DNA of 40,992 bases from Candidatus Hydrogenedentes bacterium ADurb.Bin170. Its GTDB lineage: Bacteria > Hydrogenedentota > Hydrogenedentia > Hydrogenedentales > CAITNO01. The stretch spans positions 1 to 40,992 of the forward strand of contig MWCY01000027.1 in the NCBI GenBank assembly GCA_002070275.1, given 5' to 3'. This document shows positions 1-40,992 of the stretch, piece by piece. Made by a program: the position numbers and the translations under genes. The notes under the pieces were generated by a model. That model had not been told where the DNA came from and made no database searches. It worked only from the letters and a program-made list of their open reading frames with translations. Position 1 is the first letter of the stretch, and each line of letters begins with the position of its first letter.

Positions 1-157
1 CCAGAATTTTATGTTTTATTTGACACATGCGCTCCATCAGCAGCTGCCTGTCTGTAAATTCCTGTTCTGACTCATTGCTTAAGCGGGATTTGGCTGCACA
101 GTCCTGTTTGCTGCAGCTGTTGCAGTCACTGGCGGTGTGTGACGTTTCCTGGTTCAT
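1..157 (-). CDS. Mrp/NBP35-family Fe-S carrier P-loop ATPase, N-terminal fragment
   Basis: The first 52 codons of a leftward gene cut by the window edge. The start ATG is at 157-155, preceded by GGAG eight bases upstream. The visible protein has an N-terminal cysteine cluster (C-x2-C-x4-C around residues 12-19, reading DCNSCSKQDC), then an acidic linker, then MERMCQIKHKIL just before the edge. In the NBP35/Mrp family this segment leads directly into the deviant Walker A (GKGGVGKS), which would lie off the window. Proteins of this family bind and transfer Fe-S clusters in the cytoplasm. The cysteine cluster plus the 'ERM-x-IKHKI' segment is characteristic, so I am fairly confident of the family although the ATPase domain itself cannot be seen. 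It is divergent from gnd. Confidence 0.75.
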   Translation of the reverse strand, partial: MNQETSHTASDCNSCSKQDCAAKSRLSNESEQEFTDRQLLMERMCQIKHKIL

Positions 158-399
158 GCGATCTTCTCCAAAAAGGACGTAAAAGGCTGTTGTGTTTTTA
201 AAAAAGGGGCACCATCACTACGATTAGAAGTGAATAAACCCTATCATATATAACGGGAAAACAACAAAATGAATTCCAAAGGCTTCAGGAATGATTCGTT
301 TTGTCTGTTTGTCATTTGATATGATTACTGTGTCTTTTACTGGCGGTCGCGACTGTTTCCCGGCGACTGAATATGGTCACAATAAAAGGAAAAAACAAA

Positions 400-1851
400 A
401 TGAAACAAATGGATATCGGACTGATCGGTCTTGCAGTAATGGGCGAAAATCTTGTTTTAAACATGGAAAGCAAAGGCTTTAGTGTTGCCGTTTTTAACCG
501 AACAGTCGAAAAAGTGGATGCTTTTATTCAGGGGCGCGGTGCCGGAAAGAATTTTCTGGGCTGCCACAGTATTGCGGAACTATGTGCAAGCCTGAAACGC
601 CCGAGAAAAGTGATGATGCTGGTTAAAGCAGGTGTGGCAGTGGATGATTTTATTGAACAGATAATTCCGCATCTGGAAGAAGGCGATATTATTATTGACG
701 GCGGAAACAGCCATTTCCCTGACACCATTCGCCGCACAGCCTACGTTGAAAGCAAGGGGCTGCGCTATATCGGTACCGGCGTGTCCGGCGGAGAAGAAGG
801 AGCGTTGCTGGGTCCGTCCATGATGCCGGGCGGAACACCCAGCGCCTGGGCTGAAGTCAAAGAGATTTTCCAAAAAATATGTGCGCAAACTGATGCAGGT
901 GAACCATGCTGTGATTGGGTGGGTGAAGGTGGAGCCGGGCATTTCGTTAAAATGGTGCATAACGGCATTGAATACGGTGATATGCAGATGATTTGTGAGA
1001 CCTATCATCTGATGCATTCCGGTCTTGGGATGTCTAACAGTGAAATGCATGAAGTCTTTGCCGAATGGAATCGAGGTGAATTGGACTCCTACCTCATCGA
1101 AATTACACGGGATATTCTCGGGTATAAAGACGAGGACGGCAACGAAGTTGTGGATCTGATCCTGGACACGGCTGGACAGAAAGGGACAGGAAAATGGACC
1201 GTTGTCGCCGCACTTGATGAAGGTCAGCCCCTGACGCTGATCGGCGAAGCTGTTTTTGCCCGGTGCCTTTCCGCCATTAAAGAAGAGCGTGTAGAAGCAT
1301 CCAAGCTGCTGCCGGGACTGGCAAAGACTTTTGACGGTGACAAACTCGCCTTCATCGAGGATTTGCGTAAAGCACTTTATGCGGCGAAAATTATTTCCTA
1401 TGCGCAGGGATATCAGCTGATGCGTGCTGCTGCCGAAAGCTATGGCTGGCATCTCAATTATGGCGGTATTGCCCTGATGTGGCGAGGAGGCTGTATTATC
1501 CGTTCTGTTTTTCTGGGAAAAATTAAGGAGGCCTTTGATAAAAATCCTGAACTGAAAAACCTTCTGCTCGATCCTTTCTTTGCGGAAATTGTGAAAGAGA
1601 GCCAGGCTGCCTGGCGTCGGGTTATTGTCAAAGCGACCGAAATGGGAATACCCACTCCTGCCCTGTCTTCAGCTCTTGCTTTCTTTGACGGATACAGAAG
1701 TGAACGCCTGCCTGCCAATCTGCTGCAGGCACAGCGCGATTATTTTGGCGCTCATACCTACGAGCGGGTCGACAAAGCACGCGGTGAATTTTTCCATACC
1801 AACTGGACGGGACGAGGCGGCGATACTGCAGCCAGCACCTATATCGTGTAA
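400..1851 (+). CDS. gnd: 6-phosphogluconate dehydrogenase (decarboxylating)
   Basis: Oxidises 6-phosphogluconate to ribulose 5-phosphate and CO2 with NADP+ in the oxidative pentose phosphate pathway; cytoplasmic. 483 residues, usual for the long form. Visible motifs: the N-terminal Rossmann motif [12 protein letters not shown] after beta-2 (NADP choice region), the substrate signature [32 protein letters not shown] with the catalytic Lys and the HNGIEY element, and [12 protein letters not shown]. The C-terminal tail has the conserved [12 protein letters not shown] and [10 protein letters not shown]. An in-frame ATG at 373 would add nine residues (MVTIKGKNK), but AAAGGA at 385-390 sits nine bases before the ATG at 400, so I start there. 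A single gene, divergent from the Mrp-like gene, ending in a hairpin shared with the microprotein on the other strand. Confidence 0.96.
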
Positions 1852-1875
1852 TTTTCTTTGCCAAGATAAAATAAA

Positions 1876-1909
1876 ACGGCAGGACAGGCTGAAACGTCTG
1901 TCCTGCCGT
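1876..1909 (-). terminator. Hairpin between gnd and the microprotein gene, terminator for the minus strand
   Basis: A perfect 12-bp stem (ACGGCAGGACAG at 1876-1887 with its complement at 1898-1909) that can extend by a G-U and a C-G pair over a six-base loop. Read on the minus strand it is followed by GCCGTTTTATTTTATC, a broken U tract, so it fits an intrinsic terminator for the gene at 1954-2091. Read on the plus strand the tail is ACAATTTC, weak for gnd, though the stem may still protect the gnd mRNA 3' end. Confidence 0.75.
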
Positions 1910-1953
1910 ACAATTTCAGAAAAAACGATTGGTTTAAATTAAGCCACCGACTT

Positions 1954-2091
1954 TTAGGGAGTATTCGGGTCGAAGAGGGCTTCAAAAATGGAAATGGGAT
2001 ACCATAAAAGCCCGGCAATAACGCCAATTACATACGCAAAGGGGTAAAGGATGGTTGTCTGCAGGGCGAAAAACAGACCTTTATTTTCCAT
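1954..2091 (-). CDS. 45-residue predicted membrane microprotein, function unknown
   Basis: A short leftward frame with every sign of a real gene. AGGAG lies eight bases before the ATG at 2091, a TTGACT/TAAAAT promoter lies about 65 bases upstream, and the frame stops at TAA (1956-1954) 45 bases before a strong hairpin with a U-rich tail. The product starts MENKGLFFALQTTILYPFAY, continues with VIGVIAGLLWYPISIF and ends EALFDPNTP. About residues 7-38 are hydrophobic with Tyr, Pro and Trp in the middle, so one long or two short membrane helices are possible. An upstream in-frame ATG at 2097 abuts the SD and is less likely. I do not recognise a family. Nothing in the sequence gives a function; a small inner-membrane protein is the most that can be said. 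Confidence 0.65.
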   Translation of the reverse strand: MENKGLFFALQTTILYPFAYVIGVIAGLLWYPISIFEALFDPNTP

Positions 2092-2156
2092 GATCATCTC
2101 TCCTTTAAGTAAAGCTGCATTTTTCAAAGAAACTTTTTTGCTTGCTCTTCCTGATC

Positions 2157-2186
2157 ATTTTAAACTTAATTGAGGAATTCAGTCAA
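2157..2186 (-). promoter_or_regulatory. Sigma-70-type promoter for the microprotein gene
   Basis: On the minus strand TTGACT (2186-2181), an 18-base spacer, then TAAAAT (2162-2157). Five of six -35 bases and five of six -10 bases match the E. coli consensus. It would give a leader of about 60 bases before the ATG at 2091. Confidence 0.6.
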
Positions 2187-2265
2187 GCAGGCGGCGAAGT
2201 GAACCCGACGGCTTGCAAAAAAACATAGAGATCTGTTGTACTGCAGGCTTCTCTTTTAAAAATGG

Positions 2266-2399
2266 TATACTCTGTAAATTCAATCAGGCAATACTGCCGG
2301 TGTTTTGTATTCTTCAACAGTTTTAAAACAGGTTTTCTTTAAAAGGTTCGCAATTTGCTGATCTGTCTTGATCAGCATTTTTAAGCAAAGGACTTCTTT
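2266..2399 (+). promoter_or_regulatory. pyk leader with -10 box and terminator-like hairpin
   Basis: TATACT at 2266-2271 is a good -10 box, with no convincing -35 at the right distance. About 120 bases of leader follow. In it GCTGATC (2357-2363) pairs perfectly with GATCAGC (2370-2376) across a six-base loop, and is followed at once by ATTTTT (2377-2382), the form of an intrinsic terminator. The pyk SD AAAGGA (2387-2392) is only ten bases further on. The hairpin could be an attenuator for pyk or the end of a short upstream transcript. Confidence 0.45.
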
Positions 2400-3830
2400 A
2401 TGCGCACTAATTGCTTTACCAAACTCGTCTGTACGATCGGGCCTGCTTCTGAATCTCCTGAGGTAATCACGGAAATGCTCCTGGCAGGCATGAGTGTTGC
2501 ACGGCTTAATTTTTCGCATGGCGAATTCGACTGGCACGGGACAATGATCCGTCGCCTTCGTGAATGTGCGGCAAAAGTCGGGAGGTCTCTTGCCATTCTT
2601 GCGGATCTGCCGGGGGTGAAAATCCGTGTCGGCTGTATGAAAGAAGAAGGGGTTCAGATCGTCGAAGGTTCTACGCTGATTTTAACAACGGAAGAGGTGG
2701 AAGGCGATACCAAACGGATTCAAATCAGTTTGAAAAAACTGCCGTCAACCTTAAAGCCCGGTGATCAGGTGTTCATCAATGACGGGATTATTCATCTTGA
2801 AATAATGGAAATCGAAGGCAATGAGGCACGGTGCCGGGTTCTGGTAGGCGGCGAGCTCAGATCCCGAAAAGGAATCAATCTTCCGGGTATTGATTTAGAT
2901 ATTGATGCAATAACGGAACAGGATCTTAAGTGCCTGAAATTTGCTCTGAATCAGGGTGTGGATGCAATCGGTCAGTCTTTTGTTACCAGCGCGAAAGATG
3001 TCGAATGCCTGCGCAACGCTGCTGCTGCCATGGGCTTCTCCCCTTTTATTATTGCAAAAATTGAGAGGAGTCAGGCGCTGGAAGCCATGGAAGCCATTAT
3101 GTATGCTGCTGATGGCATTATGATCGGTCGCGGTGATTTGGGCGTGGAAATTCCGTTGGAGACGATTGCCCTGGCTCAGAAAGAACTGATCTACAGAGCA
3201 AATCTTCTGGGCAAGCCCATCATTACAGCTACCCATATGTTGGATTCAATGACGTGCAGATTGCGGCCCACAAGGGCAGAAGTGTCCGACGTTGCTAATG
3301 CAATTCTGGATGGAACGGATGCGGTTATGCTTTCGGAAGAATCCGCTACGGGCTCTTACCCCGTTGAAGCAGTCACAATGCTTTCAAAAATTGCTGTCGC
3401 AACAGAGGCGAGCAGACCGAAAGAGTGTCCCTGGGAGCATCTGATAGACAGGGGCGTACGAAAAGATACCGCTTTTGTTGATTATATCTCGCGCAACGTA
3501 AACCATGCCGTTGATCATTTGCAGCCCGACGCTGTAGTGGTACCTACTTCTTCAGGCTATACAGCAAGGATGGTTTCACGTTTTAAACTACCTCTCTGGA
3601 TTGCGGCAGTCACCCCTTCTCCGCGTGTGTCGCAAGGCTTGATTTTCTCCTATGGTGTGGAGCCTGTGCTGACGCAGGAAAGCATCACCGACTGGACGGC
3701 ATTCTCAAAAGAGTGGATAAAGTCTTTGAATGCGCAAAAAAATGGTTTAGGGATTCTGCTACAGGGGCCTTCTCCGTCGCACCCCGAAACCAATCCGTCC
3801 ATGGAGATTATTTTACCTGATAAAGGATAA
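2400..3830 (+). CDS. pyk: Pyruvate kinase
   Basis: Transfers phosphate from phosphoenolpyruvate to ADP, the last step of glycolysis; cytoplasmic. 476 residues, normal for the bacterial enzyme without a C-terminal extension. Visible motifs: TKLVCTIGPAS at residue 8, MSVARLNFSHG near 31, DLPGVKIRVG near 67 (start of the B domain), the active-site signature IIAKIERSQALEAM (catalytic Lys), GRGDLGVEIP, KPIITATHMLDSM (potassium/substrate loop) and DGTDAVMLSEESATGSYP. The PTRAEVSDVANA element after the ATHMLDSM loop is intact. A C-terminal allosteric-type domain follows from about residue 340. The ATG at 2400 has AAAGGA eight bases upstream. It is a single-gene unit: a hairpin in its leader and a strong terminator at 3867-3902. 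Confidence 0.96.
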   Translation: MRTNCFTKLVCTIGPASESPEVITEMLLAGMSVARLNFSHGEFDWHGTMIRRLRECAAKVGRSLAILADLPGVKIRVGCMKEEGVQIVEGSTLILTTEEVEGDTKRIQISLKKLPSTLKPGDQVFINDGIIHLEIMEIEGNEARCRVLVGGELRSRKGINLPGIDLDIDAITEQDLKCLKFALNQGVDAIGQSFVTSAKDVECLRNAAAAMGFSPFIIAKIERSQALEAMEAIMYAADGIMIGRGDLGVEIPLETIALAQKELIYRANLLGKPIITATHMLDSMTCRLRPTRAEVSDVANAILDGTDAVMLSEESATGSYPVEAVTMLSKIAVATEASRPKECPWEHLIDRGVRKDTAFVDYISRNVNHAVDHLQPDAVVVPTSSGYTARMVSRFKLPLWIAAVTPSPRVSQGLIFSYGVEPVLTQESITDWTAFSKEWIKSLNAQKNGLGILLQGPSPSHPETNPSMEIILPDKG

Positions 3831-3866
3831 TCAAGTCGTTTGACCCCGCAGTAGCCCGTGGTTAGC

Positions 3867-3902
3867 AGCCGAAGAGAAGCCATTTATCTTCGGCTTTTTT
3901 TT
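3867..3902 (+). terminator. Intrinsic terminator of pyk
   Basis: AGCCGAAGA (3867-3875) pairs with TCTTCGGCT (3887-3895) over an 11-base loop and runs into a tract of eight T (3895-3902). It lies 36 bases after the pyk stop. Confidence 0.92.
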
Positions 3903-3987
3903 CTGCAATAAATGCGCATTTTAATTTAAATAGTTCTGTTTCTATAGTGTTAATAATATGTACAGTGTTTAGACGGAAAGAAAAAGC

Positions 3988-4016
3988 TTGATTTTTTACA
4001 GGGTATTTGCTAAACT
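3988..4016 (+). promoter_or_regulatory. Promoter of the prepilin-like gene
   Basis: TTGATT (3988-3993), a 17-base spacer, then TAAACT (4011-4016) with an extended -10 TGC directly before it. The rest of the 3903-4179 gap is AT-rich with no coding frame I trust; it holds the long 5' leader described in the next entry. Confidence 0.65.
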
Positions 4017-4125
4017 GATTATTCAGATGGAGTATTTTTTCATTATATAGTAAACGGTTACTGTCGGCCAGGTCAGCCAGGAATTGGAGGCCCCTGAAGT
4101 CCCTGCTTCCTTTTGATTGTTCAAA

Positions 4126-4155
4126 CAACTCTGGAAAGCACTTTTACCAGAGTTG
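4126..4155 (+). promoter_or_regulatory. Hairpin in the 5' leader of the prepilin-like gene
   Basis: CAACTCTGG (4126-4134) and CCAGAGTTG (4147-4155) form a perfect 9-bp stem with a 12-base loop. No T tract follows, so it is not a terminator. It ends 11 bases before the AAAAGGAG ribosome binding site of the ATG at 4180, in a leader of about 155 bases. Confidence 0.5.
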
Positions 4156-4179
4156 GAAACCCAGAAAAGGAGAAAGAAA

Positions 4180-5187
4180 ATGTTTAAGAAACATAAAGGG
4201 TTTACCCTGATTGAACTGCTTGTCGTCATCGCCATCATTGGTATTCTTGCTGCCATTCTTCTGCCTGCTCTTGCCCGTGCTAGAGAAGCCGCCCGCCGTT
4301 CCAGTTGCCAAAACAACCTGAAACAGTGGGGTATTGTCTTCAAAATGTATTCCGGGGAATCTCCGGGAGAAAAATATCCGCCCATCACTGCCCACTATAT
4401 GCCACTGGGTCTTGTGGACTGCAATCTTGAAGGCGGTACACAGCGCAATTTTGTGATTGCCGCCGGCGTGTACATCGGCGCTGTTTATCCTGAATACCTG
4501 ACGGATCCTGGCATAAACTTCTGCCCCTCCGACCCGAACAATAAACCTACTGAAGCTTATGCAACGGTCGATTTCCCCAATCCGCTGACCGGACAGACTG
4601 TGCGCAAGGGGGATCCTATTTTCGGCATACCGTGCATGCAAATGACAAAAGGGATGCAGAACTCTGACGAAAGTTACTGGTACACAGGCTTTGTTTTCGA
4701 TATGCTTGAGGATACTTTCAACACCGGTATTCAGGCTTTTGCCGGACCCCGCCAGATGCTTGAGGCTGCCATACAACTTGACCTCCTCGGGCTCATCACC
4801 GGTTCTTCCTCACCGCAAACCGTTGAGTCACGTGTTGACAAAGATGTGAAGGTGACGCCTGGCTTTGGTAATGGCGGCAGCTACAATGATCCCCTCAACG
4901 GCAGAGACACCGTTTATCGCTTCCGTGAGGGTATCGAGCGGTTTATGATCACGGACATCAACAATCCCGCAGCCAGTGCCATGGCGCAGAGCACTTTGTT
5001 TATTATGGCGGATGGTGTTTCTACGAATCTGTCTGAATTTAACCATGTGCCCGGCGGAAGCAATGTCCTTTATATGGACGGGCACGTTGAGTTCCGCCGT
5101 TACGAGGAAAAAGGACAGGGTCCTGTAAATGGGCCTGTCGCCCGCTTTGTTGGCTATCTGATGTCCGGTGCTAACTTAAGCATCTGA
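4180..5187 (+). CDS. Type II/IV prepilin-like protein with H/DG C-terminal motif (DUF1559-like)
   Basis: A pseudopilin-like exported protein of 335 residues. The N-terminus is a type III signal: MFKKHKG, cleavage after Gly7, Phe8, Glu at +5 (Glu12), then the helix [20 protein letters not shown], followed by [18 protein letters not shown]. The C-terminus has [19 protein letters not shown], close to the H-x9-DG motif of this group (here ten residues separate His and Asp-Gly). Such proteins are very numerous in Planctomycetes, Lentisphaerae and Hydrogenedentes, often one to a locus with no secretion genes nearby, and their role is mostly unknown. The ATG at 4180 follows AAAAGGAG; an upstream in-frame ATG at 4117 would bury the signal, so I reject it. 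It has its own promoter, leader hairpin and terminator. Confidence 0.9.
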
Positions 5188-5217
5188 TACGGAAACCCTT
5201 TTTGTCTGTCAGTTTCA

Positions 5218-5253
5218 AGACCCTCTTTGATTTTCCAAAGAGGGTCTGTTTTT
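5218..5253 (+). terminator. Intrinsic terminator of the prepilin-like gene
   Basis: AGACCCTCTTTG (5218-5229) pairs perfectly with CAAAGAGGGTCT (5236-5247) over a six-base loop and is followed by GTTTTT. It begins 31 bases after the stop codon. Confidence 0.92.
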
Positions 5254-5332
5254 GCAATACTATTCGTGTAGCCCGGGCAGTTACACTTGTTAAAAATTCT
5301 GAGTGAATTTACATTCAAATGGAGTATCACCT

Positions 5333-5716
5333 ATGCCTACTTCCACTTTTGCCTGCATGATCAATTGCATGGACGGGAGGGTTCAGGAAGCTGTCATTCG
5401 CCATTTAAAAGCGAGGTTAGGAGTGGATTTTGTTGATGCCGTTACAGAACCGGGGCCGATTGCCCATCTTTCAAAAGGGGCTTCGGTGTGGGTTGATAAC
5501 ATTAAGGCTTGCACAGACGTTTCCGTTGAAAAACACAATGCGAAAGCTTTGGCCATAGTCGGGCATTTTGACTGTGCCGGCAATCCGGTTTCTAAGGAAG
5601 AACAAGTGAAGCAGCTGCACCAATCTGTGCAGGTTTTAAAAGAATGGTATCCGCACCTTCCCATTTATGCATTGTGGGTCAATGAACAATTGGAAGTGGA
5701 AGAAATAGTTTCATAA
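5333..5716 (+). CDS. Small beta-carbonic-anhydrase-like protein
   Basis: 127 residues, about two thirds the length of a classical beta-carbonic anhydrase. The Zn-ligand pattern of that family is present: Cys12 with Asp14 and Arg16 in INCMDGR, and His78 and Cys81 in VGHFDCAG. Between them EPGPIAHLSKG stands where the classical enzymes have the glycine-rich turn. The helices after the HxxC motif are short, and the protein ends soon after YALWVNEQLEVEE. It resembles the compact 'Pro_CA_2'-type proteins; whether those hydrate CO2 is not established to my knowledge. ATG at 5333 has GGAG eight bases upstream; an earlier in-frame ATG at 5303 has none. It stands alone, between a terminator and a glycosyltransferase gene. 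Confidence 0.75.
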   Translation: MPTSTFACMINCMDGRVQEAVIRHLKARLGVDFVDAVTEPGPIAHLSKGASVWVDNIKACTDVSVEKHNAKALAIVGHFDCAGNPVSKEEQVKQLHQSVQVLKEWYPHLPIYALWVNEQLEVEEIVS

Positions 5717-5841
5717 AAAGAGAAAAAATTTAAGGACACCGGTGTAGAAAACAAGCCCTGTCTCATGCCTTCAACATGTTCATGGTCATGATGGAAACCG
5801 CTGATTCATTCTTATTCAGATTCTGAAGCCGGTATAGATCT

Positions 5842-8055
5842 TTGTTAAGCAATCCGAAAGAGACACACCCGATATTCGCGCATAAGCATTATATTTTATT
5901 AGCCTGCATTCTTCTGGCGGGGCTTGCCATTCGCATCGCTTATCACAGCGAACATGTACATGCGCCGGACTATGCCTCTCCTGTCCTTGATCCGCAACTG
6001 AATGATTATTGGGCACGGGCTCTTGTTTCAGGAGATTGGACTCCCCCGCCTCATGCGGATGATCCAAAAATTAGGACCACCCCCTATGGGCGGCCGCCCG
6101 GGTATCCCTGGATTCTTGCCGGTATTTACACGCTCTTTCAGGAAAGTTATCACGGCCCGCGTATCGTTCAGACCGTGGCCGGTTTGTGTGTAATTCTCCT
6201 TTTATGTGCGACAGCACACTCACTTTTCAACGCTGAAGTTGCGCTGTTGTCGGCTGCGCTCTTTGCGTTTTATTGGGGCAGTCCTTATTTTGAAGGAGAA
6301 CTCAATTCTCCTATCTGGGAACTCCTTTTTCTTCTGGCAGTCTTCTTTTTGTTTTTAAAATATTGCAAAACCAGCAAAAAATCTTACATGTTTTTATCGG
6401 GCCTGCTGGGTGGAATTTCACTGCTCATTAGGCCCAACTTGCTTGTCGTACTGTTCTTCATGATTGGCTATCTGCTTGTTACGGCAGGTGTAGCCAGGCA
6501 GAAATTGCAGACATTACTTTTAAATGCGGGTCTTTTTGTTTTTGCCGTTGCTATCCCGATCTCTCCTGTTCTTGTGCGTAACTGGCAGGTCTCCGGCGAT
6601 TTTGTTTTTATTTCCTATTATGGGGGTGTGAATGCTTATATTGGAAACAACCCGAAAGCGGACTGCGTCTCCCCTACAATTCCCGATTTATATGAAACAG
6701 CAGGTGTAGACGCATGGAATTGTTTTAATTATCCCCAGTTGGTTGAAGGCTTGGGCCGCCGGATGAACAAATCGTCGCTTTCCTTTTCTCAGGCATCCAC
6801 CTATTTTTATAAAAAAGCGCTGGATTTCTGGCGGCAAGAACCACAGCAAGCCCTTTGGCTGACGCTGAAAAAAGCCTGGTACTTCTGGAGTCCTCACATC
6901 ATCTCAGACAGTAAAGTCGTGTATTATGAGCGAAAATCATCGCCGATTCTGGCGTGCCTGCCCGGGTTTACTCTCATCAGCGCCCTGGCGTTCACGGGCA
7001 TGATGTTTTTTCCTCTTGCTGAGTGGCGCAAAAAAAGGTCGCTGCACCTGCTCCTCCTTTTTGGTCTTTCCTACTTTCTATCGATTCTCCCTTTCTTTAT
7101 GTCCGAGCGTTATCGTTTTCCAATTATCGTTTTTTTAATCCCGTTTTCAGCGTATGCTGTGGCAATCATAAAATCTGCACTTCTCGGCAAGGAGTGGAAG
7201 CGATGTTTCCATGTCCTTTCCGTTTTCTGCCTGATTCTGGCGGCAATGAGTCTTCATCTTTTTCCTTATAAACCTGATGAATCTGTCTGGTATCTGCACA
7301 AAGCCTTTGCGTATGCCGGAAATAAAAAAACAAATGAAGCACTTTCCTGTCTGGAAAAATCGCTGGCACTGAACCCTGCCAGTGGAGAAGCAATGCTTCA
7401 GGCCGGTTATATCTATGCGTCGAAAGGAGAACACGAACGAGCGGTCGCACTTTATCTGAAAGCACTTGAAATTAAGCCTCACAGCCGTTATCTTCTGAAC
7501 AATCTCGGGTATGAGCATTATCTGAGCAAAGAATATGATCGGGCTTGCGACTATTACAGGCGAGCGCTGGAAGTCTCGCCCCGATATACGCTCGCCTATA
7601 ACAATCTTGGAAATGCTCTGCTTAAACTCGGAAATTATGAAGAGGCATTAGTAAATTATGACAGGGCACTCGCTATAGATCCGAAAGATCCTTTTGCTGA
7701 ATGCAACAGGGGCAACCTTTTTCTGGAAACAGAACGCTATCAGGAAGCAGCAGCAGCCTACCGCATGGCTCTGGCGGCTGACTCGGGCAATGCAGACGCT
7801 GCCAATAATCTTGGTTTGGCTTTGCTCCGGGACGGACAGGCAGAAGATTCTCTGGAGTGGTTCGAAATGGCATGGCGCTTACGTCCCCCCTACCCACTAG
7901 CGCACCTCAATGCAGCAAAGGCGTACAGGCAGCTCGGTCTTACGGAAGAGGCCAGGCGGCATTATAAATTATGTCTGGAATACTGGCCTGAAAACGAGGA
8001 AGTGCGTGAAGAACTTACTTTGCTGCAGGGTCAGGAAAATCGGCAGATGGAGTAG
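5842..8055 (+). CDS. PMT/ArnT-like membrane glycosyltransferase fused to TPR repeats
   Basis: 737 residues in two parts. Residues about 15-470 are a polytopic membrane region with roughly ten helices. It begins with an ArnT/PMT-type GT-C arrangement: an aspartate-containing first loop (LDPQLNDYWARALVSGDW) and TPYGRPPGYPWILAGIY. GT-C enzymes use a polyprenyl-phosphate sugar and act on the periplasmic side. Residues about 480-730 are six or seven tetratricopeptide repeats (repeated units such as AYNNLGNALLKLGNYEEALV and NYDRALAIDPKDP), a protein-binding surface probably also periplasmic. An in-frame TGA at 5824 rules out a start further upstream, and the first available codon is TTG at 5842; it has no clear SD, so the start is uncertain. 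It ends 41 bases inside the convergent gene on the other strand. The sugar and acceptor cannot be read from sequence. Confidence 0.85.
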   Translation: MLSNPKETHPIFAHKHYILLACILLAGLAIRIAYHSEHVHAPDYASPVLDPQLNDYWARALVSGDWTPPPHADDPKIRTTPYGRPPGYPWILAGIYTLFQESYHGPRIVQTVAGLCVILLLCATAHSLFNAEVALLSAALFAFYWGSPYFEGELNSPIWELLFLLAVFFLFLKYCKTSKKSYMFLSGLLGGISLLIRPNLLVVLFFMIGYLLVTAGVARQKLQTLLLNAGLFVFAVAIPISPVLVRNWQVSGDFVFISYYGGVNAYIGNNPKADCVSPTIPDLYETAGVDAWNCFNYPQLVEGLGRRMNKSSLSFSQASTYFYKKALDFWRQEPQQALWLTLKKAWYFWSPHIISDSKVVYYERKSSPILACLPGFTLISALAFTGMMFFPLAEWRKKRSLHLLLLFGLSYFLSILPFFMSERYRFPIIVFLIPFSAYAVAIIKSALLGKEWKRCFHVLSVFCLILAAMSLHLFPYKPDESVWYLHKAFAYAGNKKTNEALSCLEKSLALNPASGEAMLQAGYIYASKGEHERAVALYLKALEIKPHSRYLLNNLGYEHYLSKEYDRACDYYRRALEVSPRYTLAYNNLGNALLKLGNYEEALVNYDRALAIDPKDPFAECNRGNLFLETERYQEAAAAYRMALAADSGNADAANNLGLALLRDGQAEDSLEWFEMAWRLRPPYPLAHLNAAKAYRQLGLTEEARRHYKLCLEYWPENEEVREELTLLQGQENRQME

Positions 8056-9124
8056 AGGCAGCAGCATTTTCATGGACAGTCAAAGTATCGCCCTCGGCTG
8101 CCAACTGACGCAAGCCTATTTTTTCGAAAGACAGGCACACGATCCCGATCAGGACTACGGGAACCAGATTAAAGAGATGGGCGACAATTGCCACGGCGCG
8201 TAAACTGTCAAGATCCAGAGCGTTGTTGACGAGGATAAGGCCACCGACAACACCGACGTGAAAAGGCCCAATAAAGCCCGGCGGACCTGGAATGCTGATA
8301 AATACAGAGAGAAGAGACAGGACAACAAAAGGTGCAAACCAGGGCACAGACAGATCGAAGGCCTTGAAAACTGCATATTGGCTGATCGCAAAAAAAGTCC
8401 ACAGAAGAAGAGAAACCAGGGATGCCTTGAGCAGATCTTTAAAAGAAAGAAGCACCTGCATTCCTTCTGCGAAATTTAAAAATAATTTCCGGACAAAATG
8501 CCCCAGTCTTTTAGAAAACAAAGCAAAAAAAGAATCCGAAAGTGCGAGAAAAAATTTCTTTCGGGCAATGAGAAGCATCAAAAAAGCAACGCCTGCAATC
8601 AAAGCAGCAGTGGCAACAAAAAGCGAACCCTGTACCATTTCCTTTGAAATAGCTCCGGAATATAATGCTTTCATATCTTCAGGGAGATATACATCGCTAT
8701 TCGGTCTGAAGACCAGGAGCGTCACAAGAAAAACGTAAACCAGTCCGAAAAGATCAGTGAGACGATCTACAGCGACAAAAGCCATGGTTTTAGGAAAAGG
8801 AATATCCCGGCTTTTGCTGAGAACCAGAGCGCGGATTACTTCGCCGATTCTTGCGGGAAGCACAAAATTACCCAGAAACCCAATTTGGGTCGCACTAAAG
8901 AGCTGCCAAAATGGTACATGAATTACCGGGTTCACAATGTAAGACCATCGCCAGATTCGTATAACAAAGCTGATTAAAATAGCGACAAGTCCAACAAAGA
9001 GCCACCCTGTCCGGGCTTCCTGAAAGGCACGCCAGACTTTAACCCAGTCAGTGTCTTTAAACAGGAACCAGAGCAAAAATGCGCCGATGGCGAGGCCTGC
9101 TGTTATCTGTAAAGATTTTTTCAC
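8015..9124 (-). CDS. Lysylphosphatidylglycerol synthase TM-type (UPF0104) membrane protein
   Basis: 369 residues, nearly all hydrophobic, with seven to nine predicted helices. It matches the flippase-like membrane half of MprF: RIWRWSYIVNPV in the first third, then SATQIGFLGNFVLPARIGEVIRALVL, the conserved 'N-x-PARxGE' element, and VDRLTDLFGL. The C-terminal aminoacyl-transfer domain of MprF is absent, so it cannot itself make lysyl-PG; stand-alone members are thought to move lipids or glycolipids across the inner membrane. The start is GTG at 9124, 33 bases after the YifB stop, so it is probably co-transcribed with it; the SD is weak (AAAGAG). It is the last gene of the leftward group and runs tail to tail into the glycosyltransferase-TPR gene with an overlap of 41 bases and no terminator. 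Confidence 0.88.
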   Translation of the reverse strand: MKKSLQITAGLAIGAFLLWFLFKDTDWVKVWRAFQEARTGWLFVGLVAILISFVIRIWRWSYIVNPVIHVPFWQLFSATQIGFLGNFVLPARIGEVIRALVLSKSRDIPFPKTMAFVAVDRLTDLFGLVYVFLVTLLVFRPNSDVYLPEDMKALYSGAISKEMVQGSLFVATAALIAGVAFLMLLIARKKFFLALSDSFFALFSKRLGHFVRKLFLNFAEGMQVLLSFKDLLKASLVSLLLWTFFAISQYAVFKAFDLSVPWFAPFVVLSLLSVFISIPGPPGFIGPFHVGVVGGLILVNNALDLDSLRAVAIVAHLFNLVPVVLIGIVCLSFEKIGLRQLAAEGDTLTVHENAAASTPSADFPDPAAK

Positions 9125-9157
9125 GTAAGGGCATCTCTTTGCTGTCGGATCGGACTG

Positions 9158-10693
9158 TTAGAAAAATACTTCTTCATCAAGAGAACGGTAATGCACCGCT
9201 TCTGCCAGATGCTTTTCTGCTATCGCTTCGTCTCCGTCAAGATCAGCGATAGTGCGGGCGACACGAAGTACTTTATCGTGGGCACGGGCACTGAGCCCCA
9301 TTCTGAGCACCGCTGCTTCAAGAAATGACATGGCACTCTCTGAAAGACGGCAATGTTTACGCAGCTGTGATGTGTCCATGTGCGCATTCCAGGAATTTTT
9401 ACTGCCGTTTCGGGAACGCTGGATTTCCCGGGCAGCCTTTACGGACGCACGCACTTCCGCACTGTTCGGCCCCTCTTTAGCCGTTGTATGTAATTCTTCA
9501 AAACGAAGAGGAGGGACATCTATATGTATATCGATGCGGTCGAGCAGCGGCCCGGAAATACGCGACATATATCTTTGAATTTCGCCTACAGTACACTTGC
9601 ACCGCTTTTGGGGGTGGGTCCGGCATCCGCAGGGACAGGGGTTCATCGCGACGATCAGCATAAAACGGCTGGGAAGTGTGATGGAATAACTCGCACGTCT
9701 TAAGTGAACTTCTCCTTCTTCAAGAGGCTGGCGAAGGACTTCCAGGGCGGATCTGTTGAACTCTGGAAGTTCATCCAGAAAAAGGACGCCATTATGGGCG
9801 AGGCTGACTTCACCTGGAATGGGTTGGTTGGCCCCGCCTCCAGTAATCGATACCGTAGTAGCTGTATGATGGGGGCTGCGAAAAGGGCGATTGAGCACCA
9901 GTTTGTTGCGCATATGAATGCCGGGTGCGACGCTGTAAATACGGGTGGTTTCCAGCGCCTCTTCAAAGGTCAATTCAGGCAGGATACCCGGAAGTCGTGA
10001 TGCCAGCATGGTTTTGCCTGTGCCGGGCGGCCCTACCATCAGCAGATTATGTGCTCCCGCCGCTGCCACAGTGAGCGCACGTTTGACATGGGCCTGCCCC
10101 TTGACGTCCGCAAGATCCATAATACGCCGTGCGGAATCTCGATAAACATTTTCTAAATCAGTTACGAAGGGCTTGATGTCCAACTCACCCTTTAGAAAGG
10201 CATGGGCATTATGCAATGTGTCAACAGGAATAATGTCAATGTTATCAACGACACCGGCTTCTTCAGCATTTTCTACTGGAATGAGAAGACCCTTTAATCC
10301 AGTATTACGGGCGGCGATCGCCATGGCAAGGGCACCGGTAATGGGACGGACAGAACCGTCAAGCGCCATCTCTCCGGCAATAAGATAGTCTGATATTTTA
10401 TCGGTAGTAAGCTGCCCTGTTGCGACAAGCAAGCCCAGAGCAATAGGCAGATCCAGAGCACTCCCCTGCTTGCGCATATCTGCCGGCGCAAGGTTAATTA
10501 CAGTTTTGCCTTCGGGAACCTTGAAACCGGAGTTTTTAACTGCCGACTGAACCCGGTCTTCGCTTTCTTTTACCGCTGTGTCAGGAAGTCCCACGACCTT
10601 ATAGCGAAAAAGACCTTTTTGTGTATGCACTTCCACTGCAACAGGGTAGGCATCTATTCCAACAACAGCACTGGACTGTATAATTGCTAACAA
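9158..10693 (-). CDS. comM: YifB/ComM family Mg-chelatase-like AAA+ ATPase
   Basis: 511 residues, full length for the family. The N-terminal Lon-protease-like fold domain is residues 1-170 (MLAIIQSSAVVGIDAYPVAV, with LPIALGLL near 82). The AAA+ domain has Walker A GPPGTGKTM at 221-229, the Walker B region LFLDELPEF, and the cysteine cluster MNPCPCGCRTHPQKRCKC. A C-terminal Mg_chelatase_C domain (SARAHDKVLRVARTIADL) closes it. In Haemophilus and Vibrio, ComM is a branch-migration helicase that aids integration of transforming DNA; the family is very widespread, including in species not known to be competent. The start is TTG at 10693, with GGAG eight bases upstream. A 141-base gap separates it from the DUF4838 gene and contains an inverted repeat, ACAATG-GATA-CATTGT (10763-10778), that could be an operator. 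Confidence 0.93.
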   Translation of the reverse strand: MLAIIQSSAVVGIDAYPVAVEVHTQKGLFRYKVVGLPDTAVKESEDRVQSAVKNSGFKVPEGKTVINLAPADMRKQGSALDLPIALGLLVATGQLTTDKISDYLIAGEMALDGSVRPITGALAMAIAARNTGLKGLLIPVENAEEAGVVDNIDIIPVDTLHNAHAFLKGELDIKPFVTDLENVYRDSARRIMDLADVKGQAHVKRALTVAAAGAHNLLMVGPPGTGKTMLASRLPGILPELTFEEALETTRIYSVAPGIHMRNKLVLNRPFRSPHHTATTVSITGGGANQPIPGEVSLAHNGVLFLDELPEFNRSALEVLRQPLEEGEVHLRRASYSITLPSRFMLIVAMNPCPCGCRTHPQKRCKCTVGEIQRYMSRISGPLLDRIDIHIDVPPLRFEELHTTAKEGPNSAEVRASVKAAREIQRSRNGSKNSWNAHMDTSQLRKHCRLSESAMSFLEAAVLRMGLSARAHDKVLRVARTIADLDGDEAIAEKHLAEAVHYRSLDEEVFF

Positions 10694-10762
10694 AAAAGGA
10701 TCTCCGACGGCTTCAGCGAACCCGGAAACAAACCGCTCAGCTTAAACCACAGGTACACATAA

Positions 10763-10778
10763 ACAATGGATACATTGT
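10763..10778. promoter_or_regulatory. Inverted repeat upstream of comM
   Basis: ACAATG (10763-10768) and CATTGT (10773-10778) are perfect inverted copies with a four-base gap. It lies 70-85 bases upstream of the TTG start of the YifB/ComM gene, in AT-rich DNA (CATAAACAATGG, GTATATATTGTC), where a promoter of that gene could be. No partner regulator is encoded nearby. Confidence 0.3.
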
Positions 10779-10834
10779 GTATATATTGTCGGGAGGTTTC
10801 AAGTACAGCCCCACAGATTTTCAGAAAGGAAGCG

Positions 10835-13378
10835 TCACGGCAGAGAGACAGGGCGTATTTCCCAATCCACGGTAAAAGAATGGGACTCACCCGGCTGAAG
10901 AAGAACTGCTTTAGCCCAGAGCTCGCATTCTAGATCATTGATGTACTCCGGATAAGCATAAAGCCAGGCATGATCCAGTTGTTCAGAATCAAAACGCTGG
11001 ATCACTTCCAGAGGAATATCACCTCTGAGGCACCATTCATTCAACGGAATCTCCTTTTTGCGAAACTTGATACCTTCTCGCAGTCCCGGAATTACCTCGT
11101 CTGCCTGGTGCGTATGCGGATTGTTTTCCAGATCAGTGAAATGGACATTGAATTGCTGAAGGGCTCCCAGGTGGAAATTGGTGTGAGACCGCATCATTGC
11201 CTCCCGGGGTGAAGCAAGGAGATTTTTAACCGTAGCCTTGATGGTTAAAACAGGATTGTCCGGATGAAGTGTAAACTCCCGTGTGATAAGCCAGCCGTCT
11301 GCTTCAGCCTGCAAGGTCAGCGCATTATCCTTTCTCGAGACAATTTCGAACTGATAAAACATTCCTGCAGGATCAAACTCCCCTCCCAATCGGAGCTCTT
11401 CTCCGCCACAGAAAGGAAAAAATAAATTCCGGGTAATGTTATACCCGGTCACACACAGGCCTGTATTTTTGTCTGTTACCCTAAGCGCTCTGCCGCCCAG
11501 AAAGGGAGCAAAGTCTGCTTCCAGATACTTGCTCGAGATTTTAGGGGCATGAAGGGGCGAAGAAAAAGCAAGTCCCAAAAGAAAAAGCTGCTGCGGATCC
11601 CCTTGGATTTCTCTGATTGTTTTGAACCCATGTTTTTCGAGCCTGGAGACGAAACTGGATATTGTGTCAAAGTCGGCAAGGGGTTCATTAAAGATTAATT
11701 GTTCTTCTTCTATCCTGTATCCATTGCGCGGGAAAAAACAGGCGTATTGAAGCGGCATGCGTGCTACTCGGATTTTTTCCAGAAGATTATCATCGCTCAT
11801 AGCCAGCGACTCTGCTTCGTCAAAAAGCCGATTTCCCGCATCAATGATTTCATTGGGCAGATAGCCCTGCGCCGGGTTGGTATAAAGATGCATATGGATG
11901 TTGTTTTTGTCCACTTCATCCTGAAGCATGTTTATATACCGGTACACAGGATTCCATGCTTTTCCGTAATAACCCTGAAGGAAATCCTGAAGGAGCTCCT
12001 GCGCATCATAATCCGGGTTCCAAAGGAGTTTCATCCCGTACCAGGGACGCAGCAGGCTGAATTCGCCTCCCCCGCCGCTGTGTCCCATACCTTGCAGATA
12101 AATGCCTTCAACGCCAATATTTTTATAAAAGCGCATGTCTTCAGCCAGGGCGCCAAAATTGGGAAAGGGGCTGTAATAATGCACAAAATTAACAACATAG
12201 TGCCAGATATAGAGATGCTTTGTAAGTTCCGCCCACCTCTTTGCACGTTCCCGATACTGCCGGTTATGAGGGCATGTGGCTATGCTGTGACTGTCACAGG
12301 AAGGAAACATATGGCACAGCCATATAGCGATATTGGGATGTAGTGCCAGCCCTTCCGGAGGCTCCTCCGTGTACATGTATGCAAGCGTCCCGATGGTCTT
12401 TTCGGGAAAAAAGACGCTGGTACGTTCAGCCAGTTGATTCAAAAACCAATACTGGGTTCCTCCGGAAGTGCCATAGCGCTCGTTGATGGCTGTACATTGC
12501 GGGCACTCGCAGTAATTATAGTAATCCATCTGGGAAAAATTGTGTTGCGTGATTTCCGGTTGAGCTCTCATTCGCTCCAGCATTTTTTCAGTCACTATTT
12601 CAAGTACTTCCGGATTTGACAGGCAGAGTTGTGTTTCGTGTTTTCTTCGTATTCCTCCAATTTCAGAAAAATATTCCGGATGGCTGTCAAAGTATTCTGA
12701 AGGGGAAATAAAGCGGAAATAAGTATGACAACGACCATCCTGCGTATACTGAATTCCTTGCTCCCGCTCACCTGTGCCCATCCCGTCGTTATCGCAAAGG
12801 CGTGCAAGAAAGAGATCATCTTTTCCGGGCCAGGCATAGGACGTATGTCGCCACTTAAAGGCAGGCTTTTGAATTTTATCCATTTCCGGAAGAGAAAGAG
12901 TACTGATTTCGGGAATTGTTTCTTCACCGGGAGCGTACCAGCGGACACTTAAAAATTCTTCAAGAAAAGCGTTAACCCCGTAAAGAGTGCCTGCCTCACG
13001 ACTCCCGCCTATAAAAAAATGGGGAGGCACTGAACGAAAAAGAAAACCCTGATCTCCGACATCCTCAAGGCTTTCTGAAATTCCCAAACGGGTGGCTGTT
13101 TCACTGAAACCGACAAGGAGTAACGGCATGTTCTCTTTTGCCAGATCGCTTTGAATTAAAGGCAGCAGAACACCGGCAGAAGCCCTGATGCACCGCTGCA
13201 ATTCCCGGGCGGCAAATTTTTCGGACGGACTCGCTTCGGAGGAGACAGCGATTGAATAGTCGCTTTGACCGTCATGGATCAGACTCAGGGCCTCCGCAGA
13301 AAGGGACAGGGGGAAAAGTGAAACAACGCAAAAAACAATGATGCTGCAGGCAACAAGGACTGATTTTATGGTCTCCAT
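10835..13378 (-). CDS. Secreted DUF4838 protein, glycoside-hydrolase-like
   Basis: 847 residues. A signal peptide is clear: a short charged start, VLVACSIIVFCVVSLFPLSL, cleavage near SLSA/EAL (residue about 28). Residues 40-160 resemble the alpha-glucuronidase (GH67) N-terminal fold (FAARELQRCIRASAGVLLPL). The central DUF4838 domain shows WYAPGEE, SQMDYYNYCECPQCTAINER with the family's Cys-x-Cys-x2-Cys, LAYMYTEEPP and WHYVVNFVHYYSPFPNF. The last ~250 residues look like a beta-sandwich. DUF4838 proteins are common in polysaccharide-degrading Bacteroidota, Planctomycetes and Verrucomicrobia and are assumed to act on carbohydrate; catalytic residues are not defined. ATG at 13378 has CAGGAG nine bases before it. 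It starts 27 bases after the PHP gene stop, so the two are probably one transcript. Confidence 0.85.
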   Translation of the reverse strand: METIKSVLVACSIIVFCVVSLFPLSLSAEALSLIHDGQSDYSIAVSSEASPSEKFAARELQRCIRASAGVLLPLIQSDLAKENMPLLLVGFSETATRLGISESLEDVGDQGFLFRSVPPHFFIGGSREAGTLYGVNAFLEEFLSVRWYAPGEETIPEISTLSLPEMDKIQKPAFKWRHTSYAWPGKDDLFLARLCDNDGMGTGEREQGIQYTQDGRCHTYFRFISPSEYFDSHPEYFSEIGGIRRKHETQLCLSNPEVLEIVTEKMLERMRAQPEITQHNFSQMDYYNYCECPQCTAINERYGTSGGTQYWFLNQLAERTSVFFPEKTIGTLAYMYTEEPPEGLALHPNIAIWLCHMFPSCDSHSIATCPHNRQYRERAKRWAELTKHLYIWHYVVNFVHYYSPFPNFGALAEDMRFYKNIGVEGIYLQGMGHSGGGGEFSLLRPWYGMKLLWNPDYDAQELLQDFLQGYYGKAWNPVYRYINMLQDEVDKNNIHMHLYTNPAQGYLPNEIIDAGNRLFDEAESLAMSDDNLLEKIRVARMPLQYACFFPRNGYRIEEEQLIFNEPLADFDTISSFVSRLEKHGFKTIREIQGDPQQLFLLGLAFSSPLHAPKISSKYLEADFAPFLGGRALRVTDKNTGLCVTGYNITRNLFFPFCGGEELRLGGEFDPAGMFYQFEIVSRKDNALTLQAEADGWLITREFTLHPDNPVLTIKATVKNLLASPREAMMRSHTNFHLGALQQFNVHFTDLENNPHTHQADEVIPGLREGIKFRKKEIPLNEWCLRGDIPLEVIQRFDSEQLDHAWLYAYPEYINDLECELWAKAVLLQPGESHSFTVDWEIRPVSLP

Positions 13379-13405
13379 ATCAGATTCTCCTGCTTTAACA
13401 GACCG

Positions 13406-14290
13406 TTATTGCAGGAGAACAGTTTCTTTCTCCATTTTTCCGGATTTTTTATTGAGTGCACTAAGCTCCCGGATGCCGTGATCAATCAGATACTGTCGGG
13501 CTGTTTCAAAGCCAGCTCCCACTTCTGCAGCTGAATGGCTGTCATCGCCAAAACATACTGGGATACCTTTTTCACGGATCATTTTTAAAAAATGAGGTGC
13601 AGGATACGGGCAGGCAAAACCTTTTCGAAGCGGCGAAGTGTTTATGTCAATAATGCACCCAATTTCACGAATGCTATGAAGTGCGTTTTCTGCGGCACGA
13701 AGAACAGGCGCACTTTGAAGCTCTGATGTATTTCCTGCCATTTTTCGAATCAAGTCAAAATGTCCCAGAACTTCAGGCCGCAGTGCTTCCGCCATATTAC
13801 GCACAGTCTGAAAATAGGCTACGCACAGGTTTTCCAGACTTCCGCAGCGCTGTACCGCCTCGCCAAATAATGCCCGAGTATAGTCTATGCTGATACCGTT
13901 CACATAATGAACCGATCCAACAATATAATCAAAGCCAAGCTCTCTTTTTAGAGAAAGCATTTTGTCCGCATAGCTGTCACAAGGAATAACTTCTGCTTCA
14001 AAAGCTTTTAACAAAGTAATCTTTGAGTCCCAGATTCTGCTCAGAGAATCTAATTCCTGAGCATAGCGTCGGAATTTATTCAGCAGTATTTCCGGTGTCC
14101 AGCCCAGAGCAAGTTCCTCGCTGTACATATGTTCTGTTTTAAAGCGAGGCGCATGTTCTGTGATGCCATAGATGCTTATGCCCGCATCTACGGCAGCCGC
14201 CACAAGTGCAGGTAAAGGGTCCTGAGCATGATCGCAATACTCGCTGCTATGGCCCCCATGAAGAGAGATTTTCCAGTGCATCCTTTTCAT
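13406..14290 (-). CDS. PHP-domain phosphoesterase, histidinol-phosphatase (HisK/HisJ) type
   Basis: 294 residues with the four PHP motifs in order: SLHGGHSSEYCDHA at the N-terminus (metal-binding His residues, with HGGH rather than the commoner HxH), YGITEHAPR, GSVHYVNG and LGHFDLIRK, ending with CFGDDSHSAAEVG. The family includes L-histidinol-phosphate phosphatase, but many members act on other phosphate esters. No other his gene is present, and the gene lies 27 bases upstream of the secreted DUF4838 gene, so the histidine role is only the default guess. ATG at 14290 has GGAT eleven bases upstream, a poor SD; the ATG at 14281 is an alternative. It is the first gene of the leftward group and divergent from ilvC. 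Confidence 0.82.
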   Translation of the reverse strand: MKRMHWKISLHGGHSSEYCDHAQDPLPALVAAAVDAGISIYGITEHAPRFKTEHMYSEELALGWTPEILLNKFRRYAQELDSLSRIWDSKITLLKAFEAEVIPCDSYADKMLSLKRELGFDYIVGSVHYVNGISIDYTRALFGEAVQRCGSLENLCVAYFQTVRNMAEALRPEVLGHFDLIRKMAGNTSELQSAPVLRAAENALHSIREIGCIIDINTSPLRKGFACPYPAPHFLKMIREKGIPVCFGDDSHSAAEVGAGFETARQYLIDHGIRELSALNKKSGKMEKETVLLQ

Positions 14291-14414
14291 AACACGGCAG
14301 ATCCTTTAAAAATCAGTTGAAAATTTAATGTGAACTTCCCGGCGCTGTTTTCAAAATTCGATGAAATACCATCCGTTTATTTGAGGCATTTTCGCATCCG
14401 GCAGAAGATTTTTT

Positions 14415-14444
14415 TTGCACGATTATGTTTAAGTTGCATAACAT
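14415..14444 (+). promoter_or_regulatory. Likely ilvC promoter
   Basis: TTGCAC (14415-14420), an 18-base spacer and TAACAT (14439-14444). Transcription would begin near 14451, only about 13 bases before the upstream ATG at 14464, which supports the GTG at 14518 as the real start. The gap between PHP and ilvC (14291-14517) otherwise holds a small hairpin, AACGG-AAGA-CCGTT followed by TTTT (14469-14486), a weak attenuator candidate. Confidence 0.5.
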
Positions 14445-14517
14445 AGCATAAGCGTCATAAAATATGGCAACGGAAGACCGTTTTTTAGAGTCAAGAAAAG
14501 CACCAAGGAGAAAAAAA

Positions 14518-15615
14518 GTGAAAATCGATTTTGGCGGTGTCGTTGAAGAGGTCATTACGCGAAAAGAATTTCCCATGAGCAAGGCAAAGCGTGTGCTCAA
14601 AAATGAAACCATTGCTGTCATCGGTTATGGTGTTCAGGGACCTGCACAAAGCTTAAACCTGCGCGACAACGGATTCAATGTTATTGTCGGTCAGGCAAAG
14701 GAGTTTAAGCGGGACTGGGATCGCGCTGTAAAAGACGGCTGGAAACCCGGCGTCAGTCTTTTTTCCATTGAAGAAGCTTGCGAAAAGGCGACCGTTATTC
14801 AGCTGCTTGTAAGTGACGGTGCCCAGAAGAAAATCTGGCCGACCATTAAGAAACTGCTCAAGCCCGGAGATGCTCTTTATTTCTCGCACGGGTTCAGCAT
14901 TACGTACAAAAAACTCACAAAAGTGATTCCGCCTGATTATGTTGACGTAATTCTGGTTGCCCCTAAAGGCTCCGGCACATCTGTGCGCCGGAATTTCCTT
15001 AGCGGTGCCGGTATCAATTCCAGTTTTGCCATCGGTCAGGACTTTACAGGCAAAGCTGAAGAACGGGCGATGGCACTGGGTATCGGAATCGGTTCCGGTT
15101 ACCTCTTCCCCACCACTTTTGAGAAAGAAGTTTTCAGCGATCTCGTGGGCGAGCGTGGTGTATTGATGGGCGCTCTTGCCGGTATCATGGAAGCACAGTA
15201 CGAAGTCCTGCGTAAAAACGGGCATAGCCCGAGCGAAGCCTTCAATGAAACTGTTGAAGAACTTACGCAGAGCCTTATTCGTCTTGTTGATGAAAACGGC
15301 ATGGACTGGATGTACAATAATACTTCCGCAACAGCCCAGCGCGGCGCTCTCGACTGGAAGCCTAAATTTAAAAAAGCGACCCTTCCGCTTTTCAAAGAGC
15401 TCTACAAACGGGTTGCCAGCGGTGAAGAATGCAAACGCGTTCTGTCCAGCACAGGCAAAAAGAACTATCAGGAAACACTGCAGAAAGAGCTCGAAGTGAT
15501 TCGCAATTCGGAAATGTGGCGTGCAGGTGCCGCTTCCCGTGCGCTCAGACCCAAGACCCCGCAAGGTCAGGTTGTTAAATCCAATGTGGGTACCGCCGGA
15601 CGGTCTCACAACTGA
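14518..15615 (+). CDS. ilvC: Ketol-acid reductoisomerase
   Basis: Converts acetolactate and acetohydroxybutyrate to dihydroxy acids with NAD(P)H and Mg2+ in valine, leucine and isoleucine synthesis; cytoplasmic. 365 residues. The N-terminus KIDFGGVVEEVITRKEFP and the Rossmann motif VIGYGVQGPAQSLNLRDNG are of the Bacteroidota/plant-like type rather than the 330-residue class I form of most bacteria. Further on are FSHGFSITY, VAPKGSGTSVRR, and LVGERGVLMGALAGIMEAQYE with the metal-binding Asp/Glu. The last ~25 residues (SRALRPKTPQGQ) fit this subtype. I choose GTG at 14518 because AAGGAG ends seven bases before it and the protein starts where homologues start; the in-frame ATG at 14464 lacks an SD and would add 18 basic residues. 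No other ilv or leu gene is nearby. Confidence 0.95.
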   Translation: MKIDFGGVVEEVITRKEFPMSKAKRVLKNETIAVIGYGVQGPAQSLNLRDNGFNVIVGQAKEFKRDWDRAVKDGWKPGVSLFSIEEACEKATVIQLLVSDGAQKKIWPTIKKLLKPGDALYFSHGFSITYKKLTKVIPPDYVDVILVAPKGSGTSVRRNFLSGAGINSSFAIGQDFTGKAEERAMALGIGIGSGYLFPTTFEKEVFSDLVGERGVLMGALAGIMEAQYEVLRKNGHSPSEAFNETVEELTQSLIRLVDENGMDWMYNNTSATAQRGALDWKPKFKKATLPLFKELYKRVASGEECKRVLSSTGKKNYQETLQKELEVIRNSEMWRAGAASRALRPKTPQGQVVKSNVGTAGRSHN

Positions 15616-15630
15616 TCTTTTTGAGGCTGT

Positions 15631-15666
15631 GGCAGGTAAGCGGGCACCGAAAGCTCCTTACCTGCC
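15631..15666 (+). terminator. Hairpin after ilvC
   Basis: GGCAGGTAAG (15631-15640) pairs perfectly with CTTACCTGCC (15657-15666) over a 16-base loop, 15 bases after the ilvC stop. There is no T tract directly after it, so it is either a weak terminator or an mRNA-stabilising stem. Confidence 0.45.
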
Positions 15667-15771
15667 CGGTCTGCCTCGAAGAGTTTTTATTTGAATTTTG
15701 TGCTTTCTTATTATGGATGACGCGTGCAGCATTAGAGCTTAAATTCGGGCTATCGGCATTATCCGGGATTA

Positions 15772-16704
15772 ATGCATAAAAGGGATCAGGTTTTGCAGCA
15801 AGAAAAGATAGAGGCTTTATTAGGTCCGATAGACGGACACTATTTTAAAGGCCAGTATTCTGATCCCGAAATTTCTATTCGCTTACTGAGTGATCTCGGG
15901 AAAAAGCGGCAGAATAATGAAGATTCCTGTATGCTTTATGTGCCCGGTTCCGAGGCACTTACTGATTCCCGCGGAATCCTCGTCGCTGTTGCCGATGGAA
16001 TGGGCGGAGCGAAAGCCGGAGAATATGCGAGCCATAATGCCTTGCGTTGTATTTGCCCCGTTTATTATGAAAGAAATCCGCATGCTCTGGTACCTGCGGC
16101 GCTGAGGCAGGCGGTGGAGGCAGCCAACGCCTTTGTCTTTCGGGAGTCCGAGCATAATATTGATTTTTCCGGCATGGGCACTACAGTGAGTGCTCTGGCT
16201 ATTGTGGGCAACTGGGCTTACATAGCGCAAGTGGGAGACAGTCGTATTTACCTGCTGCGGTCCGGCATGCCTCTCAAGCAGCTTACATATGACCACACGC
16301 TCGTGGCAGAGCAAATTAAAAACGGCTTGATTAACGAAGAAGAAGCTCGAAACCATTCGTTAAAAAATTTGATTACCCGCGCCGTAGGTATTCGCGACAC
16401 CGTTGATGTGGATCTCTTTGCATTGGAATTGCAGCCCCACGATACACTTCTTCTTTGTTCAGACGGTCTGACCAATATGGTGAACGACGAAAATCTTGAA
16501 AAAGAGCTTGCACAAGAAGACCTGACGGCAATGTCAGAAAGCCTGCTCGAAAAAGCCTTAGAAGCTGGCGGTACGGACAATATAACCATGATCCTTGTTC
16601 GTATCGGTGAAGTTTTAAAAGAATCCAATTATCAGCAAGGCGGCCACATTATTTCCTTTCATAAAAAAAGTGCTCTGCGTAGGCTTTTCTCCTTCTTTTC
16701 TTAA
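15772..16704 (+). CDS. PP2C-family Ser/Thr protein phosphatase (cytoplasmic)
   Basis: Metal-dependent phosphatase of the bacterial Stp/PrpC type, 310 residues. Motifs in order: SDLGKKRQNNEDSC (Asn-Glu-Asp metal site), VADGMGGAKAGEYAS, FSGMGTTVSALAI, AQVGDSRIYLLR, NLITRAVG, LLLCSDGLTNMVND and GGTDNITMILV. All metal-binding aspartates are present, so it should be active. There is no signal peptide or membrane helix; an N-terminal extension of about 35 residues precedes the catalytic core. ATG at 15772 has no strong SD; TTG at 15793 (after AAAAGGGATCAGG) is an alternative. Its usual partner, a Hanks-type kinase, is not encoded here. A second PP2C at 23194 has the same core but a membrane anchor. 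Confidence 0.92.
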   Translation: MHKRDQVLQQEKIEALLGPIDGHYFKGQYSDPEISIRLLSDLGKKRQNNEDSCMLYVPGSEALTDSRGILVAVADGMGGAKAGEYASHNALRCICPVYYERNPHALVPAALRQAVEAANAFVFRESEHNIDFSGMGTTVSALAIVGNWAYIAQVGDSRIYLLRSGMPLKQLTYDHTLVAEQIKNGLINEEEARNHSLKNLITRAVGIRDTVDVDLFALELQPHDTLLLCSDGLTNMVNDENLEKELAQEDLTAMSESLLEKALEAGGTDNITMILVRIGEVLKESNYQQGGHIISFHKKSALRRLFSFFS

Positions 16705-16794
16705 GCCATTGAGTCGGTGAATTTTTTGCCCGCCTGCCCTTTCTTTTTCCCCCTTTCTCCCGAGGTGTGTACGCTGCTTTTTAATTTCCTTTTG

Positions 16795-16823
16795 TTGAAA
16801 AGGCTTCCTCCATCTGCTAAACT
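16795..16823 (+). promoter_or_regulatory. Promoter upstream of the DksA-like gene
   Basis: TTGAAA (16795-16800), 17-base spacer, TAAACT (16818-16823) with TGC directly before the -10. The nine bases TGCTAAACT are identical to those of the prepilin promoter at 4008-4016. Leader of about 90 bases to the ATG at 16921. Confidence 0.65.
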
Positions 16824-16920
16824 TACTTTCCTAATAAGCCATATAACATTTGAACGGTCGTTTTTAAACCGACATTAGGTGGCGGCCGCATAATCCCGGA
16901 TCAGACAGGAGGATATTACT

Positions 16921-17307
16921 ATGGCGCTCAGCAAAAAAGATCTTGAAAAATTTAAAAAGTTGCTTCTTGCCGAGAAAGAACGTTTAATTGCCAGCATTTC
17001 CGCTGCCGAGCATATTTCCCGAACAGAGGCTGAAGGCGACCACGGTCAGGAAATATCTGATTATGCGGAAATTGGCACTGATAATTTTTTTCTGGAAACG
17101 ACACTGTCCATCGCCAGCAATGAATCGGTACGCTTGCGCGAAGTGCTGGACGCATTGCAGCGAATAGAAGACAACAAATACGGAATTTGTGAAGGCATAG
17201 GAAAACCTATCCCGAAAAAACGGCTGGAAGCGATCCCTTACGCCCGGTATTGCATTGAATACCAGGAGCAGATCGAAAACGAGAGTGCTACGCATCGGTA
17301 CCGTTAG
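16921..17307 (+). CDS. DksA/TraR-family regulator with incomplete zinc finger
   Basis: 128 residues. An N-terminal coiled coil (about 1-85: KKDLEKFKKLLLAEKERL and a second helix SVRLREVLDALQRIEDN) is followed by the family C-terminal element YGICEGIGKPIPKKRLEAIP. DksA-family proteins insert the coiled coil into the secondary channel of RNA polymerase. The usual four-Cys finger is C-x2-C-x17-C-x2-C; here only Cys90 and Cys111 remain, the partners being Ile93 and Tyr114, so zinc binding as in E. coli DksA is unlikely. The coil tip reads SDYAEIGTD, without the exact DxxDxA. The ATG has AGGAGG (16907-16912) eight bases upstream, one of the best SDs in the window. It is followed after 104 bases by lepB. 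Confidence 0.85.
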   Translation: MALSKKDLEKFKKLLLAEKERLIASISAAEHISRTEAEGDHGQEISDYAEIGTDNFFLETTLSIASNESVRLREVLDALQRIEDNKYGICEGIGKPIPKKRLEAIPYARYCIEYQEQIENESATHRYR

Positions 17308-17411
17308 TCACTATCCGATGCCTTCTTTTTTCATAACAGCCATTCCGGCAGAAATTAACTGATGCGACTGGTTTAACAGAATTTCTGTTGCCTGTAAGAA
17401 TACGATTTCTT

Positions 17412-18806
17412 ATGTCACAAAAAAATAAAAACAGAGACATTTCTGCCGATGAGCAGATTTCCCCTCTGATCCCTGCCTATGCAGCCTATATTGCCGCTTT
17501 TTTGTTTGTGGCGGGCATAGTGTCCATGTATTTTCTCGGACGCAACGGACAGGACTCTTTTACCTGGAAAAACTATCTGGCCATCGCCCTTACCGTCTGC
17601 AGTGCTGTGCTGTGGTTTATAAGCGGTATGGATCGGACACAGGTTCTTGACTGGTTTCGCAGCGGGTTCATTGCCTTGTTCCTCGCTTTAACTATCCGCT
17701 GGGCAATAGCAGAACCGTACAGAATTCCTTCGGGCTCCATGGAAACAACACTGCATGGCGATCCTCGCTTCGGTCGTGGTGACCGCGTCTTTGTGAATAA
17801 ATGGATTTATGGACTGCGGTATCCCTTTTTAAACAAGCGAATCTGGCAGGGTAAAATGCCGGAGCGCTGGGACATTGTGGTTTTTAAGGCAGTCGAGCCT
17901 GATGCTGTGCATAAAACGCTGGTCAAACGTATTGTCGGGATGCCCGGCGAAGAAGTGCAAATTCGCAGTGGGCGTGTATACATCAACGGGACGCCTTTGA
18001 CCCTTCCTGAAAGTATCGGGCAGGAGATTTATTATACATCGCCTCTGGACGGTCCCTATGGCGTTCAGTCCTTACCACAATACTCACAAATTCCTGACGG
18101 GCACTATCTTCTTCTTGGGGACAACAGCGCACACAGCCGTGACGGTCGTTATTTCGGATGGGTACCCAATGAAAATATGGTGGGGCGCGTATCGTCTATC
18201 TGGTGGCCACCGCCCCGTTGGCGTGATTTTACGGGCTTTTCTCAGCAGCTTTGGTGGCGTGGCGGCATTACTGTGTTTTTGTTACTGGCTGTCTTGCGCC
18301 TTCTTGCCGGGCGAGTTTGTTCTGCAAAAAACGCCAATGGCCCCCGGGGACAGCGCTGTGTTATTTCTTTTTTGAGTTACGGGCTGCTTGTTCCGTTTTT
18401 ACTCAAAAGGATTATTACGTGGCGCCGCCCTGCTTCCGGAGAACTTGTACTGTTTAAAGTAAAAGATCCTCTTACAAAAAGTGATTTCTTGTTTCTAGGA
18501 CGTATTGCCGCTGTTGCGGGCGAGCGTGTTACTTTTGACAATGGGCGTTTGTGTATAAATGGTTCTTTGCCAGAATCAGGATATTTTGTAAACAAATCTT
18601 TCGAAACGGAAACAGGAAACATAAAATACGGCAGAATTAAATCCAAAGAGTTTTCCACTGTCCCGGAACATGCGTATTTTCTGCTTAGCGATGACAGTGC
18701 GCCGGGTGCCTGCGAGCATGACAGCCGGACACTGGGTTGGATTTCCGAAGATGCGATTGTTGGTAAAGCAGTCTTCTGCTGCTGCGGCGTTAAGCAGGCG
18801 GATTAA
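17412..18806 (+). CDS. lepB: Signal peptidase I with a second, degenerate S26 domain
   Basis: Leader peptidase that cleaves signal peptides at the outer face of the inner membrane. 464 residues from the ATG at 17412 (an in-frame TTG at 17388 is less likely). Two or three N-terminal helices (residues about 22-100) precede the active domain: YRIPSGSMETTL with nucleophile Ser109, RGDRVFVNKWIYGLRYP, LVKRIVGMPGEEV with general base Lys172, and LLLGDNSAHSRDGRYFGWV. After WWPPPRW come two more helices (about 283-301 and 317-333). Then a second copy follows: SGELVLFKVKD, LFLGRIAAVAGERVTF, YFLLSDDSAPGACEHDSRTLGWI. In this copy the Lys position is Gly363 and there is no SGSM box, so it should be inactive. 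First of the tight group lepB-hemW-aat-dtd (gaps 20, 17, 21 bases). Confidence 0.93.
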   Translation: MSQKNKNRDISADEQISPLIPAYAAYIAAFLFVAGIVSMYFLGRNGQDSFTWKNYLAIALTVCSAVLWFISGMDRTQVLDWFRSGFIALFLALTIRWAIAEPYRIPSGSMETTLHGDPRFGRGDRVFVNKWIYGLRYPFLNKRIWQGKMPERWDIVVFKAVEPDAVHKTLVKRIVGMPGEEVQIRSGRVYINGTPLTLPESIGQEIYYTSPLDGPYGVQSLPQYSQIPDGHYLLLGDNSAHSRDGRYFGWVPNENMVGRVSSIWWPPPRWRDFTGFSQQLWWRGGITVFLLLAVLRLLAGRVCSAKNANGPRGQRCVISFLSYGLLVPFLLKRIITWRRPASGELVLFKVKDPLTKSDFLFLGRIAAVAGERVTFDNGRLCINGSLPESGYFVNKSFETETGNIKYGRIKSKEFSTVPEHAYFLLSDDSAPGACEHDSRTLGWISEDAIVGKAVFCCCGVKQAD

Positions 18807-18826
18807 TCCAGCCACAGGGGTTTGTC

Positions 18827-19945
18827 ATGGCATCTTCCCCGCCTCTCGGAGTATACATTCATATTCCTTATTGCCGACGCATTTGCCGGTATTGTGATTT
18901 CGTTCATGAACCATGCCCTGCTTCGGTGCCTCACGATTTTATTGACTCTCTTGTCCATGAAATTATGACTTCTTCCTCAGGCGGTGTTGTGGACAGTGTT
19001 TTTTTAGGCGGAGGAACTCCATCGCTTCTGACGGCGAAAGACCTGCAATTTATTGTGGGTGCCCTTCATAAAAAATACGACATACAAAGCCCTGAATTCA
19101 CATTGGAAGCTAATCCTGATGATGTCACAACAGAGAAACTTAACTATTGGCAGGAGTATGGTATCAACAGGATCAGCCTGGGCGTGCAAAGTTTTTCCGA
19201 TGACACCTTGCGTTTTCTGGGCAGGCGACATACAGCAAAAACAGCGCTTGACGCTGCAGCAAAAATTGCAGAGACTTTTGAGAATTGGAATCTTGATCTG
19301 ATTTACGGAGCGCCTCCTCTAAGTTCCTGGAAAAAAACACTTGCAGCGGCTCTTTCTTTTGATCCTCCTCACATTGCAGCATACGCATTAGGGTATGTGC
19401 CAGGGACAGAACTAGGCGACTGCGGATTGAAGCCCTATGCAGATCTCACTGTCCTTCGGCAATACCGACGTGCGGAAGAAATGCTTTCTGCCTACAATCA
19501 TTATGAAATATCAAACTTTGCTAAAAAAGGCAAAGAGAGCCGTCATAATCTAAAGTACTGGCGCAATGAGGAACACGATGCCTATGGGCCGGGCGCTTAT
19601 TCGTTAAGGGGCAATCGTCGGCAGTGCAATATTCCTTTTGTAGAAAGTTATATTGTGGATCCTTTATATAAAGCTGAAGATCAAATTCTTTCTCCCCTGC
19701 AACTTAAACTGGAGACGATGATTCAGCACATGCGGCTAAAAGAAGGAATTACTGAAGCGTATTACTACAACCGTTTTCAGGAAAATATTGCAGACCAATT
19801 TGGTTCCATTTTAAACAGACTGATTGCGGACGGTCTCGTGCATCATAAAAACAATACCTATTTCCCGACAAGAAAAGGCTTTTATTTTAACGACACCCTC
19901 GGTCTGCAACTGGTGTCGAGATTTGAAAACATTATTGACGTATAA
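18827..19945 (+). CDS. hemW: HemW-like radical SAM protein (coproporphyrinogen III oxidase-like)
   Basis: 372 residues. The radical SAM cluster motif is C-x3-C-x2-C with Cys16, Cys20 and Cys23 in YCRRICRYCDF. Next are FLGGGTPSLL (SAM binding), FTLEANPDD, NRISLGVQSFSDDTLRFLGRRH and the conserved WNLDLIYGAP, then a HemN C-terminal domain including NLKYWRNEEHDAYGPGAYS. HemW is a heme chaperone that delivers heme to respiratory enzymes. It is told apart from HemN, the oxygen-independent oxidase, by the missing fourth Cys right after the cluster motif (HemN has CxxxCxxC followed by another Cys; here it is Phe after CD). The ATG at 18827 follows CAGGGG. Transcribed with lepB. Confidence 0.9.
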   Translation: MASSPPLGVYIHIPYCRRICRYCDFVHEPCPASVPHDFIDSLVHEIMTSSSGGVVDSVFLGGGTPSLLTAKDLQFIVGALHKKYDIQSPEFTLEANPDDVTTEKLNYWQEYGINRISLGVQSFSDDTLRFLGRRHTAKTALDAAAKIAETFENWNLDLIYGAPPLSSWKKTLAAALSFDPPHIAAYALGYVPGTELGDCGLKPYADLTVLRQYRRAEEMLSAYNHYEISNFAKKGKESRHNLKYWRNEEHDAYGPGAYSLRGNRRQCNIPFVESYIVDPLYKAEDQILSPLQLKLETMIQHMRLKEGITEAYYYNRFQENIADQFGSILNRLIADGLVHHKNNTYFPTRKGFYFNDTLGLQLVSRFENIIDV

Positions 19946-19962
19946 ATGGGCGGAGGCAGAGC

Positions 19963-20679
19963 ATGCCTATATACTTTCTGGATGATGACTCTCTCACCTT
20001 TCCGCCGGTCACACACACGCACAACGGGTTGCTTGCCGTAGGCGGAGATTTATCGCCGGGCAGACTTCTTGCCGCATATCAAAAGGGAATTTTCCCCTGG
20101 TACTCAGACGGTGAGCCTATCCTTTGGTGGAGTCCTGATGTGCGGATGGTGCTTTTCCCTGAGAATTTTCATTTATCCCGAAGTCTGCGCCGTTTCTGCC
20201 GTGCCACACCCTTTTCTTTTAGAATGGATACTGCATTCAGGCAGACAATTTCCTATTGTGCCGGTGCAGAGCGTTCGGGCGAAAATGGAACCTGGATTCA
20301 TCCGGAAATGATCGAAGCCTACTGCACCCTTCATGAAATGGGCTTTGCCCACTCTGTGGAGTGCTACCGGAATGGGAGTCTGGTCGGTGGTCTTTACGGT
20401 ATAAATCTAGGCAGTGCTTTTTTTGGCGAATCCATGTTTTCACTTGAAAAGAATGCATCAAAATTTGCTCTTGCCGTTTTGAGCGCTCAATGCAGGCTGT
20501 GGGGATTCAAGTTTATCGACTGCCAGATGTATACGCCCCACTTGGCTTCTCTGGGAGCAGTTGAAATGACTAAAGCAAAATTTCTTAAGATTCTTAAGGA
20601 AGCCTTAAAAGAAAAGAATAGAAAAGGAAAGTGGATTGCTGACGAGCAAATAATCTTGCAGGAGATTCTCAATCCATAA
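19963..20679 (+). CDS. aat: Leucyl/phenylalanyl-tRNA-protein transferase
   Basis: Transfers Leu or Phe from tRNA to proteins with N-terminal Lys or Arg, marking them for ClpS/ClpAP (N-degron pathway); cytoplasmic. 238 residues, the normal length. Signature motifs: GLLAVGGDLSPGRLLAAYQKGIFPW with YSDGEPILWWSPDVR, then RSGENGTWIHPEMIEAY, and GGLYGINLGSAFFGESMFS, then FIDCQMYTPHLASLGA. ATG at 19963 follows GGCGGAGGCAGAGC. Fourth base-tight neighbour pair: 17 bases after hemW and 21 before dtd, so it shares their transcript. Confidence 0.96.
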   Translation: MPIYFLDDDSLTFPPVTHTHNGLLAVGGDLSPGRLLAAYQKGIFPWYSDGEPILWWSPDVRMVLFPENFHLSRSLRRFCRATPFSFRMDTAFRQTISYCAGAERSGENGTWIHPEMIEAYCTLHEMGFAHSVECYRNGSLVGGLYGINLGSAFFGESMFSLEKNASKFALAVLSAQCRLWGFKFIDCQMYTPHLASLGAVEMTKAKFLKILKEALKEKNRKGKWIADEQIILQEILNP

Positions 20680-20700
20680 AAAGACTGTAAGGAAGACTTT

Positions 20701-21153
20701 ATGCGCGCCGTGATTCAGCGGGTGTCGGAAGCGTCTGTTTCCGTGGAGGGAAGATGTGTGGGCCGGATAGCATCCGGTCTCATGGTTCTGCTTGGTGTGG
20801 ACATAAGTGATGATGCAAAAGACGCGGAACTGATGGCTGAAAAAATTGCTTTCCTACGTGTTTTTAGCGATCCTGATGGAAAAATGAATGTAACGGTGCA
20901 GGATTCAGGCGGAAAAGTACTGCTGATCTCTCAATTTACCTTGCTCGGGGATTGCAGAAAAGGAAGGCGCCCTTCTTTCATTACAGCGGCACGTCCCGAA
21001 CAGGCTGTTCCGCTTCTGCAAAAAGTTAGGGAACTGCTGCTGAATAAATATGAAATACCTGTCGAGGAAGGCGTTTTCGGGGCGCACATGCAGGTGTCTC
21101 TGATAAACGACGGTCCGGTTACCCTCTTGATTGATACCAAAAAATACTTTTAA
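20701..21153 (+). CDS. dtd: D-aminoacyl-tRNA deacylase
   Basis: Hydrolyses D-aminoacyl-tRNA and Gly-tRNA(Ala), keeping D-amino acids out of translation. 150 residues, typical. The N-terminus [15 protein letters not shown], the motif [17 protein letters not shown] and the C-terminal [18 protein letters not shown] (with the Gly-cisPro element of the chiral pocket) are all intact. ATG at 20701 has AAGGA about seven bases upstream. It is the last gene of the lepB-hemW-aat-dtd group; no intrinsic terminator is visible between it and the oppositely oriented tRNA gene. Confidence 0.96.
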
Positions 21154-21255
21154 CCAGCTGCAAGAAAACGCATGTATGCACTCAGGCGGGTGCGAAATTC
21201 GAAAGTGGTTGAAGGGCACTGGGATAGAAGGCATGATCACAGGTGGGGATCAGGG

Positions 21256-21346
<91 letters not shown>

Positions 21347-21413
21347 GCTGGAAGGCATATTGTAGCAGAAAAAGAGAGAAGGAGTCATCGTGAGGGCATC
21401 GGTACTTAGTTTA

Positions 21414-21443
21414 TTGGTGTTTACATTGATAAAACCGTATAAT
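21414..21443 (+). promoter_or_regulatory. serC promoter
   Basis: TTGGTG (21414-21419), an 18-base spacer and a perfect TATAAT (21438-21443). The predicted start of transcription, near 21450, falls at the left end of a perfect 20-base palindrome. Confidence 0.65.
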
Positions 21444-21450
21444 ATGCCCC

Positions 21451-21470
21451 AGCGTTTGCATGCAAACGCT
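21451..21470. promoter_or_regulatory. Perfect 20-base palindrome at the serC transcription start
   Basis: AGCGTTTGCATGCAAACGCT is a perfect palindrome with no spacer, beginning eight bases after the serC -10 box. A perfect palindrome across +1 to +20 has the form of a repressor operator. As RNA it could also form a stem, but a zero-base loop makes that less favourable and no T tract follows. No regulator gene adjoins it. Confidence 0.6.
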
Positions 21471-21564
21471 CCCTTTTCCCTCCGGATGGAACTTCACAAC
21501 TCTGTTCCGGTTTCCTTCTTTTACCGCTTTTTTAGGCAACGCAACTGCTTCAAAAGGAGTTTTT

Positions 21565-22653
21565 ATGTCGACGCGCAACTATAATTTTTCTGCGGGTCCC
21601 GCCACACTTCCTCTTCCCGTTTTGGAACAAGCGAAAGAAGAATTCTTGTCATATCCCGGAGCCGGTGCTTCCATCATGGAGATCAGCCACCGTTCCAAAG
21701 TCTTTCTGAAAGTTCTGGAAGAGGCAAAAAATAATATTAAAGAACTGCTGGGCATGTCCGATGATTACTGTATTCTTTTCACACCGGGCGGTGCCACCAT
21801 GCAATTCAGCATGCTGGCCATGAATTTTTTGAATGGAAAAACAGCTGACTATCTGCATGTCGGCTCCTGGGCATCCAAGGCCATTGAATCGGCGAGCCGT
21901 TTCGGCACTGTCCGCAAGGCGTGGAGCGGTAAAGCAGAAAATTTTGTGCGCCTGCCCAAGGATTCTGAATTAGATCTGGATCCCAATGCGGCGTATGTTC
22001 ATTTTACGTCCAATGAAACAATCCAGGGAATTCAGTTTTTACAGGAACCGGATGTTAAAGGAAAAGACCTTTTCTGCGATGCCTCTTCTGACTTTTTGTG
22101 CAGGCCCACCGATATCAGTAAATACGCGCTGCTCTACGCAGGCGCCCAGAAAAATATCGGGCCTTCCGGCACAGCGGTTGTGATACTTCGAAAAGGTTTG
22201 TTGGATCGTGTCCCGGAAAACCTTCCGCCCCTGTTGGATTATAAAGTTCTTGCTGACAACGACTCACTTTATAACACGCCTTCAACTTTTACTATCTACA
22301 TGATTGGCCTTGTGAGCCGGTGGCTTCTTCAAACCGTTGGCGGTCTGGATAAAATGTTTGCTTTGAATCAAGAAAAAGCTGCATTGCTTTATGATACCAT
22401 CGACAAAAGTCAGGGTTACTATAAAGGGCACGCTGTTCCTGAAAACCGCTCGATTATGAATGTCGCTTTTAGACTGGGCTCCGAAGAACTGGAAAAGAAA
22501 TTTCTTGCCGAAGCGACAGCTGCCGGTTTGGATGGCTTAAAAGGGCACCGTTCAGTAGGCGGGTGCCGTGCTTCCATCTATAATGCGATGCCTGCGGAAG
22601 GCGTTCAGGCGCTTGTTGATTTTATGCTTGAATTTCAGCGCACCAATGGCTGA
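21565..22653 (+). CDS. serC: Phosphoserine aminotransferase
   Basis: PLP enzyme that makes 3-phosphoserine from 3-phosphohydroxypyruvate and glutamate (serine and pyridoxal pathways). 362 residues, standard length. Starts MSTRNYNFSAGPATLPLPVL; contains EISHRSKVFLKVLEEA, FTPGGATMQFSMLAMNF, and the PLP-binding Lys196 in YAGAQKNIGPSGTAVVI; ends with GHRSVGGCRASIYNAMP before a short helix. AAGGAG (21554-21559) is five bases before the ATG at 21565. An in-frame ATG at 21460 lies inside the upstream palindrome and would add 35 residues that do not resemble the family, so it is rejected. A minus-strand tRNA-Ser lies just upstream. serA and serB are not in the window. Confidence 0.96.
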   Translation: MSTRNYNFSAGPATLPLPVLEQAKEEFLSYPGAGASIMEISHRSKVFLKVLEEAKNNIKELLGMSDDYCILFTPGGATMQFSMLAMNFLNGKTADYLHVGSWASKAIESASRFGTVRKAWSGKAENFVRLPKDSELDLDPNAAYVHFTSNETIQGIQFLQEPDVKGKDLFCDASSDFLCRPTDISKYALLYAGAQKNIGPSGTAVVILRKGLLDRVPENLPPLLDYKVLADNDSLYNTPSTFTIYMIGLVSRWLLQTVGGLDKMFALNQEKAALLYDTIDKSQGYYKGHAVPENRSIMNVAFRLGSEELEKKFLAEATAAGLDGLKGHRSVGGCRASIYNAMPAEGVQALVDFMLEFQRTNG

Positions 22654-22672
22654 TTATTGGAAAGGTCTTGAT

Positions 22673-22703
22673 GCGGGATATTCATAGAACGCGGGTATCC
22701 CGC
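22673..22703 (+). other. Hairpin after serC
   Basis: GCGGGATA (22673-22680) and TATCCCGC (22696-22703) form a perfect 8-bp stem with a 15-base loop, 20 bases after the serC stop. No T tract follows. It may be a weak terminator or a 3' mRNA stem before the CoA-binding gene. Confidence 0.35.
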
Positions 22704-22770
22704 TCCTTCAACATAGTCCGATAAACGGCTTGCCTGTTGCTAAGGGGTCTGTACGCATTAGGAGAACACG

Positions 22771-23148
22771 ATGAAAAGTATAGCTATTGTAGGAGCGTCG
22801 TCCGATCGGAAGAAGTATGGAAACAAAGCTGTACGCGCTTTTGTAAAAGGTGGCTGGAAAGTGTTTCCGGTCAATAAGTCCGGTGGCACTATTGAAGGTC
22901 TTGATGTTTTTAAGAGCCTTGATGAGATTCAGGAAAAAATAGACCGTGTTTCCATGTACCTTCCCCCCTCACTGGGCATTGGGCTTCTTGAGGAAGTGGT
23001 GCGCAAAATGCCCTGCGAGTTCTACCTGAATCCCGGGTCAGAAAGTGAAGCATTGATTGCACAGGCAAAAGCGCTGGGGCTTCAACCGGTTCAGGCATGC
23101 AGCATTGTCAATATCGGGCTCCGTCCTGACATGTTTCCTGATGAATAA
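22771..23148 (+). CDS. CoA-binding domain protein (YccU type)
   Basis: 125 residues, a single Rossmann-like CoA_binding_2 domain related to the N-terminal domain of succinyl-CoA synthetase alpha. It begins SIAIVGASSDRKKYGNKAV (nucleotide-binding glycine turn), then WKVFPVNKSGGTIEGL, DRVSMYLPP and EFYLNPGSESEALIAQAKALG. The family member YccU is of unknown cellular role; binding of CoA or a nucleotide is likely but the function cannot be inferred here. ATG at 22771 has TAGGAG six bases upstream. It lies 45 bases before the second PP2C gene, so they may be co-transcribed. Confidence 0.88.
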   Translation: MKSIAIVGASSDRKKYGNKAVRAFVKGGWKVFPVNKSGGTIEGLDVFKSLDEIQEKIDRVSMYLPPSLGIGLLEEVVRKMPCEFYLNPGSESEALIAQAKALGLQPVQACSIVNIGLRPDMFPDE

Positions 23149-23193
23149 AACAAGGTCCGGTGCAGAGGGCAAAACCTGAAGAGTGAATGCGTC

Positions 23194-24135
23194 ATGCTGT
23201 TAGATATCGGTTGCGCTACGCATATAGGTTTGAAGAAAACCAAAAATGAAGACAGCTTCGGGATCTTTGACCCGAAAACTGCTGAAGTAAGCCTTTTTGG
23301 TGAAGGAACCCTTGCAGCTGTTGCCGATGGGTTGGGTGGGCATATTGGCGGCGATATCGCATCGAAACTTGCTGTGTCTATGTTGAAAGATGCATTGAAA
23401 AAGGAGGCGCCCCGGGACGAAGATCGCGGGTCGGAGCGTGAAGATGCACACTTTCTGGATGCCATCAAAGATGCCATTAAGCGCGCAAATGAAAGCATTC
23501 ACCAGACCAATAAAGATGTTATTCAGGGAAAGCGCCCCATGGGCACGACCTTATGTGCTGCCCTGCTCCGGCCCCATACTGCTTATGTTGCCAATGTGGG
23601 CGACTCAAGAGCAGAACTTTTCAGAGACGGTATTTTTGTGCGGCACACCGTGGATCACAGTTGGATTGATGAGCAGGTGCAGCAGGGCCGGATGACCCAA
23701 GAGGAAGCAGAAAAAGACAAAAGAAAAAATCTGCTTACCCGAAGCATCGGCACCCAGCCGTCCGTTGAAGTGGATACTTACCAATGGCCGATCAGAAATG
23801 GCGATCAGCTTCTTATCTCTACCGACGGTCTGCTGAATATGGTAAACGATGAGACACGCCAGCAGATACTTACTCTTGATCGTACGGCTCAAGAAAAAGT
23901 GGATATCCTCATCGAAAAAGCACTTGAAAACGGCGGGAAAGATAATGTGACGATTATTCTCGCTGTTGTCAATCCGCCAAAATCCAAACTTAGAAAGCAG
24001 CGGCGTAACGCATGGTTCAGAAAACATTCGGCTAACATTCGGCGAAAGATTGTCCTCTTTTTTTACAGTCTCCTTCTTATAACGTTGGGATATATAGCGG
24101 GCTATGTGCATGCCCGCTTCCTTTCCCTCTTTTGA
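23194..24135 (+). CDS. PP2C-family Ser/Thr protein phosphatase with C-terminal membrane anchor
   Basis: 313 residues. Catalytic core 1-270 with all PP2C motifs: LKKTKNEDSFG, VADGLGGHIGGDIAS, GKRPMGTTLCAALL, ANVGDSRAELFRDG, NLLTRSIG, LLISTDGLLNMVND and GGKDNVTIILA. A basic linker (SKLRKQRRNAWFRKHSANIRRK) leads to a membrane helix at about 285-308 (IVLFFYSLLLITLGYIAGYV), so the phosphatase should be tethered with its core in the cytoplasm. The ATG at 23194 has only a distant GAAGAG. It resembles the cytoplasmic PP2C at 15772, including the 'GLxNMVND' box, and may be a paralogue. No kinase gene is adjacent. Confidence 0.92.
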   Translation: MLLDIGCATHIGLKKTKNEDSFGIFDPKTAEVSLFGEGTLAAVADGLGGHIGGDIASKLAVSMLKDALKKEAPRDEDRGSEREDAHFLDAIKDAIKRANESIHQTNKDVIQGKRPMGTTLCAALLRPHTAYVANVGDSRAELFRDGIFVRHTVDHSWIDEQVQQGRMTQEEAEKDKRKNLLTRSIGTQPSVEVDTYQWPIRNGDQLLISTDGLLNMVNDETRQQILTLDRTAQEKVDILIEKALENGGKDNVTIILAVVNPPKSKLRKQRRNAWFRKHSANIRRKIVLFFYSLLLITLGYIAGYVHARFLSLF

Positions 24136-24198
24136 ATTCTCCTTAAGATTTCAGCCTAAATTCTATTCTTATAAAAATTCGCATCCCTTTTTTTTTCA

Positions 24199-24253
24199 TG
24201 TTATAATGGCAGTAACACATAAAAGTGCTAAAACTCTGTATCACGTCCAGAGT
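24199..24253 (+). promoter_or_regulatory. Extended -10 promoter and leader hairpin of the porin gene
   Basis: TG-T-TATAAT (24199-24207) is a perfect -10 box with the TGn extension and no good -35, as such promoters permit. In the leader, ACTCTG (24233-24238) pairs with CAGAGT (24248-24253) over a nine-base loop. The ATG follows at 24310. Confidence 0.6.
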
Positions 24254-24309
24254 TGCGAGTCATAAGGAAACAACTGGTTTTTATAAGTCAAAAAAAGGAG
24301 GAAGTTTTC

Positions 24310-25920
24310 ATGCGTGATTACTGCCGGACGAATGTTGTTGCGTCCAGAAAAGTACAAACACCAGCAAAGCGGATGCTCTTTCATTTTTTCGTTTGTGCTC
24401 TTGTTTTTTCTTTTTCTTTTGCTGCATTTGCCGAGTTGCAACAGGTATCCGTTGGCGGTGAAATTCGGATACGCGGAAGATATTACATAAATGCCTGGGA
24501 GGAGCAACGTCCTCTCCCCCGCCGTATTGCGGACGCTCTTCTGCCGTGGCGCCCTATCGGCCCTACAGGAACAATGTCCAGATTTAAATGGGACAGCAAA
24601 GGCAAAGACTGGACGCGTTATGAAACTTCCGTGCTTCTGAATTTCAAAGCCGACTTCACAGAAGATGTTTCTGCTTTTTTTGAACTTTACGATTTCCATA
24701 TCTGGGGTGAAGAATTCCGTTCCAACTATCTGACGGGGGCAGACAGTCGCGCCAACAATGTCGATTTTACGTTGATGAATCAGGCATATGTGGAGATGCG
24801 TAATTTATTCAACCAGCCCCTGCAGCTGCGTATCGGCGCGCAGAATCTTCTTTTTGGCGGCGGATGGCTTCTTTCAAATATGATGACGCCGTCACAATAT
24901 ATTTCTTTCGATGCCATTCGGGCTACTTATTCGCCCGGCGATTTTACCATTGATGCTTTCGCAGCCAAATTAAATGACAGCGACAGAGTTTTTAAAGAGT
25001 CAGTAAATCTTTACGGAATTTATGGAACATACAACGGCATTCCTGAAGCCACCATGTCTCTTTACTGGCTATATCTCCGGGATGATACGGATATTCCTCG
25101 ACCCGAAAGAACCGGTTGGGGACGCTGGGTAAACAACAAGCGCGGGCTCCAATATGGCTCGACGAACCTGCATACCCTGGGCTACAAACTTTCCGGGGGG
25201 ACGGGCAACTTGGATTATAATCTGGATCTTGCCTACCAGTGGGGAGATGCTGAACATCTGGGTTCTTTGTTTAAACCGGTAGGCAGAGCCTTCGGTGATA
25301 CCAATGCCAAATATGACAACTACGCTGTAGATGCAACGTTGGGGTATACGTTTAAAGAAGTTTCCTGGCAGCCCCGCTTTTTCCTTCAAGGCGTTGTTTT
25401 TAGCGGTGATGATAATAGGGATATCAGTTTCTGGGATTGGGTTAATCCATTCTACCGCCCACAGGCTAGCGTTGCTTTTAACAGGCTCTTTACCGAAAAA
25501 AATTATATGCCTACTGTCAATGACAACAGCTGGCTCTCCAATTTTATACAGGCCTCAGCAGGGGTAGAAGTGCAGCCGACTGAGAAATTAAGACTCCATT
25601 TCCATGTTGCCAAAGACTGGGTCTATTCTCCCTTCAACCCGCCAAAATCAATGCGTGTTTTCGGCAAAAAGATGTATGTTGCGCCCAGACTGAGCTTCTG
25701 GACGGACGAAGGCAGCCGGGACCTGGGCTGGGAAGTTGTGGCTTTCGCACGATACAACTATTCTCCTGACCTGTGGTTCATGCTTTACGGAAATTATCTG
25801 TGGACGGATGATGCTTTGACGAAAGGCTCTTTTATCCACTTCTATGGTACTGAGTATAGCGGCGGTTCGAATGATAAAAATGCCGGCTATCTTTTCTGGA
25901 TGGCCGTTTTGAAGTTCTAA
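24310..25920 (+). CDS. Outer-membrane beta-barrel porin, alginate-export (AlgE-like) type
   Basis: 536 residues. Signal peptide: a long basic start (RKVQTPAKR), hydrophobic MLFHFFVCALVFSFSFAAFA, cleavage near AFA/ELQ at about residue 41. The mature part alternates in the manner of beta strands and has many aromatic residues, for example EIRIRGRYYINAW, LRIGAQNLLFGGGWLLSN and WFMLYGNYLWTDDAL. It ends in Phe (MAVLKF), the usual last residue of outer-membrane barrels recognised by BamA. The arrangement matches the Alginate_exp domain, a family of 18-strand porins for anionic polymers, but its substrate is not known here. AAGGAGG lies eight bases before ATG 24310; an in-frame ATG at 24253 lies before this SD. 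Single gene with its own promoter and terminator. Confidence 0.85.
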   Translation: MRDYCRTNVVASRKVQTPAKRMLFHFFVCALVFSFSFAAFAELQQVSVGGEIRIRGRYYINAWEEQRPLPRRIADALLPWRPIGPTGTMSRFKWDSKGKDWTRYETSVLLNFKADFTEDVSAFFELYDFHIWGEEFRSNYLTGADSRANNVDFTLMNQAYVEMRNLFNQPLQLRIGAQNLLFGGGWLLSNMMTPSQYISFDAIRATYSPGDFTIDAFAAKLNDSDRVFKESVNLYGIYGTYNGIPEATMSLYWLYLRDDTDIPRPERTGWGRWVNNKRGLQYGSTNLHTLGYKLSGGTGNLDYNLDLAYQWGDAEHLGSLFKPVGRAFGDTNAKYDNYAVDATLGYTFKEVSWQPRFFLQGVVFSGDDNRDISFWDWVNPFYRPQASVAFNRLFTEKNYMPTVNDNSWLSNFIQASAGVEVQPTEKLRLHFHVAKDWVYSPFNPPKSMRVFGKKMYVAPRLSFWTDEGSRDLGWEVVAFARYNYSPDLWFMLYGNYLWTDDALTKGSFIHFYGTEYSGGSNDKNAGYLFWMAVLKF

Positions 25921-25941
25921 ATAAAGCCTTCAGATTCTTTT

Positions 25942-25977
25942 GCGCGCTGTGTTTGCAATACGCAGCGCGCTTTTTTT
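25942..25977 (+). terminator. Intrinsic terminator of the porin gene
   Basis: GCGCGCTG (25942-25949) pairs with CAGCGCGC (25963-25970) over a 13-base loop and is followed by seven T (25971-25977). It is 21 bases after the stop codon. Confidence 0.93.
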
Positions 25978-25983
25978 GTAAAG

Positions 25984-26199
25984 TTATCCCCAACTTATCC
26001 ACACCTCACACAGGAGCACAATTCCTAGTATTTTTGTAAAAGAAGTTTCTATCTCGTGTGTTTTCAATAAGATATATTTTATATGTTGAAATTATCAGTA
26101 TTGCGCAATCAATCTGCGCAAAGAAAAGGAAAGTTATTCACGTCTTGCAGAAATGGTTTCACTGCACATGCGATTGATAGGAAACTTCCAAAAAAGTAT
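25984..26199. promoter_or_regulatory. AT-rich gap with two DnaA-box matches
   Basis: Between the porin terminator and the PIG-L gene. TTATCCCCA (25984-25992) and the consensus DnaA box TTATCCACA (25995-26003) lie in the same direction, 11 bases apart. A third, weaker match, TTATTCACG, is at 26134-26142. AT-rich DNA (about 26037-26097, including GATATATTTTATATG) lies between them. ATTGCGCAAT (26100-26109) is a perfect palindrome, with TGCGCAA repeated at 26115-26121. I see no convincing coding frame in the gap. It could be a DnaA-controlled site or part of an origin. Confidence 0.5.
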
Positions 26200-26979
26200 T
26201 TAAATCGCAGGAGATGCGGAAACAAGAAGGGAACCGAGTGCCTGCGCGAGAGGGTTGGCTGTCTGATTGCAAAAGCCAAGAGGGTTATGCTTAAGCCACC
26301 CTTCAGCATAGGTGAAAACTCGGCTTTCTTCCCCCATTTTTTTGCTTAGTTCCACCATATTATTCAAGTAACTGTCGATCCCCTGGCTTTGGTCGAGCCA
26401 TACTTTTTGGCTGCGATGGCAGGCAAGCGCATCTTTTTTACGATCAAGACAGTTTGCGATATCAACGAAAAAATCAGCCGGCACCGGTCGATGTAAAGAA
26501 TCTCTCAGACCATAGGGCAAACAATGGTAGACGGTTGTGTCTCCTTCTACTGCATCTACTGGCGGGTCCGTTTCGAAGTTCTTCATTCCCCGTGCGAAGG
26601 CTGCGGAAACGGTTAATCTGCAGGTGCCTTCATGGTCTTCCATATAATCAGTGGGTGGATGAGTCAGTATAATTTCAGGGTTCACTTTTCGAATAATGGC
26701 ACCTATCTTGCCCAGTAAAGGAAGAGAATAAATGATTTCGAGATCATCCACTACCGGAGGGTGAAAATGAGCGCCGAGTTTTTGGGCCGCCTCGGCAGCC
26801 TCCGCATAGCGGATTTCAGCTGTTTCTTTCGCATCGGTTATCGTGCTGCCACAACTGCCAGACGCAACTACAAAAATGTGAGGCTCCCAACCTTTAGCGG
26901 CCAACTGCAAAAGTGTTCCTGCCATCATAAATTCTATATCGTCCGGATGAGCACCTACGGCCAATACGGTTTTAGACAT
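26200..26979 (-). CDS. PIG-L (LmbE-like) family deacetylase
   Basis: 259 residues, full length. The zinc motif GAHPDDIEF is at residues 9-17 (His11, Asp13/14), followed by EIRYAEAAEAAQKLGAHFH, then the second region ILTHPPTDYMEDHEGT, where the DH of MEDH supplies the last metal ligand. Family members deacetylate N-acetylglucosamine groups in GPI, mycothiol or bacillithiol synthesis and various secondary metabolites; no partner genes are visible, so the substrate is open. I start at ATG 26979, which has GGGAG nine bases upstream; a TTG two codons earlier is too close to the SD. On the minus strand TATAAT (27012-27007) with a weak TTCTTA 18 bases upstream is a likely promoter. Confidence 0.9.
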   Translation of the reverse strand: MSKTVLAVGAHPDDIEFMMAGTLLQLAAKGWEPHIFVVASGSCGSTITDAKETAEIRYAEAAEAAQKLGAHFHPPVVDDLEIIYSLPLLGKIGAIIRKVNPEIILTHPPTDYMEDHEGTCRLTVSAAFARGMKNFETDPPVDAVEGDTTVYHCLPYGLRDSLHRPVPADFFVDIANCLDRKKDALACHRSQKVWLDQSQGIDSYLNNMVELSKKMGEESRVFTYAEGWLKHNPLGFCNQTANPLAQALGSLLVSASPAI

Positions 26980-26985
26980 GTTCAA

Positions 26986-27319
26986 TTGCTCCCAGCGGTT
27001 GTTTTGATTATAGTATAATTTTTTTTATAGTAAGAACAAACCCACCGTTTCTATTGTTTTTTTGCGGTCTACGACTCCCTCTTTGTGAAAGGCAAATAAT
27101 AATAAAAAGTCTGGAGAAAAAGATTTTTAAATTGCAACTAATGACGCTTGCATTTACCGGGTACTTTTTTTATATAATTGTATTGCAGAATTCTTTTGCA
27201 GTAGTGGACCACGGTCAACAGATTCACATCCTGCTAATTCAAATTTTGGGTATATTTTTTTAATACCTACCGTTCGGTATAATTGGTCCTGTGCAGTTTT
27301 TAAACCACGGATAATGCAT
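26986..27319. promoter_or_regulatory. Divergent intergenic region with the V-ATPase operon promoter
   Basis: 334 bases, AT-rich, without a credible gene. On the minus strand ATTATA (27007-27012) is the -10 box of the PIG-L gene. On the plus strand TATAAT (27278-27283) is the likely -10 of the V-ATPase operon, about 37 bases from its first ATG; no consensus -35 lies upstream, only T-rich DNA. The inverted repeat ATACC-N8-GGTAT (27264-27281) and the inner TACCG-TT-CGGTA (27268-27279) overlap this -10 box, as a repressor operator would. Confidence 0.55.
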
Positions 27320-27631
27320 ATGAACTCTTTAATTGACAAACTGACTGCGATGGAAAGCGAAGCGGCTGCCTTAATTGAGCAGGCTAAGGCGAAAGCGGCG
27401 TCGCTTGATAAAAAAGCGGACGAGCAGATCGAAAGCATTAAAAAAGAAATGAGTGCTGTGCTTGATCAGAAGATTCTGGCTCACCGTGAAGAGGTTCAGA
27501 AAAAGCACGACGCCCTGGCAGCAGCGCAGGACAGCACGGAACGCAAAGCCCTGGCAGCTCTGGACAGCATTTCTTCAGACGCTTTGGCTGTACAAGCAGA
27601 CAAAATTGTAGCACGATTCCGCGAGATATAA
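27320..27631 (+). CDS. ntpF: V-type ATPase coiled-coil stalk subunit (G/H, NtpF-like)
   Basis: 103 residues, almost entirely predicted coiled coil, rich in Ala, Lys and Glu: LTAMESEAAALIEQAKAKA, DEQIESIKKEMSAVLDQK and so on, ending ADKIVARFREI. In A/V-type ATPases such a protein pairs with subunit E to form the peripheral stalk. The sequence has little beyond composition to identify it; the call rests on its place as first gene directly before subunit I. Two ATGs are possible. I take 27320 because ACGGA is eight bases upstream, whereas the ATG at 27314 is only two bases from it. Two bases separate its stop from the ATG of subunit I. Confidence 0.78.
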   Translation: MNSLIDKLTAMESEAAALIEQAKAKAASLDKKADEQIESIKKEMSAVLDQKILAHREEVQKKHDALAAAQDSTERKALAALDSISSDALAVQADKIVARFREI

Positions 27632-27633
27632 TT

Positions 27634-29694
27634 ATGGCCATAGACATAATGAAAAAAGCCACAGTGCTTTGTCCGCTTACGTCGACCAAGCAGTTGCTCA
27701 AATCCCTTCACGCCGAGGGTATTATCGAATTGGTCGATGTGATGGAGCGCTACGAAGAAGCGCGGGATGCATTATCACGCCCTTCTGTTTCCACGGCAGA
27801 CTGTGATGATGAACTGCAAAAATTATCCCTCATTATAGGGCTTTTAAATACATTTGCGCCCGAGGAAAAGAGTTTTATTCAAGGGCTTGCGCCGGTACCC
27901 CTTCTTGTGGATCCCGATGAATTAAATCAGTTATACCAGCAATTTCCTCTGCAGAAGCATTACGAACATGCGCTCGATCTGGACGGAGAGTACCGCAAAA
28001 TAGAGCGTGCTCACGGCGCGACCGAAAACCGGCTGGCAGAGTTGGCCCCTCTTGCTCATTTTCCATACGCCCTGGAACAGTTGACACGCCTTCAGGAAGT
28101 CCGTCTTATACTCGGCTCAATTTCCCTGAAAAATTTAAATACTTTAAAGCAGACTCCTGAGAAACCGGCGGGAATGCACTGGGAAGAAATTGATCCGCAA
28201 GGCGCGGTTCATGATAACTCGGACCCGAAAAACAAGGCAGGAAAAGCGCCGGAAGTTGTCTGGCTTCTTGTTGCTGTCTTGCCGGACGCTGAAACGGACG
28301 CACGACAAGTACTGAATGCACATGGCTTCCTGGAGATTGCATTGCCGCAAATTTCCGGTACTGTCGCCGAGCAGATCCGCTCACTGGAAGAAGACCTGGT
28401 TGTACAGAAACAGAAGTTGGAAAATGTTGCAGGTCAAGTCCGGGAGATGGCGCAATACCGCCATGAATTTTTGGTGCTTCGGGCCGGCTGGGAAGACCGT
28501 AAGAAACTCAAATTAAGTCGTCTCCAAAGCGCACATGGAGAGTATGTGCAGGTGCTCACAGGCTTCATCCGTGCAACGGACAGCCCCCGACTGGAAGAAA
28601 TGCTGCGCCATGACTTTTCCGAAGCCAGCCTTCTGCTGGAAGATGTGACAGATGAGGACGCAGTGCCCGTCAGTATCACCCTGCCGAAACTGGTTCGCCC
28701 GGTACAGCTTCTGGTTGATCTTTTCGGCAGACCTACCTACGAGACCTTTGACCCGTCTCCGTTCATCATGCCTACCTTTCTTCTTTTCTTCGGTATTTGT
28801 TTTAGTGATGTTGCTTATGGTGCCATGCTTTCACTGCTAAGCCTCTATATCATGAAAAAAACAAAGCCTTATGTCGGCATATACAATTTTGCGAAGCTCC
28901 TTCTTTACGGGGGCTTGTCAACGATGTTTTTCGGTTTTGTGCTGGGCGGTTTTTTTGGCGATTTATACATGCCCCAGTATATGGGTGAAAACAATCTTCT
29001 TTATCGCTTTATGAGCAGTGTACAGATAATAAGTCCCTTGGATAAACCCATTGCAGTGCTGTTAATTTCTCTTGCGATAGGGATGGCAAACCAGTTTTAC
29101 GGTATCGGTCTGCAGATGTATTCTTCCATGTTGCGAGGAGATAAGAAAGCCGTTTTATACGATGGACTTCTATGGCTTGTTGCGCTGCCGGGTTTTGTTC
29201 TTATTATAGGGAAAATGTTTGCACCTGTGCCTGCTCCCCTCTTTTATCTGGGTATGCTCCTCTTTTTTGGAGGTGCCATTGGTCTGGTTCTTACACAGGG
29301 CAGAGAGAACGAAGGGCTTGTTCAACGATTTTTAACAGGGCTGGTGAGTCTTTATGGCATTGTCGGCTCCTACGGAATTACTGCCTTTATCGGTGACACC
29401 ATGTCCTACTGCCGTCTCCTTGCCCTTGCACTGACGACCGGCATTGTTGCGCTTTCATTTAATATGATGGCAGGGCTTTTACGTCCCATACCTTATGTCG
29501 GCTTTATATTATTTATAGTTGTGCTTATTGCTGCTCACGTATTTAATTTCTTTATTAATGTACTGGGCGCTTTTGTGCATTCGATGCGTCTTATTTTTGT
29601 GGAGTTTTTCGGTCGGTTTTACGCTTCCGGATCAAAAACCTTTACGCCTCTGGGATTTAATTCCAAAACGGCAGTGCTTTATAAAAAGCAGTAA
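27634..29694 (+). CDS. ntpI: V-type ATPase subunit I (membrane stator, a-like)
   Basis: 686 residues. The N-terminal half (about 1-365) is cytoplasmic, with a coiled coil around 255-285 (AEQIRSLEEDLVVQKQKLEN). The second half holds seven or eight membrane helices, starting at FIMPTFLLFFGICFSDVAYG. The helix GDTMSYCRLLALALTTGIVA carries the Arg that lies against the rotor ring and is needed for ion passage, and HSMRLIFVEFFGRFYASG is the well conserved C-terminal signature. It forms the ion half-channels with the K ring. It begins three bases after the coiled-coil gene and is followed after 79 bases by subunit K. A GAGAT sequence eight bases upstream is a weak SD. Confidence 0.94.
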   Translation: MAIDIMKKATVLCPLTSTKQLLKSLHAEGIIELVDVMERYEEARDALSRPSVSTADCDDELQKLSLIIGLLNTFAPEEKSFIQGLAPVPLLVDPDELNQLYQQFPLQKHYEHALDLDGEYRKIERAHGATENRLAELAPLAHFPYALEQLTRLQEVRLILGSISLKNLNTLKQTPEKPAGMHWEEIDPQGAVHDNSDPKNKAGKAPEVVWLLVAVLPDAETDARQVLNAHGFLEIALPQISGTVAEQIRSLEEDLVVQKQKLENVAGQVREMAQYRHEFLVLRAGWEDRKKLKLSRLQSAHGEYVQVLTGFIRATDSPRLEEMLRHDFSEASLLLEDVTDEDAVPVSITLPKLVRPVQLLVDLFGRPTYETFDPSPFIMPTFLLFFGICFSDVAYGAMLSLLSLYIMKKTKPYVGIYNFAKLLLYGGLSTMFFGFVLGGFFGDLYMPQYMGENNLLYRFMSSVQIISPLDKPIAVLLISLAIGMANQFYGIGLQMYSSMLRGDKKAVLYDGLLWLVALPGFVLIIGKMFAPVPAPLFYLGMLLFFGGAIGLVLTQGRENEGLVQRFLTGLVSLYGIVGSYGITAFIGDTMSYCRLLALALTTGIVALSFNMMAGLLRPIPYVGFILFIVVLIAAHVFNFFINVLGAFVHSMRLIFVEFFGRFYASGSKTFTPLGFNSKTAVLYKKQ

Positions 29695-29773
29695 AGGGCT
29701 TAAATGTTCTGGATCGTTTGATCATTTTGTAAAGTATTCGGTGTAAAAACAACAGTAGTATTGGAGAGTAACC

Positions 29774-30283
29774 ATGGATCATGCACTAGCAGTTGAAATT
29801 GGACGCGGGTTAGCCATCGCAGGTGCGGGTATTGCCGTTGGACTGGGTTGCTGCGGCTCCGGAAAAGGCATTGGCATTGCATCCCAGGCCGCAGCCGGAG
29901 TTATCAGTGAAAAGCCTGATTTGTTCGGGCAGCTTCTTGTGATGCTTGCACTTCCCGGCACTCAGGGCTTTTATGCCTTCATTACCGGCATCATGATTTT
30001 CATGCGCACAGGTTTGATCGCCGGCGAGTGGACCGCTTCTGTCAGCACCGGTGTTGCCCTGTTCTTTGTCGGCCTCGGTGTCGGGTTTGCACAGTATGTG
30101 ACAGCTATCTGGCAGGGAGAAGCTTCTGCTGCCGGTATTGCACTCGTTGCCCGTCGTCAGGAAGAGTCCGGGCGTGCGCTTCTTTTCCCCGCCATGGTGG
30201 AAACCTATGCTGTGGTTGCTCTTCTTGCCGGTATTCTTTCCATTATTTGGCTGACCAATCCCAATTTTGTTGCTTTCAATTGA
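29774..30283 (+). CDS. ntpK: V-type ATPase subunit K (rotor-ring proteolipid), Na+-type ligands
   Basis: 169 residues, four membrane helices from a duplicated hairpin, as in E. hirae NtpK (156 residues). The second helix carries LALPGTQGFYAF (Leu60, Thr63, Gln64, Tyr67) and the last hairpin has IWQGEASAAG (Gln114) and PAMVETYAVVALL (Glu143). These correspond to Leu61, Thr64, Gln65, Tyr68, Gln110 and Glu139 of NtpK, where they form the Na+ site. A proton-only ring is not expected to keep all of them, so I infer Na+ translocation. Only one carboxylate per four helices is present, as in eukaryotic and enterococcal V-ATPases. The ATG follows TTGGAGAG by six or seven bases; 39 bases separate it from subunit E. 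Confidence 0.95.
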   Translation: MDHALAVEIGRGLAIAGAGIAVGLGCCGSGKGIGIASQAAAGVISEKPDLFGQLLVMLALPGTQGFYAFITGIMIFMRTGLIAGEWTASVSTGVALFFVGLGVGFAQYVTAIWQGEASAAGIALVARRQEESGRALLFPAMVETYAVVALLAGILSIIWLTNPNFVAFN

Positions 30284-30322
30284 CCCGTTATGTTTTTAAG
30301 TAAATTACAGGGATGACAGACC

Positions 30323-30925
30323 ATGGCACTCAATGAAATTACGCAGGCCGTCCTTGATCGGGCACGCAAAAACGCCGAGCTGATTGTTAAATCGGCGCAA
30401 GTTGCGTCGGAAGAAAAAGTAGAAGCCTGGCGTAAAAACGCTGAAACAGAGATGGACAAGAAATTTCAGAGCATAAAACTTGGCATCGAAGAAGAGTTTT
30501 CCCGCAAACTCATACAGATGCAGGGAATTTCAAATAAAGCAGTTCTAACAAAGAAAAATGAGTTGCTGCAGCAGGTTTTTGCCCTGGCAAAAGCGAAAAT
30601 TCTGTCCATGCCCCGGGAAGAATACAGGAAGGTATTTAAAAGACTTCTTGAAAAATCTGTCGGCCAATCAAGCGGTGCATTAAAAATTCATCCTGAGGAC
30701 AAAGCTGTTTTTGAAGAAATGCTGGCCGAGTTCAATGAGAACCGCGACGAAAAGGATCATGTTCGGCTTCTTGATGAAGAGTCCCTTCCTGAGCGTGGCG
30801 GTTTCATTTTTGTAACTGACCGTTTTCAAGTGGATCAAAGCCTGAGCACGCTTTTAAGCGATGTTCAGTATGAGTCTGCGCCAGAAATTTCAGCCGCACT
30901 CTTTTCGGATGATTCCGGGAAATAG
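30323..30925 (+). CDS. ntpE: V-type ATPase subunit E (peripheral stalk)
   Basis: 200 residues. A long N-terminal helix (residues 1-80, for example NEITQAVLDRARKNAELIVK and KKFQSIKLGIEEEFSRKL) is followed by a compact C-terminal domain with LPERGGFIFVTDRFQVDQSL, which matches the end domain of archaeal and bacterial E subunits that binds the A3B3 head. It lies between K and C, as expected for the operon. The SD for the ATG at 30323 is not strong (AGGGATGACAGACC). It stops 15 bases before subunit C. Confidence 0.93.
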   Translation: MALNEITQAVLDRARKNAELIVKSAQVASEEKVEAWRKNAETEMDKKFQSIKLGIEEEFSRKLIQMQGISNKAVLTKKNELLQQVFALAKAKILSMPREEYRKVFKRLLEKSVGQSSGALKIHPEDKAVFEEMLAEFNENRDEKDHVRLLDEESLPERGGFIFVTDRFQVDQSLSTLLSDVQYESAPEISAALFSDDSGK

Positions 30926-30940
30926 TGAGAGGAACCCAAT

Positions 30941-31936
30941 TTGGCAGCCTTGACTAAAAACCAGAATAAATGGGGATTTGCCTGCGGGCGTGTCAGTGCT
31001 TTAGAAGGGCAGCTGATTCCTCAGGAAACCTTCTATCTCCTGGCAGGTTTAGACCGTGTCCAGGATGTTTTTAACCGACTGCAGGAAACATCACTGCGTG
31101 AGCATATGACCCACGGAGCGCTGACCTGGGAAGATTGGAGCACAGTAATCGATAATTATGTGCACTCCCAGATTCTTTCACTCAGGCAGTGCACCCCCAA
31201 TCCGGCAATCTGCGATCTCTACAGCCTGTCCGAAGATTATCTGAACTTGAAAAGGGCTGTTCAGAATCGCGGTTCCTTTCCATTTGGAAAAAGCCAGTTT
31301 TCCGAGTCCAGACTGCTGGAAGTCGCGTCCGGCAATGGAAGCCTCCTCCCTGAAATTATCCGGCCTGCGCTCTCCCCTGTCCTGGGAGGCGGCAGCCAGG
31401 AAGAAAACAGTCAATTTGTGCTGGATGTTACTTTGGATGGTGCTTTTTTGCGTCATTATCTTTTTCTTGCGCACCAGTCCGAAGCCCCTTTTATTGAAGA
31501 GTGGGCAACGTTAAGGGTTCTCGGCAGGGCTCTGGTCGCCATGTGGCGCGCTTTCAGAGCGGGACAGCAGTTGAAAGTCTTTCCCGCACATTTCCTGCCT
31601 TTAAACAGTCTCGACGGGCTTATCACTGAAATCAGTACCATTCCCGATCCGAAAGCCTGGGGGGCATCCATTCCCGGCCGGCCCGGTGATTTGTGGCAGG
31701 CGGCTTTTGAGGCAGAAGAAGACGAACAAGTGTCCACATTCGAGACCCTTCTTGCGAATCATCTGACGGAGCTGGCGCAGCGGGTAAAACTTCAGACTGC
31801 CGGCCCTGAACGGGTCGCGGGTTATCTTTGGGGACTCTGGATTGCCGCTTACAATCTGAAGCTTGTTATAAGCGGAAAACTGAACAACCTTGATGAAAAT
31901 CTTCTGAAAAAGCGAATACGGAATACTTATGTCTAA
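30941..31936 (+). CDS. ntpC: V-type ATPase subunit C (d-like, rotor cap)
   Basis: 331 residues. The fold is the AC39/subunit d family: it sits on top of the K ring and connects it to the central stalk. The N-terminus has the family's WGFACGRVSALEGQLIP, and the C-terminus ends in AYNLKLVISGKLNNLDENLL and KKRIRNTYV, the usual closing motif. The middle is poorly conserved across the family, so position helps the call. The start is TTG at 30941, with GAGAGG eight bases upstream, one of the few TTG starts in the operon. The end overlaps subunit F by eight bases. Confidence 0.9.
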   Translation: MAALTKNQNKWGFACGRVSALEGQLIPQETFYLLAGLDRVQDVFNRLQETSLREHMTHGALTWEDWSTVIDNYVHSQILSLRQCTPNPAICDLYSLSEDYLNLKRAVQNRGSFPFGKSQFSESRLLEVASGNGSLLPEIIRPALSPVLGGGSQEENSQFVLDVTLDGAFLRHYLFLAHQSEAPFIEEWATLRVLGRALVAMWRAFRAGQQLKVFPAHFLPLNSLDGLITEISTIPDPKAWGASIPGRPGDLWQAAFEAEEDEQVSTFETLLANHLTELAQRVKLQTAGPERVAGYLWGLWIAAYNLKLVISGKLNNLDENLLKKRIRNTYV

Positions 31937-32249
31937 AGCATACATTTTAGGTGATAAAGCGGCAGTGCTCGGTTTCAAAGGCGTAGGCTTTGAGATTGTG
32001 CATGCCTATGACTCCGAGACTTTAATACAGGCTCTTGGGCAAGTGATCCGTGCGAATGATGCTGCTGTTGTTCTGGTGAGTGAAGATCTTGCGGAGAAAA
32101 ATCCGGAAGCACTCGCTAATTTCCGAGAAAACTGTAATGCCATTATGACCACCATACCCACCCACCACGGCAGCAATCACTCCGGATTCAAAGAGATTCG
32201 CCGTCTTGTTGAGCATTCTATCGGTGTGGATATGCTTGGTAAAGAATAG
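31929..32249 (+). CDS. ntpG: V-type ATPase subunit F (central stalk; NtpG in E. hirae)
   Basis: 106 residues, a small alpha/beta domain on the central shaft with subunit D. It starts MSKAYILGDKAAVLGFKGVG, the typical first strand and turn, continues with NDAAVVLVSEDLAEKN, and ends GVDMLGKE. Members of the family conserve IGD-x5-GFxLAG at the N-terminus, here ILGDKAAVLGFKGVG. The ATG overlaps the last codons of subunit C, so translation is probably coupled. Confidence 0.92.
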   Translation: MSKAYILGDKAAVLGFKGVGFEIVHAYDSETLIQALGQVIRANDAAVVLVSEDLAEKNPEALANFRENCNAIMTTIPTHHGSNHSGFKEIRRLVEHSIGVDMLGKE

Positions 32250-32294
32250 TCAGTATAAAGAAAGATACAAGCAGATAGTACAAGGGTATCAAGT

Positions 32295-34052
32295 ATGAGC
32301 AATGTACAGGGTGTAGTCGTCAAAGTGTCCGGTCCGCTTGTGGTTGCAAGAGGTCTGGAAAATGCCCGCATGTATGAGATGGTGCGTGTGGGCGAAGGTC
32401 GTCTGTTCGGTGAAATCATCGAAATCCGCAGCGGAGACTGCTCCATCCAAGTCTACGAAGAGACGGAAGGGATCGGCCCCGGGCAGCCTGTTTTCCGTAC
32501 GGAAGAGGCTTTGAGTGTCGAATTGGGTCCCGGCCTTATCCGTTCAATTTACGACGGTGTGCAGCGTCCTCTTGACAAACTGCATGCTTCCTTCGGCGAG
32601 TATATTGTTCGTGGAGCCGAAAGCCCTGCTTTGGATCGGTCTGTTCAGTGGGACTTTGTGCCTGTTGCCAAAGTGGGTGATACAGTGTCTCATGGCGACA
32701 TTCTCGGTGAAGTTGACGAGAGCAAGCTTGTCAGTCACAAAATTATGGTTCCTTATGGTGTGGAAGGCAAAGTAAGCAGAATTGCCCCGGTAACGGGCAA
32801 TGTCGACACCGTGGTCGCCGTTATCGACACCTCTAAAGGACCCGTTGATATCAGCATGGTTCAACGCTGGCCTGTGCGTAAGCCCCGGCCTGTCGCCAAG
32901 AAAATGCCGCCTGTCCAGCCGATGACCACCGGGCAGCGTGTTCTGGATATGTTTTTCCCGCTGACTCAGGGCGGCACAGCCTGTGTTCCCGGACCGTTTG
33001 GCAGCGGCAAAACTGTTGTGCAGCATCAGTTGGCTAAATGGGCGAATGCCCAGATCGTTGTCTATGTCGGCTGCGGTGAGCGCGGCAATGAAATGACAGA
33101 CGTTCTTCAGGAGTTCCCTGCCTTGATCGACCCCAAAACGGGCGAACCGCTGATGGAACGGACTGTGCTCATCGCCAACACATCCAATATGCCTGTTGCT
33201 GCCCGTGAAGCCTCCGTGTTTACCGGGATCACCATTGCCGAGTATTTCCGTGATATGGGCTACTCGGTTGCGCTTATGGCGGACTCGACAAGCCGCTGGG
33301 CGGAAGCGATGCGTGAAATGTCCGGTCGTCTGGAAGAGATGCCCGGAGAAGAGGGGTATCCTGCTTATCTCAGTTCACGCATTGCCAGTTTTTACGAACG
33401 CGCGGGCAACGTAATTTGTAAAGGATCCGATGAAAGAAACGGCACGCTCTCCATTATCGGAGCCGTTTCGCCTCCAGGCGGTGACTTCTCCGAGCCTGTT
33501 GTGCAGGCAACGCTTCGTGTTGTAAAAGTCTTCTGGGGGCTTGATGATAAACTTGCCTTTGCCCGGCACTTCCCTGCTATCAACTGGCTTACTTCCTACT
33601 CCCTTTATCAGGAAGTAGTAGATGCACTTGCCAATGAGAAGCTGCAGCAGCCCTGGAAGGAAAATCGCAGTCAGGCAATGAGTATTCTGCAGCGCGAAGC
33701 GGAATTGGACGAACTGGTGCGCCTGGTCGGTATGGATGCTCTTCCGCAGTCAGACCGGTTGCTTCTCCAGGCCGCCAAGATGATCCGTGAGGACTTTCTT
33801 CATCAGAATGCCTTCGACGATCGGGACACCTATACCTCCATGGAAAAACAGTTCAAAATGCTGGACTTGATCCTGACATATTTTAACGAAGCCAGACCGG
33901 CTCTGGAAGCCGGAGCCCTGCTGAACAGCCTTCTCAGTTTGAAGGTGCTTGAGGATATTGCGCGTGCAAAACTGATCGAGGAAAATGCTCTTCATCAGTT
34001 CGACGCGATTAAGGATAAATTAACCCGGGAAATAGCTGCCCTGCCCCGTTAA
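32295..34052 (+). CDS. ntpA: V-type ATPase catalytic subunit A
   Basis: 585 residues, full length. The N-terminal beta-barrel (1-75) starts VQGVVVKVSGPLVVARGLEN. The 'non-homologous region' that distinguishes A from F-type beta is at about 110-195. The P-loop is GPFGSGKT at 233-240, and the catalytic Glu is in GCGERGNEM (Glu262). Next come ADSTSRWAEAMREMSGRLEE and PGEEGYPAYLSSRIASFYERAG. It binds and hydrolyses (or makes) ATP at the interface with B. The ATG at 32295 lies 45 bases after subunit F, with AAGGGTATCAAGT upstream, an ordinary SD. It is followed by B after 46 bases. Confidence 0.97.
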   Translation: MSNVQGVVVKVSGPLVVARGLENARMYEMVRVGEGRLFGEIIEIRSGDCSIQVYEETEGIGPGQPVFRTEEALSVELGPGLIRSIYDGVQRPLDKLHASFGEYIVRGAESPALDRSVQWDFVPVAKVGDTVSHGDILGEVDESKLVSHKIMVPYGVEGKVSRIAPVTGNVDTVVAVIDTSKGPVDISMVQRWPVRKPRPVAKKMPPVQPMTTGQRVLDMFFPLTQGGTACVPGPFGSGKTVVQHQLAKWANAQIVVYVGCGERGNEMTDVLQEFPALIDPKTGEPLMERTVLIANTSNMPVAAREASVFTGITIAEYFRDMGYSVALMADSTSRWAEAMREMSGRLEEMPGEEGYPAYLSSRIASFYERAGNVICKGSDERNGTLSIIGAVSPPGGDFSEPVVQATLRVVKVFWGLDDKLAFARHFPAINWLTSYSLYQEVVDALANEKLQQPWKENRSQAMSILQREAELDELVRLVGMDALPQSDRLLLQAAKMIREDFLHQNAFDDRDTYTSMEKQFKMLDLILTYFNEARPALEAGALLNSLLSLKVLEDIARAKLIEENALHQFDAIKDKLTREIAALPR

Positions 34053-34098
34053 GCAGATGCGGAAGAATGATCAAAACAACAATGAATGAGGTCGTACC

Positions 34099-35478
34099 GT
34101 GGTAACTAGAGAATACCGTACAGCAAAAGAAATAGTAGGACCCCTGGTTCTTGTAGATGGGGTTGAAGGCGTTACTTTCGGCGAGCTTACCGATATTAAA
34201 ATGGATGACGGTACCCTTCGCCGCGGCCGTGTGCTGGAAGTAAATGGCGACAAAGCGGTCGTTCAGGTCTTCGAGGGTACCAGCGATCTTTCCCCAGAAA
34301 ATTTGACCATCAAATTTTTAGGAAAAGGCACAGAGCTTGGTGTTTCCGATGATATGCTTGGGCGTGTTTTTGATGGTTTCGGCCGCCCTATTGATGACGG
34401 ACCGCCCATTATTCCTGAAAAATGGCTGAACATCAACGGCAACCCGATGAATCCTTATTCCCGTGACTATCCGAATGAGTTTATTCAAACGGGTATCTCG
34501 ACCATTGATCTTTTGAATACTCTGGTTCGTGGACAGAAACTTCCATTCTTTTCAGGTTCAGGTCTTCCTCATTCCCGTATGGCGGCTCAAGTGGCGCGTC
34601 AGGCAAAAGTATTGAAAGCCGACGACAAATTTGCTGTTGTTTTCGGTGCCATGGGAATCACTTTTGAAGAATCAGAGTTCTTTGTTTCCGACTTTCGGCG
34701 TACGGGTGCACTTGAACGTGCCGTGCTGTTCATGAATCTTGCTGATGACCCCGCCATCGAACGTATCTCTGTTCCCCGAATGGCGCTTACGACCGCTGAA
34801 TTTCTTGCATTTGAAAAAGGGATGCACGTTCTTGTCATCCTTACAGACCTGACCAATTATTGCGAGGCATTGCGTGAAATTTCTGCAGCGCGTAAGGAAG
34901 TACCGGGTCGTCGCGGTTATCCCGGCTATCTTTATACGGACTTGTCCACAATTTACGAGCGCGCCGGCCGAATCAAAGGCAAAAACGGATCCATTACGCA
35001 GCTGCCCGTCCTTACCATGCCTGAAGACGATAAAACACATCCGATCCCGGATCTTACCGGATATATCACTGAAGGGCAGATAATCATGAGCAGGTCGCTC
35101 CATGCCCAAGGCATTTATCCGCCGGTAGATGTCCTGCCCTCACTCTCCCGCCTGAAAGACAAGGGTATCGGAGCAGGTAAGACGCGTGCAGATCATGCTA
35201 ACGTGATGAATCAGTTGTATTCCGCCTATGCGCGGGGCAAAAATGCTAAAGAACTTGCCGTTGTGCTTGGCGAGTCTGCTTTGAGTGAAATAGATCTTCT
35301 CTATGTGAAATTCGCTGATGCTTTTGAAAACCGTTTTATCCGCCAGGGAGAAGATGAAAACAGAAGTATAGAAGATAGTCTGGTCCTGGGTTGGGAACTT
35401 ATGGCTATCCTGCCTAAATCAGAATTAAAACGCGTTCGCGACGAGTTTATTGAAAAATATTACCCTGAAAAGGGCTGA
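34099..35478 (+). CDS. ntpB: V-type ATPase regulatory subunit B
   Basis: 459 residues. It has the subunit B pattern: no Walker A, with [18 protein letters not shown] in its place, and the arginine-finger segment [21 protein letters not shown] that completes the active site of A. Also [20 protein letters not shown] and [18 protein letters not shown]. The start is GTG at 34099, preceded by GAGG seven bases upstream; no ATG lies near. It ends 33 bases before subunit D. Confidence 0.97.
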
Positions 35479-35511
35479 AGCCTGTCGCTTAAAGAGTAAG
35501 GGAACATAGGT

Positions 35512-36141
35512 ATGCGCCTTGCAGTCAATCCGACACGCATGGAAATGCTTCGCCTGAGGAATCGCCTGAGCGTGGCACAGCGTGGGCACAAACTTTTAAA
35601 AGACAAACTCGATGGTCTGATGAAAGACTTTGGAGAATACGCTCAGAAGTATAAGGAGTGCCGTCTGGCAGTGGATGCAGAGCTGCCTGTCGTATTGAAA
35701 CTTTTTGTTTTGGCTGAGGCCACTTCTTCCCGACTGATTGTTGAAGATGCCCTTGAACTTACCCGTCAGGAACTCGATATTACTTCAATACCCACCCGTA
35801 TCATGAGTGTGGTAATCCCCCGTCTTGAATTCAGTTTTGGAAAAAGTCTGGGCGGTTATTCTCTGATTCACACTTCTGCTGAACTCGATAAAGCCATATC
35901 CGGGCTGAAGGTTTTCATGGAAAAACTACTGACTATGGCTGAACTTGAAGAGACAGTCAGACGTCTTGCCCAGGAAATTGAAAAGACACGCCGTCGTGTG
36001 AATGCTCTTGAACATACTGTTATTCCCCGTTTGCTGGAGACCATCAAGTTTATTAAAAATAAACTGGACGAAATGGAGCGTTCCACAACCAGCCGCCTGA
36101 TGAAAATAAAAGAACAGCGCCTGGCACAGGAAGGCAAATAA
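35512..36141 (+). CDS. ntpD: V-type ATPase subunit D (central shaft)
   Basis: 209 residues. Two long helices that form the rotor shaft: N-terminal NPTRMEMLRLRNRLSVAQRG with GHKLLKDKLDGLM, and C-terminal TRRRVNALEHTVIPRLLETI followed by KFIKNKLDEMERSTTSRLMK. These are the signatures of the D subunit. It stands last of the nine ATPase genes, as in E. hirae. AAGGGAACATAGGT precedes the ATG at 35512. The next gene starts 81 bases downstream with its own SD and no terminator between, so it is probably in the same transcript. Confidence 0.95.
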   Translation: MRLAVNPTRMEMLRLRNRLSVAQRGHKLLKDKLDGLMKDFGEYAQKYKECRLAVDAELPVVLKLFVLAEATSSRLIVEDALELTRQELDITSIPTRIMSVVIPRLEFSFGKSLGGYSLIHTSAELDKAISGLKVFMEKLLTMAELEETVRRLAQEIEKTRRRVNALEHTVIPRLLETIKFIKNKLDEMERSTTSRLMKIKEQRLAQEGK

Positions 36142-36222
36142 GCGCTGCCTTCTTTGGCTACGGTCTTTCTTATTCAGGCACAATGCTTCTCTTCCTTCAA
36201 TGGCATAAGGAAAGGTGTACCT

Positions 36223-37551
36223 ATGGCTGCAGATTTAAGGTTAGATTCATTTGATGCTGATGAAAGAAAAGCGGCGCTTCTGGAAGTGTACAGATCTGCC
36301 CTGTCAACTGATTCACTCCCCGCTTTCGGTCGCCATTTCAATCTCCATTGCCATTCATTCTTTTCTTTTAACGGATACGGTTTTTCCCCTACACACCTCG
36401 CCTGGCAAGGGCGCCTTTTAGGACTTTGTGCCATGGCACAGGTTGACTTCGATGTTTTAGATGGAGTCGACGAATTTCTGAGCGCGTGCCGTTTTCTGGA
36501 TATTAAAGCGGCGGCCGGCATGGAAAGCAGAGTTTTTGTTCCTGAATTTTCTGAGGAAGAAATCAACTCTCCGGGAGAGCCCGGAGTTGCTTATCATATC
36601 GGATTAGGTTTCGCTTCTTCTAAGGTTAAAGAAACGGCGCTTTTGCATTCATTTAAAGACAAGGCGCAATCCCGGACACGTGTTGTCGTGCAAAAGGTGA
36701 ATACACTTCTGCATGAAATTGCTCTGGATTATGACCAGGACGTTTTGTCACTGACTCCGGCAGGAAATGCCACCGAACGGCATGTTTGTGCCGCCTACGA
36801 CCGAAAAGCGCGAAATTACTTTACTGAGCCATCCCGTCTTATCTCTTGGTGGTCAGAAAAACTTGATCTGGCTAAGGAGAAAATTGAAGAGGCCCTCTCC
36901 TCTCCACCGGACTTTCAGGGAATAATCCGTGCTAAAACGATGAAGCAAGGCGGGGTTGGCTATATCGCATCAAAAGGGGAAGATTTTCCGACACTGAGAG
37001 TTGTCAATCAGTTTTTTTTGGATAATGGTGCGATTCCTGTGCTTGCTTTTCTTGATGGCACTTCTTCCGGTGAGAAACGCATGGACGATCTGCTTGACAT
37101 TATGATAGATTCAGGGGTGGGCGCAGTCAATATTATTCCTGACAGGAACTGGAATATAAAAGACCCTGATGTGCGAGCTCTCAAAATAAGCAAACTGGAT
37201 GAATTTATCGGCATGGCACGGAAGCGGCATCTGCCGATCATTGTGGGCACGGAAATGAATGCCCACGGGCAGGCGCTTGTCGATGCTTTAGACGCTCCGG
37301 CGTTGGCGCCCTATTTCAAAGATTTTGAAGAGGGCATGTTTTTTATCTATGGCCATACTGTCCTCGCGTCCATGGCAGAGCTTGGTCATTCAAGCGCATG
37401 GTCTCAGGCTTCATTTTCAACGGCAGCAGAGAGGAATGCTTTTTATATACAGGTAGGTCGTTTGGCTTCTCCTGCAATTGAAGGCAACACCCTGGGAATT
37501 TCGTCATCCGATACGCCTGAAATTATCCTGAAAAAATTCAGCCGTGAATAA
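36223..37551 (+). CDS. PHP-domain metal-dependent phosphoesterase-like protein
   Basis: 442 residues. The N-terminal metal motif of PHP proteins is present as FNLHCHSFFSFNGYGFSP (HxH), and later candidate ligands are Glu in AAAGMESRVFVPEF, His in VAYHIGLGF and GTEMNAHGQAL. The centre (about 190-260) is an insertion with a helical stretch (TEPSRLISWWSEKLDLAKEK). PHP proteins hydrolyse phosphate esters or act as polymerase exonucleases. What this one does is not evident; it is longer than histidinol phosphatases and differs from the PHP at 13406. AAAGG seven bases before ATG 36223 decides the start. It sits 81 bases after V-ATPase subunit D and ends 14 bases inside murB on the other strand. Confidence 0.8.
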   Translation: MAADLRLDSFDADERKAALLEVYRSALSTDSLPAFGRHFNLHCHSFFSFNGYGFSPTHLAWQGRLLGLCAMAQVDFDVLDGVDEFLSACRFLDIKAAAGMESRVFVPEFSEEEINSPGEPGVAYHIGLGFASSKVKETALLHSFKDKAQSRTRVVVQKVNTLLHEIALDYDQDVLSLTPAGNATERHVCAAYDRKARNYFTEPSRLISWWSEKLDLAKEKIEEALSSPPDFQGIIRAKTMKQGGVGYIASKGEDFPTLRVVNQFFLDNGAIPVLAFLDGTSSGEKRMDDLLDIMIDSGVGAVNIIPDRNWNIKDPDVRALKISKLDEFIGMARKRHLPIIVGTEMNAHGQALVDALDAPALAPYFKDFEEGMFFIYGHTVLASMAELGHSSAWSQASFSTAAERNAFYIQVGRLASPAIEGNTLGISSSDTPEIILKKFSRE

Positions 37552-38413
37552 TTCGGACTTCTTCTTTTAATTCAATCCCGAAACGCTTCAGCACCTCTTC
37601 CTTTGCCAAACAGATCAGGCCGTAGACATCATCAAAAGAAGCGTTGTCCTGATTTACAATAAAGTTGGCGTGTTTTTCACTGATTACCGCCCCACCCCGC
37701 CGCGTTCCCTTCAGCCCGCACAGTTCAATGAGGCGCCCGGCGTGATCCCCTTCAGGATTTTTAAAAACACTTCCGCAGCAGCGTCCCTGAGGTTGGGTTT
37801 CTTTTCGTCTTTTAAGATAATGCTCATAAACAGCCAGCTGGTCTTTCTCGTCAACGGTAAAAGAAAACACACCTTCAAGAATAACAGTATTCGTGGTGCA
37901 AAAGCGCTGACCTCTGTAGCAATAATCGTCGCTGCTCATCTGCCACTGCGTAAGCCCCGATGCTGAAAGAAGCTGCACAGACTCCGTAAACTGGCAGATA
38001 GTACCATTGACAGTTCCGGCATTCATGAAAAGAGCACCGCCCACAGAACCGGGAATTCCTGTCAGTGCGCCTGTGCCTGTGTAATTGTTCGGGAGCAGTA
38101 CCTGGGTGACAAGAGATGCCAGTATTGTCCCGGCACCTACTTTGAATCGATTGCATCCCAGAGGCGTACTATAATCCAAACCTCCGGTGAATAAGACTGC
38201 TCCGTCATAGCCTTTATCTGAAACAAGAACGTTGGTTCCGCCTCCCAGAATAAGGAAAGGCACTCCTTTTTTCTGAATCCATTGGTACCCCTCCTGAATT
38301 TCTTCCAGACTTCTTGGAAACAGTGCCCACCGCATGGTCCCGCCAATATTATAAAAACAGTGTGGTGCAAGTGAAAGATTTTCTTTTATAAAAGCAGGCG
38401 GGGACAACTTCAT
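37538..38413 (-). CDS. murB: UDP-N-acetylenolpyruvoylglucosamine reductase
   Basis: Reduces enolpyruvyl-UDP-GlcNAc to UDP-MurNAc with NADPH, a FAD enzyme of peptidoglycan synthesis; cytoplasmic. 291 residues, the short type II form. FAD-binding motifs: YNIGGTMRWALFPRSLEEI, LILGGGTNVLVSD and GIPGSVGGALFMNAG. The catalytic Ser is in CCGSVFKNPEGDHAGRLIE, and SEKHANFIVN is near the end. ATG at 38413 has a weak AGAGA upstream. It lies 31 bases downstream of the glycosyltransferase gene, away from any mur cluster, and runs tail to tail into the PHP gene. Confidence 0.95.
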   Translation of the reverse strand: MKLSPPAFIKENLSLAPHCFYNIGGTMRWALFPRSLEEIQEGYQWIQKKGVPFLILGGGTNVLVSDKGYDGAVLFTGGLDYSTPLGCNRFKVGAGTILASLVTQVLLPNNYTGTGALTGIPGSVGGALFMNAGTVNGTICQFTESVQLLSASGLTQWQMSSDDYCYRGQRFCTTNTVILEGVFSFTVDEKDQLAVYEHYLKRRKETQPQGRCCGSVFKNPEGDHAGRLIELCGLKGTRRGGAVISEKHANFIVNQDNASFDDVYGLICLAKEEVLKRFGIELKEEVRIIHG

Positions 38414-38444
38414 TTAAAATCTCTATGGTTTATAAGGAGGCAGT

Positions 38445-39536
38445 TCAGGAATTAAGCTGGCTTCGTTTGAGTGTTGAGAGTATTTTGGTTCCGCACCGCT
38501 CCCAGCTGCAATCGTGTATCAGGTTTTGTGCGGTTTGTTTGCGCTTTCGCAAGTCGCTCGCTTTTTCATTTTTGGCGCGTCGGAGAATATTCAAAAGAGA
38601 GGTAATATTGTCCGCTTCACAATAAAAAGGCACCGACCCTGCCACTTCATTAATTGCTCCGGAACGTGTTGTAATCAGCAAGGCTCCGGAAGACAAAGCC
38701 TGCAGCACAGGTATTCCGCTTCCATCTCCATGAGCAAGGTAAAAGCACATTTCGGCGTTCTGCATTAAACCGGCCACTTCTTTATCAGGGCAATTTTCAA
38801 TACGAACCACGGGCAGAGGCCAGTTGGAAGGTTCTTCCGGGTGCACAGGCCCCAGCACAACAAGATTTTGCGGGAAGAGGGAAGTGTTTTTTTGGATTGC
38901 GTTAAAAAAAGTTGGCAAAGCGGGAAATGTATAGCGATTCAAAATAAAAAGTCCGTAAGGGGGATCAATCAACGAAGGGCTTGGCTCAGAAAAGATTTTA
39001 TCGACCCCAGCTTTGGCAACAATTGCTTTTTCTAGCCCCATTTCCAATCTGGACAAACAACTGCGATGGACATATTCACTGGGACATAAGATGGATTGAG
39101 CAGACATGCAGGCACGTTTTATTTTCGAACTAAGGGGCGGTGGCGGGGTGTTGCTGACTGATCTGGTTTCGCCGTGGAACAGCATGTCTGCAGTGAAAAG
39201 AATCTGGGGAATACTCAGTCGCAATAAGGGAGTGCTGATATGAGTAAGTAAAACGTCCAGCCCTTCGTCCTGCACAACTTTCTCCAGAAGCCGTGAGGAA
39301 GACTTAAAGAGGGACAGCGACGACCTGACCGGCTCTATAGCTGTAGTTCTGACAAATGCGCAGGGCGAAGGGTTGCCGCCTTCATCAAACCAAAGCAACT
39401 CCATATCTGAATACGCTTTTTGCGCATGAACAGCGCCAAGAGCACGACGGAAATACTCTTTTTCAAGTCCGTCGTAAAAAAGAGAAGAAGCCGATTTGCC
39501 TCTTTCTCCAAAAGGCATATAAATACCAACTTTCAT
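38445..39536 (-). CDS. GT-B glycosyltransferase, group 1 like
   Basis: 363 residues. The first half is an acceptor-type domain with weak family similarity (MKVGIYMPFGERGKSASSLF, LLTHISTPLLRL). The second half has the donor-binding pattern of GT4-like enzymes: FPQNLVVLGPVHPEEP, NAEMCFYLAHGDGSGIPVLQ then ALSSGALLITTRSGAINEVA, where the usual E-x7-E is reduced to G-D-G-S-G-I-P-V-L-Q. There is no signal peptide or membrane helix, so it is cytoplasmic or peripheral. Donor and acceptor are unknown; proximity to murB hints at the envelope but no more. The ATG at 39536 has no clear SD. Confidence 0.8.
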   Translation of the reverse strand: MKVGIYMPFGERGKSASSLFYDGLEKEYFRRALGAVHAQKAYSDMELLWFDEGGNPSPCAFVRTTAIEPVRSSLSLFKSSSRLLEKVVQDEGLDVLLTHISTPLLRLSIPQILFTADMLFHGETRSVSNTPPPPLSSKIKRACMSAQSILCPSEYVHRSCLSRLEMGLEKAIVAKAGVDKIFSEPSPSLIDPPYGLFILNRYTFPALPTFFNAIQKNTSLFPQNLVVLGPVHPEEPSNWPLPVVRIENCPDKEVAGLMQNAEMCFYLAHGDGSGIPVLQALSSGALLITTRSGAINEVAGSVPFYCEADNITSLLNILRRAKNEKASDLRKRKQTAQNLIHDCSWERCGTKILSTLKRSQLNS

Positions 39537-39621
39537 GGAGCGATTTTACGTTGCCTTCTTTGACTTGTTAATAATAGTTAAAAAGAGATTGCACGCATCA
39601 AACAGAGCATCGGTCTGAGCG

Positions 39622-40773
39622 TTATTTTCCGGTTGCCCATTCAATAAGGATTTGTGCAACTTCGGGTCGTGTAAATTCAACAGGCGGTGCTTCTCCATTA
39701 GCCAGCAATTCACGAACTTTTGTACCACTTAAAAACACATGTTCCTCGCTGCTGCCTGGACAGGTCTTTTTGGTTGCCATATCGTTGGTGCGTTTTGAAA
39801 AGAAAGCATGTTCAAAAAATAATGGTGTAATCCCCAAGGCTGCCGGATCGATTTCATCAAAGATATAATGGGCATCATAACTGCCGTAATAATTGCCGAC
39901 ACCCGCATGATCGCGCCCGACGATAAAATGGGTGCATCCGTAATTCTTTCGAATAATGGCATGCATAACGGCTTCACGCGGTCCGGCGTAACGCATATTA
40001 ACCGGCATTATAGAAAGCATGACGTGTTCTTTGGGATAATATTTGTCGAGAAGCACTTCATAGCATTTCATCCGAATATCTCCGGGAATATCATCGCTTT
40101 TGGTTGTGCCCATCAGAGGATGAATGAGAAGTCCGTCACACATTTCCAGCGCACATTTTGTAAGGTATTCATGGGCACGGTGGATGGGGTTGCGGGTTTG
40201 AAAAGCAACTATACGTTTCCAACCGCGTTCTTTAAATGCAGCCCGGGTTTCTAGCGGGCTGAGGTTATATTCCTGATGATCTACCGGGCGGCTATGGGCC
40301 ACTTTCAACTGCCCTGCCAAATAAACATCACCTGTCGAAAATGTATAGGCAACTCCCGGGTGGGCTGTTTCGGTTGTTCTATATACTTTTTCGGCCAGAT
40401 ATTTTTTGTCCAACTGGAATTTTTCCGCTATATTCATGACGGCAATTATCTGGTTGTAATCGTCTTTCAGAGCGACTTCCTGACCCAACTCGAGAGTATC
40501 TGCCACAGCGGTATCAACTGAAAAAAGAACCGGAATGGTCCAGGGAAGACCTGTTTTCAGGCACATGGACTCAAGAACGCTCAGTGTGTCCTCTTTGCCT
40601 AAAAAACCCTCCAGCGGACTGAAAATGCCTTTTGCAATAGCATCCACATCAAAAGCAGTATAAGCATCAATCTGGATAACTGGCAGGCTTGCAGCATGCC
40701 GTTTAAAGGATTCCAGGTCGCCCGCTTCAATAAAACAATTTTTTAGCTCTCCACCATGAGGCGCAATAGACAT
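39622..40773 (-). CDS. sat: Sulfate adenylyltransferase (ATP sulfurylase, homo-oligomeric type)
   Basis: Makes adenosine 5'-phosphosulfate from ATP and sulfate, the entry to assimilation (or, in reverse, the end of sulfur oxidation). 383 residues, the Sat/MET3 type without a C-terminal APS-kinase domain. An N-terminal PUA-like domain (to about 150) is followed by the catalytic domain: FQTRNPIHRAHEYLTKCALE with the HxxH nucleotide motif, HPLMGTTKSDDIPGDIR, MRYAGPREAVMHAIIRKN and VGRDHAGVGNYY. CPGSSEEHVFLSGTKVREL near the end is the usual closing element. I start at ATG 40773 because GGGAG is nine bases upstream; an ATG 23 codons earlier lacks an SD and adds an unusual stretch. No aprAB, cysC or sulfate transporter gene is nearby. 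It leads a leftward group with the glycosyltransferase 85 bases on. Confidence 0.95.
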   Translation of the reverse strand: MSIAPHGGELKNCFIEAGDLESFKRHAASLPVIQIDAYTAFDVDAIAKGIFSPLEGFLGKEDTLSVLESMCLKTGLPWTIPVLFSVDTAVADTLELGQEVALKDDYNQIIAVMNIAEKFQLDKKYLAEKVYRTTETAHPGVAYTFSTGDVYLAGQLKVAHSRPVDHQEYNLSPLETRAAFKERGWKRIVAFQTRNPIHRAHEYLTKCALEMCDGLLIHPLMGTTKSDDIPGDIRMKCYEVLLDKYYPKEHVMLSIMPVNMRYAGPREAVMHAIIRKNYGCTHFIVGRDHAGVGNYYGSYDAHYIFDEIDPAALGITPLFFEHAFFSKRTNDMATKKTCPGSSEEHVFLSGTKVRELLANGEAPPVEFTRPEVAQILIEWATGK

Positions 40774-40832
40774 AAAATGACTCCCTTGGTATATGAAGGA
40801 TAGAATCCGCTTCTTCGCGTATATTAGGTTCA

Positions 40833-40862
40833 AGTATATCAAAGGTGCTTCTTACGGGACAA
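40833..40862 (-). promoter_or_regulatory. Possible sat promoter
   Basis: On the minus strand TTGTCC (40862-40857), 18-base spacer, TATACT (40838-40833). It would give a leader of about 50 bases before the ATG at 40773. It overlaps the end of the partial frame described next. Confidence 0.45.
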
Positions 40863-40991
40863 AAGATTGCCTGCCGCACCTTTTCCAAGTTGAAAAGTGA
40901 AGGCCGTCACTTCAATTCCTGTCAAGCCATTTGCTAATCTTACCGTAGCGGCTTTCGTCACGCCATTTGCTTTCTTACTTTGATGAGTCTT
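40839..40991 (-). CDS. Possible C-terminal fragment of an unknown protein at the right edge
   Basis: A minus-strand frame open for 50 codons from the window edge to a TGA at 40841-40839. The visible product contains ANGVTKAATVRLANGLTGIE and ends with GNLLSRKKHL. ANG-V/L-T occurs twice, 12 residues apart, matching a 36-base DNA repeat (GCCATTTGCT on the plus strand at 40926-40935 and 40962-40971). No family is recognised, and the frame is short enough to be chance. Confidence 0.25.
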   Translation of the reverse strand, partial: KTHQSKKANGVTKAATVRLANGLTGIEVTAFTFQLGKGAAGNLLSRKKHL

Positions 40992-40992
40992 T

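What the first reader, a model, noticed from the sequence alone, without database searches (positions are those of the whole stretch)
17412..18806. Signal peptidase I carrying a second, catalytically dead S26 domain
Seen: after an ordinary LepB with Ser109 and Lys172, two extra membrane helices lead into a second segment that repeats the box pattern (FKVKD, GRIAAVAGERV, SDDSAPGACEHDSRTLGW) but has Gly363 for Lys and no SGSM box. Inference: an internal duplication whose second half may hold substrates, regulate the first, or form an intramolecular dimer.
Basis: partly seen in the sequence, partly recalled or inferred. Interest (0 to 1): 0.6.

Follow-up and report, generated by a model that had tools for sequence, protein, structure and literature searches.

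The report
Signal peptidase with fused dead twin
This bacterial enzyme, which cuts the address tag off exported proteins, carries a second copy of itself that can no longer cut; nearly every well-assembled genome of its phylum keeps the dead copy, so it probably has a binding or support job, possibly on the inner face of the membrane.

Summary
Window 17412-18806 (+) encodes a 464-aa type I signal peptidase with two S26 units in tandem. Unit 1 (75-279) has the catalytic Ser109 and Lys172. Unit 2 (280-464) passes the S26 model cut-offs of Pfam and NCBIfam by itself and folds as S26 (AlphaFold2 pLDDT 89.6). It has no SGSM loop, and the lysine position is Gly in 44 of 44 homologues. Its best structural match is SipA, a solved dead signal-peptidase homologue that also has Gly there. 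Profile alignment matches helix 3 to helix 4, so the repeated unit is membrane helix plus domain. One correction: there is one extra membrane helix, not two.
The arrangement is phylum-wide, found in 56 of 68 genomes and 37 of 38 good ones; none of 41 control-phylum genomes showed it. Unit 2 is under purifying selection (dN/dS about 0.1-0.3, against 0.02-0.08 for unit 1). A lepA-linked paralogue ends, where unit 2 would start, in a helix and a basic tail. With one helix between the units, this predicts unit 2 in the cytoplasm, which would rule out holding substrate beside the active site. Its function is inferred: a non-catalytic scaffold or regulatory module. New variant of a known kind.

The parts
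17412..18806 (+). two-unit type I signal peptidase gene, 464 aa (called copy A here)
17412..17633 (+). residues 1-74: N-terminal tail and two predicted membrane helices (24-44, 52-70)
   Evidence: AlphaFold2 model; hydropathy
17634..18248 (+). unit 1 (residues 75-279): membrane helix 3 (75-99) plus active S26 domain with Ser109, Lys172, GDN 236-238 and DGR 244-246
18249..18308 (+). membrane helix 4 (residues 280-299), homologous to helix 3; Trp282 and Arg296 conserved
   Evidence: hhalign; conservation; models
18309..18803 (+). unit 2 globular part (residues 300-464): S26 fold without SGSM loop, Lys replaced by Gly363, Asp437-Ser438-Arg439 and Gly451 kept

Best explanation
Shown by sequence: the gene encodes a type I signal peptidase in which the unit 'membrane helix plus S26 domain' was duplicated in tandem. 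The first unit keeps the Ser-Lys dyad and should be the signal peptidase. The second lost the nucleophile loop and the general-base lysine (always Gly) but keeps the fold core and is under purifying selection, so it is a retained pseudopeptidase. Inferred: helix 4 crosses from outside to inside, so the dead unit lies on the cytoplasmic face, behind the active unit. Inferred and less certain: it works by binding, not cutting. It would be a built-in accessory module that scaffolds or regulates the enzyme, for example by docking a cytoplasmic partner of the export machinery or by self-association, in the way separate dead S26 proteins such as SipA act without catalysis.
For: Unit 2 passes the S26 cut-offs alone. 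Unit 1 and unit 2 profiles align over helix and domain, 181 columns, E=7.7e-47, with the gap at the SGSM loop. Lys to Gly in 44 of 44; the Gly equivalent to E. coli G272 is lost as well, while the Asp280/Arg282 equivalents are kept in 41 of 43. Unit 2 model pLDDT 89.6; best match SipA Z 14.7, E. coli LepB Z about 12, lambda repressor and LexA 4-6. A unit 2-type match occurs in 56 of 68 genomes of the phylum and 37 of 38 good ones (my count). Unit 2 dN/dS is 0.105-0.281 in 10 pairs with finite dS. Topology: one helix between the domains; 13 of 13 paralogues without unit 2 end, after the equivalent helix, in a tail of net charge +2 to +7; unit 2 has more cysteine than unit 1 (0.94% against 0.54%, Wilcoxon p=0.002). 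SipA precedent: dyad replaced by Asp and Gly, cleft kept, needed for pilus polymerisation (PMC4049620).
Against: In the two-unit proteins the charges flanking helix 4 do not follow the positive-inside rule: N side +1.95, C side +1.05 on average. Helix 4 has Arg near both ends and is short. No partner or binding activity was tested. Unit 2 evolves several times faster than unit 1, and the window's own copy has lost the WWPP motif and conserved Arg342, which would also fit weak constraint on fold alone. Domain placement in the model could not be read (no coordinates, pTM 0.69).
Confidence: 0.55

Rival explanations
1. Unit 2 lies outside, beside unit 1, as an intramolecular pseudo-dimer or substrate holder. 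Helix 4 would then lie in the outer leaflet rather than cross the membrane.
For: Helix 4 is homologous to helix 3, whose domain is outside. The WWPP membrane-face motif is kept in most unit 2 sequences. Flanking charges do not favour a cytoplasmic C side. SipA, the closest structural match, is extracellular.
Against: Only one helix separates the domains, and it is more hydrophobic than helix 3 (mean 1.53 against 1.01). Paralogues cut off at this point have basic tails.
Confidence: 0.22
2. Unit 2 is a fold-stabilising leftover: needed for folding or stability of the chain but with no specific ligand.
For: Faster evolution than unit 1. The paralogue next to lepA lacks unit 2 in several families, including the window's own genome.
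Against: Kept in nearly all good genomes of the phylum, with dN/dS well below 1 and an invariant set of core residues.
Confidence: 0.2
3. Unit 2 is a peptidase with different catalytic residues.
For: Ser438 is conserved in 40 of 43.
Against: Ser438 is part of the DSR structural motif, which E. coli LepB also has. There is no conserved Lys or His in unit 2, and the lysine position is always Gly.
Confidence: 0.03

Closest known systems
Type I signal peptidase LepB (peptidase family S26, PF10502, TIGR02227)
   Same: Unit 1 has the fold, boxes and Ser-Lys dyad; unit 2 has the fold and structural motifs.
   Different: Two units in one chain, the second without catalytic residues. The LepB proteins met here outside the phylum have one.
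Streptococcus pyogenes SipA (PDB 4n31, 4k8w)
   Same: A dead S26 fold with Gly in place of the general-base lysine; best structural match to unit 2 (Z 14.7).
   Different: A separate extracellular protein encoded with pilus genes. Unit 2 is fused to an active peptidase, lacks the nucleophile loop altogether, and is predicted cytoplasmic.
Staphylococcus aureus SpsA next to SpsB
   Same: A dead signal peptidase encoded beside an active one; the two genes together match both halves of the query.
   Different: Two genes, not one chain. In SpsA the Ser and Lys positions read Asp and Ser.

Membership tests
S26 type I signal peptidase (unit 1) | Matches family models above cut-off | tested here: met
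   PF10502 199.1 bits (cut-off 22.9) and TIGR02227 193.7 (cut-off 47) for the whole protein, best stretch 79-265
S26 type I signal peptidase (unit 1) | Catalytic Ser in SGSM box and Lys in KR box | tested here: met
   Ser109 and Lys172 in 43 of 43 homologues
S26 type I signal peptidase (unit 1) | Cleaves signal peptides | not testable with these tools
   needs an assay
S26 fold family (unit 2) | Matches family models above cut-off on its own | tested here: met
   PF10502 59.3 bits, TIGR02227 66.6 bits
S26 fold family (unit 2) | S26 beta fold | tested here: met
   Predicted model pLDDT 89.6; SipA Z 14.7 over 135 residues, LepB Z 12.0 over 145
Active signal peptidase (unit 2) | Ser nucleophile and Lys general base | tested here: not met
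   SGSM loop absent; Gly at the lysine position in 44 of 44
SipA-type dead signal peptidases (unit 2) | S26 fold without the dyad, Lys to Gly | tested here: met
SipA-type dead signal peptidases (unit 2) | Separate protein encoded with pilus genes | tested here: not met
   fused to an active peptidase; gene neighbours are a DksA/TraR-type zinc finger protein, a HemN-like radical SAM protein and Leu/Phe-tRNA-protein transferase
SipA-type dead signal peptidases (unit 2) | Peptide-binding cleft retained | tested here: inconclusive
   fold kept, cleft geometry not examined; part of the cleft strand that carries SGSM is lost

The most novel reading that the evidence does not exclude
An inverted-topology signal peptidase: a tandem repeat of one membrane helix plus domain forces the second S26 domain to the cytoplasmic side. 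This phylum's enzyme would have an active face outside and a dead, binding S26 face inside, possibly linking cleavage to the cytoplasmic side of the export machinery.
Probability: 0.55. Interest if true: 0.62.

Novelty: new variant of a known kind. Interest (0 to 1): 0.45.

Why it matters
Dead signal peptidase homologues are known only as separate proteins in the literature found here. A fused dead copy kept across almost a whole phylum is a natural case for asking what a signal peptidase fold does without catalysis. If the dead unit is cytoplasmic, it is also an example of a duplicated domain flipped across the membrane, and a possible handle on how cleavage is coupled to export.

Tried and rejected
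Annotation or assembly artefact: rejected, because the same single open frame occurs in more than 40 genomes. Pseudogene remnant: rejected by dN/dS below 0.3. Two pieces of one domain split by a large insertion: rejected, because unit 2 matches most of the S26 profile (36-166 of 168) and unit 1 is complete. Unrelated fused domain: rejected by fold and profile. Named relatives in the genome collection: the one scan gave only bacterium GBS-1, whose signal peptidase is an ordinary 173-aa enzyme. Plasmid search: no true two-unit protein among the listed hits; the one record covering over 80% of the query is the adjacent S. aureus spsA-spsB pair. Literature search found no report of a tandem active plus dead signal peptidase; subscription journals and preprints are not covered. 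Searching the full-length model was uninformative for unit 2 because unit 1 fills the list, so unit 2 was folded and searched alone.

Full report
What is there. The ORF at 17412-18806 (+) encodes 464 aa. Pfam gives one family, Peptidase_S26, with two stretches; unit 2 submitted alone gives PF10502 at E=5.9e-16 and TIGR02227 at 66.6 bits against a cut-off of 47. The own genome has four S26 proteins. I read Ser and Lys in all three of the others, so unit 2 is the only S26 domain there without them.

Anatomy. AlphaFold2 on 45 homologues gives helices 24-44, 52-70, 75-99, the first S26 domain, one helix 280-299, then a second S26 domain (pLDDT 85.4, pTM 0.69). Unit 2 alone models at pLDDT 89.6, pTM 0.84. 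Foldseek and VIA-align put it with SipA (Z 14.7, 135 residues, 3.6 A), LepB (Z about 12) and SpsB (Z about 12 but rmsd 7.4), well above lambda repressor, LexA and Tudor domains.

Origin of the repeat. Profile-profile alignment of the two units gives 181 columns, probability 100%, E=7.7e-47. It pairs helix 3 with helix 4 (WFRSGFIALFLALTIRW with WWRGGITVFLLLAVLRL) and places the deletion at the SGSM loop. The repeated unit is therefore membrane helix plus domain.

Catalytic loss. Across 45 aligned proteins Ser109 and Lys172 are invariant. The lysine position of unit 2 is Gly in 44 of 44. The glycine that packs on the lysine in LepB (G272) is mostly Ser, Ala or Thr in unit 2, as expected once the lysine is gone; SipA shows Asn there. 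The Asp and Arg of the DSR motif, and the structural Gly and Pro residues, are kept. In SipA the dyad is Asp48 and Gly85 (PMC4049620), so the same Lys-to-Gly change occurs there; I take this to be independent, which I did not test.

Distribution. All 60 nearest genomes but one have a match, but that search also counts unit 1. From the phylum table (68 genomes, one order) I count a unit 2-type match in 56, and in 37 of the 38 genomes at least 90% complete and at most 5% contaminated. The exception, G040, has congeners with it and is in about 660 contigs, so an assembly gap is likely. In 41 genomes of the phylum of bacterium GBS-1, used as a control, no tandem match was listed; nearly all hits are single domains in frames of about 170-270 aa. 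Other phyla could not be sampled.

Two gene copies. The own genome has a second LepB (343 aa) directly downstream of lepA, the classical lepA-lepB order (L002; the LepA identity is my reading of the neighbouring protein). It has unit 1, a following helix, and a basic tail RKRKK, but no unit 2. In several relatives this copy sits directly beside the two-unit copy. In families f4 and f5 the lepA-side copy also carries a unit 2. A tree of all domains puts every unit 2 in one clade (SH-aLRT 99) on a long branch, away from all unit 1 sequences. The quick method and long branches leave open whether the lepA-side unit 2 is inherited or was acquired from the other copy.

Selection. Nei-Gojobori dN/dS on pairs with finite dS gives 0.018-0.077 for unit 1 and 0.105-0.281 for unit 2 (the first run stopped part-way on a pattern error and was repeated). 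Unit 2 is constrained, though several times less than unit 1. For the window and its congener G001 dS is saturated; amino-acid identity is 82% in unit 1 and 47% in unit 2.

Topology. Unit 1 must face outward to work. One helix separates the units, so unit 2 should be inside. Thirteen of thirteen lepA-side-type paralogues without unit 2 end, just after the equivalent helix, in a net positive tail of +2 to +7, which by the positive-inside rule is cytoplasmic. Cysteine is commoner in unit 2 (p=0.002); the window protein has 7 in unit 2 and none in unit 1. Against this, the charges flanking helix 4 in the two-unit proteins do not differ in the expected direction. I put the cytoplasmic placement at about 0.65, and the fuller reading in the section on the most novel reading, which adds a binding role, lower.

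Mechanism. Steps shown: duplication, loss of catalytic residues, retention of the fold core, phylum-wide retention under selection. Steps inferred: unit 1 is an active peptidase (from its intact motifs), unit 2 is cytoplasmic, unit 2 acts by binding. SipA shows that a dead S26 protein can be essential for a process by non-catalytic means (PMC4049620); SpsA shows that a dead copy can also be dispensable (PMC12445088). Which applies here is unknown.

Noticed in passing
window residues 455-464, about 18774-18803: The window's own unit 2 is more degraded than most: the WWPP motif kept in most relatives reads CCCG, conserved Arg342 is Ser, and it holds 7 cysteines.
   Followed up: partly
L002:1363-2394 (own genome C6): The lepA-linked LepB copy has a long insertion between the lysine box and the GDN box and a C-terminal helix with a basic tail, and no unit 2.
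   Followed up: partly
L115:1520-2860, L116:364-1671: In two genomes of family f5 the first unit of the two-unit protein lacks the HGDPxFGRG loop after SGSM and branches away from all other unit 1 sequences in the tree.
   Followed up: no
L086 (G031:C281): The two-unit gene appears as two overlapping frames of 375 and 352 aa, probably a frameshift in the assembly or a real break.
   Followed up: no
window 15772-16704 and 23194-24135: Two PP2C-type phosphatase genes in one window (the first by Pfam; the second by eye only).
   Followed up: no
window 27634-36141: A cluster that looks like a V-type ATPase operon.
   Followed up: no
window 10835-13378 (-): An 847-aa protein with DUF4838 and a GH67-like N-terminus, beside a PHP-domain protein.
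   Followed up: no
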